From the NCBI RefSeq assembly GCF_013019105.1, contig NZ_BLTE01000009.1, forward strand, positions 62,001 to 126,000: a DNA stretch of 64,000 nt. The letters are read 5' to 3'. The stretch is from Fundidesulfovibrio magnetotacticus (GTDB lineage Bacteria > Desulfobacterota > Desulfovibrionia > Desulfovibrionales > Desulfovibrionaceae). Under the pieces are notes generated by a model, which saw only the letters and a program-made list of their open reading frames with translations, was not told the DNA's origin and made no database searches. Shown in pieces: positions 1 through 64,000 of this stretch. The position numbers and the translations under genes were made by a program. Numbering within the stretch: position 1 is the first letter of the stretch; the number at the start of each line of letters is the position of its first letter.

Positions 1-204
1 TTCTACTTCGTGCACAGCTACTACCCCGCCCCTGGTCCCGAATACGTGATCGGCAGGACGTTCTACGGCATGGAGTTCTGCTCCGTGCACGGCAGGCCCG
101 GGCTGTGGGCCGTGCAGTTCCACCCGGAGAAGTCCGGGCGTCCGGGGCTCGCGCTTCTTTCCAACTTCGCCGCCTACTGCAGGGAGAAGTCCAATGCTCA
201 GTAA
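1..204 (+). CDS. hisH: Imidazole glycerol phosphate synthase, glutamine amidotransferase subunit HisH (C-terminal part)
   Basis: Only the last 67 codons are in the window; the gene starts upstream. HisH hydrolyses glutamine and passes ammonia to HisF in step five of histidine synthesis. The visible C-terminus has the class I amidotransferase pattern, with FVHSYY, YGMEF and the catalytic His-Glu pair in FHPEKSG. It ends with TAA at 202-204 and overlaps the hisF start by 11 bases, so the two subunits of the heterodimer are probably translationally coupled. Family assignment is firm because of the motif and the adjacent hisF. Confidence 0.93.
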
Positions 205-973
205 ACGCGTGATCCCCTGCCTGGACGTGCGCGACGGCAAACTCACCAAGGGCGTAAAGTTCCTGGGCAACGTGGACATCGGCGACCCCGTGGAAACCGC
301 GCGCGCCTACTACGAGCAGGGCGCGGACGAGATCGTCTTCTACGACATCACCGCATCGGCCGAGGGCCGGGGCATCATGCTCAAGGTGGTGGAGAAGGTG
401 GCCTCGCAGATCTTCATCCCCTTCTCCGTGGGCGGGGGCATCTCCACCGTGGAGGACATGCGCGCCGTGCTCATGGCGGGCGCGGAGAAGATCTCGGTGA
501 ACTCGGCGGCCGTGAAGAATCCCGACATCATCAGCGAGGGCGCGGCGGCCTTCGGAGCCCAGTGCATCGTGGTGGGCATGGACGTTCTGCGCGTGGGCGT
601 TTCGGAACAGATCCCCTCGGGCTACGAGATCGTGATCCATGGCGGGCGCAAACGCATGGGGCTGGACGCCATCGAGTGGGCCAAGACCGTGGAGGCCCTG
701 GGCGCGGGCGAACTCTGCGTGAACTCCATCGACGCCGACGGCACCAAGGAAGGCTACGAGCTGAACCTCACCCGCACCATCAGCGAGGCCGTGACCATCC
801 CCGTGATCGCCTCGGGCGGAGCGGGCTCGCCCGCGCACATGCGCGACGCGCTCACGGAAGGCAAGGCCAGCGCGGCGCTCATCGCCTCCATCGTGCACTA
901 CGGCGAGTACACCATCCGGGAACTCAAGGACTACCTCCACGCCGAGGGCGTGAAGATGCGCATGGTCTGGTAA
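194..973 (+). CDS. hisF: Imidazole glycerol phosphate synthase, cyclase subunit HisF
   Basis: 259 residues, the usual length for this (beta/alpha)8-barrel enzyme. It converts PRFAR plus HisH-derived ammonia to imidazole glycerol phosphate and AICAR. The N-terminal [10 protein letters not shown] contains the catalytic Asp11, and VGMDVLR carries the second catalytic Asp. The glycine-rich phosphate sites (VGGGI and ASGGAG) are intact. The ATG at 194 lies inside the end of hisH. No further his gene follows; the next 200 bases hold a hairpin and then a convergent gene, so this is the 3' end of the operon. Confidence 0.97.
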
Positions 974-1021
974 GGCCTCGGCCCCGGTCAAGGGGTGCGG
1001 CCACGACAGGGCCAGACATGC

Positions 1022-1081
1022 GGACTCCGGCCAGGGTCTCGCGCTTCCGAGAAAGGCGAGAGCCCGTCGGCCCCGGAGTCC
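1022..1081. terminator. Long imperfect hairpin between hisF and the convergent CysK fusion
   Basis: Outer arms ggactccgg (1022-1030) and ccggagtcc (1073-1081) enclose an inner imperfect stem, gggtctcgc (1034-1042) against gcgagagccc (1056-1065). No U-run follows. It sits between two convergent genes, so a bidirectional transcription end or RNA-stabilising structure is plausible. The rest of 974-1172 shows nothing recognisable. Confidence 0.4.
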
Positions 1082-1172
1082 CCGCTTACGAGCTGTCAAG
1101 CGCGGAGCACCCGCAGGGCCGACAAGCCCTGCGCGGCTCCCTTGAAGCGGCTTCAACGCCCTGACGGGGTGA

Positions 1173-3494
1173 TCATGCCTGAGCGCCCTGATCCTCGCCG
1201 CCGGGCAGGCCGGGAGGCGCGGCATAGAGCCTCAGGCCCGCCGCCGTGTCCTCGGTGCGGAAACCCAGGGCCTCGATGTCCGCGCGCAGGGCGTCGGCGC
1301 TGGCGAAGTCCTTGGCCTTGCGGGCCTTTTCGCGCTCGCGGTCCAGGCGCGCGGCCTCCTCGGGCCAGTCGGTCCGGGACAGGGGCATCCGGGATTCGTC
1401 CAGCACGCCCAACACCGAGTCCACGGCCTTGAGCCCCTCCAGGCGGGCGGCCGCGTCGGCGGCCTGGGCCTTCTTCCCGGCCGCGGCGCTGTTGGCGGCG
1501 CGGCAGAAGGCGAAGAGCTTGGGCCAGAAATGGTGCAGGGAGAGATCGTCCTCCACGGCCTGGTCCAGCTCGCGGCGCAGGGTTTCCACGGCGGCCAGGG
1601 TCTCGGCCGAGGCCTGTTCCGCGCCGTGGGCCACATGGGCCAGGTTGGCGGCGGTGTCGCGCAGCTTGCGCCAGTTGGCGCTCCACATGGCCAGGGTCTT
1701 GTCCGAGGCGTCCAGGGCGCGGCGGTAGTGCACCGAGAGCAGCCACAGGCGCACGGCCCGGTAGCCGCCCATGACGCGCGCCGTCTCGCGCAGGTCCGGT
1801 TCGGCGGCGTCGCGGCGCACGCTGCCGCAGGCCATCCAGGCCTCGGGGCGGGTGGCGGCGGCCAGGCTCCAGATGGCGCGCAGGTTCTCCAGGTCCGGGA
1901 ACACCTGGCCCTCCCCGGCCAGCACCGCGCTCACGCGCGGCAGCGCGGCCAGGGGGCAGGCGGCCATCTGGAGGAACCAGCTGGGGCGCACGGAGCCCCA
2001 TTCGGTCTGCACAACCTGCCCGAGCTTGAGGTCCTGCAGGCTCACGCGCTTGAGCAGGGTGAAGTCCTGGGGATTGTCCTTGAGGTAGGCGGCCAGGTCC
2101 ACGGTTTTGCCCAGGGCCAGTTTGGCCATGTCGGCGTGGGAGAGGCTGCCGTAGGCCTTGTCGCGGGCGACGTCGAAGTAGACCGAGCGAAGTTTCTCGT
2201 AGCACAGGCCCTTGCGCATGAGGGCGCGGGTGATCTCCAGCATGCGCTCGAGCGCCCCCGAGGCCGCCGGGAACACGGCGCGCACGCCCAGGTCGTCTGC
2301 CAGGCCCACCATCTCCGCGCGGGTTTGCTCCGAGCAGGCGTCCAGGCTCGCGCACGCGGCGCGGGCGGCGGCCAGGGCGCGGTCGTCCATGTCGGCCATG
2401 CCCACGGCCAGGAGGGCTTCCCCGCCCGAGGCGCGCACGCTGCGCGCCAGCACGTCCAGGGTTACGGCGCGCCGCCAGGCCTCGGCCCCGGCCGGGGCGT
2501 CCAGGCTTGGGCCGGGTGTGTAGAGCCCGGCCGGGCCGGACGAGAGATGCACGGGCTTGCCGGTGGCGATGTCCTTCAGGCGCGCGCCCTGGGCCTGGGG
2601 CGGCGCGAAGAGCGTGGTGGAGAGGTAGCGTTCGCCGCCGTCGGGCAGGATGACAACCACGAGGCCGCTTTCGAGCTCGCCGCACAGGTGCACGGCCGCC
2701 GCCATGGCTGCCCCGCCGCTCATGCCCGCGAGGATGCCCTCCTCCCGGGCCAGCCTCCGGGCCATCTCGAAGGCCTCTTCGTCCTCCACGGCCACGACGG
2801 CGCCCAGCTGGCGCTTGTCGTAGATGCCCGGCGGGTAGGACTCCTGCATGTTCTTCAGGCCCTGGATGCGGTGCCCGGGCCTTGGCTCCACCGCCACAAC
2901 CTTGACGGAGGGGTTCAATTCCTTGAGCGCCTTGGCGATGCCCATCACCGTGCCCGAAGTGCCCAGGGTGGCCACCACGTGGGTTACGGCCCCGCCGGTC
3001 TGCTCCCAGATCTCGCGGCCTGTGCCCCGGTAGTGGGCCTCGATGCTGGCGGGATTGTTGAACTGGTCCATGAGCACGTAGCGCTCGGGGTGCTCGCGGG
3101 CCAGGCGGTAGGCCTCCTCGATGGCCCCGTCGGTGCCCAGTTGGCCGGGCGTGAGCATCAGTTCGGCGCCGTAGGCGCGCATGATGCGCTTGCGCTCCTC
3201 CGAGGCCGACGAGGGCATCACGAGCGTGAGCCTGAGCCCCTTCACGGCGCAGACCATGGCCAGCCCGATGCCCGTGTTGCCCGAAGTGGCCTCGATCACT
3301 GTCTTTTCCGGGGTGAGTTCCCCGGAGTCCAGGGCGGCGTCGATCATGGCCAGAGCCACGCGGTCCTTGATGGAGCCGCCGGGGTTCTTGGCTTCGAGCT
3401 TGACGACCAGCCCGACCGCCGGGTTAGGATTGAGCCTGCGGATCGCGACCAGGGGCGTATCGCCCGCGAGGGAGAGGATGTCCGGGTGAGCCAT
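1173..3494 (-). CDS. Cysteine synthase fused to a degenerate cysteinyl-tRNA synthetase-like domain
   Basis: 773 residues. Residues 1 to about 305 form a fold-type II PLP enzyme of the CysK/CysM family: PLP lysine K43 in GGSIKDRVAL, the ATSGNTG substrate loop and GTSGTVMG phosphate-binding loop. It should make cysteine from an activated serine and sulfide. Residues from about 310 align along their length with CysRS (for example VGMADMDDRA against the ITDIDD segment, LLSVHYRRAL against the MSGHYRSQL segment, and a KARKAKDFASADALR tail), but the HIGH and KMSKS motifs and the zinc cysteines are gone, so this half cannot charge tRNA in the known way. The start at 3494 (MAHPDIL) is chosen because the cysteine synthase homology begins there. 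Divergent from the DUF115 gene with only 58 bases between. Confidence 0.88.
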   Translation of the reverse strand: MAHPDILSLAGDTPLVAIRRLNPNPAVGLVVKLEAKNPGGSIKDRVALAMIDAALDSGELTPEKTVIEATSGNTGIGLAMVCAVKGLRLTLVMPSSASEERKRIMRAYGAELMLTPGQLGTDGAIEEAYRLAREHPERYVLMDQFNNPASIEAHYRGTGREIWEQTGGAVTHVVATLGTSGTVMGIAKALKELNPSVKVVAVEPRPGHRIQGLKNMQESYPPGIYDKRQLGAVVAVEDEEAFEMARRLAREEGILAGMSGGAAMAAAVHLCGELESGLVVVILPDGGERYLSTTLFAPPQAQGARLKDIATGKPVHLSSGPAGLYTPGPSLDAPAGAEAWRRAVTLDVLARSVRASGGEALLAVGMADMDDRALAAARAACASLDACSEQTRAEMVGLADDLGVRAVFPAASGALERMLEITRALMRKGLCYEKLRSVYFDVARDKAYGSLSHADMAKLALGKTVDLAAYLKDNPQDFTLLKRVSLQDLKLGQVVQTEWGSVRPSWFLQMAACPLAALPRVSAVLAGEGQVFPDLENLRAIWSLAAATRPEAWMACGSVRRDAAEPDLRETARVMGGYRAVRLWLLSVHYRRALDASDKTLAMWSANWRKLRDTAANLAHVAHGAEQASAETLAAVETLRRELDQAVEDDLSLHHFWPKLFAFCRAANSAAAGKKAQAADAAARLEGLKAVDSVLGVLDESRMPLSRTDWPEEAARLDREREKARKAKDFASADALRADIEALGFRTEDTAAGLRLYAAPPGLPGGEDQGAQA

Positions 3495-3552
3495 GCCCTT
3501 GGCATTTAGGGGAAAGACTCCCGGCTGGCAAGGAACTTGCTTGAGCGAGGCC

Positions 3553-5343
3553 ATGAACACCACCCTGCACCAATACCTCACCGCCAACCTGGAGACCATG
3601 GCATCCCTCAAGGAGCCCGTGGCCACGTGGCTGGCCAAGAGCGTCGCGGACATCGAAGGCGCGCTCGGACGCATCTTCGTCAACCACATGGGCATCCTGG
3701 ACTGGCGCATGGACGACGGCTCCGGGCTCATCGCCAAGTGTCCGCCCCTGCCCGCGCTCTACGACGACTGGCGTAGGTTGGAGAAACCCGAGCGCGACGC
3801 CACGGTGATCGTGGGCGTCAACCTTGGCTACGGCCTGAACCACCTGCTCACGGGAACGCCCAATTCCCACAAAGTGCTGGTGATCGAGCCCCGCCCGGAC
3901 ATGCTCCTGGCCTGCCTCGGCCAGACCGACTACACGCCCTTCCTCAAGCTGGGCAAGCTGCGCTTCGTCATGCCCGGCCACGACCAGATCGAGCAGGCCA
4001 TCCAGCGCCTGGACATCAAGCTGATCTACGGCAACATCCACCTGCGCAACGACCTGCCCTCCCAGCAGATCGGCCCCGAGTACGCCCAGCTCACGCACAT
4101 CACGCGCGGCAAGCTGGAGAACTTCTCCGTGGAGTTGGCCACCCTGCGCCTGAAGCAGGAGGTGATGGTGGGCAACGAGCTCAAAAACTTCTCCCGCGCC
4201 ATGAACGACGGCAGCCTCCTGCCGCTCAAGGACATGGCGAAGGGCGTCACGGCCGTGATCCTGGGCGCGGGGCCCTCCCTGGCCGATATCGGCCCCCAGC
4301 TGGCCCAGAGGCCCGGGCACGCCCTTTACGCGGCCGCGCTCCAGACCCTCCCGGCCCTGGAACGCGTGGGCCTCAAGCCCGACATCTGCCTGGCCATCGA
4401 CTTCCGCCCCGAGATGCTGGCCCTCTACGACGGGCTCCGGGACGACAGCTGGCTCAAGGACCTGCCCCTGATCTATTCCACCAAGATGGACCCCAGGGTG
4501 GTGGACCACTACCCCGGCCCGAGAATTCCCCTGTGGACCATGGGCGGCTTGGCCACCTACGTGTTCCCCGATCACGAACTGGTGCTCGACGCCGGCGGCA
4601 ACGTGGGCGTCACCCTGGCGCGCTTCCTGGCCTGGACCGGCGTGGGCCGCATCATCCTGGCCGGGCAGGACTTCGCCTGGCAGGCCGACCGCTCCCATGC
4701 CCCCGGCCACCACGCCCACGAGACCGTCGCCCTCAACGACCAGAGCACCACCGTACACATCACCAACATGCACGGACAGCGCATCTACTCCAACGTAGGC
4801 TACCTCTCGGCCAAGCGCGACCTGGAAAAAGACCTGCGCAAGGCCCAGGTGCCCGTCTACAACATTTACGGCGGCGGCGTGGAGATCGAGGGCAGCCGCG
4901 TGGTGGACGTGGACGAATGCCATGCCCGGGGCCTTCTGACCTCCGAACCCGGGGCCAAGGAACGCTTCCTCTGGAGCCTGAAGCGCGCCAACCAACCCCG
5001 CGTGCGCCCCGTCTACGAGCCGCGCTACAAAACCTGGAACAACTCCCTGCGCAACGCCACCCGGCAGTTGGAAAAGTTCTTCAAGAAGCCCGGCAAGCAC
5101 CAGCAGGACATCCATCAGCTGCTCAACCGCGTGTACCACTTCCTCAAGCAGGATCCGCTCTACCTGCCCTACCTCTACAACGAGATCATGGACATGGCCG
5201 CCATGGTCCAGTGCCGCGAAAAGTACGCCCCAACGGACATGAAGGAATACCGCGACATCCTCAAGCGCAGCCTGGACAAGGTGAAGGAGATGGACGCCGC
5301 CCTGGGACCCCAGGGGGTGACGCGCAAGGAAGCCGCCGCCTGA
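3553..5343 (+). CDS. DUF115 / Maf-like motility accessory protein (6-hydroxymethylpterin pyrophosphokinase MptE-like)
   Basis: 596 residues. The central region has the DUF115 signature AVILGAGPSL, a nucleotide-binding-like loop, followed by ALERVGLKPDICLAIDF. Proteins with this domain in flagellated bacteria (Maf/FlaG10 group) are implicated in nonulosonic-acid glycosylation of flagellin. No signal peptide or membrane segment is visible, so it should be cytoplasmic. The start at 3553 (MNTTLHQYL) is preferred over an in-frame ATG at 3493, which would add an atypical 20 residues overlapping the divergent gene. No flagellar structural genes are beside it, so the glycosylation role is by family only. 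Confidence 0.75.
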   Translation: MNTTLHQYLTANLETMASLKEPVATWLAKSVADIEGALGRIFVNHMGILDWRMDDGSGLIAKCPPLPALYDDWRRLEKPERDATVIVGVNLGYGLNHLLTGTPNSHKVLVIEPRPDMLLACLGQTDYTPFLKLGKLRFVMPGHDQIEQAIQRLDIKLIYGNIHLRNDLPSQQIGPEYAQLTHITRGKLENFSVELATLRLKQEVMVGNELKNFSRAMNDGSLLPLKDMAKGVTAVILGAGPSLADIGPQLAQRPGHALYAAALQTLPALERVGLKPDICLAIDFRPEMLALYDGLRDDSWLKDLPLIYSTKMDPRVVDHYPGPRIPLWTMGGLATYVFPDHELVLDAGGNVGVTLARFLAWTGVGRIILAGQDFAWQADRSHAPGHHAHETVALNDQSTTVHITNMHGQRIYSNVGYLSAKRDLEKDLRKAQVPVYNIYGGGVEIEGSRVVDVDECHARGLLTSEPGAKERFLWSLKRANQPRVRPVYEPRYKTWNNSLRNATRQLEKFFKKPGKHQQDIHQLLNRVYHFLKQDPLYLPYLYNEIMDMAAMVQCREKYAPTDMKEYRDILKRSLDKVKEMDAALGPQGVTRKEAAA

Positions 5344-5402
5344 AACGACTGACGCGCCCGGACCGGTGCGCCTTGGCATACTGTGCCCCGGGCTGGTTGG
5401 AA

Positions 5403-5446
5403 GAGAAGCCGCCGACGGCCCGAGGGCTTCGCCCTCCGGACTCCCG
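5403..5446 (+). repeat. Intergenic repeat B, copy 1 (44 bp)
   Basis: Matches, in inverted orientation, 17885-17928, with 38 of 44 positions identical by hand alignment and no gaps. Its core is a small palindrome, gagggcttcgccctc. It lies in the 309-base gap between the DUF115 gene and the HD-GYP gene. The remainder of that gap up to the promoter at 5603 shows nothing else I can name. Confidence 0.55.
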
Positions 5447-5602
5447 CTATGCTTGGCGGGCTTCACCTGTTGCGTAAGTGTTGCCGCAGGCGATGTTTCG
5501 CGGACCGGTCGTGCCTTGCGCGAAGCGAAGCCAGCCCCTCCCCCGATCCATCTTCCGGCGTCCTGCCCACGACGCATCTTCCCGGTATCGCGAGCGAACA
5601 AG

Positions 5603-5631
5603 TTGATTTTGAAATTCAAACTCGGTAGATA
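5603..5631 (+). promoter_or_regulatory. Candidate sigma-70 promoter with palindromic operator for the HD-GYP gene
   Basis: TTGATT (5603-5608), a 17-base spacer and TAGATA (5626-5631). The spacer contains a perfect inverted repeat, TTTGAA-A-TTCAAA (5608-5620), placed where a repressor would block polymerase. A good Shine-Dalgarno, AGGAG at 5642-5646, follows 6 bases before the ATG at 5653. This short stretch is conspicuously AT-rich compared with its surroundings. Confidence 0.45.
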
Positions 5632-5652
5632 CCCTCCCAACAGGAGCCACTC

Positions 5653-6375
5653 ATGGAGATTCGTTGCCTCAAAGAGCTGGCGTCGGGGTCCTACCGCTAC
5701 GGCCAGATGGCCGCCACCGTCCACCAGTTGGCCACCGTGCTCGGCAAGGCCGTGGACGCCAAGGACAAGCGCCTCTTCGACCACTCCGCCCTCACGGCCG
5801 ACCTGGCCTCCGTCCTGGCCCTGGCCCACGGCCTCTCCAGCAAGCAGACCGGCGTGGTGCACATCGCCGGACACCTGCACGACATCGGCAAGATCGGAAT
5901 CCCGGACGCCATCCTCTTCAAGCGGGGACGCCTAGACGCCTCCGAATGGGAGGCCGTGCGCCGCCATCCAGCCATCGGCGCGGAAATTCTTGCGCCCATC
6001 GAACTCTTCGCCAAGCGAAACGGCGTGGCCGAACTGGTGCTCTGCCACCACGAGAGTTTCGACGGCTCCGGCTATCCGCGCGGACTCTCCGGCGCGGATA
6101 TCCCCTTGGGCGGCCGCATCCTGGCCGTGGCCGACAGCATGGCCGCCATGTTGGAACATCGCGTCTACCGCCCCGCCCTCACGCTGGATGAGGCCCTGGC
6201 GGAGATCGAGCGCCACCGGGGCACGCGCTACGACCCGGAACTCTGCCGCAGCCTCTTCGGCCACGCGGGGGCCGTGGCCGAGGCGGTGGCCCGCCACTCC
6301 GGGACGGCCCCCCGCGAAGCGGAGCCCACCCGGGAGGAGCAGGCAGCGCCGACACCGGCCGCGGTGGCCGTCTGA
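5653..6375 (+). CDS. HD-GYP domain protein, probable cyclic-di-GMP phosphodiesterase
   Basis: 240 residues. The HD metal pair is H76-D77 in HLHDIGKIGIPD, followed by the HHE segment and DGSGYPRGL (from residue 137), which is the GYP motif that separates these enzymes from ordinary HD hydrolases. Proteins of this class degrade c-di-GMP to GMP or pGpG. There is no receiver, PAS or membrane segment, so any regulation must act through expression or a partner. The last 35 residues are a low-complexity Ala/Pro/Glu tail. Transcribed alone from the promoter at 5603, with good ribosome-binding site spacing. Confidence 0.85.
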   Translation: MEIRCLKELASGSYRYGQMAATVHQLATVLGKAVDAKDKRLFDHSALTADLASVLALAHGLSSKQTGVVHIAGHLHDIGKIGIPDAILFKRGRLDASEWEAVRRHPAIGAEILAPIELFAKRNGVAELVLCHHESFDGSGYPRGLSGADIPLGGRILAVADSMAAMLEHRVYRPALTLDEALAEIERHRGTRYDPELCRSLFGHAGAVAEAVARHSGTAPREAEPTREEQAAPTPAAVAV

Positions 6376-6511
6376 TCCCTCCGTGCGGGGGGAGTCCTTC
6401 CGGCCGTGCGTCGTTCTGCCGCTCCTCCTCCGTCTGATCCCTCCGCGCAGGGAAGCCGGGGGGCCTTCGAGCCATCGCAAGGGCAACCCGGCCTGATCCG
6501 TCCGCGCGCGG
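6371..6511 (+). repeat. Three spaced copies of a 20-bp sequence after the HD-GYP gene
   Basis: Copies begin near 6371, 6433 and 6492, sharing the core ctgatccctccgcgcg with a few substitutions. The spacing is about 60 bases. The first copy includes the stop codon of the HD-GYP gene. The sequence between copies is not clearly repeated. The rest of the gap to clpB holds only the clpB terminator. Confidence 0.4.
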
Positions 6512-6605
6512 GCTGGACCGCGCCGACCGCCAGGATCTTCAGCGGTGCGGGTTCGCGGGCGCCGGGCAGTCGCGGCAAGGCCGCTCCGGCCTGGAGCGCC
6601 AGGGC

Positions 6606-6640
6606 AAAAAGGCCGCCCCCGTCGCCGGGAGCGGCCTTTC
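6606..6640 (-). terminator. Rho-independent terminator of clpB
   Basis: Read on the minus strand, a GC-rich stem (aaggccgctccc against a near-complementary gggcggcctt arm) is followed directly by a run of T (the AAAAA at 6606-6610 on the plus strand). It lies 24 bases beyond the clpB stop codon. Confidence 0.75.
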
Positions 6641-6663
6641 GCCTATCCAGTCCGGGAGGCCTT

Positions 6664-9267
6664 TCAGCCTCCGAAGTTCAGTCCGTCCTCCGAGGCGTCC
6701 ACGGAGACGCTCTGCCCGTCCGACACCTCGCCGCCGATGATCCGCTTGGCCAGGGGCGTCTCGATGTGCGCCTGGATGTAGCGGCGCAGCGGGCGCGCTC
6801 CGTAGACCGGATCATAGGCCGCGTCGGCGATGTAATCCTTGGCCCGGTCCGAGAGCTCGAGGCTGATCTTGCGCTCGGCCAGCCGCGCGCGCAGGCCGCC
6901 CATCATCAGCTCCACGATCTGCCCGATCTGCTCCTTGAGCAGCGGCTTGAAGAGCACCACCTCGTCCACGCGGTTCAAAAACTCTGGGCGGAAGTGGCCG
7001 CGCAGGGTCTCCAGCACGCGTTCCTCGGTTCCCGGCCGGAACTGGCCGTCGCCCTGGATGCCGTCCAGCATGTGTTGGGAGCCCAGGTTGGAGGTCATGA
7101 TCACGATGGTGTTCTTGAAATCAACCGTCTTGCCCTGGCTGTCCGTGAGCCTGCCGTCGTCCAGGATCTGAAGCAGCGTGTTGAACACGTCCGGGTGGGC
7201 CTTCTCGATCTCGTCGAAGAGCACCACCGAGTAGGGCTTGCGGCGCACGGCCTCGGTGAGCTGGCCGCCCTCGTCGTAGCCCACGTAGCCCGGGGGCGCG
7301 CCGATGAGCCGCGACACGGCGTGCTTCTCCATGTATTCGCTCATGTCCAGGCGCACGATGTTGTCCTCGGTGTCGAAGAGCGACTGGGCCAGGGTCTTGC
7401 ACAGCTCGGTCTTGCCCACGCCCGTGGGGCCCAGGAAGATGAACGAGCCGATGGGACGCCTGGGGTCCTTGAGCCCCGCCCGCGCGCGCAGCACCGCGTC
7501 GGCCACGGCCTCCACGGCCTGGTCCTGGCCCACCACGCGCCGGTGCAGCTCCTCGGGCAGGCGCAGGAGCTTCTCGCGCTCGGTCTCCAGGAGCTTGGAC
7601 ACCGGGATGCCCGTCCAGCGCGCGATCACCTGGGCCACGTCGTCTGGGCCCACTTCCTCGCGCAGCAGCCGCTGCCCGCCCGAGGCCGTCTCGATCTCGG
7701 CCTCGCGCCGGGCCAGGTCGTTCTCCAGCTGGTTCAGCGTGCCGTATTTGAGCTGGGCGGCCTTGTTCATGTCGTATTCGCGCTCGGCCTTTTCCATTTC
7801 CAGCTTGGTGCGCTCGATCTCTTCCTTGATGTGGCGCAGCCCCTCGATGGCCTGCTTCTCGCGGTCCCACTGGGTGAGCAGCACCGTCTGCTCTTCCTTC
7901 AGGCCCGCCAGCTCCTCGCGCAGCTTCTCCAGGCGCTCCTTGGAGGCCTTGTCGGTCTCGCGGGTGAGCGCCGCCTGCTCGATCTCCAGCTGCATGATGC
8001 GCCGGTTGATGGCGTCCAGTTCAGAAGGCAGGGAGTCGATCTCCGTGCGGATCATGGCCGCGGCCTCGTCGATGAGGTCGATGGCCTTGTCGGGCAGCTG
8101 GCGGTCCGGCAGGTAGCGGGTGGAGAGCACGGCGGCCTCCACCAGGGCCGCATCCGCGATGCGCACGCCGTGGTGCACCTCGAAGCGCTCGCGCAGGCCG
8201 CGCAGGATGGACACCGTGTCCTCCAGGGTGGGCTCGTCCACCAGCACGGGCTGGAAGCGGCGCTCCAGGGCGGGGTCCTTCTCGATGTACTTGCGGTACT
8301 CGTCGATGGTGGTGGCCCCGATGCAGTGCAGCTCGCCCCGGGCCAGCATGGGCTTGAGCAGGTTGCCCGCGTCCATGGCCCCCTCGGCCTTGCCCGCGCC
8401 CACGATGGTGTGCAGCTCGTCGATGAAGAGGATGATCCGCCCCTCGCTGGACTGCACCTCCTTGAGCACGGCCTTCAGGCGCTCCTCGAATTCGCCCCGG
8501 TACTTGGCCCCGGCGATCAGCGCGCCCATGTCCAGGGCGAAGAGGGTCTTTTCCTTCAGGCCCTCGGGCACGTCCTTCTTGACGATGCGCTGGGCCAGCC
8601 CCTCCACGATGGCCGTCTTGCCCACGCCCGCCTCGCCGATGAGCACGGGGTTGTTCTTGGTGCGCCGCGAGAGGATGCGTATGACCCGGCGCACCTCCTC
8701 GTCGCGCCCGATCACTGGGTCGAGCTTGCCCTTCTGGGCCTCTTCCACCAGGTCGCGCCCGTACTTCTTCAGGGCCTCGTAGGTCTCCTCGGGGTTGGCC
8801 GAGGTGACGCGCTGCGTGCCGCGCACGTCGGTAAGCACGGAAAGGATCTTCTCCTTGGTGAGCCCGAACTGCGCGAACACCTTGCCCAGCGGCGTGGAGG
8901 GCGGCTCGCCCAGGAGCGTGAGGAACAGGTGCTCCACGGAGACGTAGTCGTCCTTCATGGACTTGGCCAGCTCCGAGGCCCCCACCAGCACCTCGTTGAC
9001 GCGCTGCGTCACGTTGACCTGGCCCGGCTGCGCGCCCGGCCCGGACACCCGGGGCTGACGGCCCAGGGCCTCCTCCAGGGCGCGCTCGAAGGCCCGCACG
9101 TCATAGCCCGCGCGCTCCAGCAGGCGCGGCACCAGGCCCTGCTCCTGCTGGGCGAGCGCCAGCATCAGGTGCCCGGCGTCGATCTGCTGATGCCCCAGGC
9201 GCACAGCCACGGCCTGGGCCTGGCTCAGCGCCTCCTGGGATTTCTGCGTGAACTTGTTGATATCCAT
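6664..9267 (-). CDS. clpB: ATP-dependent disaggregase chaperone ClpB
   Basis: 867 residues, normal for ClpB. The order is: N-terminal Clp-N repeats (1 to about 145), first AAA+ module with Walker [10 protein letters not shown] near residue 211, the coiled-coil middle domain (about 400-520, rich in E/K/L), second AAA+ module with Walker [10 protein letters not shown] near residue 612, and the C-terminal D2-small domain. The middle domain distinguishes it from ClpA and ClpC. ClpB works with DnaK/DnaJ/GrpE to resolubilise aggregates in the cytoplasm. The start at 9267 has a strong AAGGAGA ribosome-binding site. Upstream are a three-hairpin cluster and a sigma-32-like promoter; cbpM and cbpA precede it. 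Confidence 0.97.
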
Positions 9268-9333
9268 GGTGTCTCCTTGGGGAGTCGTTTGATGTGTCGC
9301 TCGCCCCGGCGGCCAGGGCTCCGTCCAGGCATC

Positions 9334-9401
9334 CCGGGGCTCCGCCCCGGACCCCGGCAGGGCTCCGCCCTGCACCCGCCAGGGGGAGTGCCTCCCCCTG
9401 G
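9334..9401. repeat. Cluster of three perfect hairpins in the clpB leader
   Basis: Three perfect palindromes with 3-base loops stand in a row: ccggggc/gccccgg (9334-9350), gcagggc/gccctgc (9357-9373) and ccagggggag/ctccccctgg (9379-9401). They lie 67 bases upstream of the clpB start, so they would be in the 5' leader of a transcript from the promoter near 9500. This looks like a REP/BIME-type intergenic element. Confidence 0.6.
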
Positions 9402-9499
9402 ACCCGGCAATTGCTTCGCGAGGTTGGATCCGCCGCTTCGTGGCCGCGCCCGGAGACGGAACCCGGAAGCACCGGAATGTTTCTAGAGCCAATGCTGGA

Positions 9500-9525
9500 A
9501 ATGGACTTGCATACTAATTTCAGGG
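9500..9525 (-). promoter_or_regulatory. Sigma-32-like heat-shock promoter for clpB
   Basis: On the minus strand CCTGAAA (plus positions 9519-9525) is followed after 11 bases by GTCCATTT (9500-9507). The sigma-32 consensus is CTTGAAA with CCCCATNT, so 6 of 7 and 6 of 8 bases agree, with the spacer about one base short. This is the only AT-rich patch in the 365-base gap upstream of clpB. Confidence 0.4.
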
Positions 9526-9632
9526 GCCGTCCCCGACCCGATCCGTCGATACAACCGGGACCTGCCCGCGCGCGGGGCAGGGAGGCTGACCCCGAGCCGC
9601 CACAAGACGTCGAACCGGAGCCCGGCCCTGCG

Positions 9633-9950
9633 TCAGACCAGGCGCTCCAGATCCCGCACGCGCTTTTCCAGCCCCTCGATGCGTTCCAGCAGGTCCACGA
9701 TGATGGACCCGCCCACGGGGTTGATCTCCAGATCGGCGCACAGCCGCGAGAGCTTCTTCACCCGGTACACGTCGCGCTGGCGGAACAGGTAGGCGCTGCC
9801 CTCCGTACGCTGGGGCGCGAGCCACCCCAGTTCGATCAGCTCCCCCACGAACGAGGGATGCAGCCCCGTCAGCTCCAGGAACTGCGCCCAGGCGATCAGG
9901 CTCGACTTGGCGGGCAGGCCGCTTCCGTACACGATGGTCACGCCGGTCAT
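9633..9950 (-). CDS. cbpM: Chaperone modulator CbpM-like, MerR-type helix-turn-helix protein
   Basis: 105 residues. A MerR-type winged-helix region (residues about 15-75) is followed by a short C-terminal coiled coil (RIEGLEKRVRDLERLV). CbpM binds the J-domain of CbpA and inhibits its co-chaperone and DNA-binding activity. It begins 13 bases after the cbpA stop codon behind a strong GGGAGG ribosome-binding site, the usual cbpA-cbpM order. A MerR-family transcription factor role is a less likely alternative. A GC-rich imperfect hairpin at about 9562-9581 could end its transcript. Confidence 0.75.
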   Translation of the reverse strand: MTGVTIVYGSGLPAKSSLIAWAQFLELTGLHPSFVGELIELGWLAPQRTEGSAYLFRQRDVYRVKKLSRLCADLEINPVGGSIIVDLLERIEGLEKRVRDLERLV

Positions 9951-9963
9951 GGCTGCCTCCCGA

Positions 9964-10956
9964 TCAATGCTGCTCGCGCGGGTTGAAATCCGAAATCCTT
10001 GCCAGCTCCTCCCAGAGCGCGCGCTGCGGCTCGGTGAGGTTCTTGGGCGTCTGCACCATCACGCGCACGAACTGGTCGCCCCGCCCGGCCTTGCCCAGCA
10101 GGCCCTTGCCGCGCAGGCGCATCTTGCGCCCCGAGCCGATGCCCGGCGGAATGGTCATGTCCACCTCGCCGTCCAGGGTGGGCACCCGCACCGTGGCCCC
10201 CAGCGCGGCCTCCCAGGGAGCCAGCGGCACGTCCACCACCACGTTCACGTCCTCGAGCTTGAAGCGCGAGTGTGGGCGGATCATCACCCTGAGGTACAAA
10301 TCCCCCGCCGGGCCGCCCCCGAAGCCGGAATTGCCCTGGCCCGCCAGGCGGATCTTCGCGCCGTCGCGCACTCCGGCCGGGATGTTCACGGAGAGCGTCT
10401 TGGGCTTGAGGTAGGGCCTGCCGTCCGGGCCGTAGGCCTCCTCCTGGAGCGTGATGGCCTTGGAGCCGCCGTGGTAGGCCTCCTCAAGGGTAAGCTCCAG
10501 CGCGGCCTCGGCGTCCTGGCCCCGGGAGGGGCGGCGCTGCCCCTGACCGCCGAAGCCCTGGCCTCCGAAACTTTGGCCTCCGAACCCGCCCATGCCCCCG
10601 GACGCGCCGAAGATGGTCTGGAAAAAGTCCGAGAAGCCGCCCATGTCGAACTGCTGCCCGCCGGGGCCGCCCGCGCCACCGAAGTGGAAGCGCATGTTCT
10701 CGTAGCCCGGGGGCGGCTGGAAGTTCTGGCCGTGCTGCCAGTTGGGGCCGAGCTGGTCGTAGAGCTTGCGCTTCTCGGGGTCGCGCAGCACCTCGTAGGC
10801 CTCGTTGATGTCCTTGAACTTGCCCTCGGCCGTGCAGTCGCCCGGGTTGAGATCGGGATGGCACGTGCGGGCAAGCTTTTTGAAGGCCTTGGAAATCTCC
10901 TCCTGGGAGGCCGACTTGGTGACGCCCAGGAGCTTGTAGTAGTCTTTGTATTCCAC
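9964..10956 (-). CDS. cbpA: DnaJ-class co-chaperone, CbpA-like
   Basis: 330 residues with a GTG start at 10956, supported by AAAGGA at suitable spacing and by the J-domain beginning immediately (EYKDYYKLLGV). The J-domain carries HPD at residues 33-35. A Gly/Phe-rich linker (about 85-165, with repeated FGGQ/GFGG units) and the two C-terminal substrate-binding domains follow. The CxxCxGxG zinc domain of true DnaJ is absent, which makes it CbpA type. It should stimulate DnaK ATPase. First gene of the cbpA-cbpM unit, with a promoter visible at 11001-11028. Confidence 0.88.
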   Translation of the reverse strand: MEYKDYYKLLGVTKSASQEEISKAFKKLARTCHPDLNPGDCTAEGKFKDINEAYEVLRDPEKRKLYDQLGPNWQHGQNFQPPPGYENMRFHFGGAGGPGGQQFDMGGFSDFFQTIFGASGGMGGFGGQSFGGQGFGGQGQRRPSRGQDAEAALELTLEEAYHGGSKAITLQEEAYGPDGRPYLKPKTLSVNIPAGVRDGAKIRLAGQGNSGFGGGPAGDLYLRVMIRPHSRFKLEDVNVVVDVPLAPWEAALGATVRVPTLDGEVDMTIPPGIGSGRKMRLRGKGLLGKAGRGDQFVRVMVQTPKNLTEPQRALWEELARISDFNPREQH

Positions 10957-11000
10957 GTAATTGTCCTTTGATCGAAGGCGTTGCCCGGCTGCAAGTTTAC

Positions 11001-11028
11001 ATAATAATGCGCCCCTGGATTCCGTCAA
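11001..11028 (-). promoter_or_regulatory. Promoter of cbpA-cbpM
   Basis: On the minus strand TTGACG (plus 11023-11028) and TATTAT (11001-11006) are separated by 16 bases, a good sigma-70 match. It lies 45 bases upstream of the cbpA GTG. The preceding C of CTTGAC and a CATT element before the -10 also partly fit a heat-shock sigma factor. Confidence 0.5.
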
Positions 11029-11223
11029 GGACGCCCCGGGCGCTTCGACCGATTTCCCTATACACCAAACGCGCGCGGACGGAACAGACCCCGCGCGGCG
11101 GGAGCCCGGGGACCGGCGCTCCGCAAGGGGGGCCGCCGCGCGGAGCCAGCCCGGTTCGGGCGGCCTTGCCCCCTGGGCACGGTCGACGTTGCAATCCGAG
11201 GCCAGTCGGGCTAGCACGCCCCC

Positions 11224-11928
11224 ATGCCAAAGGACGAATTCAACAATCCCTTCGGGGCGCTCAAAAGCCTCAAGCTCAAGAAGAAGGACAAGCCCAAGCC
11301 GCCCCCGCCGCCCAAACCCGCGCCCGCGGCCGAGCCCCCGGCCGACGACGGCGACCTCTTCGCCCAGGCCATGGCCGGGGTGAACCGCATGGGCGCGGAG
11401 GCCACCGGCCGCCAGGTGGTCGCGCGCGTGCGCCCCACCGTTCCCCCGCCGCCGACGGACCCCGACGCCGAGGTGCGCGCGAAATTGGCCGACCTTGTCT
11501 CGGGCAAGGTGGAATTCGAACTGGAGTTCACCGACGAGTACGTGCAGGGCTTCGTCAAGGGCATGGACCAGAAGCTCTTCCGCCAGCTCAAAGCGGGCCA
11601 TTACAGCCCCGAAGCCCACCTGGACCTGCACGGCCTCAACGCCGACCAGGCTTACGAGGGCCTGCTGCACTTCATGCGCGACGCCTATTTCAAGGGCAGG
11701 CGCACCATCCTGCTCATCCCCGGCCGGGGCATGAACTCCCCGGGCGGCATGCCGGTGCTCAAGCAGGAGCTCAAAAGCTGGCTCACGCGAGACCCCCTCA
11801 AGCGGGTGGTGCTGGCCTTCTGCACGGCCCAGGCGCGCCACGGCGGGGCCGGGGCGCTCTACGTGATGCTCCGGCAGCGCAAGAAGACCGAGGGCAAGAT
11901 CAAGTGGGACAACTGGTGGGGGGAGTAG
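11224..11928 (+). CDS. Smr domain protein
   Basis: 234 residues. A Lys/Pro-rich disordered N-terminus (about 15-45) leads to a C-terminal Smr domain with the diagnostic LDLHG (D134-L-H136-G) and a later GRGMNS loop. Stand-alone Smr proteins of the SmrA/YdaL type are DNA- or RNA-binding nicking endonucleases; some Smr domains cleave mRNA on collided ribosomes. It lies opposite the cbpA promoter region. The sequence does not show which nucleic acid it acts on. Confidence 0.8.
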   Translation: MPKDEFNNPFGALKSLKLKKKDKPKPPPPPKPAPAAEPPADDGDLFAQAMAGVNRMGAEATGRQVVARVRPTVPPPPTDPDAEVRAKLADLVSGKVEFELEFTDEYVQGFVKGMDQKLFRQLKAGHYSPEAHLDLHGLNADQAYEGLLHFMRDAYFKGRRTILLIPGRGMNSPGGMPVLKQELKSWLTRDPLKRVVLAFCTAQARHGGAGALYVMLRQRKKTEGKIKWDNWWGE

Positions 11929-12041
11929 GACCTCCCCGAACCGCCTGACCGACCGCCCGATGGCGGGGATCGCCAGCCCCGCCCGAGCCAGACGGCAGAC
12001 CGTAAGGCGTGGCCCGGCGACTGCCCGGCGAGACGCTCCCT

Positions 12042-13019
12042 CTACTCCCGCCTGCCCCTGCGCGGATGCGTAACGCCCTCGCCGAAGATCGCGTCGTAGA
12101 GCGCCGTGTCGCCGCTGCGTGAGTCGAAGCACTCATGGCTGGTCACGGCCCGTCCCGAGGCCAGCAGGTCGCTCACCGTCACGAAGCGGTAGCCCCTGGC
12201 CTTGAGTTCCGGCAGGATGGACTCCAGGGCCTTGGCCGTGCCGTGGCCGTTGCCGTTGCCGTGGGCCAGCACGATGGACCCGGGCCGCGCCAGGCGCAGC
12301 ACGTCCCGGGCGATGGCCTCGGGCGCGCGCTTGCCCGCGTCCATGGTGTTCACGTCCCACTGCACTGCGGCGAGCCCCATCCCGGCCAGCATTTCCAATG
12401 CCTCGGGCCTGCAGCGCCCGTAGGGGAAGCGGAACACCCGGATGGACTTCGGCGCGGCGGCTGCCGCCTCGGGCATCCCCTTGGCCGCGGCCAGGGCCTC
12501 CAGCTCATCCCGGGCCTGCTCGTACTGGGCCTGGGTCCAGTCCAGCTGTTCGCGCATGCGCTCCCTGGAGAGCACCGCGAAGTTGCCGTGGGTCCAGGCG
12601 TGGCTGCCGATCTCGAAGCGGGGATCGGCCATGAGCTGCAGGGTCCGTTCCGGGTGGGAGCGCATCCACCGCCCCGAGAGAAAGAACGTGGCCGCCGCGC
12701 CGTGGGCGCGAAGGACGTCCACCAGTGCCCCGTCGTAGCCCGCGCGCTGGTCGGAGAGTTCGCAGAGGTCGAAGGTGAGGGCCACGAGCTTCTCGCCCCC
12801 CGTGTCCACGCGGCGAATGGAGCCCCGCAGGTTCTGGGGCAGCGGCGGGAGGGCGAGGCGCGGTTCGCTCCGGGCCGGGCCGGTGGGGTCCGGCGTTCCC
12901 AGGCGGCCTGCGCGCTCCTCGCCGGGGCGAGCGGCCAGTTCGGCGGGCGTCCAGAGCTGCTGCGCGTCCGCCGTCTGGGCAAACGCGAAGAGGCAAAGGA
13001 ACAACAAGACGCAACGCAT
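12042..13019 (-). CDS. Secreted polysaccharide deacetylase (NodB homology domain)
   Basis: 325 residues. A clear signal peptide (MRCVLLFLCLFAFAQTADAQ) indicates export. The NodB domain spans about residues 95-310: motif 1 is LTFDLCE, motif 2 SHAWTHG with the two metal histidines, then FRFPYGRC and the IVLAHGNG motif. Motif 1 normally reads TFDDG; here the second Asp is replaced, as in a recognised TFDLCE subgroup. The enzyme should deacetylate GlcNAc-type polysaccharide or peptidoglycan in the periplasm. The start has GGAGG five bases upstream. Confidence 0.82.
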   Translation of the reverse strand: MRCVLLFLCLFAFAQTADAQQLWTPAELAARPGEERAGRLGTPDPTGPARSEPRLALPPLPQNLRGSIRRVDTGGEKLVALTFDLCELSDQRAGYDGALVDVLRAHGAAATFFLSGRWMRSHPERTLQLMADPRFEIGSHAWTHGNFAVLSRERMREQLDWTQAQYEQARDELEALAAAKGMPEAAAAAPKSIRVFRFPYGRCRPEALEMLAGMGLAAVQWDVNTMDAGKRAPEAIARDVLRLARPGSIVLAHGNGNGHGTAKALESILPELKARGYRFVTVSDLLASGRAVTSHECFDSRSGDTALYDAIFGEGVTHPRRGRRE

Positions 13020-13261
13020 GGAGCCTCCGGATCGGGCGAAGCCCGGCGCACCGGGCCACCCCGCTCTACTCCCGCCGTCAGCCGGGGGCAAGCCCGGCCG
13101 CGTGGGGACGCCAAGCGTCCGCGAACCGCCTGGAGCGGCACACCCGTTGCCTCGCGCCGCCCCCGGCGCTATGGATGGCCCTTCGCGCACGCGCCGACAG
13201 GCCTCCCGGAGCGCACCGCGCCCCCACCAACCGGCCACGCCGCATCGAGAAAGGACCGCTC

Positions 13262-14392
13262 GTGAACCTGCCTCCCTTCCTGCTGGAACGCTACTTCGCC
13301 GAGCACGAATTCTCCGCCCCGCACCTGCTGTGCGTCTCCGACTGCGAAGCCCTGACCGTGGGCCAGCTCCTGGACCTGGAGCCGGGCGGCCGGGAGGCCC
13401 TGGAGCGCCTGCCCCTGGGCTACTCGGAATCGGCCGGGCATCCGGAGCTGCGAGCCCTGATCGCCGGGCTCCACGGGGGCCTCGCGCCCGAGGACGTGCT
13501 CGTGCACGTAGGCGCGCAGGAAGCGGTGTTCACCTTCGCGACGGCCCTGCTGGAGCCGGGGGACGAGGTGGTGGTGCACGTGCCGTGCTACCAGTCGCTC
13601 TTCCAGGTGGCGGCCTCTCGCGGCTGCCGGGTGATCCCCTGGACCGCCCGGGAGGAGAACGGCTGGCTCCCGGACCCGGACGAACTGGAATCCCTGATGG
13701 GCGAACGCACCCGGGCCGTGGTGCTCAACTTCCCGCACAACCCCACGGGCGCCCGCCTGGACAGGTCAGGCTTGGAGCGCGTGGCGCGGATCGCCGCCCG
13801 CCGGGGCTGCTGGCTCTTCTCCGACGAAGTGTACCGTTTCCTTGAATACGGCCCGGGCGAGACGGCCCAGCCCGCCTGCGAACTCTACGAGCGGGCTGTG
13901 TCGCTGGGCGTGATGAGCAAATCCTTCGGGCTGGCCGGGCTGCGCGTGGGCTGGGCAGCCTGCCGCGACCGGGGGCTCCTGGCGGAGATGGCCCGCGTGA
14001 AGGACTACACCACCATCTGCGGCACGGCCCCCGGCGAGTTCCTGGCCTGCCTGGCCCTGCGCCGCCGCGAACAGGTGCTCGAACGCACGCGGGCCGTCAC
14101 CCTGGGCAACCTGGAGCTGCTGCGGGGCTTCATGGAGCGCCGCAAGGACCTGCTGCACTGGGTGGAGCCCTCCGGCGGCCCCATCGCCTTCCCGCGCCTG
14201 GCCTCGGGCGCGGACGCACGCCCCTTCTGCGAGGCGGCCCTGGCCGCGACGGGGGTGCTCCTGCTGCCCGGGGCGCTCTACGGCGAGGCCTGGAAGGCCC
14301 ACTTCCGCGTGGGCTTCGGGCGCGCCGGGTTCGCCGCCGGACTGGCGGCCCTTGAGCCCTGGCTGGCCTCCGGCCGGGCCTGCGCGAGTTGA
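13262..14392 (+). CDS. PLP-dependent aminotransferase, class I/II
   Basis: 376 residues from a GTG at 13262 with AAAGGA seven bases upstream; the longer ORF start would add a low-complexity tail. Fold-type I features: HNPTGARL, the DEVYR aspartate segment, the PLP lysine K220 in MSKSFGLAGLR and a late FRVGFGR arginine motif. The substrate cannot be fixed from sequence. It is followed at once by an amino-acid ABC importer on the same strand, so a role in amino-acid use is reasonable but unproven. Confidence 0.82.
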   Translation: MNLPPFLLERYFAEHEFSAPHLLCVSDCEALTVGQLLDLEPGGREALERLPLGYSESAGHPELRALIAGLHGGLAPEDVLVHVGAQEAVFTFATALLEPGDEVVVHVPCYQSLFQVAASRGCRVIPWTAREENGWLPDPDELESLMGERTRAVVLNFPHNPTGARLDRSGLERVARIAARRGCWLFSDEVYRFLEYGPGETAQPACELYERAVSLGVMSKSFGLAGLRVGWAACRDRGLLAEMARVKDYTTICGTAPGEFLACLALRRREQVLERTRAVTLGNLELLRGFMERRKDLLHWVEPSGGPIAFPRLASGADARPFCEAALAATGVLLLPGALYGEAWKAHFRVGFGRAGFAAGLAALEPWLASGRACAS

Positions 14393-14529
14393 CGCTTTTC
14401 GTCGGAATAGGCTTGAATTTTTCCTGGATTTTGACAAAACTTTCCGGTCCCGTGACGCTCACGCGACCGTGCGCGGCCAGCCTGGAAAAGGTCCGCGACG
14501 CAGCCAACGTTTCAACCACGGAGAAAGCA

Positions 14530-15267
14530 ATGCGCAAAATCGTCGTACTGGCCGCCCTGATCGCCCTGTTCTCCGCCCAGTCCGTCTGGGCCAAGACCAT
14601 CGTGTTCGCCACCGACGCCACCTGGCCCCCCATGGAGTTCGTGGGACCCGACAAACAGATCACCGGCTTCGCCATCGACTACATGAAAGCCGCGGGCAAG
14701 GAAGCCGGGTTCACCGCCGACTTCAAGGCCGTGGCCTGGGACGGCATCTTCGCTGGCCTGGCCGCCGGCAAGTACGACGCCATCTGCTCCTCCGTGTCCA
14801 TCACCGAAGAGCGCAAGGGCACCATGGACTTCAGCACCCCCTACTTCAAGGTGCGCCAGGCCCTGGTGGTCCCCGCCGACTCCAAGGCCAAGACCCTGGC
14901 CGACATGAAGGGCAAGACCCTGGGCGCCCAGATCTCCACCACCGGCCACTTCGCCGTGAAGAAGGCCGAAGGCGTGAAGGACAAGTCCTACGACGAAGTG
15001 GGCTTGGCCATCGAAGACCTCTTCAACGGCCGCATCGACGGCGTGGTCTGCGACGACCCCGTCGCCGCCCAGTACGCCCTGCAGAACGACAAGTACAAGG
15101 GCAAGCTCAAGATCGCCGCCATCATCGAGTCCGGCGAGGACGAGTTCTACGGCATCGCCCTCAAGAAGGGCGACAAGGAGAACCTGGCCCTCATCAACAA
15201 GGGCATCGAGGCCGTGAAGGCCAAGGGCATCGAGAAGGAACTCATCAAGAAGTGGATCGGCCAGTAG
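14530..15267 (+). CDS. Polar amino acid ABC transporter, periplasmic substrate-binding protein
   Basis: 245 residues with a signal peptide (MRKIVVLAALIALFSAQSVWA). Family 3 solute-binding domain: ATDATWPPMEF at the start, CSSVSITEERKG in the ligand loop, and DPVAAQYAL. It captures an amino acid and delivers it to the permease encoded next. GGAGAAA provides the ribosome-binding site. The 137 bases upstream contain a TTGACA at 14431, but no convincing -10 follows. Confidence 0.9.
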   Translation: MRKIVVLAALIALFSAQSVWAKTIVFATDATWPPMEFVGPDKQITGFAIDYMKAAGKEAGFTADFKAVAWDGIFAGLAAGKYDAICSSVSITEERKGTMDFSTPYFKVRQALVVPADSKAKTLADMKGKTLGAQISTTGHFAVKKAEGVKDKSYDEVGLAIEDLFNGRIDGVVCDDPVAAQYALQNDKYKGKLKIAAIIESGEDEFYGIALKKGDKENLALINKGIEAVKAKGIEKELIKKWIGQ

Positions 15268-15282
15268 ACCTGTAAATTCCCG

Positions 15283-15317
15283 AAGGGGAGGGACCAGAGC
15301 CCTCCCCTTCTTATTTT
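15283..15317 (+). terminator. Attenuating terminator between binding protein and permease genes
   Basis: Perfect 10-bp stem, aaggggaggg (15283-15292) with ccctcccctt (15300-15309), then TTCTTATTTT. Such partial terminators after a binding-protein gene commonly leave the permease and ATPase at lower levels. The permease start follows only 3 bases later. Confidence 0.75.
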
Positions 15318-15320
15318 CCC

Positions 15321-16101
15321 ATGCAAAGCCCACAGCAGAACGTACCCGTCATCGAGCAGCACGACGGCCCGGCCATCCCCCGCAAGTCCGACAAGGGGCT
15401 TGTCTCGGCGTGGTGGCTCTCCCTGGTCCTCTCCACCGGAACGCTGGCCTGGCTGGTCTTCGTGGAAAAGGGCGCGTACATGCGCCTGATCAAGTTCATC
15501 CCGGACGGAGTGCTCGTCACCTTCCAGGTGACGGTCTTCTCCATCGTGCTGGCCCTGTTGCTGGGCCTGCTCACGGGCCTGGGACGCGTCTCGCGCAACA
15601 AATGGATCAACCTGGTGGCCTCCACCTATGTGGAGATCGTGCGCGGCATCCCTCTCCTGGTGCAGCTTTTCTACATCTATTACGCCCTGGGGCGCTTCGT
15701 GCGCGTGCCCGACATGGTGGCCGCCGTCATCGCCATGGCCGTGTGCTACGGGGCCTACCTGGGAGAGATCTTCCGCGCGGGCATCCTGGCCATCGACAAG
15801 GGCCAGACCGAAGCCGCCCGCTCCCTGGGCTTCTCGCGCGCCCAGACCATGCGCTACGTCATCCTGCCCCAGGCCATGCGCATCATCCTGCCGCCCGTGG
15901 GCAACGAATTCATCATGCTGCTCAAGGACACCTCGCTGGTCTCCATTCTCGCCGTGGCCGACCTCCTGCGCCGCGGACGAGAGTTCGCCTCGGAATCGTT
16001 CCTCTATTTCGAGACCTACACCGTGGTGGCCCTGGTGTACCTGATCATCACCCTGATCCTGTCCAAAATGGTGTCCATGCTTGAAGAGAGGCTCTCCTTC
16101 T

Positions 16102-16115
<14 letters not shown>
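15321..16115 (+). CDS. Polar amino acid ABC transporter permease (HisM/GlnP family)
   Basis: 264 residues with about five membrane helices. The HEQRO-type signature [14 protein letters not shown] and the EAA loop, [21 protein letters not shown], mark it as an amino-acid type inner-membrane permease. A hydrophilic 28-residue N-terminus precedes the first helix. Its 3' end overlaps the ATPase gene by 14 bases. No strong ribosome-binding site is visible, because the start lies just after the terminator tail. Confidence 0.9.
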
Positions 16116-16842
<727 letters not shown>

Positions 16843-16850
16843 ACCGCGCC

Positions 16851-16882
16851 GGCGGCGCGCTCCCTTCGGGGAGCGCGCCGCC
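16851..16882 (+). terminator. Strong hairpin ending the amino-acid importer operon
   Basis: Perfect 14-bp stem, ggcggcgcgctccc and gggagcgcgccgcc, closed by a TTCG tetraloop. There is no T-run, so it may need Rho or act mainly as an mRNA 3'-end stabiliser. The remaining 212 bases to the terC gene show no further signal; I looked for and did not see a yybP-ykoY manganese riboswitch. Confidence 0.6.
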
Positions 16883-17094
16883 CCGTTCGCGCCCGCCTTT
16901 CCGCGCGGCCACGCAGTTCCCCGGCCTGTCCCACTCCTGCCGACCCTCCCCTATCCCCCGCTCGCCGAAGACGGATTCCGTGACTTCCCACGGAACCATG
17001 CACCGGTCCCGACGCCCCCGCCTCTCCCCTTGCGCCCGGCCGTCCGGATCGTTACAAACCGGCAATCCTGACCTGAACCCCAACCACCCGCACC

Positions 17095-17805
17095 ATGGAA
17101 CTCTTCTCCGCCGCCAACATCATCGCCTTCCTGACGCTCTCCGCCCTGGAGATCGTGCTGGGCATCGACAACATCGTCTTCATCGCCATCATCTCCAATC
17201 GCCTGCCCGCGGAACAGCAGTCCCGCGCGCGTCGCATCGGCCTGCTGCTGGCCATGGGCACGCGCATCCTGCTCCTGCTCTCCATCACCTGGGTGATGCG
17301 CCTCACGGCGCCGCTCTTCGCCGTGCTGGGCACCGAGTTTTCCGGGCGCGACCTGATTCTCCTGGCGGGCGGATTGTTCCTGATCGCCAAGTCCACCTTC
17401 GAGATCCACGAAAAGTTCGAGCACCACGCCCACGACGAGGACTCCGCCCCGAAAAAGGCCCTCTCCTACGCCTCGGCCGTGACCCAGATCGCCATCCTGG
17501 ACATCATCTTCTCGCTGGATTCGGTGATCACCGCCGTGGGCATGTCCGGCGAGATCGTGGTGATGGTGGCGGCCGTGGTGGCGGCCGTGATCGTGATGAT
17601 GGTCTTCGCCGACCCGGTGAGCCACTTCGTGAAGCGCCACCCCACCATCCAGATGCTTGCGCTCTCGTTTCTGATCCTCATCGGCGTGTTCCTCATGGCC
17701 GAGGGCCTGGGCAAGCACATCGACCGGGGCTACATCTACTTCGCCATGGCCTTCTCCCTGGGCGTGGAGCTTTTGAACATGCGCACGCGGCCCAGGGAAG
17801 ACTGA
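17095..17805 (+). CDS. TerC family integral membrane protein
   Basis: 236 residues with about seven membrane helices. The family motifs EIVLGIDNIVFI near the N-terminus and DIIFSLDSVITAVGM mid-protein place acidic residues inside helices, typical of the TerC/Alx superfamily of metal-ion exporters, several of which export manganese. A His/Asp-rich cytoplasmic loop (EHHAHDED) could bind metal. No clear ribosome-binding site precedes the ATG. The substrate is by family inference only. Confidence 0.85.
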   Translation: MELFSAANIIAFLTLSALEIVLGIDNIVFIAIISNRLPAEQQSRARRIGLLLAMGTRILLLLSITWVMRLTAPLFAVLGTEFSGRDLILLAGGLFLIAKSTFEIHEKFEHHAHDEDSAPKKALSYASAVTQIAILDIIFSLDSVITAVGMSGEIVVMVAAVVAAVIVMMVFADPVSHFVKRHPTIQMLALSFLILIGVFLMAEGLGKHIDRGYIYFAMAFSLGVELLNMRTRPRED

Positions 17806-17884
17806 CGGCCCAACGGAAGCTGCTCCCTGGGGGTTCCCGCCCGGCCGCGCCCCGCACCGTGCCTTCCGCCGACGCGATGCGGCT

Positions 17885-17928
17885 CGGGAGTGCGGAGGGC
17901 GAAGCCCTTCGCCCGCCGGGGGCTTCTC
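17885..17928 (-). repeat. Intergenic repeat B, copy 2 (44 bp)
   Basis: Inverted-orientation partner of 5403-5446, with six mismatches over 44 positions by hand alignment. It lies between convergent terC and trpB2, just beyond the trpB2 terminator. Confidence 0.55.
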
Positions 17929-17950
17929 CCGCGACAAATTTCCCGCACGC

Positions 17951-17980
17951 GAAAGGCCGCCGGATCGCTCCGGCGGCCTC
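17951..17980 (-). terminator. Terminator of trpB2
   Basis: On the minus strand an 11-bp perfect stem, aggccgccgga with tccggcggcct (plus 17954-17979), has a GCGA loop and is followed by a short TT. It is placed 27 bases beyond the stop codon. Confidence 0.65.
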
Positions 17981-18006
17981 GCTCTGTTTCTCGTTCCTGC
18001 TCCACT

Positions 18007-19350
18007 CTAGTCGAACGTCGGGCAGGCCTTGAGGGACTCGTCGATGTCCTCCTGGGAGTGCTCGAAGTCCACCAGGTTGCCCTGCATGTAGGCGTCGTAG
18101 GAGGCCAGGTCCAGCAGGCCGTGGCCGGAGAAGAGGAACACCACGTTCTGGCCGGGCTCGGCCTCGCGGGCCACGTCGATGGCGGCCTTGATGGCGTGGG
18201 AGGTCTCCGGCGCGGGCAGGAAGCCCTCTGTGGCCTGGAACAGGCGCGCGGCCTCGAAGCAGTCGTTCTGGAAGTAGGAGCGGGCCTCCACGATGCCTTC
18301 GGCGGCCAGGTTGCACACGATGGGCGCGTCGCCGTGGTAGCGCAGGCCGCCCGCGTGGATGGGCGCGGGCATGTAGGCGTGCCCCAGGGTGTGCATCTTG
18401 AGCAGCGGCGTGAGCCTCGCCACGTCGCCGTAGTCGTAGCGGAACTGGCCCCTGGTCAGGGTGGGGCAGGCCTTGGGCTCGGCGGCGATGAAGCGGATCT
18501 TCTCGCCCGAGAGCTTGCGCGGCAGGAAGGGCAGCACCAGGCCGCCGAAGTTGCTGCCGCCGCCAACGCAGCCCACCAGGAAATCGGGCTTCTCGCCCGC
18601 CATGGCCAGCTGCTTCTCGGTCTCCAGGCCCACGATGGTCTGGTGGAGCACCACGTGGTTGAGCACGCTGCCCAGGGCGTACTTGGTGTCCTCGTGGGTG
18701 GCGGCGTCCTCCACGGCCTCGGAGATGGCCAGGCCCAGGGAGCCCTGGCAGTCCGGGTCCTTGGCCAGGATGTCGCGGCCGGTCTGGGTCTTGTCCGAGG
18801 GCGAGGGGAACACCTCGGCCCCGTAGGAGTTGATGAGAATGCGCCGGTAGGGTTTCTGGTTGTAGCTCACCTTGACCATGTAGACCGTGCACTGCAGGCC
18901 GAACATCTTGCAGGCGAAGGAGAGCGCCGTGCCCCACTGGCCGGCGCCGGTCTCTGTGGCCAGGCGCTTCACGCCCTCGCGGGCGTTGTAGTAGGCCTGG
19001 GGGATGGCGGTGTTGGGCTTGTGGGAGCCCGCCGGGGAGCGCGACTCGTCCTTGTAGAAGATCTTGCACTTCACGCCCAGGGCCTTCTCCAGCCTGTGGG
19101 CGCGCACCAGGGGGGTGGGCCTGAAGAGGCGGTAGATGTCCAGCACCGGCTCGGGGATGTCGATGCGCGCCTCGGGGCTCATCTCCTGCTCGATGACGGC
19201 CTGCGGGAAGATGGGGGCCAGCATGTCCGGGGTGACGGGCTTGCCGGAGCCGGGCTCCAGGGGCGGGGCCAGGGGGGTGGGCAGGTCGGGCAGGGCGTTG
19301 TACCACTGGCGGGGCATGTCCCGTTCGGGCAGGATGATCTTGGACTCCAT
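18007..19350 (-). CDS. TrpB2-type tryptophan synthase beta chain-like PLP enzyme
   Basis: 447 residues, matching the longer TrpB2 class (usual TrpB1 is about 400). The PLP lysine is K111 in GSHKPNTA and the phosphate loop is [11 protein letters not shown]. TrpB2 condenses indole with serine, and in many organisms acts as an indole-salvage enzyme without TrpA; here no trpA or other trp gene is adjacent. AAGGAAGG gives the ribosome-binding site and a dedicated terminator follows, so it is probably monocistronic. No leader peptide or T-box is visible upstream. Confidence 0.88.
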
Positions 19351-19524
19351 CGAAAGGCCTTCCTTTGGCTGGCGTTGTGGCGATACAAGGGGTTTCCGAC
19401 GTGGCGCAATGGCTAGCCGCCCGAAGGGAAGCCTGTCAAGCCGCGACGGGCGCGGCGGGGCAGGGAAATCCCGTCGCCAAGCGCGGTCCATTGCGCTATC
19501 CATTGCCAGGAGCAACGACCGCTC

Positions 19525-20745
19525 ATGTTCAAGACGCCCCTGATCATCGCCTGGCTGCGTTTCGTGGCCGCCTCATTCCTGCGCAACCGGGGGCTTTTGC
19601 TGGCGGCCTCGCTCTCCTACACCACGGTGCTCTCGCTGGTGCCCCTGCTGGCCGTGGCCTTTTCCGTGGCCAAGGGCTTCGGCATCTACGAGGCCCCCTA
19701 CCTGCGCGAGGCCCTCATGCGCCTCACGGCCGAGAAGGGCGACGTTGTGGACGCGGTGCTGGGCTACATCCAGAACACCAACGTGAAGGCCCTGGGGTTC
19801 ATCGGCGTGGCCACGCTCTTCGTCACGTCGGTGGGGCTCATCTCGTCCATGGAGTCGGCCTTCAACATCATTTGGCACGCGCCGGAGCGCAAGGGGCTGT
19901 GGGGCCGCTTCTCCAACCACGTCACGGTGATCCTGGTGTGCCCCATCTTCCTGCTGGCGGCCTTCAGCCTTTCGGCCACGCTCCAGAACGCGGCCATCGT
20001 GCAGTGGATGCGCGAGATCGAGCTGGTGAACCAGGCGCTCTCCCTGGCCCTCACGGCCCTGCCCATGGCCATGGTGAGCGTGGCCCTCTTCGTGGTCTAC
20101 ACCTTCCTGCCCAACGTCCGCGTGCGGCCCCTGGCGGCCCTGGCCGGGGCGCTGGCCGCCGGAGTGGCCTGGCAGTCCTGCCAGGCCCTGTACATCCGCT
20201 ACCAGATCGGCGTGACGGGCTACAACGCCATCTACGGGAGCTTCGCCCAGATCCCTCTGCTGCTGGTGTGGCTCTACGTGAGCTGGCTCATCGTGCTGGC
20301 CGGGGCCGAGATCGCCAACGCGGCGCAGAACTTCGTGCGCGTGGCCGGGGAGGACGAAGCGCGCGGCTGGTCCGTGGCCGAGCGGCGCGAGCAGGCCGTG
20401 GCCCTGGCCCTGATGCTGGCCGCACGCGCCGAGGACCGCTCGGGACCGCTGACGGCAGGCGAGGCCGCCAGGGTGCTGGGCGTGCCGGTGAAGTTCGCCG
20501 AGGAGGAGCTGGAACGCCTGACCCGGTCCGGGATGGCCCTGCGCGCCGAAGCGCCCGGGGGCGATGCGGGCTACGCCCTGGCGGGCGCGCCGGACAGGAT
20601 CACGGTGGCGGAGGTGGCCATGGCCTGGGCCTGGGCGCGGGAGGACGGAGAAGGCCCTCAGGGCCTGCCGGGGCCGGACAGGCCAAGCCCCGAAACGGAC
20701 GAAAGGTCGCTGCGCGAGGCGCTTACGGCGTCCGGGGCGCCCTGA
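19525..20745 (+). CDS. YihY/UPF0761 family membrane protein
   Basis: 406 residues with about six membrane helices over residues 10-270, once annotated ribonuclease BN. Typical features are [18 protein letters not shown] near the N-terminus and a [23 protein letters not shown] helix-rich core. The C-terminal 130 residues form a cytoplasmic tail that resembles a winged helix ([21 protein letters not shown]). True function unknown. Its 3' end overlaps the convergent moaC by 23 bases. Confidence 0.8.
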
Positions 20746-21214
20746 ACTCGCCGCTTTTGCCGCCCGCCTTGTAGAGCAGGCGCACGCGCTCGATGACGAT
20801 GTCCTTCTGCACGGCCTTGCACATGTCGTAGAGGGTCAGGGCGGCCACGCTGGCGGCCGTGAGGGCCTCCATCTCCACGCCGGTCTTGGCGTTGAGGCGC
20901 GCCTCGGCCTCGATGCGCACGGAGGAGGCGGCCTCGTCCAGCTCCAGGCGCACGTCCACGGCGTCCAGACCCAGGGGGTGGCACAGGGGGATGAGGTCCG
21001 GGGTCCGTTTGGCGGCCATGATCCCGGCGATGCGGGCGGTGGCCAGGGCGTCGCCCTTGGGCAGCCCGCCCTCTGCCAGCAGGGCGAAGGTGGCTGGGGC
21101 CAGGCGCACCAGGGCCTCGGCCACGGCCACGCGGGTGGTGGGCGTCTTGCCGCCCACGTCCACCATGCGTGCCTGGCCCTTTTCGTCCAGATGGGTGAGG
21201 CGCGGGGAATCCAT
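20723..21214 (-). CDS. moaC: Cyclic pyranopterin monophosphate synthase MoaC
   Basis: 163 residues, normal length. It converts the MoaA product to cyclic pyranopterin monophosphate in molybdenum cofactor synthesis. Family motifs seen: MVDVGGK, the LIPLCHPL active-site segment, GVEMEALTA and YDMCKAV. The start ATG overlaps the dnaJ stop codon by one base, so it is coupled to dnaJ. No other moa gene is in the window. Confidence 0.95.
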
Positions 21215-22332
21215 CAGGACCCCATGGCCGCGTCCTTGGCCTTCTTGAAGAAGTTCTTCACCTTTTTCATGGGCTTGTCTTCCTCGGCGCGCAGGAACTC
21301 GCGAAGGAGCTCCTCCTGCTTTTTGGAGAGCGACTTGGGCGTGGTGACAATCACCTCCACCAGCAGGTCGCCGTGGCCGGAGCGCCCGGGATGTGGCAGG
21401 CCCTTGCCGCGCAGGGAGAACACCTCTCCGGACTGAGTGCCCTTGGGGATCTCCATGGTCTCCTCGCCGTCGAGGGTGGGCACCTGGACCTTCTCGCCCA
21501 GGGCCGCCTGGACCATGCCGATCTCCAGGGAGTAGACGAGATCCTGCCCCTGCCGGCGGAAGGTCTTGTCCTCCTCCACGTGGATGATCACGTAGAGGTC
21601 GCCCGGGGGGCCGCCGTGCTGTCCGGGTTCGCCCTCACCGCGCAGGCGCAGGCGCGAGCCGTCGTCCACTCCGGCGGGGATGCGCACCTTGAGTTCGCGC
21701 ACGTCTGGGAGCGCGCCCTTGCCCTTGCAGCGCGGGCAGGGGTTGGGGACCACAACGCCCTCGCCCCGGCAGACCGGGCAGGTGACGGCGATGCGGAAGA
21801 AGCCCTGGCTCTGGTGCACCTGTCCCGCGCCGCCGCACTGGCGGCAGGTTTCGGGCCGGGTGCCGGGGGCCGCTCCGGAGCCCTCGCATTCGTGGCAGGG
21901 CACGTTGCGGGGGATTTTAAGGGCGGCCTCCATGCCCTTGGCCGCGTCGCGGAAGGCGACGCGCAGATCGTATCGCAGGTCGTTCCCGGCCTGGGGGCGC
22001 GGACCGCGCCCGCGTGCGCCCTGGCTGAACCCGAAGAATTCCCCGAAGATGTCGGAGAAGGTGCTGAAGATGTCTTCGGGGTTGGAAAAGCCTCCGAAGC
22101 CCGTGTCCCCCAGTCCCTGGTGGCCGAAGCGGTCGTAGCGGGCGCGCTTCTGGGGGTCGCGCAGCACCTCGTAGGCCTCGGCGGCTTCCTTGAACTTGGA
22201 TTCCGCCTCGGCGTCGCCGGGGTTGCGGTCGGGATGGAACTTGAAGGCCAGCTGGCGGTAGGCCTTCTTGATGGCGTCCTCCCCGGCGTCGCGCGGGACG
22301 CCGAGGATCTCGTAATAATCGGCCTTGGTCAT
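21214..22332 (-). CDS. dnaJ: Chaperone protein DnaJ
   Basis: 372 residues. The J-domain with HPD at residues 33-35, a Gly/Phe linker, then four CxxCxGxG zinc repeats ([32 protein letters not shown]) and the C-terminal domains make this the full type I DnaJ. It recruits clients to DnaK and stimulates its ATPase. It starts 6 bases after the rpoZ stop codon with no separate ribosome-binding site of quality, suggesting coupling. dnaK and grpE are not adjacent. A Lys/Phe-rich tail ([13 protein letters not shown]) extends past the usual C-terminus. Confidence 0.95.
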
Positions 22333-22338
22333 GGGTGC

Positions 22339-22563
22339 TTACAGCTTGGGTTCGACGTAGATGCCCGCTTCCTCGATGGATTCGGCAGGGAGAACCTTCT
22401 CTCCCGCGATCTCGCGCAGGGAGGTGACGATCTCCTTGTTGCGGCATTCCACCAGGGGGTCGTAGCCCTCGCGGTACTGCTTGACCCTCTTGATGGCCAT
22501 CTGCACGATCATGAAGCGGTTGTTGCACTTTTCGAGGCAGTCTTCGACGGTGATGCGGGCCAT
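22339..22563 (-). CDS. rpoZ: DNA-directed RNA polymerase omega subunit
   Basis: 74 residues. [12 protein letters not shown], then [14 protein letters not shown] and the [12 protein letters not shown] helix are the RpoZ signature. Omega assists folding of the beta-prime subunit and core assembly. The start at 22563 has AGAGGA five bases upstream. First gene of the rpoZ-dnaJ-moaC unit. Confidence 0.93.
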
Positions 22564-22616
22564 GGCGTCCTCTTGGATGATGCCGGGGCGTCGTGCGCCC
22601 AAACGGCTCGATTTGA

Positions 22617-22644
22617 TGAATAATCAGGATATGCGATCCGTCAA
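22617..22644 (-). promoter_or_regulatory. Promoter of rpoZ-dnaJ-moaC
   Basis: On the minus strand TTGACG (plus 22639-22644) and TATTCA (22617-22622) are 16 bases apart, in an AT-rich patch 54 bases before the rpoZ start. The -35 neighbourhood CCTTGACGGA also occurs in the cbpA promoter. In the remaining gap to 22902 a TTGACA at 22779 faces the sensor kinase but has no well-spaced -10. Confidence 0.5.
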
Positions 22645-22901
22645 GGGCTCAACGAAGGAGAGCGCAACACTGACGGAACAGAATTTTTTAGTCGATCCTT
22701 GCGGCGCGGTCAAGGATTCGAGCCCATCCGGCGGCATCGCGCTGGCCTTGACCCGTCGGAGCGACCCCATGTCGCGCATTGACAACATAGGCAAAACCGG
22801 CCAACGAATAGATAACCCGCGCATGGCGTCCCGCGCGGCCAACTCCAACCCAAGGCGCCACAAGCCGGCGATCATCCCACGGATCGCTTCACTCGGGAGT
22901 C

Positions 22902-25208
22902 ATGCAGGAGCATCCCGGCCCCCCTCCCCTCTTCTCCCGGCCCCCCAAGCCGCTCTGCCCCCCCCGCAAGGCTCTCGCCTTGCAGGTTCTGGCGTTGGTT
23001 TGCGCGTTGCTTCTCGCGTCGGTCGCGGCGGCCGGGCCGACGCCATCCTCGCATGGCCTGGAAACCGTGCGCCTGCAGCTGAAATGGCGCCACCAGTTCC
23101 AGTTCGCGGGCTACTATGCGGCTATCGAGAAAGGCTTCTTCCGCGACGAAGGCCTGGCCGTGGAGCTCGTCGAGGGCAATCCCGGCGTAACCCCCTCCCA
23201 GGTGATTCTGGACGGTCAGGCCGATTTCGCCGTGGACGCGCCCTCCATCGTCATCCAGCGCCAGTTGGGCGCGCCCCTGGTGGCCCTGGCCGCCATCTTC
23301 CAGCATTCGCCCACCGTGCTGCTCACCCGGCGCGACTCGGGCATCCTCACCCCGCAGGATCTGCGCGGCAAGCGCGTCATGTTCACCCAGCTCACCGACC
23401 CCGAGTGCCTGGCCATGCTCTCCAACGAGCACGTGACGCTGGATTCCCTCACCATCATGCCCCACAACTGGAGCATCGACGACCTCATCATGGGAAAGGT
23501 GGACGCCCAGACCGCCTACCTGACCAACGAGCCCTACCAGATGCTCCTGCGCGGCGTGGAGCCCGGGGTGATCAACCCCCGCAGCTACGGCATCGACTTC
23601 TACGGCGACTGCCTGGTGGCCACCGAAGCCAAAGTGCGCGAAGACCCACGGCTCGTGGAGGCCTTCCTGCGCGGCGTGCAGCGCGGCTGGCGCTACGCCA
23701 TGGAAAACCGGGAGGAAATCGCCCGACTGATCCTGGCCAAATACACCCCGCGCAAGAGCCTGGACGCCCTGCTCTACGAGGCGCGGGTCATGGACGAGCT
23801 CATCAAGCCCGAGTTCGTGGCCATCGGGCACATGAACCCGGAGCGCTGGAGACACATCGCCGACGTGTACGTGAGGCTCGGCATGATGCCGCGGAACTAC
23901 AGCCTGGAAGGTTTTTTCTTCTCCGACATCATCGAGGAGGCCGCGCGCCGCGAGCAGCGCATCTTCCGCAACGTCCTGAGCGTCCTGGCCGGGGCGGTGC
24001 TCCTGGCCGCCGGGTTCGGCATCGCCCAGTGGCGCTTCGGCAAGCGCCTCGCACGGCAGGTGCGCGAGCGCACCGAGGCCCTGGCGGCCAGCGAGGAGAC
24101 CTTCCGCAGCATCGTGGAATCCTCCCCCGTGGGCATGCTCTTCTTCCGCAAGGGGGACGACGGCCTCTACCGCCTCACCGGCGGCAACCCGGCCGCAGAC
24201 CGCCTCACGGCCAGGCCCCACCGCGAGTACCTGGGACGCGCCCTTGCCGAGACCTTCCCGGACCTGGAAGCGACGGATGCGACGGCGGTCGAGACCTCAC
24301 AGCGTTCCGTGGAGACCCGGTCCGACGAGGGGCTTTTCAGGGGGCTCTACGACGTGCATCTTTTCCATACCGGGCCTGAAGCCCTGGCGCTCATCTTCCA
24401 GGAGGTCTCCGAGCGCAGGCGCATGATGGAGATGCTCATCCAGACCGAAAAAATGATGAGCCTGGGCGGGCTGGCCGCCGGCATGGCCCACGAGATCAAC
24501 AATCCCCTGGGCGGCATCATCCAGAGCGCCCAGGTGGTGCTCTCGCGGCTCACCAGGGACTCGGAGGTGAACCGCCAGGCCGCCATGGCCGCCGGTTGCG
24601 AGATGGAGGCCGTGCGCAGCTTCCTCACCGCGCGCGACATCCTTTTCATGGTGCAGGCCATGCGCGATTCGGCTTTGCGCGCAGCCCAGATCGTTGGGAG
24701 CATGCTGGAGTTCAGCCGGGCCGGAGACGTCTCCCTGTCGCCGCTCTCGCTGCCGGCGGTGCTGGACAAGGCGGTGGAGCTTTGCTCAACGGACTTCGAC
24801 CATCAGAACAAGTACGATTTCAAGGGCGTGCGCATCCTGCGCGAGTACGAGGCGCACCTGCCCCCGGCTCTGGGCAACCGCACGCAGATCCAGCAGGTGT
24901 TCATGAACCTCATGGCCAACGCGGCCCACGCCATGGCCGGGCAGGGCGATCCGGAGATCGTCCTGCGCGCGCGGCGCGACGGCGATATGGCGCGCGTGGA
25001 GATCGAGGACAACGGCCCGGGCATGACGGAAGACGTGCGCCGCAAGGTGTTCGAGCCCTTCTTCACCACCAAGGGCGTGGGCGAGGGAACGGGCCTGGGG
25101 CTCTCGCTCTCCTACTTCATCATCACCAACAACCACAACGGAACCATCGAGGTGGAGTCCGACCCCGGGCGCGGCTCGCGCTTCATCATTCGGCTGCCGC
25201 TGGCCTGA
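22902..25208 (+). CDS. Sensor histidine kinase with NMT1/SsuA-like periplasmic binding domain and PAS
   Basis: 768 residues. Signal or anchor helix at about 24-45; an ABC-substrate-binding-like domain of the NMT1/THI5 (thiamine precursor, sulfonate) type at about 50-340 (LQLKWRHQFQFAGYYAAIEKG at its start); membrane helix at about 350-372; PAS at about 395-505; then HisKA with H530 in GMAHEINNPLGG and a HATPase with DNGPGM and GTGLGLSLS. It should sense a small ligand outside and autophosphorylate inside. No response regulator gene is adjacent. Its kinase half closely resembles that of the gene at 47637. Confidence 0.88.
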   Translation: MQEHPGPPPLFSRPPKPLCPPRKALALQVLALVCALLLASVAAAGPTPSSHGLETVRLQLKWRHQFQFAGYYAAIEKGFFRDEGLAVELVEGNPGVTPSQVILDGQADFAVDAPSIVIQRQLGAPLVALAAIFQHSPTVLLTRRDSGILTPQDLRGKRVMFTQLTDPECLAMLSNEHVTLDSLTIMPHNWSIDDLIMGKVDAQTAYLTNEPYQMLLRGVEPGVINPRSYGIDFYGDCLVATEAKVREDPRLVEAFLRGVQRGWRYAMENREEIARLILAKYTPRKSLDALLYEARVMDELIKPEFVAIGHMNPERWRHIADVYVRLGMMPRNYSLEGFFFSDIIEEAARREQRIFRNVLSVLAGAVLLAAGFGIAQWRFGKRLARQVRERTEALAASEETFRSIVESSPVGMLFFRKGDDGLYRLTGGNPAADRLTARPHREYLGRALAETFPDLEATDATAVETSQRSVETRSDEGLFRGLYDVHLFHTGPEALALIFQEVSERRRMMEMLIQTEKMMSLGGLAAGMAHEINNPLGGIIQSAQVVLSRLTRDSEVNRQAAMAAGCEMEAVRSFLTARDILFMVQAMRDSALRAAQIVGSMLEFSRAGDVSLSPLSLPAVLDKAVELCSTDFDHQNKYDFKGVRILREYEAHLPPALGNRTQIQQVFMNLMANAAHAMAGQGDPEIVLRARRDGDMARVEIEDNGPGMTEDVRRKVFEPFFTTKGVGEGTGLGLSLSYFIITNNHNGTIEVESDPGRGSRFIIRLPLA

Positions 25209-25385
25209 GGGCGGTCCGGCCGTGTGCCAATCCCCAGGATGTCACAGCTGAACTACATCACGGCACATACGCAGATGCATATATATAAAAACATTTCAGC
25301 GCCACCTGAACATATCTTCAAGAAGCCATATTGATCGGCATAGCATGCGGCAAATCCAGAACAAACCCCAGGACAAGGAGTCACC

Positions 25386-25829
25386 ATGCTGCAGTTCAAC
25401 GCACTAGTCCAACTACCGAACGAGACATCTAACCACCAAGTACTTATGGTGTGCAACGAATGGATCGCTGGAAGCCCTCACTCAAAACTAAAGCGTGAAC
25501 TAGAAGAACACAAACACGAAGAACACGGATACTCTATCACAACACCACAGGAAGAGTTCACTTCGGAAAGAATAATTGCCGACGAATACGACCTGGTTGG
25601 AGTAAAGTATTGTACATTTGACGATGACGGCAACATCTGGCGCAGTGAAATTGTCAGCAATAAACGCAACACCGCACACAATATTTCAATTCGAGTATAT
25701 TCAGAATCGCATTCCCCCCAATTTCAAAAACCAGACGCAAAAAAACCTTATCTAATCAAAATGCTCCTGGAAAATTTGGATCGGCAATTGATAATGGCTG
25801 GCAGTGCCTCCCACAACCTCGGTTTCTAA
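25386..25829 (+). CDS. Unknown protein, 5' part of a frameshifted gene
   Basis: 147 residues if translated without shifting; the first 131 form the N-terminus of a larger protein. The start has a good AAGGAG ribosome-binding site. The sequence is mixed alpha/beta with no signal peptide and I do not recognise the family. After LLENL (ending at 25778) the frame continues only as a 16-residue tail to TAA at 25827, whereas the -1 frame continues a natural-looking protein for 337 residues. An AT-rich TATATATAAA about 100 bases upstream may be a -10 region. The gene stands alone between a sensor kinase and a convergent transporter gene. Confidence 0.6.
   Translation: MLQFNALVQLPNETSNHQVLMVCNEWIAGSPHSKLKRELEEHKHEEHGYSITTPQEEFTSERIIADEYDLVGVKYCTFDDDGNIWRSEIVSNKRNTAHNISIRVYSESHSPQFQKPDAKKPYLIKMLLENLDRQLIMAGSASHNLGF
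25772..25778 (+). promoter_or_regulatory. Candidate -1 ribosomal frameshift heptamer A_AAT_TTG
   Basis: In the reading frame of the upstream part the codons are GAA AAT TTG GAT, so A AAT TTG fits the X_XXY_YYZ slippery pattern. A -1 slip here gives ...LLENL-GSAIDNGW... and joins the two open frames. A strong downstream pseudoknot or upstream Shine-Dalgarno stimulator is not evident. A single lost G in the TTTGGA run would look the same. Confidence 0.4.
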
Positions 25830-26791
25830 CAGACCACGACATCGACATCGCAGCAAAGATAATCAATGGAACATCAGAACACAGGCTTCCATGCATCTAC
25901 ATAAGTCGAAATGACTATGGACAATGCCAGACTGACCCGATCAAGACAGCACAACTCCTTCATGGAATTGCACACATCCTCGTCGAACCCGACAAGCGCT
26001 TTTCATTCACATTAAAAACCAAAACTAATTCTGAAAACCCTTATGGCGGTGCTATCGGCATCCACTTCCGAGGCCATAGCGGGGGATACAAAATCCTACC
26101 AGAACAACTCTATAGCAGCCCACAAAAAAGAGAGCGGTACATCTTCAACAAGCTAAGAGACATACTCAATATTCAAGCCATACCACAAGAAAACACTTGG
26201 CTTCACCTACAAGAGTGCCTCACAAAAAACAAAATTGACAAACTAAAATCAGAAAAAACGTCCTCCATTGACCAATACATCTCTGCATTCGACTCCGAGA
26301 ACAAAGAACTAAAAGAGAAGATAAAAAGCCTTGAGAAGCAGAACGACATCCTTGAGCGTCGCAATCTCGCCCTTGAGCAATCTATCACCCCACAGACTGG
26401 GGTATCCATAATCCAACGGGGACCAGGAGCAGATCTCTATCCCGACGAAGCCAAAGATATAATTCTCGATACACTTAAGCAAACGATTGAGAATCTTAAG
26501 AACGGTAGCCGACGCAAAGACATTCTTTCTGAAATAGTTGACTCAAACAAAGAAGGAGGACAAAGAAGGTTGATTCTCGAAGAATTGCGCAAAATATTCC
26601 CGGAATATCGATCTATAACAGAGAAAATGAAAAGATCACTCGAAAGGCTTGGACTAACAATCACAGGAGACAACCACCCAAAATTAAGATTCGAAAACAA
26701 CGACAAATACTCTGTCACACTTTCTGCAACCCCGAGTGACGTCAGGACAGGTCAAAACCAAATCAGCAACATCAAATTACAACTGCTATAA
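25778..26791 (+). CDS. Unknown protein, 3' part of the frameshifted gene (-1 frame)
   Basis: 337 residues after the shift; with the first part about 468. This frame is open from 25628 and contains no ATG, GTG or TTG until 26570, so it has no start of its own and must be read as an extension of the upstream ORF or be dead. Features in order: RFLTDHDIDIAAKIING, a LPCIYIS strand, a central segment with NPYGGAIGIHF, a heptad coiled coil (about 26270-26390), and a helical C-terminus with GSRRKDILSEI, EEYRS-like repeats and a final basic region. Not recognised. The constraint on the reading frame argues against long decay. Confidence 0.55.
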   Translation, partial: GSAIDNGWQCLPQPRFLTDHDIDIAAKIINGTSEHRLPCIYISRNDYGQCQTDPIKTAQLLHGIAHILVEPDKRFSFTLKTKTNSENPYGGAIGIHFRGHSGGYKILPEQLYSSPQKRERYIFNKLRDILNIQAIPQENTWLHLQECLTKNKIDKLKSEKTSSIDQYISAFDSENKELKEKIKSLEKQNDILERRNLALEQSITPQTGVSIIQRGPGADLYPDEAKDIILDTLKQTIENLKNGSRRKDILSEIVDSNKEGGQRRLILEELRKIFPEYRSITEKMKRSLERLGLTITGDNHPKLRFENNDKYSVTLSATPSDVRTGQNQISNIKLQLL

Positions 26792-26810
26792 TTTTTACGA
26801 TAGTTTACCC

Positions 26811-28769
26811 TCAGTACGCCAGCTTGCCCAGGCTCTTGAGTATCAGCGTGAGCCCCATGGCGAACATGCCCGTCAGGCCCATGCCGCAGGAGAACCCCGC
26901 CAGGAGCACCGGGGCGTATTGCCGCCACATGGCCCCGTACTTCTTGTGGAAGTACCAGCGGCCCAGGAAGGCCCCGATCACCTCCAGCACCAGCCCGTGG
27001 GGGATGTGCTGGCCCAGGCCGCGCACCACGCCGTACACCAGGAGCACCGGCAGCCCCAGGGCGTTGAGCGCCGCGTAGGTCACCAGGCCCAGGCCAAGGC
27101 CCGCGCCCAGGTAGTGCCCGTTGAGGGCCTGGAAGAAGAGCGAGTTGCCCTCCAGGGTGGAGGTCTGCATGAGCAGGCTGTTGAGCGCCTGGAGATGCCA
27201 CAGCTCCTGGGCGTAGGGGTAGGCCGTGGAGGGGATGGGGGCCAGCTGCCAGATGAACTGGGAGAACAGCAGGCTGGCGATCATCACCACGGGGAAGACC
27301 ACGATCTCGGCCTTGATCACACCGCGCAGGCTGGTGCCCGTCAGCTCGATCTCGCGAAAGTCAACGGTGGCCTTGCCGTAGTTGTGGATGGGGATGGGCG
27401 CGTACCAGATCTCGATGCCGTGGTACCCGAAAAACCTGGCCCCGGCGATGAAGCTGGCCTCGCGCACCAGGGGCAGGCTCACGAACTGGCCCGCGATGCC
27501 CTCCATGCGCGCCGTGATGTAGGAGATCACCGGCGTGTAGACGAAGCCGTAGAGCACGAAGAATATCCAGGGGAAATCCGGCACCAGCCAGAGGCACAGG
27601 GCCACGTAGCAGGCCGTGGAAGCCACGTAGATGGCCACGGACACCCAGAAGTTGATGTCGCCCCGCTCGGGATGGCTCTTGAACACCTGGCGGTAGTCCA
27701 CCCCGCCGCCGGGCCCTTTGCGGAAGCTCTTGGCCACCTGCCAGATGCCGATGACCCCGATGGCCAGCCCCAGGCCCAGGCCGAAGCTCAGGTAGAAGTC
27801 GAAGTTGTTGGCGAACACCGTGTCCACGGTGCCCATGCCCGGGTGCCAGCGGTGCAGGATGCCGTGCTCATGCAATATGGGGTTGGCCACGAAGGTGATG
27901 AGCTGCCCCACCAGACCGCCGATCACCGCCCAGAACGGCAGCACCATGCCGGTGAACACCAGGCCCAAGTCCAATTGGAGCCCCGTGGCCACGGCGGGCA
28001 TGACGCCTTCGGTGTGCCGGGTCAGGTCGATCCAGGGGATGGGGATCAGGCGCACGGGCTCGGTGAAAATGAGCCCCGAAACCACGGGAAAGAGCACGTA
28101 GACGCTGCCGAAGAGTATCCCGATCACCCCGCCGATGGAGAACACGCGCCACTTCCAGCCGGTCTTGCGCTCCTCGGCGGACTCGGCCAGGGCCATGGTG
28201 CCAAGCGCCCCCACGGGGGCCATGGGGAAGGGCAGCTTCTCCACGTCGGAAGTGATGCGGTAGAGGGCGTAGCCCAGGCCGAAGTGGTCCACGCGCTGCA
28301 CGATCTGGGAGCCGATGAGCAAGAGGATGGGCGTGAGCCAGTCGCGGTGCAGGAAGGTGCGCTCCGTGAGCGATTCCGACCCCAGCCCCGGGGCCACCCA
28401 CGAAGGGATGAACTCCGTGAGCCCAAGCATCTTGGCCGCGTCGGACTGCACAAGGTACTGGTTCCACAACAGGCCCGAGAACGGCGAATGCATGGCCGCC
28501 CCAGCCATGTAGTAGAGCAGGAACACCTCCTGCTGTTTGAGGTCGGAATAGGCGCGCTTGGCCACTTCCGCGAAGAGGATGATGGTCACCCAGCGGGCGG
28601 CGGGGCCGATGCCCGCGCCGATCACCAGGTTCAAGTACATGGAGCCGGGCATCATCAGGAAGCCGATGAAGATGGCCCCGGCGATGGTCTTCCAGTCGAA
28701 CCCCTCCTCGAAATGGGCGGGGGTTTCCAGGAGGTCCCGGTATTCCTTGAGTTCTTTGTCGTCGTACAT
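26811..28769 (-). CDS. OPT-superfamily-like multi-pass transporter
   Basis: 652 residues with roughly 14 to 16 hydrophobic segments. Overall architecture and segments such as IFIGFLMMPGSMYLN and a central FWAVIGGLVGQLITF resemble oligopeptide-transporter (OPT) superfamily proteins, probably the DUF6784/DUF6785 group. It is the last gene of the minus-strand cluster and begins 28 bases after its paralogue-like neighbour. No substrate can be read from the sequence. Its stop codon lies at the very edge of the AT-rich islet. Confidence 0.65.
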   Translation of the reverse strand: MYDDKELKEYRDLLETPAHFEEGFDWKTIAGAIFIGFLMMPGSMYLNLVIGAGIGPAARWVTIILFAEVAKRAYSDLKQQEVFLLYYMAGAAMHSPFSGLLWNQYLVQSDAAKMLGLTEFIPSWVAPGLGSESLTERTFLHRDWLTPILLLIGSQIVQRVDHFGLGYALYRITSDVEKLPFPMAPVGALGTMALAESAEERKTGWKWRVFSIGGVIGILFGSVYVLFPVVSGLIFTEPVRLIPIPWIDLTRHTEGVMPAVATGLQLDLGLVFTGMVLPFWAVIGGLVGQLITFVANPILHEHGILHRWHPGMGTVDTVFANNFDFYLSFGLGLGLAIGVIGIWQVAKSFRKGPGGGVDYRQVFKSHPERGDINFWVSVAIYVASTACYVALCLWLVPDFPWIFFVLYGFVYTPVISYITARMEGIAGQFVSLPLVREASFIAGARFFGYHGIEIWYAPIPIHNYGKATVDFREIELTGTSLRGVIKAEIVVFPVVMIASLLFSQFIWQLAPIPSTAYPYAQELWHLQALNSLLMQTSTLEGNSLFFQALNGHYLGAGLGLGLVTYAALNALGLPVLLVYGVVRGLGQHIPHGLVLEVIGAFLGRWYFHKKYGAMWRQYAPVLLAGFSCGMGLTGMFAMGLTLILKSLGKLAY

Positions 28770-28797
28770 GGTCAGTCACCGGTCCTGGACGAGCCGT

Positions 28798-30777
28798 TCA
28801 CGAGGGGAGCACCTGATAGCTCTGGCCCAGGAAGAGCCCGGCCACGGCGAACACGCCGCCCATCAGGAAGTCCCCGAGGATGAGCCCGATGAAGAGCATC
28901 CGGGCCTTGGCGAAGAACTCCACCCCGCCGTAGCGCAGCGCGGCGTGGTTGCACAGCCAGCCCACGAAGAAGCTGAACCAGAGGATGCGCATGGAAGAGC
29001 TGTACATGGTCAGGTAGCCCACCGGGTGCAGGGGCCACCAGTAGAAGCGCTGAAAGCAGAGGATGAGCCCCAGCATCACCACGGCCCCGGCTCCCGCGTA
29101 GGAAATCACCCAGGGGTTGAACCCCGAGGGTGCCTCCAGCAGACGCTGGGCGTCCTCGTAGACGCGCAGCACAGAGGATATCTCCCATTCGGCCTGGAGG
29201 TCGCGCACGCCCACCTTGTGGCACAAGGCCAGCATGGCCGTGAAGGACACGACCACGCCCAGCCCGATGGCCAGGCAGATTCCCGCGAAATAGAGCCGTT
29301 TGCGCGCCACCGGCTCGCCCACCTTGGCCGCGTGCACCAGGGAGGGCATGAGCGATTCGCGCAGGTCCAGGAACTGGATCTTCTGGAGCATCACGCCCAT
29401 GAGCAACCCGGCCTGGCTGAAGAAGCCCGAACCGAAGAAGGCCAGCAGCCCGTCGGAGGGCGCGGCCGTAAGCGTGAAATAGGCGATGCCGCCCTGGCAG
29501 ATCACCCGGCTGGCCACCACCATCACCACGAAGAAGATGCCCAGCAGCAGCACCGTGGCCCCAAGGGGCATCCCGAAGGCCGCGCACCAGGCCATGAGCC
29601 CCGCCCCGCCGGCCACCAGGCCCCAGAAAGCAAGGCGCGTGGAGAACCATTCGGATTCGCGCGGGCGCGACTCCCCCTTGCCGAAGGCCGTGCGGACAAC
29701 CTCCAGCAGGTGGTCGCGCGCGAGCCAGACCACGAAGAGGAAGAACACGCCATAGGCCCCGATCATCTGGGTTTCCTCCACCAGGGTCAGGGTGGGGCCG
29801 AAGGTGACGCCCAGGGCCGAGGGCGGCGTGTGCAGCCCCACCAGGGCGAGCGCCCCGGTGAGCAGCCCCCCCAGCACAAAGAACACCCAGAAGCTGAGCG
29901 AAATCTGGCGCGAGGTGAGGAAGGCGAAGCCCACGAAGGCCGGGATGAGGTAGATCTTGAGCTTGCTGAAACCCATGAACAGGCCCGTGCGCGGAAAATA
30001 TGGCCCGGCCAGGAGCACCGTGGGAATCTGGGGCACCGAGGGCATGTAGGTGGAAAGCCCGTTGACCGTATGCAGCACCACCGGGATCATCAGCCCCGTG
30101 AGCAGAAAGCCGTTGGTGAAGAAGGCCCCCACCCTGCCCTCCTGGAAGGACTCCTCCATCAGATAGGGCAGGCGCAGCAGGGGGAAGTTCATGCGCTCGT
30201 TGACGATCCACTGGCGGCTGAAGAGGTTGACGATGCACACCATCACCACGCACGTGAGCCCGATGAACACGCCCCAGGCCGCCATGGGCCCGGCCCAGGC
30301 GCTCCAGGGGATGCGCTGGAGCAGTTCCAGCCAGCCCAGGCGTCGGCCGTCGGGCAGGCCGTTGTAGAGCAGCTCCACGGCGTTGTGGTCGGTGAGGGTC
30401 CAGGCCTGGGGCAGCAGGGGGGCCAGGGTCTCGTTCCAGCGGTTGCCCGCCGATGCGAAGTGGTCCACGGCCGTGAGGTTGATGAGCAGCGTACGCATGA
30501 GCCCCGTGTAGGCGATGCCCGACATGAGCACGGCGAGCATCCACGAGCCCAGGAGCTCCGCGCCGTTGAAGAGGGGGGCTGTTTTGAAGATGCGGGCGAC
30601 CAGGGCCGTGAGGATGGTCAGGCACACCAGCAGGATGAAGGGGGCCAGGGGGAAGTGGCCGCCGCCCAGGGGCGTGGCCGCCAGGTACATGTTGTTGTAG
30701 GGCGTGGCCAGGCAGAGCAAGGCGCCCGAGAGCACGCCCAGCACGACCGCCCGGGGCCTGATGACGCTTTGTTTCAT
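28798..30777 (-). CDS. DUF6785-type multi-pass membrane protein, OPT-like
   Basis: 659 residues with about 14 hydrophobic helices. The N-terminal segment RPRAVVLGVLSGALLC followed by TPYNNMYLAATPLGGG, and WIVNERMNFPLLRLPYLM, look like the DUF6785 family that often lies beside an OPT-like partner. Paired with the next gene, it may form a hetero-oligomeric transporter. It starts 40 bases after the 1607-residue permease gene, in the same apparent operon. Confidence 0.65.
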   Translation of the reverse strand: MKQSVIRPRAVVLGVLSGALLCLATPYNNMYLAATPLGGGHFPLAPFILLVCLTILTALVARIFKTAPLFNGAELLGSWMLAVLMSGIAYTGLMRTLLINLTAVDHFASAGNRWNETLAPLLPQAWTLTDHNAVELLYNGLPDGRRLGWLELLQRIPWSAWAGPMAAWGVFIGLTCVVMVCIVNLFSRQWIVNERMNFPLLRLPYLMEESFQEGRVGAFFTNGFLLTGLMIPVVLHTVNGLSTYMPSVPQIPTVLLAGPYFPRTGLFMGFSKLKIYLIPAFVGFAFLTSRQISLSFWVFFVLGGLLTGALALVGLHTPPSALGVTFGPTLTLVEETQMIGAYGVFFLFVVWLARDHLLEVVRTAFGKGESRPRESEWFSTRLAFWGLVAGGAGLMAWCAAFGMPLGATVLLLGIFFVVMVVASRVICQGGIAYFTLTAAPSDGLLAFFGSGFFSQAGLLMGVMLQKIQFLDLRESLMPSLVHAAKVGEPVARKRLYFAGICLAIGLGVVVSFTAMLALCHKVGVRDLQAEWEISSVLRVYEDAQRLLEAPSGFNPWVISYAGAGAVVMLGLILCFQRFYWWPLHPVGYLTMYSSSMRILWFSFFVGWLCNHAALRYGGVEFFAKARMLFIGLILGDFLMGGVFAVAGLFLGQSYQVLPS

Positions 30778-30817
30778 GCGCTTGCCGTTTCTTCCCGCGG
30801 TGACCGTTCTTCCGGGT

Positions 30818-33800
30818 TCAGGCCCGGGCCTGGGCCTGGTTCAGAGTCTGGGCGGCGTGGGCCTCGGGGTTCTTGGTGCTCACGTCCACGCTCTGCTCGT
30901 AGGCCTCGCGCCGCTCTTCGTCCAGGGAGCGCCAGACGAGCATCTGCTTGCGCAGGTCGTCCAGGAAGCCCTTGTTGAGACGTTTCCACATGCCCGCCTC
31001 GCCGGCCTCCCGGGTGAGTTCCACCTGGATTTCCAGGTAGCCCGGGTGCCACATGGCGGGCGAGAAGGTGATGGTCACGTGCTGGTTGATGCCGAAATCG
31101 AAGGGAGCGAGCCACACCCGGGCCATGATGCGCAGGCAGGAATCCAGAGAGCAGAACTCGCCGTGCAGTTCGCCGGGGTGCGGACCGGCCCCGGGGTCCT
31201 TCCAGGGGCAGACGAAGTCCTGGCGGACCTCGGCCGTGGAGAACAGCCCGTGGGACACGTCCTGGTGCGCCTTGTAATACTCCAGAAGGAAGCCGCCCGC
31301 GCAGTCCTGCTCGCGGATGTGCATGAGGAAGGGCAGCGTGGCGGTGATGGTGTTGCCCTTGGGTTCGGGCAGGGTCCAGGAGCGGTTCACGTCGGGGATG
31401 GCGATGTTGGCGGCCACGCGCGCGGGGTAGATCACCGAGAGCAGCACCACGATGATCACCAGCACCATGGCGGCCACGCCCGCCAGCGAGGAGTAGTTTG
31501 CGGTCATGCCAGACCACAAGGCGGTGCCCGAGAGGAGCGCGGCGGCGGTCTGGGCCAGGATGTAGCCCATCACTGCCGAGAGCACGGCGAAGGCCAGGGC
31601 CTCGGCGATGAAGAGGAACGAGACGTGGGTGGGGGCCAGGCCCACGGCGGTGTAGACGCCGATCTCGCGTTTGCGCTCGTAGACCGAGCCGATCATGGTG
31701 TTGAGCACGATGAGCATGGCGATGGCCAGGGGCACCACGATGTTGGGGGCTCCGGCGTAGTTGATGGCGTCGGTGGAGTGGAAGACGAAAGTGCCCTCGG
31801 GGAGTCCGGCGAAGATGGTCAGGCCGAAGCGGTCGGCCAGTTTGCCGGCCAGGTCCCTTGCTGCCGTGCCGGAGACGGCCAGGCTCTTGAGCTGCCCGCC
31901 CAGGCTCATGACGGTCTCGTAGGGCAGGATGATGGTCTGCTCTCCGGGCACGTGCTGGTAGCGCCCCTGGAAGCTCACCACGTCCTCGCCCGACTCCACG
32001 GCCTCCTTCTCTGACTCCGAGACCTCCACGGCGGTCTCGCTGGGGAAGGTCACGGGGGTGAGGGGTTCGCCGTCCAGGTCCGGGAGGGCGTCGAGTTCCT
32101 TGCCTGAGAAGATGCCCGCCACGGTGAAGCGTTCGCCCCAGAGGTCCACGTGGCCGCCGGGAACCGCGCCGATGCGCTCGGCCAGGGCCGAGGGCAGGAG
32201 CACGGCGCGGCGCTCGCCCTCCTCCAGCCAGCGCCCGGCGGTGAGGATGCGGTCCATGCGGCTCACGCGGGCCTCCGCCCAGGAGAGCCCGGTGACGCCC
32301 TGCACGGTCTCGTAGCCTTTGGGGCCGCGCACCTGGGTGACGAAGGCGCTCACGCGGTCGCGCGGTTCGATGACTGCGCGCGGCGCGGAGAGGCCCTGCC
32401 CGGCCTGGTCGGAGAGGACGTTCTCGGCCTCCACGGGGATGGATTTCCAGCCCAGGTCTTTGAGCATCACGCCCTGATAGGTGCTCTGGGGCGAGAAGCG
32501 CACGGCGTGGTCCACGCGGGCGCTGCGCACGCTGGTGAAGCTCATGATGGTGAAGGTGAGGATCACCAGGGTGGCGCAGGTGAGGCTCGTGCGGATCTTG
32601 CGGCGGCGCAGGTTGGTGACGCCGATGGCGAAGGAGGCGGCGAAGGCCTTGAGCTTGCCGATCTCCGAGGCCTTCACGTGCTTGGCCCGGCGCTGCATCT
32701 CCTCCATTTCCTGCTCGAAGCGCATGATGATGATGAAGGCCACCACCCCGGCCAGGGCGATGATGAAGAAGGCCAGGATCACCACCAGGGGGCTGTAGGT
32801 GAGCTTGAAGGCCGGGTGCACGTTGTAGATCACGCCGATGACGGCCGTGAGGATGCCCAGGAAGCCCAGAATGCGCTTGTGGATGTCTGCGAAGGCGAAG
32901 ATGAGGCGCTCCATGCAGTAGGCGAAGGGCACGAAGAGGGCGATGTAGAAGAGCACGCCCATGAGCACGTCCTTCTGGGTCTTCTCCACGTCGGCGTAGA
33001 CCTTGGCCGCGAAGGCCCAGGAGGCCCGCGCCTGGGAGAGGGCCTCGTCGTAGCGCCCGCCCTGGCGCAGTTCTTCGGCCTTGGCCAGCTGCGCCCTGCC
33101 CTCGTCGGTCATGGCGCGGATGCGCTCGTTGAAGATTCCGTGTGCTTCGAGGTTGCGCACGCGCGGGCCGACGAGGTCCCACATGTCGGAGGCGGCGCGC
33201 AGCTCGGTCCAGGGGAGCGTGGGCCAGGCGTCCACGGGGTAGCCTTTGCCGGGCGGGTCCTCCGGGGTGGCGTTGAGCAGGAGCATCTTGCGCGTGAGCA
33301 CCGTGTCCGAGAGCAGGAGCTTGTAGGCCGTGCCCGGCTCAAGGAACACCGTGAAGAGCGTGGAGTCCAGGGTGTCCAGGCGCGAGAACCAGTAGCGCTG
33401 GGGCTCGGCCTCGCGCCGTCCGTCGAGGAGTTCCACCTTGGTGAAGTAGCGGAAGGAGCGCGGGTCGAAGGTGGAGAACACCGTGCTCTGGCGGCAGCCG
33501 AACATCACCAGGTCGGTCTCGGAGACGAGCCTGCGCAGGCGCGGGCGGTAGGCCTCCTTGCCGGTCTGCTTCTTGTCCACGGCCCACACGGCCTGCCCCG
33601 TGGCGGGGTCGAAGCGGTAGGCCTCGATGATGGCCTTGTCCAGCACGTGCTTGCTGTCGGCCAGGCCCGCCACGGTGAAGGCCCCGGCCGAGTCGGCCAT
33701 GGCCAGGAAGCGGCTCTCGCCCTGGAAGACCAGGGCCACGGTGCCGGGCGCGGCCCGGTCCGGGAAGAGTTCGCCCTGGCGGATGAACTTGGCCCGCCCG

Positions 33801-35641
33801 GTGAGCGTGGCGAAGCCGTTGCGCGGCAGGGATTCCGGGACGTCGAAGGGCTTTTCGGCCAGGGCCTGGAGCAGCCCGGTGGCCAGGGCGGACTGACGGG
33901 CCAGATTGGCCTTGTCCACGTGGACGGGCAGGTCGTCCGGCGTGCCCCAGAGGGGGCGGCCGTCGTTCACGGTGGCCAGTGAGAAGCCCAGAAGCCCCGA
34001 GAGCGCGGAGACCTCGCCGCCCAGCTGGGGGTTGTCCACGAAGTAGCTGCGCCAGGGGCGGGAGCGGTCGGCGCGCAGGCCGTTGACGAACCGCATGGCG
34101 TCCTGGGGATAGCCAAGCCCCTTGGCGGCGTCGGTCAAAAAGCCCGAGAGCCCCGAGTAGGCCTGGACGCGGTTGATCTCGGGCTTGAGGGCGTAGAGCC
34201 AGCCGTCGTTGAAGGCCCCCACGCCGTCGCCGTGGCTGGAAAGGTGCAGGGAGGCGGCGGCCATGATTTCGGCGTCGCCCGTGAGCTGGCGCAGTTCCCG
34301 GGCCGATTCCACGGCGGCCAGGCGGCGGCGGGCGTCGGCCTCGTCGAGCTGGGCGGCGGCGCGCACGACGGGCAGCAGTTCGCGCACGGCCCGGGCCTCG
34401 GCCTCGTCCAGGCCCGCGAAGCCGCCGCGCCAGCTCAGGGCGCGCAGGGCCTCCCGCCGGGCGGTGAGCTGGGCCAGCTGGGGCTGGTCCTTGGCGGCCT
34501 CGTCCAGGCGCAGGCGCATGAGCCGGGTGGTCACGCGGTCCACCTCGTCCTTGAGGGCCGTGTCCAGGCCTTTTGCCAGCTGGGGGTCGTCCAGGCGGAC
34601 CTCCGGGGCGTCCAGGGCAGCCAGCAGGTCCGAAGCGGTCTTGGCCTTGTCGCCCAGGTCGCGGCGCAGGGTGCGCAGCTCCTTGCCCTTCACGCGGAAG
34701 GCGGCCAGGAACTCGCGCCAGCCCAGGAGCGACTGGGATCGCCCCGCCGTGGCCACCAGGAGCACGGAACGTTTGGGGGGATTCCTGGTCCAGGCCCTGG
34801 CAGCGTCCATGAGGGCCGCCAGGGAGGAGGCCTCGTCCGCGCCTGGGGAGCGCCCGGCCACGTAGGCCTGGCTGTCGTAGAACGCCTCAACGGCCACGAT
34901 CTGGCGGGCCAGCGTCTGGTCCGAGCCGGGAAGGAAAAGATAGACGTTGCGGGCCAGCACAGGGTTCCAGGCCGCGCGCGACTCCAGGGCGGCGCGCTTC
35001 CCGGCGGAGGCGGCCAGTTTTCCGGCGTGCTCCCCGGCGGCCCAGAAGCGGGGGAAGACCACGGGGGTCAGCTCCAGCTTGTCCTCGTAGAAGCCCTTGA
35101 AAGCCGGGTCGGCCTCCTTGCGCCGGTCCAGGTAGACCACGGCCTTCGCGCCCAACAGGGCGGCGTTCATCCAGTTCTTGCCCGAGTCCAGGTCCATGAG
35201 CACGATGGCCCCGGCCACGTCCTTGCCGTTGAAATCGGAGAGTTCGCCCTGCCCCGCGTCCACCAGGAGGCCTTCCAGGCCCGAGGCGGCGGCCGGTGTG
35301 AGCACGTTGAGGTCGGTCTGGTGCAGGGGCAGCACCTGGCCGTCCACCAGGATGGAGCAGGGTCCGTGCACTTTGGCCACGGCGGGAAAATCCTGGAAGC
35401 CGGGGGTTCCGGCGTTCAGGGAGGCGAACCAGGCGTGGACCAGGGCGGCGGCGCGGGCGGCCCCGTCGGAGCCCAGGGAGCGGTCGCCCAGGGAGGCCAG
35501 GGCGGCGGCGGGGTCGCGTCCGAAGGCCTCGAGAAGTTCCGGGGGCGGGGCGTCCTGCTGTTGCTTTTTGGCCGCGCGCGCGGGGGCCGTCCAGGCGGCG
35601 AAGAGGGCCAGCAGGAGGGCCAGGGTCGCCAGACGCCTCAT
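30818..35641 (-). CDS. Giant ABC permease: pseudo-M28 peptidase ectodomain fused to FtsX/MacB permease
   Basis: 1607 residues. Signal peptide at 1-24 (ALLLALFAAWTAPARA); a PA-like insert at about 60-190; an M28-like aminopeptidase domain at about 215-345 and resuming at 460-610; a beta-rich region at 650-800; three membrane helices at about 890-990 and a fourth near 1030; a MacB-type periplasmic domain at about 1060-1270; three FtsX helices between about 1290 and 1430 with YERKREIGVYTAVG; and a cytoplasmic C-terminal domain from about 1445. Catalytic positions of M28 are altered (EAFYDS where HYD is expected; AGRSQSLLG where EEQGLLG is expected), so the ectodomain probably binds rather than cuts. 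The ATG immediately follows the ATPase gene stop codon. Confidence 0.8.
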   Translation of the reverse strand: MRRLATLALLLALFAAWTAPARAAKKQQQDAPPPELLEAFGRDPAAALASLGDRSLGSDGAARAAALVHAWFASLNAGTPGFQDFPAVAKVHGPCSILVDGQVLPLHQTDLNVLTPAAASGLEGLLVDAGQGELSDFNGKDVAGAIVLMDLDSGKNWMNAALLGAKAVVYLDRRKEADPAFKGFYEDKLELTPVVFPRFWAAGEHAGKLAASAGKRAALESRAAWNPVLARNVYLFLPGSDQTLARQIVAVEAFYDSQAYVAGRSPGADEASSLAALMDAARAWTRNPPKRSVLLVATAGRSQSLLGWREFLAAFRVKGKELRTLRRDLGDKAKTASDLLAALDAPEVRLDDPQLAKGLDTALKDEVDRVTTRLMRLRLDEAAKDQPQLAQLTARREALRALSWRGGFAGLDEAEARAVRELLPVVRAAAQLDEADARRRLAAVESARELRQLTGDAEIMAAASLHLSSHGDGVGAFNDGWLYALKPEINRVQAYSGLSGFLTDAAKGLGYPQDAMRFVNGLRADRSRPWRSYFVDNPQLGGEVSALSGLLGFSLATVNDGRPLWGTPDDLPVHVDKANLARQSALATGLLQALAEKPFDVPESLPRNGFATLTGRAKFIRQGELFPDRAAPGTVALVFQGESRFLAMADSAGAFTVAGLADSKHVLDKAIIEAYRFDPATGQAVWAVDKKQTGKEAYRPRLRRLVSETDLVMFGCRQSTVFSTFDPRSFRYFTKVELLDGRREAEPQRYWFSRLDTLDSTLFTVFLEPGTAYKLLLSDTVLTRKMLLLNATPEDPPGKGYPVDAWPTLPWTELRAASDMWDLVGPRVRNLEAHGIFNERIRAMTDEGRAQLAKAEELRQGGRYDEALSQARASWAFAAKVYADVEKTQKDVLMGVLFYIALFVPFAYCMERLIFAFADIHKRILGFLGILTAVIGVIYNVHPAFKLTYSPLVVILAFFIIALAGVVAFIIIMRFEQEMEEMQRRAKHVKASEIGKLKAFAASFAIGVTNLRRRKIRTSLTCATLVILTFTIMSFTSVRSARVDHAVRFSPQSTYQGVMLKDLGWKSIPVEAENVLSDQAGQGLSAPRAVIEPRDRVSAFVTQVRGPKGYETVQGVTGLSWAEARVSRMDRILTAGRWLEEGERRAVLLPSALAERIGAVPGGHVDLWGERFTVAGIFSGKELDALPDLDGEPLTPVTFPSETAVEVSESEKEAVESGEDVVSFQGRYQHVPGEQTIILPYETVMSLGGQLKSLAVSGTAARDLAGKLADRFGLTIFAGLPEGTFVFHSTDAINYAGAPNIVVPLAIAMLIVLNTMIGSVYERKREIGVYTAVGLAPTHVSFLFIAEALAFAVLSAVMGYILAQTAAALLSGTALWSGMTANYSSLAGVAAMVLVIIVVLLSVIYPARVAANIAIPDVNRSWTLPEPKGNTITATLPFLMHIREQDCAGGFLLEYYKAHQDVSHGLFSTAEVRQDFVCPWKDPGAGPHPGELHGEFCSLDSCLRIMARVWLAPFDFGINQHVTITFSPAMWHPGYLEIQVELTREAGEAGMWKRLNKGFLDDLRKQMLVWRSLDEERREAYEQSVDVSTKNPEAHAAQTLNQAQARA

Positions 35642-36379
<738 letters not shown>

Positions 36380-36382
36380 GAC

Positions 36383-37135
36383 TTATTCCTCGGCCCGCAT
36401 GGCCGCCACGGGGGGCATGCGGGAGGCCACCAGGGCCGGATAGGAGACTCCCGCCAGGCTCAGGAGGAACCCGGCCAGCACGGCCCAGCCCAGGGAGCAG
36501 GCCATGTCGCCCAGGGGGGCGTGACGCGCGGCGGCCAGCCCGAAGCGCAGCACGCCCACGGTCAAGCCCGCCAAGCCGCCCAGCAGCGCCCCGACCACGG
36601 ACCCGGCCACGCCCTGCATCCCGGCCTCCAGCAGGAAGAGGCGCAGCACGAAGCTGTCCAGCGCGCCCAGGCACTTCATGGTGCCGATCTCGCGGAAACG
36701 CTCGGTGACGGCCATGAGCTGGGCGTTGACGATGCCCACCGCGCACACCAGGAGCGAGAGCATCACCAGCCAGCGGTCCTTGGCGCTGGAGGCCACCACG
36801 TAGGTGCCGGGAAAGCGCCCGGGGGCCAGGTCGTACCCGGCCTTGACCAGGTCGGATTGCAGCTGCGGGTCGCCCGAGGCCAGCAGGCCCATGGCCACGT
36901 CGTGCCCGAAGAGGGTGAAGGCCAGGAAGGCCACGGCCAGCACGAGGCTGGTCACGGTGATCAGGGAGCGGAAAAAACGCACCTGAAGACTTTTGACGCT
37001 GATCTCCAGGGACTTGCCCAGGGGCAGCACCACCTGGCGGGACACAGCGCCCGCCTCCCCGCCCGGCGTGACGGGAGGCAGGACGAGGGCCGGACCTTGG
37101 CCGGAAGGGGGTGTTTCGGGGGGGTGCTGATCCAT
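36383..37135 (-). CDS. FtsX-family ABC permease
   Basis: About 250 residues. A Pro-rich hydrophilic N-terminus precedes a first helix (SLITVTSLVLAVAFLAFTLFG), a periplasmic segment much shorter than in MacB, then three helices with VTERFREIGTMKCLGALDSFV, the classic FtsX coupling loop. First gene of the five-gene cluster. The start is uncertain: 37135 (MDQHPPET) is taken, but an in-frame ATG at 37171 is possible, and neither has a strong ribosome-binding site. Confidence 0.78.
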   Translation of the reverse strand: MDQHPPETPPSGQGPALVLPPVTPGGEAGAVSRQVVLPLGKSLEISVKSLQVRFFRSLITVTSLVLAVAFLAFTLFGHDVAMGLLASGDPQLQSDLVKAGYDLAPGRFPGTYVVASSAKDRWLVMLSLLVCAVGIVNAQLMAVTERFREIGTMKCLGALDSFVLRLFLLEAGMQGVAGSVVGALLGGLAGLTVGVLRFGLAAARHAPLGDMACSLGWAVLAGFLLSLAGVSYPALVASRMPPVAAMRAEE

Positions 37136-37206
37136 GCTGATAACGCGCGTCCTGGCTTGGAATGCCACCATGGGCTGTCTATCCCACTTCCCCGGAAATG
37201 GGAAGC

Positions 37207-37233
37207 GCCGCCGCGACTCGCTCTCGCGGCGGC
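37207..37233 (-). terminator. Hairpin after the pseudouridine synthase gene
   Basis: 10-bp perfect stem gccgccgcga and tcgcggcggc with a 7-base loop, 10 bases beyond the stop codon. On the minus strand it is followed by gcttcccatttcc, a weak T-containing tail. It also separates this gene from the ABC cluster. Confidence 0.5.
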
Positions 37234-37242
37234 CGGAAAGCG

Positions 37243-38112
37243 CTACGGCCGCAAAAGTTCAAGCGGAACTTCAACTCCCTCCCAGTCCGGCAGGCAGCTC
37301 GCCTCGAAGCCGTCCAGGGCCACGCTCCAGTGGTGGAGCAGGAACGGCCCCTCCCCTCCGCCGCCGTACAGGGCGTCCCCGCGCAGCGGATGCCCCAGGG
37401 CCGAAAGGTGCGCCCGGATCTGGTGCCTAGCCCCCTTGGCGATGCGCGCCTCCACCAGGGTGTCCGCTCCCAGGCGCGCCAGGGGCTTCACCGTGGTCCA
37501 GCGCAGGGCGTCGGGGGTGTCCTGGGCCAGGATGCGGGTTTTGGAGCGCTTGGCCGTGTCCAGGTCGCGCCGCACGGCCGCCGGCCCCTCCAGCGCGCCC
37601 TGGACCACCGCCAGGTAGCGTTTGAGCACCAGCCCCTGGTTCTCCAGTTCCCTGAAGCGCTCCTCGTATTGCGGCGTGTAGGCCCCCAGCACGATGCCCG
37701 AGGTGTCGCGGTCCAAGCGGTTGACCAGCTTCACGGCCCACTCCGGGCTCAGGCGCGGCAGCATGGCCTCCAGGCTCTCGCCGCCGCCGCCCGCGAGGGA
37801 CACCGTGTGCAGCCCGGCAGGTTTGCGGAAGGCGGCGTAGCGTCCGTCCTCGGCCAGGAGAGCAGGGCCGCCCCCCCCCGAGGGGATTTCCGGTGGAGCC
37901 TGCTCTTCCATGGCGGGAAGGCGCACCTCCTGCCCGGCGCGTAGTTTGCGAGTGGAACCCCAGGCCTGTCCGTCCACCGTCACCGCGCCGCGCTCCACCA
38001 GCCGCCGCGCCGCGCGCAGCGGCATGGGGCAGGCCTGGCTGAGGAAACGGTCCAGCCGCAGCCCCGCGAGCCCGGCATCCACCACGATCACCTTTTGATT
38101 TGTCTTGTCCAT
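37243..38112 (-). CDS. RluA-family pseudouridine synthase
   Basis: 289 residues. An S4-like N-terminal RNA-binding region (GLRLDRFLSQ, AARRLVERGAVTVDG) is followed by the catalytic domain with VNRLDRDTSGIVLGA, which holds the catalytic Asp, and a late ARHQIRAHLSALGHPLRGD motif. It isomerises specific uridines in rRNA or tRNA; the target (RluC, RluD or TruC type) is not clear from sequence. A C9 tract on the plus strand (37871-37879, G9 in the message) lies between the S4 and catalytic parts. Confidence 0.9.
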   Translation of the reverse strand: MDKTNQKVIVVDAGLAGLRLDRFLSQACPMPLRAARRLVERGAVTVDGQAWGSTRKLRAGQEVRLPAMEEQAPPEIPSGGGGPALLAEDGRYAAFRKPAGLHTVSLAGGGGESLEAMLPRLSPEWAVKLVNRLDRDTSGIVLGAYTPQYEERFRELENQGLVLKRYLAVVQGALEGPAAVRRDLDTAKRSKTRILAQDTPDALRWTTVKPLARLGADTLVEARIAKGARHQIRAHLSALGHPLRGDALYGGGGEGPFLLHHWSVALDGFEASCLPDWEGVEVPLELLRP

Positions 38113-38158
38113 GGGGAGGGTCTATAGGACATCGTGAGCCTTTCCAAGGAGCATGACC

Positions 38159-40609
38159 ATGAAACCCGTAGCGCGCGCCGCCATCATCCTGGGTGGAATC
38201 CTGGCTCTGGCCCTGGCAGGACTGGCCGTCCTGGCCGCCACCCTGGACCTCAATCTTTTCAAGGAGCGCCTGGGCGCGGCCCTGAAGGACGCCACCGGCC
38301 TGGAGATATCCTTCGACGGCCCCCTGTCCAGCTCCTTTCTGCCCACGCTCTCGGTTTCCCTGGAGCGCGTCAGCCTGCGCTCCCCTCTGGACCCGCCCGG
38401 CGCGCCCCCCCTGGCCTCCCTGGGGTCGGCCAGGGCGTCGCTGCGGGTTCTGCCCCTGCTCTCGGGCCGCGTGGAGGTGGAGACCGTGAGCGTGCGCGGG
38501 CTGGCCCTCACCCTGCGCCGCGACGCCCAGGGACGCCTCAACCTGCCCACTCCCAAGGTGAAGTCCGTCGCGGTGGAGGGCGAGAAGGTGGTGGTGGTCA
38601 CCCAATCGGACGAGCGCATCCTCCTGGACTACCGCCTGGAGGCCCTGGACCTGCAGCAGTGCGCCCTCTCCTGGGAGGACCAGGCCTCGGGCGCGGCCCT
38701 GCGCCTGGACAATGTGACGCTCACGGCCCGGGGCATCGCCCGGGGCGCGAGCTTCCCGGTCTCCTTCTCGCTGGACTACGCGCTCGCATCGCCCAAGGCC
38801 TCGGGACGCCTGGAGCTATCCGGCAAGGGCCAGGCCTGGCCGGAGGCCCTGCGCTTCGTCTTCGCCGATGCGGCCTTCAAGGCCACCCTGTCCGGCGAGA
38901 ACCTGCCGGTGCGCGCGGCCGAGACCACGGCCTCGGGCACGCTGCGGGCCGATTTCACCTCCCAGACCTACGCGGCCGAGGGGCTTCTCCTGGCCGCCAA
39001 GGCCTCCGGCGGGCTGCTGCCCGCCGACCCCGCCGTGGTGGCCCTGGGGCTGGACGCCGGGGCCGACCTGGCCAAGGGCACGGCCCAGGTGACGGGCCTG
39101 AAGCTGGACGCCGCGGGGCTCAAGCTCGCGGGCGAGGCCCGCGCCGAGGGTCTCTCCGGCGGCAAGGCCGGGGCCGGGCGTTTCACGGCCCGACTGGCCT
39201 CCGAAACCTTCGACCTGGGCGCGTTCCTGGCCCGCTTCGGGGTGGCCCTGCCCGAGGCCGGTCCGGCGGGCTTTTCCCTGGAACTGACGGCGGACAGGGC
39301 TCTGGAGAGCGTGGACATCTCCTCGCTGAAGCTCTCGGCCCTGGGCCTGGACCTTTCCGGCTCGGCCCGGGCCGCGCTCGCGGGGGATGCCCCCGAGGTG
39401 AAGGGCGCGCTCGTCCTGGCCCCGTGCGAGCCGCGCGCCGTGATGCGCCGCCTGGGCGTGGCCGCACGCCCCGCCGGGCCGGACGCCCTGGCCTCCCTGG
39501 CCGGAGCCGTGGATTTCGAGCACCGTGGCCAGCGGACCAAGATTTCCACGCGTGAGTTCCAGCTGGACCGCCAGCCCCTCTCGCTCACGGCCGACGTGGA
39601 CCGTTCCGCCCCGAGGCCCAAGGTGTCCTTCGCCCTCAAGGCCGCGTCCCTGGACCTGGACGCCCTGCTGCCCGCCGGGCGCGCCGATGCTCCCGGGTCA
39701 AATGCTCCCGGGGGCGGGGAGAAGCCCGGGACCGCTCCGGCCAAAGAAGCAAGAAAGACGCCCCAGGCCGGGGCAGAGCCGTCCGGGTCTCCGGCGGACG
39801 TGTCGGGCGTGGTGGACGTGGCCTCGCTCAAGGCCGCCAAGCTCAGAATGCGCGACGTGCACGCGCGCCTGGAGGTGCGAGAGAAGTCTCTGGAGCTGGA
39901 CCCCCTGCGCCTGAGCCTCTACCAGGGGACGCTCCGGGCCAGCGCCTCCACGGGTCTGGAGCCCGGGGCATCGCGGCCCCTCTCGCTGAAGGCCTCTGCC
40001 GAAGGCGTCCAGCTGGAGCCCCTGCTCAAGGACCTGACCGGCAAGGCGCGCATCACCGGACGCGCGGGGCTCAACGCGGCGCTTACCGCCCGAGGCGACG
40101 ACGAAGCCCGCCTGCTCTCCAGCCTGGGCGGGCGGTTCTCCTTTTCCCTGCGCGACGGGATGATCCCCGGCGTGGACCTCACCCCGGCGGCCTTCTCCAC
40201 GCCGGAGAAGGTGGCGGCCCAGGGCTCGGGCCAGGGCGGCACGCGCTACGAATCGGTCACGGGAAGCTTCACGGTGGCCAACGGCGTGGCCACGGGCAAC
40301 GACCTCGTGGCCGTGGTTCCGCCGCATCGCGTGGAGGGGCAGGGATCGGTGAATCTGGCCGCCCGCACCCTGGACTACCGGCTCCTGGTGCGCTTCGCCA
40401 AACTGGCGGCCATCCCGGTGCAGCTCAAGGGGAGCCTGGAGTCGCCGGGGGTGTCGGTGGACGCGGCGGCCCTGGCCGGTCTCGCGGCCAAGGGCGCGCT
40501 GGACGCCGTGACAGGAGCTCCCGGAGCCGTGATCAAGACCCCGGGCGACGTGGGCAAGGGCGCGCTGGATGTTCTCGGCAACATCCTGGGAGGCCCCAGG
40601 AAGAAATGA
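38159..40609 (+). CDS. AsmA family protein
   Basis: 816 residues. One N-terminal membrane anchor (AIILGGILALALAGLAVLAATLDLN), then a long beta-repeat periplasmic region and a conserved AsmA C-terminal domain (GRFSFSLRDGMIPGVDL, ending in LDYRLLVRF and GSLESPGVSVD). AsmA-like proteins are bridge-type lipid-transfer proteins between inner and outer membranes. A Pro/Gly/Ala-rich linker lies near residues 515-545. The start at 38159 is chosen because AAGGAG (38146-38151) stands 7 bases before it and only 1 base before the ATG at 38153. Confidence 0.85.
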   Translation: MKPVARAAIILGGILALALAGLAVLAATLDLNLFKERLGAALKDATGLEISFDGPLSSSFLPTLSVSLERVSLRSPLDPPGAPPLASLGSARASLRVLPLLSGRVEVETVSVRGLALTLRRDAQGRLNLPTPKVKSVAVEGEKVVVVTQSDERILLDYRLEALDLQQCALSWEDQASGAALRLDNVTLTARGIARGASFPVSFSLDYALASPKASGRLELSGKGQAWPEALRFVFADAAFKATLSGENLPVRAAETTASGTLRADFTSQTYAAEGLLLAAKASGGLLPADPAVVALGLDAGADLAKGTAQVTGLKLDAAGLKLAGEARAEGLSGGKAGAGRFTARLASETFDLGAFLARFGVALPEAGPAGFSLELTADRALESVDISSLKLSALGLDLSGSARAALAGDAPEVKGALVLAPCEPRAVMRRLGVAARPAGPDALASLAGAVDFEHRGQRTKISTREFQLDRQPLSLTADVDRSAPRPKVSFALKAASLDLDALLPAGRADAPGSNAPGGGEKPGTAPAKEARKTPQAGAEPSGSPADVSGVVDVASLKAAKLRMRDVHARLEVREKSLELDPLRLSLYQGTLRASASTGLEPGASRPLSLKASAEGVQLEPLLKDLTGKARITGRAGLNAALTARGDDEARLLSSLGGRFSFSLRDGMIPGVDLTPAAFSTPEKVAAQGSGQGGTRYESVTGSFTVANGVATGNDLVAVVPPHRVEGQGSVNLAARTLDYRLLVRFAKLAAIPVQLKGSLESPGVSVDAAALAGLAAKGALDAVTGAPGAVIKTPGDVGKGALDVLGNILGGPRKK

Positions 40610-40618
40610 GACGCCCCG

Positions 40619-40933
40619 CTAGTGGGATTCTGCGGGCCGCACGGACCAGTGCTTGCCGGGCACGCGCACCAGGTGGAGGTCCGACCCGGCGTCGGCGCAC
40701 AGGAGCAGCTCGCGGGAGTCGTCCACCCAGTAGGCGCTGATGATGGGCGCGTCGCGGGACTCGCGCAGGATGTCCATGGCGAGTCCGTGCAGGGTCTTGA
40801 GAACGTCCTCGCTCACGAAGAGGTCGTCGAAGTCCACCTCGTTCAGGGCGGCCTCTCCCAGGCCCAGGCTGCGGGCGACCCGCCGGGCCTGTTCGGGCTT
40901 GGTGAGGTCCGGGGCATGGTGCAGGGCGTGCAT
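40619..40933 (-). CDS. Small protein of unknown function
   Basis: 104 residues, soluble, no signal peptide or membrane segment. The N-terminal part (LTKPEQARRVARSLGLGE) looks helical and the rest alternates strand and helix, with a WVDDSRELLLCAD segment. I do not recognise a family. It converges on asmA with a 9-base gap and is divergent from the helicase gene. Base composition matches its neighbours, so it is likely a resident gene. Confidence 0.55.
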   Translation of the reverse strand: MHALHHAPDLTKPEQARRVARSLGLGEAALNEVDFDDLFVSEDVLKTLHGLAMDILRESRDAPIISAYWVDDSRELLLCADAGSDLHLVRVPGKHWSVRPAESH

Positions 40934-41052
40934 GGTCGGCCTCCTTGCCGGTCTCGGATAGCGTCAAGCAAATCCCGTGCCCACCTTTCGAGCACTTCCA
41001 GCGCCCTCCACGCATCCAGGTGATTGCCCAAGGCGCGCGAAGGGTTTACACC

Positions 41053-44000
41053 ATGCCCGACGCCATGATCGAACAACTCCACGCCTCGGCCGGGTCCGGC
41101 AAAACCTACCGCCTCACCCGCCGCTTCCTCGCCCTGCTCATGGCCAGCGGCACGCCGGGTCCCGCCTGCGGCGCGCAGCCGGACCAGGCCTACGGCCCCG
41201 AGGCCATCCAGGCCATCACCTTCACCAACAGGGCCGCCGCCGAGATGCGCCAGCGCGTGCTGGGCGCGCTCAAGGCCCTGGCTCTGGGCCAGCCCGACCC
41301 GGAATTCCAGCGCCCCGAGGACCGCCGCAAGGCCCTGGCCCTGCTGGAACGCCTCCTGCGCCACTACCAGACCCTGGACATCCGCACCATCGACAGCCTC
41401 CTGGGCCGTCTGGCCAGACTCTTCGCCCTGGAACTGGGCCTGCCCCCGGACTTCGAGACCAGCCTCGACCAGGACGCCGTCTTCGACGACCTCTTCGACG
41501 CCCTCACCGCCGGTTCGGCCGAGCTGTCCCCCCAGGCCAGAACCCTCATGGAGGCCATGGCCGACTCCCTCGCGGAATCCGGCTCCTCCTCGGGCTTCTG
41601 GCTCACCGGGGCGGTACGCGAGCGTCTGCGCGGGGTCTTCGCCCATCTGGTGGAGCACGGCCCCGCCCCGGCCTGGGACGCCCGCGCAGCGCGCGGCGAG
41701 GCCGACGCCCTCCGCGACGACGTGATCCGCAAGGCCCGGGACCTGCGTCTGGCCCTGGAGGCCGCCGGGGCCAAGCCCGCATCCAACTTCGCAAAGTATC
41801 TCGACTCCCTGGAGAACCTGCCGAGCCTGGGGGCGATGCCCGAATCGGCCTACTCCCTCAAGGACTCCATCGAGGATTGTCTCCTGGCCGCCTCCAAGCG
41901 CCTGGTCACACCGGAGATGGAGCAGCGCTTCGCCGAACTCAAACACCGCTGCCGGGCGGCGCGGGAGCGCGGCGCGCTGCTGGCCCTGGCCCTGGCCTGG
42001 AAGCCCTTCCTGGACTTCGGCAACCTACTCCTGGAGGCCTTCGAGGCCTACCGGGGCGACAAGGGCGTGGCCCTGCTCTCCCAGCTGCCCGCGGGCGTGG
42101 CCGCCCTGCTGGCCGAGGCCGGAGGCGTGCCCGAAGCCTGGTGCCGCCTGGGCTCGCGCCTGCACCACATGCTCATCGACGAATTCCAGGACACCAGCCG
42201 GGGCCAGTGGAGCGTGCTGGCCCAGCTGGCGGGCGAATGCCTCTCCAAGGGAGGCAGCCTCTTCTACGTGGGAGACGTGAAGCAGGCCATCTACGGCTGG
42301 CGCGGCGGCGAGGCCGGACTCTTCGAGGCCGCCGCCCGCGATCCGGCCCTGACGGCCATGGTCCCCGAGCCCCGGCGCGAAACCCTCGGGCGCAACTGGC
42401 GCAGCGCCCCGGAGATCGTTTCCTTCAACAACCGCGTCTTCTCGGCGCTGGCCGCCGAGGAGCCCGGACGCCTGACGGCCCTGACGCTGCTGCCCGAGGC
42501 CACCGAGCCCGAACGCGAGGCCCTGCGCCTCCAACTGGCCCAGGCCTTCGCCGACTGCGCCCAGGACACCCCGCCCGGCCGAGAGGGCGCGCGCGGGCTC
42601 GTGCGCGTGCGCTTCCTGCCCGGCGAAACGTCCGGTGAGCACGAGGAGGCCGTGCGCGAGGCCTTCCAGGACCTGGTGGTCCGCGACCTGCTCGCCCGGC
42701 GCGACCCCTCCGACGTGGCCGTGCTCACCCGCACCAACGGCGAGGCCGCCAAGGCCGCCCAGTGGCTTGTGGACCTGGACGTGCCCGTGGTCACGGAAAA
42801 CAGCCTGCGCCTAGCCGAGCATCCCGTGGTGCGCGGGGCGGTCTCCTTCCTGGCCTTCCTGGACTACCCCCCGGACAACATGGCCCTCTGGGGCTTCCTC
42901 TCCTGCCGGGAACTCTTCTGCCGCTCCCAGGGCCAGGACCCGCGCGCCCTGGCCGACTGGCTGGCGGCCCAGGCCATGGGGCCGCTCTACCGCCGCTTCC
43001 GGACCGACTTCCCCGACGCCTGGAAACGGCTGGTGGAGCCCTTCCTCAAGGGAGCGGGACCGGCCGGCCCTTACGATCTGGTCTGGGAACTCTTCGAGGC
43101 CTGTAAGGTGTTCGAGGCCTACCCCGAGGACGAGGTGTTCCTGCGCCGCTTCCTGGAGCTGGTGCACAACGCCGAAACCCAGGGGCTGGGCTCGCTCTCG
43201 TCCTTCCTGGAATTCTGGCGCGAGCACGGCGGCGAGGAGAAGATCCCACAGCCCGAGGACGCCCGGGCCGTGCGCGTGCTCACCATCCACAAGGCCAAGG
43301 GGCTGGAGTTCCCCGTGGCCGTGGCCCCCTTCCACCTCTTCCCCCCGGCGCGCACGGGCCGCATGGCGCGCATCGACCTGAACGGCACGCCCGTCACCGT
43401 GCCCCTGCGCAAGGAGCTGGGCGAGGCCTGCCGCCTCCAGACCGCCAAGGACCTCCTGGAGCAGATGAACCTGCTCTACGTGGCCTGGACGCGCCCCGTG
43501 GAGGAGCTGCACGTCTTCCTGCCAGCCGCCGGGAAGCTGGAGAACCGCCATCCCCTGGCCAAGGCGGCGCGCCTGCTCCTCCAGGCCGCCGGACACCCCG
43601 GAGGCGAGGACGTGGTGCTGGGCGTCACGCCCCCCAGCCAGGCCCTGCTGGTGCCCTCCCCCGCTCCCGCTCCCCACGCCCAGGACCACCCCGCCCCGCC
43701 CGAGCCCCTGGCCGCCGGGACGCCCCTGGACTGGCTGCCCGGGCTCAAGATCAGCCGGGGCGAGCTGGGCGACCCCGCCGACCGCCTGCGCCTGACGGAG
43801 CGCGCCCGGGGCGTCGCGCTCCACAAGGCCCTGGAGCTTCACCGGCCCGGCGAGCCCGCGCGCGGCGCGGTGGAGCGCGCCCTGGCCCTCTCCGGCCTGG
43901 ACGACCCCGAGGCCGCACGGGACCTGGCCGAGGGGCTCGAATGGCTCCTGGCCCAGGAGGTCTTCGCGCCCTGCCTGCACCTGGGCCTGCGCGAGGCGGA

Positions 44001-44238
44001 GCTCCTGGACGCCGACGGCAGGGTGCACCGCCCGGACCTGCTGGCCTTCACCCCCGCCCGCACCCTGGTGGTGGACTACAAGACCGGCCGGGAAGACCCC
44101 GCCCATCACGAGCAGCTGCGCCGCTACCTCGACCTTGCCCAGGCCCTGCCCCAGGGCGAGGGCCGCCCGGCCCTGGGCATCCTGGCCTACGTGGACCTGC
44201 GCGTGCTGCGCGAGGTCCTCCCCGGAGGCGCATCGTGA
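41053..44238 (+). CDS. UvrD/REP-type helicase with RecB-family nuclease domain, AddA-like
   Basis: 1061 residues. Walker A is ASAGSGKT at residues 11-18; other superfamily 1A motifs include ITFTNRAAAEMRQR, LIDEFQDTS, VGDVKQAIYGWRGG, VLTIHKAKGLEFPV and LLYVAWTRP. The C-terminus has a PD-(D/E)XK nuclease with RPDLLAF and VVDYKTGR. Together with the next gene it should form an AddAB-type complex that unwinds and resects double-strand DNA ends for RecA. The start at 41053 is chosen from the helicase homology and AAGGG upstream. The stop overlaps the next start as GTGA. Confidence 0.85.
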   Translation: MPDAMIEQLHASAGSGKTYRLTRRFLALLMASGTPGPACGAQPDQAYGPEAIQAITFTNRAAAEMRQRVLGALKALALGQPDPEFQRPEDRRKALALLERLLRHYQTLDIRTIDSLLGRLARLFALELGLPPDFETSLDQDAVFDDLFDALTAGSAELSPQARTLMEAMADSLAESGSSSGFWLTGAVRERLRGVFAHLVEHGPAPAWDARAARGEADALRDDVIRKARDLRLALEAAGAKPASNFAKYLDSLENLPSLGAMPESAYSLKDSIEDCLLAASKRLVTPEMEQRFAELKHRCRAARERGALLALALAWKPFLDFGNLLLEAFEAYRGDKGVALLSQLPAGVAALLAEAGGVPEAWCRLGSRLHHMLIDEFQDTSRGQWSVLAQLAGECLSKGGSLFYVGDVKQAIYGWRGGEAGLFEAAARDPALTAMVPEPRRETLGRNWRSAPEIVSFNNRVFSALAAEEPGRLTALTLLPEATEPEREALRLQLAQAFADCAQDTPPGREGARGLVRVRFLPGETSGEHEEAVREAFQDLVVRDLLARRDPSDVAVLTRTNGEAAKAAQWLVDLDVPVVTENSLRLAEHPVVRGAVSFLAFLDYPPDNMALWGFLSCRELFCRSQGQDPRALADWLAAQAMGPLYRRFRTDFPDAWKRLVEPFLKGAGPAGPYDLVWELFEACKVFEAYPEDEVFLRRFLELVHNAETQGLGSLSSFLEFWREHGGEEKIPQPEDARAVRVLTIHKAKGLEFPVAVAPFHLFPPARTGRMARIDLNGTPVTVPLRKELGEACRLQTAKDLLEQMNLLYVAWTRPVEELHVFLPAAGKLENRHPLAKAARLLLQAAGHPGGEDVVLGVTPPSQALLVPSPAPAPHAQDHPAPPEPLAAGTPLDWLPGLKISRGELGDPADRLRLTERARGVALHKALELHRPGEPARGAVERALALSGLDDPEAARDLAEGLEWLLAQEVFAPCLHLGLREAELLDADGRVHRPDLLAFTPARTLVVDYKTGREDPAHHEQLRRYLDLAQALPQGEGRPALGILAYVDLRVLREVLPGGAS

Positions 44239-47189
44239 AGCCCGTCACCGTCGTCCCCTGGGACCGCGATTTCATGGCCGGCCTGGCCGCGCACCTGCGC
44301 GAGCGCTTCCAGGGCCGTTTCGAGAACGTGCTGCTGCTCTTCCCCCACCGCAGGCCCAAGCGCTACCTCATGGAGCGCCTCGCCTCGGACGAGCGCCTGC
44401 CCAAGCCCTGCCTCCTGCCGCGCACGCTCTCCATCGACGAACTCTTCGCCTCGCTGGCCTCCGGCCTGCACCCCGAGCCCCTGCGCCCCCTCTCGGAGCT
44501 GGACCGCGCGGGCGTGCTCCACGGCGTGGTCACGCGCCTGGGCATCGGGCCGCGCGGCTCCGAGCGCCCCTTCCCCGAGGCCATGAAGGATTTCCTTCCC
44601 TGGGGCCTGCGCCTGGCCCGCCTGCTGGAAGACCTCTTCCAGCACGGCGTGGACGCCGACGACATGGACCACGTGCAGGACATGGCCGTGCCCACGGCTG
44701 CGGCCCTTCTGGAGAACCTGGGGACCATCCAGCGCGCCTACCGCCGGGAGCTCCTGGACATGGGCGGCTCCACCCCGGGGCTCCTGCGCTCCCTGGCCTC
44801 CGCCAAGCCCAAGGAGGCCCTGGGCGCCCTGGAAGGCTCCCTGGTGCTGGCCTGCGGTTTCCACGCCCTCTCGGGCTCCGAGGAGGCCCTGCTGCGCCCC
44901 CTGTGGCGCGCGGATCAGGCGGAGATCATCTGGCACACCGACCCCGAGGTGGCCCGCCCGGGCGGGACGCCCCACTGGTCGTGCGAGGCCCATGTCCGCT
45001 GGCTCAAGGCCTGGAAGGCCCGGGCCGTGGTGGCCGAGGACGGCTCGCGCTCGCCCCTGCCCTCGTGGCGCACCCGCAACGACCAGTTCAGCCTCTTCGC
45101 TGCGGGCGGAGAACCCGAGCCCCCGCGCAGGGCCAGCGTCGTCTTCCACCAGGGCTTCGACCTGCACTCCCAGCTCATGGCCCTGCGCAAAGAACTCGAC
45201 GCCGCCAGCGACGCCCGGGGCTACGCGGTGGTGCTGCCCGACACGAGCATGCTCATGCCCGTGCTGCACCACCTGCCCGAGCGCGGGGTGAACGTCTCCA
45301 TGGGCTATCCCCTGGGCCGTTCCCCCCTGGCCCAGCTTGTGGAAACCATCCTGCGCCTCCAGGACGGCCGCATGCCCGGGGGCTACCATTGGCGCGAGGT
45401 GATCGCGCTCTTGCGCCATCCCCTGCTCAAGCTCCTGCGCGTGGGCGAGGCCACGCCGTTGCGCGTGCTCTTCCACGACTGGGAGGCCGCCATCCGCCAG
45501 GGCGAAAAATACCTCGACCCCATGGCGTGGTCGCCCCAGGGCGCGGACCCCGGGGCGCTGGCCCTGCTCGGGCGCGTGGTGGAAATCTGCTTCACGGCCT
45601 TCGAGGACGTGCAGACCCCACGGGCCATGGCCCAGGCCCTCTCCGGGCTGGCCTCCCTGCTCCTGGACCCGCTCCACGCGGGCGACCGCTGGGAGCGCTT
45701 CGTCATCGACGCCGCCTGCCTGGCGCGTCTCATGGACCAGGTGATCCCGGAGCTGCACGGCAGCACCATCTCCCAGGAGAGCTTCCCGCCCGAGGCCGTG
45801 CGCGCCATGGCCCGCGAGCTGCTGGAGCGCCAGCGCGTGGCCTTCCAGGCCGACCCCCTCTCCGGGCTCCAAGTGCTGGGCATGCTGGAGACGCGCCTGC
45901 TCACCTTCGAGCGGGTGTTCATCCTGGGGGCCTCCGAGGAGGCGCTGCCCGGCGCGCCAAAGCCCGACCCCCTGCTCCCGGACCCCCTGCGCGAGGCCCT
46001 GGGCCTGCCCGCCCAGCGCGAGCGCGACATGGCCCAGGCCCACACCTTTTACCGCCTCATCCAGGGCGCGCGCGAGGTGGGCATCTTCTATCCCTCGGGC
46101 GTGCAGCCGGGCATCCTGGACGGCAAAAGCCAGCCCAGCCGCTATGTGGAGCAGCTGCTCTGGGAGGAGGAGAAGCGCGCCGGGCGCATCATCCCCCCGG
46201 GCACGGAGCCCCGCAGGCTCATCACCATGCCCCTTCGCGGCGTGCGCCCCCCCGAGCCCGACGTGGAGAACACCCGGGCCTGCCGCCAGAAGCTGACCAC
46301 CCACCTGCGCTACCGGGGCGTCTCCCCCACCCTGCTGGACAGCTTCCTGCGCTGCCCCCTGGCTTTCTTCTTCAAGTACCTCACGCCTCTGGAGCCCCTG
46401 GACGAGGTGGCCGAAGAGGGCGATCCCCCGGCACTGGGCCAGCTGGTGCACGAGGTGCTCCAGGACTTCTTCCGCCCCCTGCTCAACCGGCCCCTGGCCC
46501 CCGGCGAGCCCGACGCCGCGCGGCTCCAGGCCCTCTTCGCGGAAAAGCTCGCGCAGGCCCCCTTTTTCCGGCAGATGCCCGCCCACGCGCGCCTGCTCCT
46601 GGAGCGCACCGGGGCGCGACGCCTGGCGGCCTTCGCGGAAAACTCCCCGGCCTGCACGCCCCTGGAGCTGGAGAAGCGCATCGACGCCCAGTTGGATCTC
46701 TCCGGCGCGCCCTGCCGCCTGAGCGGCGTCATCGACCGCCTGGACCGGCGCGAGCACGGTTTGGTGATCCTGGACTACAAGACCGGTGGGCCGAAAAAGC
46801 CCGCGCGCGGCTTCTGGGACGATGCGGAGGTGTGGGACGCCGTGGACGCCGGGGACGTGGCGGCGGGCCTGGAGATGCTCCCGGAGCTGTCCCGGAAGCT
46901 CGGTTCCATCCAGCTGCCGCTCTACCTGCACGCCCTCTGGAAGGCCACCGGCGCCGAGGCCCGCGACGCGGCCTTCGTCTGCCTGGGGCAGGACGGCCTG
47001 GAGGTCCCCCTCTTCGGGGACAAGGAGGACGCCGATGCGCGCTCCCTGCGCATCCAGGAGCAGACTCCGGCACTGGCGGGCTTCGTGCTGCGCATGATCC
47101 TGGAAACCCCGGTCTTCACGCCCCAGCCCTCGCACGCCTGCGCCTGGTGCGCCTGGAGCCAGGCCTGCACGGCGAGCGGCGCGGACTGA
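44235..47189 (+). CDS. AddB-like nuclease subunit with probable iron-sulfur cluster
   Basis: 984 residues with a GTG start overlapping the stop of the helicase gene. The N-terminal helicase-like part lacks a Walker A, as in AddB. The C-terminal nuclease has GVIDRLDRR and VILDYKTGG. A lone Cys in FLRCPLAFFF and a CAWCAWSQAC cluster at the end give the four cysteines of the AddB 4Fe-4S site that pins the nuclease fold. It should nick the second strand and may recognise Chi-like sequences. After it come 447 bases without a gene. Confidence 0.82.
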   Translation: MKPVTVVPWDRDFMAGLAAHLRERFQGRFENVLLLFPHRRPKRYLMERLASDERLPKPCLLPRTLSIDELFASLASGLHPEPLRPLSELDRAGVLHGVVTRLGIGPRGSERPFPEAMKDFLPWGLRLARLLEDLFQHGVDADDMDHVQDMAVPTAAALLENLGTIQRAYRRELLDMGGSTPGLLRSLASAKPKEALGALEGSLVLACGFHALSGSEEALLRPLWRADQAEIIWHTDPEVARPGGTPHWSCEAHVRWLKAWKARAVVAEDGSRSPLPSWRTRNDQFSLFAAGGEPEPPRRASVVFHQGFDLHSQLMALRKELDAASDARGYAVVLPDTSMLMPVLHHLPERGVNVSMGYPLGRSPLAQLVETILRLQDGRMPGGYHWREVIALLRHPLLKLLRVGEATPLRVLFHDWEAAIRQGEKYLDPMAWSPQGADPGALALLGRVVEICFTAFEDVQTPRAMAQALSGLASLLLDPLHAGDRWERFVIDAACLARLMDQVIPELHGSTISQESFPPEAVRAMARELLERQRVAFQADPLSGLQVLGMLETRLLTFERVFILGASEEALPGAPKPDPLLPDPLREALGLPAQRERDMAQAHTFYRLIQGAREVGIFYPSGVQPGILDGKSQPSRYVEQLLWEEEKRAGRIIPPGTEPRRLITMPLRGVRPPEPDVENTRACRQKLTTHLRYRGVSPTLLDSFLRCPLAFFFKYLTPLEPLDEVAEEGDPPALGQLVHEVLQDFFRPLLNRPLAPGEPDAARLQALFAEKLAQAPFFRQMPAHARLLLERTGARRLAAFAENSPACTPLELEKRIDAQLDLSGAPCRLSGVIDRLDRREHGLVILDYKTGGPKKPARGFWDDAEVWDAVDAGDVAAGLEMLPELSRKLGSIQLPLYLHALWKATGAEARDAAFVCLGQDGLEVPLFGDKEDADARSLRIQEQTPALAGFVLRMILETPVFTPQPSHACAWCAWSQACTASGAD

Positions 47190-47301
47190 CGGCCCCGGCG
47201 CGGGGAGATCGCCCCCACCGCGCGCATGCGGCAAGGCGCGGACAGAAGGTCTTGGCGACGTCCAAGGCCCCCGACGCAGGGAGAGCCGTCTTTGTGGACC
47301 T

Positions 47302-47324
47302 CGAAACCCCGCCCCGGGGTTTCG
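47302..47324 (+). terminator. Hairpin in the addB-like to sensor kinase gap
   Basis: 9-bp stem cgaaacccc and ggggtttcg; no T-run. It resembles the caaacccc/ggggtttg hairpin at 59940-59960. It lies 113 bases past the upstream stop codon, so a terminator role is uncertain. Confidence 0.35.
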
Positions 47325-47377
47325 GCTGCTCCCGCTTCCCGAAAGCCCGGAATCCGGGCCACAGCTCGACAGCAACC

Positions 47378-47490
47378 CCCGAAACGGCGTTTGCGATAGC
47401 CGCTTACGGGCGGCAAGGCCGTCCTGCTCCTGGCTGCGCTCCGCGCAAGGCCTCTGAAGAACCGCAAAGCCGACTTGTTCAGCAGCCTCA
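47378..47490 (-). repeat. Dispersed intergenic repeat A, copy 1 (about 113 bp)
   Basis: Its reverse complement matches 59843-59956 along the whole length with scattered substitutions; long shared runs include gtcggctttgcgg and gccgcccgtaagcg. It contains small palindromic parts (tgcgcggagcgca). It occupies the centre of the 447-base gene-free stretch 47190-47636; the rest holds the hairpin at 47302 and another short palindrome near 47345. Confidence 0.7.
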
Positions 47491-47636
47491 GGCCCGGAAT
47501 CGCGGGCCATCCTCCCCTTTCGGAACCCTCCGCTTGACGTGCGCGCCCCTTCAAGCGATGAAGTGTTATGATCCGCAGACTGACTGGCTCGACCGACCGG
47601 CTAGCCTGTTCCGCCAGGTCACGAGGGGTGTTTCCC

Positions 47637-49787
47637 ATGGCGTTCCCGGGCCGGGGACCGCGCATCCTGGCGACGGTCATGGCCTTGTGCGCGGCGATCC
47701 TGGCGCTGAACGCCCCGGCGGTTTCCCGGGCGGCCGAGCCGCCCTCCCTGGCGCTCACCTCCGAGGAACGCGCCTTCCTGCATGAGCACCCCGTGCTCAG
47801 GATGGGCGTGGGCGTGGCGTTCCCCCCCTTCCAGTTCGTGGAGAAGGAGGCCGAGACCCGGGCGTTCCGGGGCGTCGCGGCGGACACGGTCAAGCTCCTG
47901 GAGGCGCGCCTGGGCGTGCGCATGGAGCCCGTCTGGGACATCACCTTCGCAGAGGCCCTGCAGATGGGCAAGACCGGCGGAATCGACCTCTACCCCTGCC
48001 TCTCCCGGACCGTGGAGCGCGCCGAATACCTCGCATTCACCGCGCCTTACCTGTCGTATCCGCTGGTCATCGTCAGTCGCGCCTACGGGCCGTTCATCGG
48101 GGCCGTCGAAGACCTCCAGGGCCGCAAGGTCGCGGAGGTCGAGGCCCTCGCCACCATCAGCAAGGTGCGCAACGAATACCCCGGGCTGGCGCTCGACTAC
48201 GTTTTCGTGGCGGATGCGTCGGCCATGCTGGAGGCCGTCTCCTTCGGCAGGGCCGAGGCCTGCATCGTAGACCTGGCCGTGGCTTCCTACCTGATCAATG
48301 AGCTTGGGCTCACCAATCTCAAAGTGGCCGCTCCCACACGCTGGGGCGACAACCCGCTGTCCATGGCCGTGCCCAAAGACCGGGCCATCCTGGCGGGGAT
48401 TCTTCAGAAGGCCCTGGCATCCCTCACGTTCGAGGAAACGGACGCCATCCGCCAGCGCTGGATGGGGCTCGGCTATTCCTCCCTGGTGAGCCCGGTGCTG
48501 TTCCGGCGCATCCTCTGGCAGGGCGGGGGGGCCGTCGTGTTGGTGGTCGGGGTGATCCTGTGGTGGAATCGCCGCCTGCACCGGGAAGTGGAGGTTCGCA
48601 CGCGCGCCGAGGAGGCCTTGCGGGCCTCCGAGGAACGAATGCGCAGCGTGGTGGAATCCTCTCCCATGGGCATGCACTTCTTCAAGCTGGAGGACGACGG
48701 CAGGCTGGTGCTCACGGCGGCCAACCCCGCCGCAGACGACCTGCTGGGCATTGAGCACGCGAAGCTTCTGGGCCTGGGGATCGAAGAGGCTTTCCCAGGC
48801 GTGGCGGGGACGCCCGTGCCGGAGATGTACCGTCAGGTCGCCCGGGGCGAGACCGGCATGCGCTCCTTCGAGATGCCCTACAAGGACCGCTCCATCGACG
48901 GGACCTTCGCCGTGTACGTCTTCAGGACGGGCGAGGGGGCCGCCACCACGCTCTTCGCCGACGTCTCCGAGCGCAGGCGCATGCAGGACCTGATGATCCA
49001 GACAGAAAAGATGATGAGCGTGGGCGGGCTTGCGGCGGGCATGGCCCACGAGATCAACAACCCCCTGGGCGGCATGCTCCTGGGCGTCCAGGTGCTCAAG
49101 CGACGCCTGACCAGCGACTTGCCCGCCAACGAGAAAGTTGCCGCGCAGGCGGGCTGCACCTTCGAGGACGTACGGCGCTACATGGAAAGGCGCGACATCC
49201 TCCCCACGCTGGAAGCCATTCGGGAGGCCGGGGTCAGGGCCGCGCAAATCGTCTCGAGCATGCTCGAATTCAGCCGTAAGGACGCTGCGGGCTTCGCCCC
49301 GGCCCGGATGGAGCACCTCCTGGACAAGACGGTGGACCTCTGCTCCTCGGACTACAACCTTCGCAGGAAGCACGATTTCAAGAGCATCCGCATCCTCAGG
49401 GAATACGACCCCGTCCTGCCGCCCCTGCCCTGCCTGGAGAACCAGTTGCAGCAGGTGTTCCTGAACCTCTTGACCAACGCGGCCCAGGCCATGGCCCAAA
49501 CCCCCTCGCCCACCCTGACGCTGCGCACGGCGCGCGAGGAGGACCGGGCGCGCATCGAAATCGAGGACAACGGCCCCGGAATAACGCAGGAGGTGCGTAA
49601 GCGGCTCTTCGAGCCCTTCTTCACCACCAAGCCGGTGGGCATGGGCACTGGTCTGGGGCTATCGGTGTCCTACTTCATCGTGGTGCACCACCACGGCGGG
49701 ACCATCGACGTGGAATCGGCCCCGGGTGCGGGCACACGCTTCATCATCCGGCTGCCCCTGGAGCAGGCCCGGGCGGACGCCGCCTGA
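47637..49787 (+). CDS. Sensor histidine kinase with SBP_bac_3 periplasmic domain and PAS
   Basis: About 716 residues. Signal or anchor helix (ILATVMALCAAILALNAPAVSRA); a family 3 solute-binding domain (LRMGVGVAFPPFQFVEKE, then GIDLYPCLSRTVERAEYLAFT); a membrane helix (GGAVVLVVGVILWW); PAS; HisKA with H471 in GMAHEINNPLGG; HATPase with DNGPGI and GTGLGLSVS. The input domain resembles those of amino-acid importers, so an amino-acid-like ligand is likely. The start at 47637 has AGGGG at good spacing; an ATG at 47568 is an alternative. No adjacent response regulator. Confidence 0.87.
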   Translation: MAFPGRGPRILATVMALCAAILALNAPAVSRAAEPPSLALTSEERAFLHEHPVLRMGVGVAFPPFQFVEKEAETRAFRGVAADTVKLLEARLGVRMEPVWDITFAEALQMGKTGGIDLYPCLSRTVERAEYLAFTAPYLSYPLVIVSRAYGPFIGAVEDLQGRKVAEVEALATISKVRNEYPGLALDYVFVADASAMLEAVSFGRAEACIVDLAVASYLINELGLTNLKVAAPTRWGDNPLSMAVPKDRAILAGILQKALASLTFEETDAIRQRWMGLGYSSLVSPVLFRRILWQGGGAVVLVVGVILWWNRRLHREVEVRTRAEEALRASEERMRSVVESSPMGMHFFKLEDDGRLVLTAANPAADDLLGIEHAKLLGLGIEEAFPGVAGTPVPEMYRQVARGETGMRSFEMPYKDRSIDGTFAVYVFRTGEGAATTLFADVSERRRMQDLMIQTEKMMSVGGLAAGMAHEINNPLGGMLLGVQVLKRRLTSDLPANEKVAAQAGCTFEDVRRYMERRDILPTLEAIREAGVRAAQIVSSMLEFSRKDAAGFAPARMEHLLDKTVDLCSSDYNLRRKHDFKSIRILREYDPVLPPLPCLENQLQQVFLNLLTNAAQAMAQTPSPTLTLRTAREEDRARIEIEDNGPGITQEVRKRLFEPFFTTKPVGMGTGLGLSVSYFIVVHHHGGTIDVESAPGAGTRFIIRLPLEQARADAA

Positions 49788-49912
49788 GCGGGCGCGCCAG
49801 GGCGGCCGGAGACGCGGCTGCGGAGAACAAGCATCTTGTTCCCGGAACGGAACCAATGTTTTTTTTCGGCTCACTCCGACACTGCGCAAGGAGCGACTCC
49901 GGAAACGCGCGG

Positions 49913-50506
49913 TTAATCCGGCAGGCCCCGGGCGCGCAGGGCCTCCCTCTGCTCCGGCGAGAAGAGGAAGCTGTCGGCGGGAGGCAGCCCCCGGGCCGCC
50001 AGGTGGTCCTGGAAGATGTCGTGGTAGGTCTTGGCCGAGGCGTCATCCATGGAAAGCTGGAGGAGCGCCGCCGTGGAGGCGATGGTCTCCGGCGTCCCCT
50101 CGATCTCCACGAACTCCCCGAAGGGCAACAGATCCAGGCAGACCTCGGCGTCGGGCAAAGTCCACACCTCGCGCACCTTCTCGTAGCGCAGACGCTCCAC
50201 GTAGCCCAGGCCCGAGAGAATGGCGCGCATGGCCTCGAAATCGGCCACGCGGGTCTCAACCTCCTCCATGGCCTTCACACCGGCCGGAGCGCCCGCGACG
50301 GGTTTTTTCCACGTAAGGGTGAAGGCCTCGCCGCAGCGGCGCAGCCGAAGCAGCTCCCCCCGGGAGCGCAAGCGGCCCTCCGGGGTGTCGAAGACGATGT
50401 TGGCCTCGAAACGCGGGGGCTTGCGCAGGCTGGCCGCGCCCTCCAGGGCGCGACGCATGGCGGCGAGGGACTCAACGGCGAACTTGGCTTCCAGCTCCCG
50501 GGCCAC
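49913..50506 (-). CDS. CYTH domain protein, class IV adenylate cyclase-like
   Basis: 197 residues from a GTG start. The CYTH signature ExExK is at E4-L-E6-A-K8, and alternating strands with further acidic and basic tunnel residues follow (LRLRR, LTWKKP, EEVETRV, FVEIEG). CYTH enzymes act on triphosphates: class IV adenylate cyclases, thiamine triphosphatases or tripolyphosphatases. The length and EIEG motif fit the CyaB group. It lies 9 bases after cheB and so ends the chemotaxis operon, which suggests but does not prove a signalling link. Confidence 0.78.
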   Translation of the reverse strand: MARELEAKFAVESLAAMRRALEGAASLRKPPRFEANIVFDTPEGRLRSRGELLRLRRCGEAFTLTWKKPVAGAPAGVKAMEEVETRVADFEAMRAILSGLGYVERLRYEKVREVWTLPDAEVCLDLLPFGEFVEIEGTPETIASTAALLQLSMDDASAKTYHDIFQDHLAARGLPPADSFLFSPEQREALRARGLPD

Positions 50507-50515
50507 GGCGCGCCC

Positions 50516-51592
50516 CTATGCCGCGCAGAAGCGCAGCACTTCCCGGGCGATGTCGTCCAGCGACATCACCTTGTCCACGCCGCCCAGCTTGATGGCCTCC
50601 TGGGGCATGCCGAACACCACGCAGCTGGCCTCGTCCTGGGCGATGGTATAGGCCCCGGCGTCCTTCATCTCCTTGAGCCCCGTGGCCCCGTCGTCGCCCA
50701 TGCCGGTCATGATCACGCCCACGGCGTTCTTTCCGGCGTAGCGCGCCCCGGAACGGAAGAGCACGTCCACGCTGGGCCGGTGCCGACGCACGAGGGGGCC
50801 GTCCTTCACCTCCACAAGGTAGCGAGCCCCGGAGCGTTTGAGGAGCATGTGCTTGTTGCCCGGCGCGATGAGCGCCTGGCCGCGCAGCATGGAGTCGTTG
50901 TCCTGGGCCTCCTTGACGGTGATGCGGCAGATGGAGTCCAGGCGCTTGGCGAAGGCGGCGGTGAAGTTCTCGGGCATGTGCTGCACGATGGCCACGGCGG
51001 GGCAATCGCGCGGGAGGGCCTCCAGGAACACGCGCAGGGCCTCGGTGCCTCCCGTGGAGGCCCCCACCAGGATCACCTTCTCGGTGGTGCCGAACATGGC
51101 CTTGCCGGTGGGCCCCGGCAGCACCGCGTCGGCGGAGAGCTTGGGCTGCACCTGGATGGCGGCTGCGGGCTGGCGCACCCTGATCCTGGCGCGGGCGGCG
51201 GCCTTCACGGAGTCGCAGAGGCGGATGCGCGATTCCTCGATGAACTGCTTGGCCCCCACCTTGGGCTTGGTGACGATGTCCAGCGCCCCGTACTCCATGG
51301 CGCGCAGCGTGGCCTCGGACCCCGATTCCGTTAGCGTGGAGCAGATGATCACCGGGATGGGGTGCTGGGACATGATCTTGCGCAGGAACGTGAGCCCGTC
51401 CATCTTGGGCATCTCGATGTCCAGGGTGATCACGTCCGGGACTTCCTCGGCGATGTGCCCGGCCGCCTGGAAGGGATCTGCGGCGGTTGCCATCACCTCG
51501 ATGTCGGGGTCGGAGGAGAGGATTTCGCTCAGGGCCTGGCGCACCAGGGCCGAATCGTCGACGATGAGTACGCGAATCTTGCCGTTTTTCAC
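50516..51592 (-). CDS. cheB: Chemotaxis protein-glutamate methylesterase/deamidase CheB
   Basis: 358 residues. The N-terminal receiver has VDDSALVRQ and the phosphoacceptor Asp in [13 protein letters not shown]. The C-terminal esterase has the catalytic Ser in [10 protein letters not shown], His in IVQHMPENF and Asp in [11 protein letters not shown]. It removes methyl groups from chemoreceptors when phosphorylated by CheA. It begins 117 bases downstream of cheR on the same strand. Confidence 0.96.
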
Positions 51593-51709
51593 TGGTGGGT
51601 CCTTGTGGCCGCCCGGATTGCGCCCACGAAACGGCGCAAACGCCCGGGCCGGGCCGGAAATGCGCTGGGGCGCGATGGTCGGGGGATCAACGGCATGGGC
51701 GGCCCGGCG

Positions 51710-52579
51710 CTAGATTCTCTTGTACACCGTAGGGGCCACGGGTTCCAGGGGCAAATTCATACCGGTTATGGATTCCGAATGGCCGATGAACAGGTGTCCC
51801 CCCGGCCCCAGGCACTGGCAAAACCGCGAGAGGAGGTTTTCCTGGGTCTTGCGGTCGAAGTAGATGATCACGTTGCGGCAGAAGATCACGTGCATGGGTT
51901 TGTCGAAGGCGAACTCCTCCATGAAGTTCAGGCGCTCGAAGCGGATGTGGGATTTGATCTCCTTGGAGAAGCGGATGAGCCCCTCGCAGGTGTTCTTGCC
52001 GCGCAGCATGTAGCGTTTCTTGTACTCGAAGGGCACGCCCTTGACCCGTTCTTCGGGGTAGGTGCCGCTCATGGCGCGCCGGAGCACCTGGGTGGAGATG
52101 TCGGTGGCCAGGATGGAAAAATTGAAGCCCTGGTTGCGTGCCATGAACTCCGAGAGCACGATGCTCAAGGTGTAGGGCTCCTCGCCCGAGGAGCAGCCCG
52201 CGCTCCACAGCCGGAACGGCCCTGCGCCCGCGCGGCGCGCGAACTCCGGGAGGACGCGGTTGGTGAGCACGTCGAAGTGCTTGGGCTCGCGGAAGAACTC
52301 CGTGGTGTTGGTGGTGACGGAATCGATGAGGTTGATGAGCTCCAGTTCGATGCCCCTGGGCGTGAAGAGGTAATCGCAATAGGCGTCGTAGGAGCTGAGC
52401 CCCAGGGTGCGCAGGCGCTTGTGCAGCCGCGCCTCCAGCATGGTCTTCTTGGCCGTGGAAAGCTTGATGCCGCATTCGGAATAGATGAACTCGGCCAGGC
52501 GGTTGAATTCGCGGTCCGTCAGACTGCGGGGCCGCAGCACGCCCTGGGGGGGCGCCGGGACTGAGAGTTGGGCCGTCAC
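51710..52579 (-). CDS. cheR: Chemotaxis protein methyltransferase CheR
   Basis: 289 residues from a GTG start that overlaps the cheA stop as GTGA. An N-terminal helical domain is followed by the SAM-binding domain with LWSAGCSSGEEPY and ATDIS, and FCRNVIIYFD near the end. It methylates receptor glutamates with S-adenosylmethionine. No C-terminal pentapeptide-binding beta-subdomain problem or truncation is seen. Confidence 0.96.
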   Translation of the reverse strand: MTAQLSVPAPPQGVLRPRSLTDREFNRLAEFIYSECGIKLSTAKKTMLEARLHKRLRTLGLSSYDAYCDYLFTPRGIELELINLIDSVTTNTTEFFREPKHFDVLTNRVLPEFARRAGAGPFRLWSAGCSSGEEPYTLSIVLSEFMARNQGFNFSILATDISTQVLRRAMSGTYPEERVKGVPFEYKKRYMLRGKNTCEGLIRFSKEIKSHIRFERLNFMEEFAFDKPMHVIFCRNVIIYFDRKTQENLLSRFCQCLGPGGHLFIGHSESITGMNLPLEPVAPTVYKRI

Positions 52580-54672
52580 AGGGCGTCTCCCCGGGCAAGG
52601 CGCGCGATGCGCTTGACGTCGAGTATGAGCGACATGGTGCCGTCGCCCTGGATGGTGGCTCCGGAAAAGCCTTCCAGCCCGCGAAACATGGGGCCGAGGC
52701 TCTTGATCACGGTCTGGTGCTCGCCCACCACCTGATCCACCACCATGCCGAGGCGCGAGCCCTCCACCGTGAGCACCACCACCTGTTCGATGGCCGGAGC
52801 CTTGCCGTTGAAACCGAACCACTCGCGCAGGCTCACGTAGGGAACCACCTCGCCGCGCAGGTTGATGGTGCGCCGCCTGTCCTCGGGGTTCTGGGAGGCG
52901 CGCTCAAGCTCCACGCACTCTTCCACCAGGTCCAGGGGCATCACGTAGCCCTGGTCCGCCACGCGCACCTGGAGCCCGTCGATGATGGCCAGGGTCAGCG
53001 GCAGGCGGATGGTCACCGTGCTGCCCCGCCCGGGGACGGAATCCAGCTCGATCTGCCCGCGCATGGAGTTCACCACGCGCTTGACCACGTCCATGCCCAC
53101 GCCGCGCCCCGACACGCTGGAGACGGTGCGCGCCGTGGAGAAACCGGGTTGGAAGATGAAGTCCAGGATCTGCCGGTTGGAGTATTCGGCGTCCGGGGCC
53201 ATGAGCCCGCGCTCCACGGCCTTGGCCCGGACTTTCGCCGGGTCGATGCCCCGGCCGTCGTCCTCCACGCGGATGACCACATCGCCGCCGGAGTGTTCGG
53301 CCTCCAGGCGGACCGAGCCGCGCCGCGGTTTGCCGACGGCCTCGCGCTCGGCAGGGGGTTCCACGCCGTGGTCGATGGAGTTGCGCAGAAGGTGCACCAG
53401 GGCGTCGCCCAGGCGGTCCAGCACGGTTTTGTCCAGTTCGGTGTCCTCGCCGGAGGTCACGAGGTCGATCTCCTTGCCGGTTTCGGCGGAGAGGTCGCGC
53501 ACGAGGCGGCGGTAGGTGCCGAAGGTGGAGCCGATGGGCAGCATGCGGATGGACAGCGTGGAGTCGCGGATTTCGTCGCTCAGGCGTTCGAGCTGCTCCG
53601 AGAGCGTGAGCATGAGCGGGTGGCCCAGTTCAGGTGCGATCTGACGGATCTGGGCCTGCACGATGACCAGTTCGCCCACCAGATCCTGGAGCACGTCGAG
53701 CTTTTCGGCCGAGACGCGCAGGCTGGCCGAAACCTCGGGCCTGCGGCCCTCCTGGCGCTCGCGCATGAGGTTCTGCTCGGCCAGCGCCGCATCCACGGAC
53801 TTGCCGGGCAGAAGGCCCTCCTCGGCGAGGATCGCGCCCAGGCGTTTCTGCCCGCGCAGCGCCTGGCGCAGCCCCTCGGGCGAGACGTCTCCCCGGTCCA
53901 CCAGAATTTCGCCCAGGCGCAGGATCTCGGTGTCGGCCGATGCGTCCAGGAGGGTTATCTCCACCTGGCATTCGTCCTCCACGAAGAGGAAGATGTCGCG
54001 CAGGGAGGCCTCGGGGGCGCTGGTGGTGACGAGCGCATCCCACCAGACGTGGCAGTCCTCGGGCTCGAGGTCTTCCAGGGGGGGGATGTCTTCCAGATGG
54101 GCGAACAGCTTGACGCTGCCCTTGGCCGCCAGGTCTTCCAGGAGGTAGGCGGGGTTGTTGCCGGTGGCGTAGATGCCCTTGCTGGGCCGCAGGCGCACGC
54201 GGTAGACGCGCTCTTCGCCTTCGGTGCAGCCCTGCCCGGGGGTCTCCTGGAGAAGCACCCCTGGGGCCTGCTCCTGGGCGGCGGCGCCGGCCACTCTCTT
54301 GGACAGGGCGTTGAAACGATCAAGAATGGCCATGCCCTGGGGCACGAAACGCGAGAGGTCTTCGCCGTCGTTCTCCAACAGCACCTTGACGTGATCCTTG
54401 GAGGCCAGGGTCACGTCGAGCAACTCCTTGGTGACGGACATCTTGCCGGAGCGCACGAGGTCGAACACGGTCTCCACTTCGTGCGTGAAGTGGGCAACGT
54501 CGTCGAACCCGAACATGGCCCCGGAGCCCTTGAGGGTGTGCATGGCCCGGAACACGCGGTTCACGGTTTCCATGTCGCCCGGGTCCTCGTCGAGTTCCAG
54601 CAGGGCTTCTTCGAGTTCCGAGAGGAGGTCTGCTGCCTCGTCCCGGAAAGCTTGGCGGTGGGTGTCTTCCAT
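52576..54672 (-). CDS. cheA: Chemotaxis histidine kinase CheA with tandem MshEN-like motifs
   Basis: 698 residues. HPt domain with phosphoacceptor H45 in AMHTLKGSG; an unusual 155-301 segment; dimerisation helices (about 310-375); HATPase with ASHGVEPP-like N-box, DDGRGID and SGRGVGMDVV; and a C-terminal CheW-like domain (about 560-698). Residues 252-275 and 277-300 each fit the 24-residue RLGxxL..xxG..xxxxLxxxLxxQ pattern of MshEN c-di-GMP-binding modules, with all framework R, L, G, L, Q positions present. CheA phosphorylates CheY and CheB. Between cheY (30 bases upstream) and cheR (overlapping). No cheW gene is in this operon. Confidence 0.93.
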   Translation of the reverse strand: MEDTHRQAFRDEAADLLSELEEALLELDEDPGDMETVNRVFRAMHTLKGSGAMFGFDDVAHFTHEVETVFDLVRSGKMSVTKELLDVTLASKDHVKVLLENDGEDLSRFVPQGMAILDRFNALSKRVAGAAAQEQAPGVLLQETPGQGCTEGEERVYRVRLRPSKGIYATGNNPAYLLEDLAAKGSVKLFAHLEDIPPLEDLEPEDCHVWWDALVTTSAPEASLRDIFLFVEDECQVEITLLDASADTEILRLGEILVDRGDVSPEGLRQALRGQKRLGAILAEEGLLPGKSVDAALAEQNLMRERQEGRRPEVSASLRVSAEKLDVLQDLVGELVIVQAQIRQIAPELGHPLMLTLSEQLERLSDEIRDSTLSIRMLPIGSTFGTYRRLVRDLSAETGKEIDLVTSGEDTELDKTVLDRLGDALVHLLRNSIDHGVEPPAEREAVGKPRRGSVRLEAEHSGGDVVIRVEDDGRGIDPAKVRAKAVERGLMAPDAEYSNRQILDFIFQPGFSTARTVSSVSGRGVGMDVVKRVVNSMRGQIELDSVPGRGSTVTIRLPLTLAIIDGLQVRVADQGYVMPLDLVEECVELERASQNPEDRRRTINLRGEVVPYVSLREWFGFNGKAPAIEQVVVLTVEGSRLGMVVDQVVGEHQTVIKSLGPMFRGLEGFSGATIQGDGTMSLILDVKRIARLARGDAL

Positions 54673-54701
54673 TGATTGCGGCCCGGCTTGGCCAACGGCC
54701 G

Positions 54702-55061
54702 TCAGCGCAGAACCTTCTGCACCACGGCCAACAGTTGTTCGGGCTTGAAGGGCTTCACGATCCAGCCGGTGGCCCCAGCGTCCTTGCCTTCCTGCTTCTT
54801 GCCCGGCTGGGACTCGGTGGTGAGCATGACGATGGGGATGAACTTGTACGCAGCCTGGGCCCGGATGGCTTTGATGAGCTGGATGCCGTCCATGTTGGGC
54901 ATGTTCAGGTCGGTGACGACCATATCCACCGAACCTTTGAGTTTGGACACGGCATCCTTGCCGTCCACGGCCTCAATCACCCCATAGCCTGCGTTCTTCA
55001 AGGTGAAGGCCACCATCTGCCGCACGCTGGCCGAGTCATCCACGGTCATGATCGTCTTCAT
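54702..55061 (-). CDS. cheY: Chemotaxis response regulator CheY
   Basis: 119 residues, a single receiver domain. The acidic pocket is D8-D9, the phosphoacceptor D51 in MVVTDLNMPNMDG, the switch Thr in IVMLTTES and the Lys in IVKPFKP. The start at 55061 (MKTIMTVDD) has GGAG seven bases upstream and removes a 22-residue junk extension. It should carry the signal from CheA to the flagellar switch. Confidence 0.93.
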   Translation of the reverse strand: MKTIMTVDDSASVRQMVAFTLKNAGYGVIEAVDGKDAVSKLKGSVDMVVTDLNMPNMDGIQLIKAIRAQAAYKFIPIVMLTTESQPGKKQEGKDAGATGWIVKPFKPEQLLAVVQKVLR

Positions 55062-55065
55062 GCAT

Positions 55066-55392
55066 TCACTCCAAGTCGAAAGTCTGTTCAAAATCCACGA
55101 GGGAAATGCCCAGGGCGCCCGCAGCACTCAGAAACTGCTCCGGGAGAGGGCCCTTGAGGCTCACTCTGCGCTTGACCTTGCGGGCCTGGGCGGCAAGCGC
55201 GAAGAGCAGCTGAAAAAACGGCAATCCCGGCTGAGCAACTTGGCGCAGGTCGAGCGTGAGACGGGCAGGCGCCCGGCCCAGGGCGTCCTGCAGCGCGGCT
55301 TTGAGGCCGCCGCCGTCCGCCAGGTTGAACTCGCCGGAGAGGAGCAGCAAGCCCTCGCCGTCCGCGCCCGATTGGAATTCGTGTTGGCCCAT
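55066..55392 (-). CDS. STAS domain protein
   Basis: 108 residues. A compact alpha/beta domain of anti-sigma-factor-antagonist type (LLLLSGEFNLADGGGLKAAL, then LTLDLRQVAQPGLPFFQLL). STAS proteins of this kind in chemotaxis operons are thought to modulate or scaffold the array; the usual phosphorylatable Ser position reads as Pro-Gly-Leu-Pro, so partner switching by phosphorylation seems unlikely. It is 4 bases upstream of cheY and 16 bases downstream of the MCP-like gene. The start (MGQHEFQ) removes a Ser/Thr-rich spurious extension. Confidence 0.7.
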   Translation of the reverse strand: MGQHEFQSGADGEGLLLLSGEFNLADGGGLKAALQDALGRAPARLTLDLRQVAQPGLPFFQLLFALAAQARKVKRRVSLKGPLPEQFLSAAGALGISLVDFEQTFDLE

Positions 55393-55408
55393 CCCTTTCG
55401 CGCCCGCC

Positions 55409-57190
55409 TCAGAAAAGTTCCACGTTGTCGTCGCCGTCGCCGCCGGAGTCGCCGCCCCCCGCGCCCAGCACGTTTTCATGCACGAGGCGCTCTGCGTCCA
55501 TGGTGTAGCGGTCGAGCATCTGGCGCAGCCTGGGAGACTGGGAGTAGACCGCGCCCGGGGGCAACGCGGTCTCCAGACCGACAACCAGTTCGTCCACGGT
55601 CCGGCCCGCCGCCGACAGGGAGGCCATGAGATCGTGCTTGAAATCGAGCATGCCCAGGGCCGCAGTGATGTGTTCCGAAAGTTCGCCGCCCAGTTTGCCC
55701 ACGAGCTGGGCCTTGGCCGAGGCCTGCTCTTCCAGCGTGCGCAGGGTGGTCACCTCGCCGTCGAGGGCCTCCACCGCCTCCTCGAAACCCTGCACGTGCG
55801 AGTGCCCGCCCGCCCGCGCATCCACGGCGAGCGAGGCCTGGTCCACGGAGCCCAGCAGTTCCATGATGCGCTCGGTCTGGCTTCTGGCGTCCACCGAGAG
55901 CTTCTGGATCGCGGAGGCGAGCACGCCCAGGGGCTTGCCCTCATCTCCCGTATGGGCCGCCTTGACCGATGCGTTGATGGCGATGAGTTCGATTTCCGAA
56001 CCAACCTCCTCGATTTCCGCAACGGAAGCGGTCATGTCCGCGATGGAAGCGCCAACGGCCTGCATCACTTGGGACATGCGCTGTTCAAGGCCATGATATT
56101 CTCGCATGGAGGCCGCGATGTGGCGCACTTCCTCCTCGATCTGGCCCAGGACGCTGCGGCCGCCCTTGCTGGCAAGGGAGCGCGCCCTGTCCGCCATGGA
56201 GGAAACCAGGCTGCTTATGCCCTCCAGGCTCGAACGCACCGTCTGCAAGGCCCCCTCGAACCGCGTGCCCGCGTTTTCCAGTTGGGAACGCTGCAGGGCC
56301 AGGACGTCCTTCACCCAGCCGCCCAGCTCGTTCCAGTCGGCGGCGTCGTGTCCGCCCGAGGAGAGCGGGCCGTCCTGGGCCATGACCCTGGCTTCGTCCA
56401 GGGCCTCGCCAACGTGCTCGAGCTGCTGGCGCACGATGTCGTGAAACTGCATCGAGAGCACGGCCTCGGAGACGTTCTCCAGCACGCGCCCGGCATCTTC
56501 GGAGATGCCACCCGCCGTCACGCGCGAATGGGCCATGAGCTCTTCCATGGCCTGGAGATCGGCCCGGAAGAGCTCCACGACCGACTGCGAGCAAACGCTG
56601 CGCGACTGCGCCATCTCCTCGATGTTGCGATGGGCCAGGGTGCACTGGTTCGCCAGGCTTACGGCCATGCCCAAGATCTTGTCGGATGCGGATTCGATTT
56701 TCCCGGCGAGCTTCTCGACGTCGTCGGCCAGGGTGGCGAAGCCCAGCCCCTTGCCTCCGATGCGGGCGCTCTCGATGCGGGTTGCAATGCCCAGCATGGT
56801 CAGGTGTTTCACCAGACGGCTGAAATCGCGCATGATGTTGGAAAGGCTGACGCTGACTTCCGCGATCTTGGCCAGCCCGGCGGCGTCTGCCTCTGCGGCG
56901 TTGTTGCCACAGGCTCCGCCCACCACCTCGAGCGACTCGCGCAACGTGGAGGCCGCCCGCAGGATATCGTCCCCGGAAGTGATCTCGGCCAGCTCCGAGG
57001 CCTGGCGGGCAACCTCGGCGGCCCGGTAGTTGAACCCTTCCAGTTCGCGCCCTAGCCTCAGGAATTCGTTTTCCAGAGAATGAAAGGCAGCGAGAAAGGG
57101 CGCGCCCAGCCCTTCAAGGTGCTGAACGCAGCGTGCGGCTGCCAGCTGTATTTCGCCGTCCACCGGCTGTTGATCCTGGGGCTGGGACAT
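55409..57190 (-). CDS. Soluble MCP-like chemotaxis protein
   Basis: 593 residues, no signal peptide or membrane helix, almost entirely helical. Two stretches look like methyl-accepting signalling tips: one around MLGIATRIESARIGGKGLGF in the N-terminal half and one around EIELIAINASVKAAHTGDEG in the C-terminal half. Between them, MQFHDIVRQQLEHV resembles a CheZ-associated helix motif. The C-terminus ends in an acidic Gly/Asp linker and DNVELF, a tail seen on other chemotaxis proteins. It heads the operon and is probably a cytoplasmic receptor or scaffold. Not a classical four-helix MCP with one tip. Confidence 0.7.
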   Translation of the reverse strand: MSQPQDQQPVDGEIQLAAARCVQHLEGLGAPFLAAFHSLENEFLRLGRELEGFNYRAAEVARQASELAEITSGDDILRAASTLRESLEVVGGACGNNAAEADAAGLAKIAEVSVSLSNIMRDFSRLVKHLTMLGIATRIESARIGGKGLGFATLADDVEKLAGKIESASDKILGMAVSLANQCTLAHRNIEEMAQSRSVCSQSVVELFRADLQAMEELMAHSRVTAGGISEDAGRVLENVSEAVLSMQFHDIVRQQLEHVGEALDEARVMAQDGPLSSGGHDAADWNELGGWVKDVLALQRSQLENAGTRFEGALQTVRSSLEGISSLVSSMADRARSLASKGGRSVLGQIEEEVRHIAASMREYHGLEQRMSQVMQAVGASIADMTASVAEIEEVGSEIELIAINASVKAAHTGDEGKPLGVLASAIQKLSVDARSQTERIMELLGSVDQASLAVDARAGGHSHVQGFEEAVEALDGEVTTLRTLEEQASAKAQLVGKLGGELSEHITAALGMLDFKHDLMASLSAAGRTVDELVVGLETALPPGAVYSQSPRLRQMLDRYTMDAERLVHENVLGAGGGDSGGDGDDNVELF

Positions 57191-57379
57191 GCGCCCTCGC
57201 AGGGGTTGTCGCGCTATCGGTTAGCAGTCGCCTGAATGCCGCCTGGGACGATCAAAATGGACGAAATGCTCATGAAACAGTCTTTTGACCCAGGACGCGA
57301 CGAAAAGCAAGTCAACCATGGACCGATCGACGTTATGAAAGGACAAGATCGTCTGCAGGACTGCAGGAGCGGGACGGCA

Positions 57380-58036
57380 TTACTTCCGCGCGCCGTCATC
57401 CTGTCGGACGGGATCATCCCGGTCCGGCGCGGAGGGGGCGGGCGCCTGCTCGCCGCCCGGGGCTTCCTCCTCTTCCTGGCCGGATTTCTTGCGCTTGCGC
57501 ACATACCAGACCGTCAGGCCCACCACGGCGGCCGCTCCGAGGATGTACATCTCGATGCGGTGCACGTCCTTGAGCACGCTGGCCACCACGGTACCGAAGA
57601 AATAGCCCGCGTAGCCGAAGCTCACGGCCCACACGAAGGCCCCTATGGCGTTGAGGGCGAAGAACTTGAGGCCGGAGATGTCCGTGGTGCCCAGGATGAA
57701 GGGCGTGAGGTTGCGCACGCCGTAGAAGAAACGGAACGTGAGGATGAGCACTTCGTGGAAGCGGTCCAGCATCTTGTGGACGCGCGCCACGCGCGATTTC
57801 CATTTGGGGCGGTTCTCCACGAACTGGCGTCCCTTCCAGCGGCCCACGTAGAAGGCCGTCTGGTCGCCAGAGAGGCTGCCCGCGAAGGCGGCAAGGATGC
57901 ACAGCCACAGGTCGAGCTGGCCGCTGAAGGCCAGGAACCCGGCCACCAGGAGGATGGTCTCCCCCTCAAGGAACGTGCCCACGAACAAGGCGAGATAGCC
58001 GTAATCCCGGATGAGCCCTTCGAGCATTTCAAGCAT
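57380..58036 (-). CDS. DedA family membrane protein
   Basis: 218 residues. SNARE-associated/DedA domain with re-entrant helices: GYLALFVGTFLEGETILLVAG at the N-terminus, SGDQTAFYVGRWKGRQF in the centre and the FRFFYGVRNLTPF arginine-rich motif. Family members flip polyprenyl or phosphatidyl lipids across the inner membrane. A Glu/Pro-rich C-terminal tail (from about 185) is cytoplasmic. The start at 58036 is chosen because the helices begin there. The 189 bases between this gene and the chemotaxis operon contain nothing I can identify. Confidence 0.85.
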   Translation of the reverse strand: MLEMLEGLIRDYGYLALFVGTFLEGETILLVAGFLAFSGQLDLWLCILAAFAGSLSGDQTAFYVGRWKGRQFVENRPKWKSRVARVHKMLDRFHEVLILTFRFFYGVRNLTPFILGTTDISGLKFFALNAIGAFVWAVSFGYAGYFFGTVVASVLKDVHRIEMYILGAAAVVGLTVWYVRKRKKSGQEEEEAPGGEQAPAPSAPDRDDPVRQDDGARK

Positions 58037-58279
58037 GGCGTCAGAGAACCTGCCTCGGAGTGATTTGCCGGACAACGCGGGTGGGTTCTGGGAAGCGCTG
58101 GAGATTGCTGACGCAATGAACGCGCCTGGCAGCCCGACCTCGTTCGTGTGGCGAAGGAACTTCCCGCCGCACGGAGAACCCGGCCTCGGTTGATTAAGCG
58201 CATGCAGGCAAAGTGTCCACTGTTTTGCACGCAGCGCAACGGTTGCCATCCCCCACTCTTTGCACTACCTGCCTCGAAG

Positions 58280-59563
58280 ATGTCCCCCAGACTGTCCGCA
58301 GGTTTGCGCCCCTACCGCTCCACGGTGTTCGCCTCCCTGGCTCTGGCCTACATGCTGGTGACCTTCCACCGGCTCTGCCCGGCCGTGACCGCCGTGGACA
58401 TGATGCGCGACCTCCATGCGGGAGGGGGCCTCATCGGCGCGCTCTCCGGGGCTTTCTTTTACTCCTACGCGCTCATGCAGCTGCCCGCGGGGCTGCTGGC
58501 CGACTCCTGGGGCGCGAGAAAGGCCACCTCGGCCTTCTTCCTCGTGGCCGCCGCCGGGGCCGCGTGCATGGGGCTGGCCCCGGACGCCGGATGGGCCATG
58601 GCCGGACGCGTGCTGGTGGGCGTGGGCATGTCCATGATCTGGGTCTCCACGCTGAAAACCCTGGCCGAATGGTACCGCCCCGAGCGCTTCGCGGCCATGA
58701 CCGGGCTCCTGGTGGCCTGCGGCGGCCTGGGGTCCCTGCTGGCCTCGGCGCCTCTGGCCTGGGTCGCCCAGACGGCCGGGTGGCGCAACGCCTTCCTGGG
58801 CCTGGCGGTGGTGAGCGTGTGCGTCTCCGCGCTGCTCTGGCTGGTGGTGCGCGACACCCCCGCCCAGGCCGGATTCAAGGGCCAGGACGCGCCCCACGGC
58901 CTGCCCCCGGGCCGCCAGGCCCTCTGGCCGGGCGTGCGCGCCGTGCTCTCCAACCGTTGGGGCTGGCTCCTGGCGGCCTGGCTCCTTTTGGACAACGGCG
59001 TCTTCTTCTCCCTGGCCGGGCTCTGGGCCGGACCGTACCTGAGCCACGTGCACGGGCTGCCCCCGGGAGCCTCGGGACTGGCCCTCTCCATGTTCTCCGT
59101 GGGTCTCATCACCGGGGGACCGCTCATGAGCGCGTTCTCCACCCGCCTGCTGAAGAGTCGTAAGAAGGCGCTTGCGATCTGCGCTGGCTGCCTGAGCGTC
59201 CTGATGGGGGTTTTCTGGCTCCTGCCGGACGGCCTTCCGGTCCCGGCCGTCTTCGCCCTGTTCTACCTGGTGGGAGTCACGGGTGGGGCCACGCCGGTGG
59301 TGGCCTTCACCTCGGTAAAGGAGCTCTTCCCGGTGTCCCTGGCGGGCACGGCGGTGGGAATCATGAACAGCTTCCCCTTCGTGGGCGGCGCGCTCTTCCA
59401 GCCCCTGCTGGGAGCCGTGCTGGAGGCCAACGGCCGCGACGCCTCGGGAGCCTTCACGGTGGAGGGCTACCGCACGGTGTTCCTGGTGCTCTTCGTCACG
59501 GCCCTCCTGCTCACGGCCGTGTGCCTGTCCCTCAGGGAAACCTACCGGCCCCAAGGACGGTGA
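58280..59563 (+). CDS. Major facilitator superfamily transporter
   Basis: 427 residues, 12 membrane helices. The loop 2-3 signature is GLLADSWGARKATSAF, and the mid-protein loop and GTAVGIMNSFPFVGG helix are MFS type. The closest look is to the anion/carboxylate porter group, but no substrate can be assigned. The start at 58280 (MSPRLSAG) is taken because upstream codons are low-complexity; no strong ribosome-binding site is visible. Stands alone; followed by 448 bases of terminators and repeat. Confidence 0.83.
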   Translation: MSPRLSAGLRPYRSTVFASLALAYMLVTFHRLCPAVTAVDMMRDLHAGGGLIGALSGAFFYSYALMQLPAGLLADSWGARKATSAFFLVAAAGAACMGLAPDAGWAMAGRVLVGVGMSMIWVSTLKTLAEWYRPERFAAMTGLLVACGGLGSLLASAPLAWVAQTAGWRNAFLGLAVVSVCVSALLWLVVRDTPAQAGFKGQDAPHGLPPGRQALWPGVRAVLSNRWGWLLAAWLLLDNGVFFSLAGLWAGPYLSHVHGLPPGASGLALSMFSVGLITGGPLMSAFSTRLLKSRKKALAICAGCLSVLMGVFWLLPDGLPVPAVFALFYLVGVTGGATPVVAFTSVKELFPVSLAGTAVGIMNSFPFVGGALFQPLLGAVLEANGRDASGAFTVEGYRTVFLVLFVTALLLTAVCLSLRETYRPQGR

Positions 59564-59810
59564 GCCCGACGCTGACGCGGGAGGCTACCCCCCGCCTAAT
59601 CCGGCAGACGCTTGCCGCAACCAGTTCATGACGCTCCAGGACTGGTCGCGACAGGCCTCTGAGGCCAGACGCATGCCGCATTCGCAAAGGGCGGCCCCCC
59701 CGGCGCGGCGCTCACAACCGGACGCTCCCCCCCGGGAAGGCTCGCGGGAGATTCCCCGCCGGACGCGCCCGACCGCCCGACGACGCCTCCAATGCGCCAC
59801 ATGCAACAAG

Positions 59811-59840
59811 AAGAGGCCCGGCATTTCTGCCGGGCCTCTT
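59811..59840 (+). terminator. Terminator copy 1 of a duplicated pair
   Basis: 13-bp perfect stem aagaggcccggca and tgccgggcctctt with a TTTC loop, followed by CTGAGG. The same stem occurs at 59974-60003. This copy probably ends the MFS transcript. The stretch 59564-59810 shows no other signal. Confidence 0.6.
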
Positions 59841-59842
59841 CT

Positions 59843-59956
59843 GAGGCTGCTGATAAAGTCGGCTTTGCGGCTTTCTCGGCAGCCCTGCGCGAAGCGCAGC
59901 CTGGAGCAGGGCGGCTTTGCCGCCCGTAAGCGTATCTCACAAACCCCGCTTCGGGG
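59843..59956 (+). repeat. Dispersed intergenic repeat A, copy 2 (about 114 bp)
   Basis: Matches the reverse complement of 47378-47490. Shared runs include gtcggctttgcgg, gccgcccgtaagcg and the closing cgcttcgg region, with an inner palindrome tgcgcgaagcgca. It sits exactly between two near-identical terminator hairpins and ends in an extra hairpin, caaacccc/ggggtttg (59940-59960). Confidence 0.7.
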
Positions 59957-59973
59957 TTTGTCATCAAGCAGAG

Positions 59974-60003
59974 AAGAGGCCCGGCATTTTTGCCGGGCCT
60001 CTT
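59974..60003 (-). terminator. Terminator copy 2, ending the pgk-tpiA-secG-tRNA unit
   Basis: Same 13-bp stem, aagaggcccggca and tgccgggcctctt, with a TTTT loop, 9 bases beyond the tRNA 3' end. Works on either strand; on the plus strand it is followed by CTTATGG. Confidence 0.7.
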
Positions 60004-60011
60004 CTTATGGA

Positions 60012-60098
60012 TGGTGCCGAAGGGGGGACTCGAACCCCCATGGGCTGTCGCCCGCCACCCCCTCAAGATGGTGTGTCTACCAGTTCCACCACTTCGGC
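60012..60098 (-). tRNA. tRNA-Leu (anticodon GAG)
   Basis: 87 bases with encoded CCA (plus 60012-60014). The acceptor stem is gccgaag with cttcggc and discriminator A. The anticodon stem ccatc/ggtgg closes the loop TTGAGGG, giving anticodon GAG. A class II long variable arm (gcgggcgacagccc) and the T-arm GGTTCGAGTCC are present. It begins 9 bases after the secG stop codon, so it is probably cut from the secG messenger. Confidence 0.93.
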
Positions 60099-60107
60099 AA
60101 ATATCGA

Positions 60108-60452
60108 CTATTTGGGCTGCGCGGGAGACTCTTTGGCCTCCTCGAACAGGTTGGGGCGCTTGTTCTCGGCCGGAGCAGCCTGCTGCTCCACGGGGGCCTT
60201 GTCCATCACCGAGGCCTCGGGCTTGCGCCCCTGGCTGATGAGGATGTTGTACCCCAGGGACGTGGCCAGGAACAGCGCGCCGAATCCGGCCGTCAGCTTG
60301 ACCAGGAGCCCACCGGCTCCGGTGCTGCCGAACACGGAGCCGCTGCCTCCCCCGAAAATCACTCCCATGCCTTCCTTGCCGGACTGCAACAGCACGAGCA
60401 GCACAAGGGCCAAGCAGGCGATGACGTGTACGGTGGCGATGAGCGTATCCAA
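60108..60452 (-). CDS. secG: Protein translocase subunit SecG
   Basis: 114 residues. Two membrane helices (VIACLALVLLVLLQ and LTAGFGALFLATSLGYNI) flank the family loop GKEGMGVIFGGGSGSVFGSTGAGG. SecG assists the SecYE channel and SecA cycling in the inner membrane. The Ala/Pro/Lys-rich C-terminal tail is longer than in E. coli. Next to tpiA, a common arrangement in bacteria. Confidence 0.95.
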   Translation of the reverse strand: MDTLIATVHVIACLALVLLVLLQSGKEGMGVIFGGGSGSVFGSTGAGGLLVKLTAGFGALFLATSLGYNILISQGRKPEASVMDKAPVEQQAAPAENKRPNLFEEAKESPAQPK

Positions 60453-60488
60453 TTTTTACTCCGATGTCTTGCGCTTTCAAGCACCCTT

Positions 60489-61240
<752 letters not shown>

Positions 61241-61244
<4 letters not shown>

Positions 61245-62443
61245 TTGCCGTACTCCCTGAGCGCCTTGAAGGCAGGCAGCTCCTTGCCTTCCATGAATTC
61301 CAGAGACGCGCCGCCGCCGGTGGAGATGAAGCTCATCTTCCCCGCAAAGCCCGAGGCCTGCACCGCCGCCGCCGTGTCGCCCCCGCCTATCACCGTCACC
61401 GCGTCCAGCCCGGCCAGGATGCCGGCCACGCCCATGGTGCCCGCCGCGAAGGCCGGGTTCTCGAACGCGCCCACGGGGCCGTTCCACACCACGGTTTTGG
61501 CGTCCTTCAGGGCCGCCGCGTAGGCCTCCACCGATTTCGGCCCCATGTCCAGGATCACCGCTTCGGCGGGCACCGCCTCCACGGGACAGGTCCCGGCCGG
61601 GGTCATCTCGGCCAGGGGCTTGCCCGCGTCCAGCGAGATCACGGCGTCCACGGGCAGCACGAAGTTCACGCCCTTGGCCTTGGCCAGGGCCTCGATCTCC
61701 CGGGCCTTGGCCAGCAGGTCGTTTTCCACGAGGGACTTGCCCACCTCCAGGCCCCGGGCCTTGAAGAAGGTGTTGGCCATGGCCCCGCCGATGAGCAGCG
61801 TGTCCACCATGCCCAGGAGGTTGGTGAGCACCGCCAGCTTGGAGGACACCTTGGCCCCGCCGGAGACGGCGGCGAAGGGACGCGCCGGGTCCTGCATGGC
61901 CTTGCCCAGGTAGTCCCACTCCTTCTTGAGCAGCAGTCCGCCGCAGCAGGCCGCCATGTGGGCCGCAGCCCCGGACACCGAGGCGTGGGGACGGTGGGCC
62001 GTGCCGAAGGCGTCGTTGACGTACACCTCGCCCAGCTTGGCCAGGGACTTCGCGAACTCGGGGTCGCCCTTTTCCTCGCCCGCGTGGAAGCGCAGGTTCT
62101 CCAGCATGAGCACCTCGCCGGACTTGAGCGCGGCGGCCATGGCCTCCACCTCGGGCCCCACGCAGTCGGGGGCGAAGGCCACGGGGCGTCCGAGCAGCTT
62201 CGAAAGCCTGCGCGCCGCCGGGGCCAGGGAGAACTTGGGATCGGGCACGCCCTTGGCCTTGCCCAGATGGGAGCACAGCACCAGGGAAGCGCCCTTGGAG
62301 AGGGCCAGCTCCAGGGTGGGCAGGCTGGCGGTGATGCGCCCGTCGTCGGTGATGACGCCGTCCTTCATGGGCACGTTGTAATCCACGCGGACCAGCAGGC
62401 GTTTGCCTTGGATGTCCATTTCGTCCAGGAATCGCATGGGCAT
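61241..62443 (-). CDS. pgk: Phosphoglycerate kinase
   Basis: 400 residues. LVRVDYNVPMKDG near the N-terminus, the substrate-binding HLGKAKG and ENLRFHAGEEKG segments, and the nucleotide site VIGGGDTAAAVQ with ISTGGGASLEF are intact. It transfers phosphate between 1,3-bisphosphoglycerate and ADP. The start at 62443 has AAGGAG at good spacing (MPMRFLDE); a second Met at 62437 is possible. First gene of the pgk-tpiA-secG-tRNA unit. Confidence 0.97.
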
Positions 62444-62476
62444 GGGGATGCTCCTTTGCCGTGGTGTGTAAAGCGT

Positions 62477-62992
62477 TCAGCCGGGCTGACCGGTTTCGAA
62501 TTCCAGGCGCATGACGATGGCGTCCTCGCGGTTGTCGGGGTAGTAGCCCTTGCGCACGCCCACCTCCTCGAAGCCGAAGGCCTCGTAGAGCCTGCGGGCC
62601 GCCGCGTTGGAGCGCCGCACCTCCAAATACCCACGTTGAATGCCCATTTTGCGGCAAAGTTGCAACACGTGGGCGAGCATTCTCCGGCCCAGCCCCATGC
62701 GCCGCAGGTCCGGGCGCACGGCGATGTTCAGAATCTCCATCTCGAAGTCCGAGGCGAAGAGCGTCAGGTAGGCGGCCAGGCCCTCGTCGTGATGCAGCCC
62801 GAAGACCCGGAAGGGCGGGTTGTCCATCACGGTGCGGTACTGCTTGGCGTTCCAGGGCACGGCGAAGCAGAGCCTCTCCAGCTCCACCAGGCCAGGGATG
62901 TCGGCGGGGCCAAGGCGCACGGGCGCCCCCCCGGGCAGGGGGGGGGGGCGGCGGGCGCCGGGAGGGGCGTCTTGTCCGTGGGAGCGGGTCAT
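62477..62992 (-). CDS. rimI: Ribosomal protein alanine N-acetyltransferase RimI-like
   Basis: 171 residues. A GNAT domain begins near residue 26 (VRLGPADIPGLVELE) with the acetyl-CoA loop RRMGLGRRML and a C-terminal YYPDNREDAIVM. RimI acetylates the N-terminus of ribosomal protein S18 and related targets. The first 24 residues are Pro/Arg/Gly-rich and contain an 11-base C tract (plus 62938-62948 as G). No good ribosome-binding site precedes the ATG at 62992; an in-frame GTG at 62920 would start just at the domain and avoid the tract. It is 33 bases upstream of pgk. Confidence 0.83.
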   Translation of the reverse strand: MTRSHGQDAPPGARRPPPLPGGAPVRLGPADIPGLVELERLCFAVPWNAKQYRTVMDNPPFRVFGLHHDEGLAAYLTLFASDFEMEILNIAVRPDLRRMGLGRRMLAHVLQLCRKMGIQRGYLEVRRSNAAARRLYEAFGFEEVGVRKGYYPDNREDAIVMRLEFETGQPG

Positions 62993-63031
62993 GGCAGGAT
63001 GGCGTCCGTCACATTGTTTGCAGGGAGTTTC

Positions 63032-63550
63032 ATGAGCACGCAGCAAGCTGGGCACGGGACCGAACTGGTGGAGGTGGTGGACCTTGCGGGCCGCCCCCTG
63101 GCCCTGGTATCGGCCTGGGAGGCGCATCGTCAATCCTTGCCGCACCGCGCGGTCCTGGTGGTGTTCGCGCCGGAGCGCGACAAGGTGCTGCTGGGCAGGC
63201 GCGCGGCATCGGCACCAGCCTTTCCCGGCCGCTGGGACCTCACCGCGCGCGGCCACGTGCGCCCGGGCGAGGCCGTGCAGGACGCCGCCCGCCGCCTGGC
63301 GGACCGCCACATGCCGGGCCTGGCCGGAGCGCCCCGGTTCCAGACGGCGCTGCCGCCCTCCCCGGCCACGGACTTCGAGGCCCTTTCGGTGTTCCGCTGC
63401 CAGGCGCGCGAGATTCCCGAAGCGGCCGGGAGCGAAACCCTGGCCGTGGACCGCGAGGCCCTGTCCCATCTGGCCCTTGAATTCCGCGACCTCCTGGCCC
63501 CCGAGGTGCTGCAGGCCTTCGAGGCGGGCATCCTCTTTCCCGGGGACTGA
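63032..63550 (+). CDS. Nudix-fold protein with degenerate Nudix box
   Basis: 172 residues. The fold resembles IPP-isomerase-like Nudix proteins (VFAPERDKVLLGRRA, then GRWDLTARGHVRPGE). The box should read GX5EX7REUXEEXGU; here it begins GHVRPGE correctly but continues ARRLADRHMPG, so the REUXEE glutamates that bind metal are absent. Hydrolase activity is therefore doubtful. GGGAG five bases before the ATG. Divergent from rimI with a 39-base gap and followed by a strong hairpin. Confidence 0.75.
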   Translation: MSTQQAGHGTELVEVVDLAGRPLALVSAWEAHRQSLPHRAVLVVFAPERDKVLLGRRAASAPAFPGRWDLTARGHVRPGEAVQDAARRLADRHMPGLAGAPRFQTALPPSPATDFEALSVFRCQAREIPEAAGSETLAVDREALSHLALEFRDLLAPEVLQAFEAGILFPGD

Positions 63551-63617
63551 CCCGGCGCGGCAAGGGGAGCCCATCGCTCGTCCGGTCGCCCTGCCTCGGT
63601 CCGGTCCGTGAAACGAA

Positions 63618-63639
63618 CGCGCCGCCCGAAGGCGGCGCG
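63618..63639. terminator. Bidirectional hairpin between convergent genes
   Basis: Perfect 9-bp stem cgcgccgcc and ggcggcgcg with a CGAA loop. It lies 68 bases past the Nudix-like stop and 33 bases past the inositol monophosphatase stop. No strong T-run on either side. Confidence 0.55.
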
Positions 63640-63671
63640 GATTCACGTCAACTTTCCGCAGGCCGGCCCGG

Positions 63672-64000
63672 TCAGGCCAGGAGCCCGGCGGCCGCTTCGT
63701 GCAGCGGCCCGTTGGAGGCCAGCACGGAGCGCGAACGCAGGTGGTAGGCCTGGGCGGGATCGAAGGCCGTGACGCGCCCGCCCGCCTCCTCCACCAGGAG
63801 CCATCCGGCGGCGGTGTCCCAGGGTTTGAGCCCGACCTCGTAGAACACGTCGAAGCGCCCGGCGGCCACGTAGGCCAGATCGATGGAGGCCGCGCCGGGA
63901 CGGCGCACGCCCTGGGTGTGCACGAGCATCTTTTCCAGCCAGTCCATGAGCTCGCGGATGTCCTCGCGCACGGTGTAGGGGAAGCCCGTGGCCACCAGGG
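63672..64000 (-). CDS. Inositol monophosphatase family protein (C-terminal part)
   Basis: The C-terminal 109 codons are visible; the gene continues beyond the window. The VATGFPY motif, RRPGAASIDLAYVAAGRFD and the metal-binding WDTAAGWLLVEEAGG segment identify the SuhB/IMPase family of Mg-dependent phosphatases. The WD aspartate that binds metal is present. An apparent start at 63995 is an internal GTG, because the homology continues through it. Confidence 0.9.
   Translation of the reverse strand, partial: LVATGFPYTVREDIRELMDWLEKMLVHTQGVRRPGAASIDLAYVAAGRFDVFYEVGLKPWDTAAGWLLVEEAGGRVTAFDPAQAYHLRSRSVLASNGPLHEAAAGLLA

Follow-up and report, generated by a model that had tools for sequence, protein, structure and literature searches.

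A probable recent frame break in a putative horizontally acquired, defence-like gene of Fundidesulfovibrio magnetotacticus

The window analyzed here is a 64,000-nucleotide stretch of the Fundidesulfovibrio magnetotacticus genome. An AT-rich gene within it (25386-26791, forward strand) is probably a horizontally acquired copy of a mobile gene that was recently broken in frame by a small indel; we give this reading a probability of about 0.6. The ancestral state would have been an AT-rich, defence-type, horizontally acquired gene with the uninterrupted frame of its family, ~470 codons long. A recent small indel in the run-rich stretch near 25772-25778 would then have shifted the rest of the gene by -1. 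From such a broken allele, the ribosome would make an N-terminal product of 147 residues, and the downstream 337 codons, which offer no ATG, GTG, or TTG before 26570, would be silent save for background slippage. Seen purely as a frameshift, the case is unremarkable.

Reading frames and composition

The frame-0 ORF (25386..25829, + strand) begins with an ATG at 25386 behind the ribosome binding site AAGGAG (25375..25380, + strand; pairing energy -8.8 kcal/mol) and ends with a TAA at 25827-25829, giving 147 aa, as an earlier note made from the letters of this DNA had stated. That note described 131 natural-looking residues followed by a junk tail, and the comparison with relatives agrees: residues 1-131 match the N-terminal domain of the family, and the last 16 residues are an out-of-frame tail. 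The -1 frame had been said to be open from 25628. This is incorrect because stops occur at 25646 and 25661; the frame is open for 375 codons from 25664 to 26788 and closes with a stop codon (25664..26791, + strand). Family homology in this frame extends from ~25778 to the end and covers a middle domain, a coiled coil, and a C-terminal dsRBD/HicA-like domain. The reported lack of ATG, GTG, or TTG in the -1 frame before 26570 was confirmed, the first such codon past the last upstream stop being the TTG at 26570, and by arithmetic a shift at the heptamer described below does give the predicted 468 residues.

The gene is AT-rich, as previously claimed, with a GC content of 0.43 compared to 0.63-0.75 in the 62 one-kb blocks of the window that lie outside it. 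Over the gene, the -1 frame contains no stop in its 375 codons, frame 0 contains 16, and the third frame contains 26. Codon-position GC is 0.53/0.31/0.44 in the N-terminal piece and 0.50/0.35/0.45 in the C-terminal piece read in the -1 frame; read in frame 0, the C-terminal piece gives 0.35/0.45/0.50, unlike the N-terminal piece. With a stop-free -1 frame, matching codon-position GC, and both pieces colinear with one family, the frame change is more than chance.

Relatives of the gene

A search with the single sequence found relatives on plasmids only (eight records). Three of them were inspected: proteins of 473 aa (5.9-kb Klebsiella plasmid) and 485 aa (Skermanella), both annotated as one CDS, and a Citrobacter plasmid copy that is cut short. 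The cut copy (L005) adjoins an ISKpn6 transposase gene, and KPC-3 is present on its plasmid as well. In Klebsiella (L003), small plasmids of the ColRNAI type carry the family, with the gene placed behind a TraY-domain/RelE-ParE pair. The N-terminal piece alone had no match among plasmids. Within seven genomes of the same genus, and likewise when the single sequence was compared with 395 genomes of the phylum, the only match was in the source genome itself; phages and viral contigs gave no match at all. A first genome_contigs scan with the single sequence returned nothing, and chromosomal relatives surfaced only with alignments.

When 348 genomes of the class were searched with an alignment, 10 had matches, including the source genome; the others comprise six full-length single-frame genes, a truncated gene containing a TGA, a fragment at a contig end, and a coiled-coil match. 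Scanning genome_contigs with six of these sequences identified 27 loci in proteobacteria, Bacillota, and archaeal MAGs, and 26 of these have one open frame over the whole match (L034 and L041 begin at contig ends). L035 comes from an uncultured Christensenellaceae MAG; a further search within its bacterial family found matches in 7 of 46 genomes and added one full-length, single-frame relative (L051). Two genomes from the same family as the source genome (G600 and G544) carry gene copies that encode the same proteins as L024 of Humidesulfovibrio and L033 of Desulfovibrio piger.

The six class genes, the 27 genome_contigs loci, the two uncut plasmid relatives, and L051 make up 32 near-full-length relatives after four duplicates are dropped. 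This count leaves out L014 (internal TGA and early end), L015 (running off its contig), L016 (the coiled-coil match), the cut Citrobacter copy (L005), and L052-L056 (fragments or distant matches). An alignment of 30 relatives was built without the duplicates L009, L011, L012, and L013 and without L035; L051 was found later. Intact relatives are single proteins of about 450-490 residues.

The earlier note had named homologues with one intact frame at this point as the observation that would speak against its reading, and 31 of the 32 near-full-length relatives are of this type. Relatives with one intact frame make mutation or error likely and leave programming a small remainder. The frame-0 piece of the window gene aligns to positions 1-131 of the relatives and the -1 piece to positions 131-469, in that order. 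Across the 30 aligned relatives the two pieces meet in neighbouring columns without a gap, and the intact relatives run colinear across the break, as in a recent frame-disrupted pseudogene. Among 39 columns conserved in at least 85% of the 30 relatives, the window gene keeps 33; the other six carry substitutions (T to S, V to I in two columns, L to T, P to R, and F to L). Because these columns are kept and the -1 frame is free of stops over its 375 codons, decay has barely begun, and the disruption is therefore young, or else absent in the organism itself. Over the C-terminal piece, the closest relative found has ~33% identity.

The switch zone

In the alignment with the 30 relatives, frame 0 carries the homology through KPYLIK..LLEN and the -1 frame takes it up with GSAID.., which puts the switch after the KPYLIK motif and before the Asp conserved in GSAID, within 25758..25790 (+ strand). 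The in-frame heptamer A_AAT_TTG (25772..25778, + strand) lies inside this zone, so the X_XXY_YYZ motif noticed earlier does sit where sense changes frame. An in-frame A7 run 11 codons upstream of the heptamer (25739..25745, + strand) was ruled out as a slip site because the family homology, including KPYLIK, is still in frame 0 beyond it. In the AlphaFold2 model of one relative (L022), helix 122-131 ends at the switch position, which separates the N-terminal domain from the middle one.

In-frame X_XXY_YYZ heptamers are found at 96 places in 14161 codons of the 30 relatives (0.0068 per codon) and at 0.0069 per codon in codon-permuted versions of the window gene; given this background, the heptamer is a weaker coincidence than the frames. 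The arithmetic chance of one falling in a 6-codon zone is ~4%, and higher if base runs attract indels. AAATTTG occurs near the site in none of the 30 aligned relatives, L036 has AAATTTA at the same place inside an unbroken frame, and any in-frame heptamer at all appears in a 14-codon zone in 3 of the 30. Downstream RNA structure, evaluated by pseudoknot-free folding, was no better than in shuffled sequences (z +1.43, +0.33, +0.07, and +0.58). No internal Shine-Dalgarno-like stretch stands out; the best has an energy of -3.3 kcal/mol, which is equalled by 225 of 1396 windows of the gene.

The sole frame-changed case among the 32 relatives is L035 (10001-11433), a distant member with its own -1 change. 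This change lies at an in-frame A_AAA_AAA (an A7 run at 10366-10372), ~5 codons before the place of the window's change when counted from the KPY motif, and the sequence after it shows no RNA structure (z +0.53 and +1.31). Counting against a broken copy are the ~4% coincidence of an in-frame heptamer at the site, the separate -1 change of L035 at A_AAA_AAA, the position of the switch at a helix end between domains, a plausible place for a programmed short product to end, and the limit of ~33% identity among the relatives in which the split was compared over the C-terminal piece.

Genomic setting and origin

A stretch of 4.1 kb (22715..26810) that includes the gene is missing at the same place from all six other genomes of the genus, based on flank comparison; the matched flanks are 0-124 bases apart in five of them and ~1.0 kb apart in G006. 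The C-terminal piece has no match anywhere in these six genomes. The 22715-25208 part of the stretch contains a gene that fuses an NMT1-type binding domain to a histidine kinase (NMT1/HisKA, 22902-25208), which has typical codon-position GC. This kinase gene and a gene with no Pfam hit are the two neighbours of the window gene.

Low GC content is common in the family. The gene falls below its surroundings by >0.02 in 22 of 27 loci and by >0.1 in 19 of 27, with differences of up to about 0.3 (for L034, L035, and L041 the measurement covered part of the gene or began at a contig end). Two species of a single genus have the gene (L085:7427-8827 and L086:7216-8622) beside a ~433-aa ORF that resembles a TRAP transporter large subunit. 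Because both copies adjoin the same kind of ORF, they may represent a shared insertion.

Alternative explanations

A sequencing or assembly error, with the gene truly in one frame as in its relatives, is the most serious competitor to a recent indel, and we regard it as the less likely of the two. An otherwise intact gene, with its conserved columns largely kept and no further stops in the -1 frame, would be expected under such an error; short runs occur at the site (AAAATTTGG), and the genome is a draft assembly (58 contigs, 4.46 Mb). Antonov et al. (PMC3711429), who predicted frame-changed genes in 1106 prokaryotic genomes, assigned 146 of 19,430 clusters to recoding and expected unclustered singleton frameshifts validated by BLASTp to be sequencing errors rather than genuine indels. 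As a control for the assembly, 31 congener ORFs were matched to the window (20 and 11 ORFs from two congeners, with best matches totalling 10014 and 6466 aa, shadow ORFs included), and no clear within-gene frame change was found. Five candidate splits in this control were rejected because at least one stretch of each pair is in a shadow frame by codon-position GC. Over the matched regions, the control would mildly favour a sound assembly. Furthermore, runs of 4, 3, and 2 bases are, to our knowledge, not classic short-read error sites. In our judgement mutation is to be preferred over error, and we infer that the change is biological rather than a product of the assembly.

The earlier note had considered programmed -1 ribosomal frameshifting at A_AAT_TTG, yielding products of 147 and 468 residues, and this now appears improbable. 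In its favour, an in-frame heptamer does coincide with the homology switch point, both frames are well kept, and the two pieces join without a gap. L035 makes its own -1 change within this inter-domain zone, and the heptamer it uses, A_AAA_AAA, is frequent in insertion sequences (PMC4066793). According to PMC4066793, 39 of 64 heptamers in Escherichia coli exceeded twice the background even without stimulators. However, 31 of the 32 near-full-length relatives need no shift, the AAATTTG motif is not conserved near the site, and the tests for stimulators, both downstream structure and an upstream Shine-Dalgarno stretch, were negative; the L035 site, too, lacks downstream structure. A slippery heptamer is thus present, with neither a detected stimulator nor a conserved split among relatives that reach at most ~33% identity. 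The motif itself also speaks against efficient slippage, as UUG after AAU is a mixed purine/pyrimidine codon. According to PMC4066793, slippage in E. coli is most efficient where the A-site tRNA can re-pair cognately; it is reduced at codons that mix purines and pyrimidines, UUG among them, and at motifs with mixed X/Z, although UUN codons taken together outperform CCN and GGN codons.

It is likewise doubtful that this is a defence gene family in which a -1 change at the boundary of the N-terminal and middle domains switches output from a short N-terminal product to the full protein and back. Such a toggle would operate by slippage at A_AAT_TTG here and, independently, at A_AAA_AAA in one Christensenellaceae member, or by reversible indels at these short runs, which we consider quite unlikely as well. 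Split genes of such a kind exist, but two separately translated proteins with a self-started C-terminal part are scarcely credible here, as the -1 frame has no ATG, GTG, or TTG in 25664-26569 and the relatives are one continuous chain.

Function of the intact family

The frame-broken copy leads to a family that is worth more than the frameshift itself. This uncharacterized family is found in proteobacteria, Bacillota, and archaeal MAGs, is mostly AT-rich relative to its surroundings, occurs inside two DISARM operons, shares part of its N-terminal half with the candidate antiviral family HEC-07, and has a dsRBD/HicA-like end. Nine of the 10 sequences in alignment A2 match the PADLOC model HEC-07 (PDLC04161) at E up to 1; the best match (E = 6.1e-10) spans about 107-361 of the 553 model positions, making the similarity weak to moderate and partial. 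The frame-0 piece of the window gene had no hit when compared alone against PADLOC. We read HEC as Hma-embedded candidate, following PMC12988326; our literature search found no paper naming HEC-07 as a defence gene.

At L031:9564-10970, the family gene lies between DrmMI and DrmA, with DrmB following and DrmD upstream. At L033:10001-11389, it follows DrmMI and precedes four more ORFs and then DrmA and DrmB, again with DrmD upstream. L043 has an IetS-like neighbour, and L027 has a type I restriction-like neighbour. Three scans against PADLOC at E 1e-5 covered a chosen subset of 135 listed neighbours and gave no hit for 9 of 10, 6 of 10, and 2 of 8 proteins; because most scanned neighbours had no hit, many relatives lie outside recognizable defence loci. 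The defence-like role proposed earlier gains support from the HEC-07 similarity and from two relatives inside DISARM operons. The window copy is not in such a locus, judged by its two neighbours.

In the AlphaFold2 model of L022 (pLDDT 85.9, pTM 0.62), the N-terminal domain is rich in beta structure, the middle domain runs beta-alpha-beta-alpha-beta-beta-alpha, and a long helix precedes a C-terminal domain of the order alpha-beta-beta-beta-alpha. The C-terminal 60 residues match phrog_2053 with E values of 2.5e-7 for the window piece and 7.4e-11 for the Klebsiella protein; a search for a Pfam HicA match found none. Comparison with solved structures produced 29 matches up to E 1, the best at 0.039 and mostly over the coiled coil; with a cut-off of E 0.001, Foldseek found nothing in PDB or BFVD. 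Weak matches to a thioredoxin-like protein (7ysi) and to PDI b' fit the topology of the middle domain but are no more than leads, and a CxxC motif is absent from 28 of 30 relatives. For the -1 piece, hits to DNA_methylase and MTase_II (E 6.5e-4 to 0.012) were dismissed as chance: the Pfam one is under its cut-off, the two plasmid relatives show neither, and the matched regions take in the last part of the middle domain, the coiled coil, and sequence past it. Taken together, we infer that the intact family acts in anti-phage defence, perhaps by means of its RNA-binding-like (HicA/dsRBD) C-terminal domain. As an antiviral protein of this type, it would bind or cut RNA through that domain.

Comparison with known systems

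Like the IS1/IS3 transposases and dnaX, the window gene has an in-frame X_XXY_YYZ heptamer at its frame change. It differs from them in that no stimulator was found, in the less efficient class of its motif, and in a split that its relatives do not have in common.

The likeness to HEC-07 is one of profile similarity over the N-terminal and middle parts of the family; the -1 piece of the window gene itself matches this model only at E 0.012, over the coiled-coil region. The DISARM class 1 operon (drmD, drmMI, drmA, drmB) is linked to the family by location, with the family gene 81-85 bases 3' of drmMI (measured between ORF ends) in two Desulfovibrio genomes. However, the family gene matches no DISARM core model, and the two neighbours of the window copy are the histidine kinase gene and the gene with no Pfam hit.

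The C-terminal domain resembles the small HicA-like/dsRBD domains (PDLC02910; phrog_2053) in its alpha-beta-beta-beta-alpha fold, as predicted in the L022 model, and the nearly invariant His of the family is kept in the window. In contrast to the HicA toxin, a small stand-alone mRNA interferase that is partnered by HicB, the domain here is fused to the C-terminus of a protein of ~470 residues.
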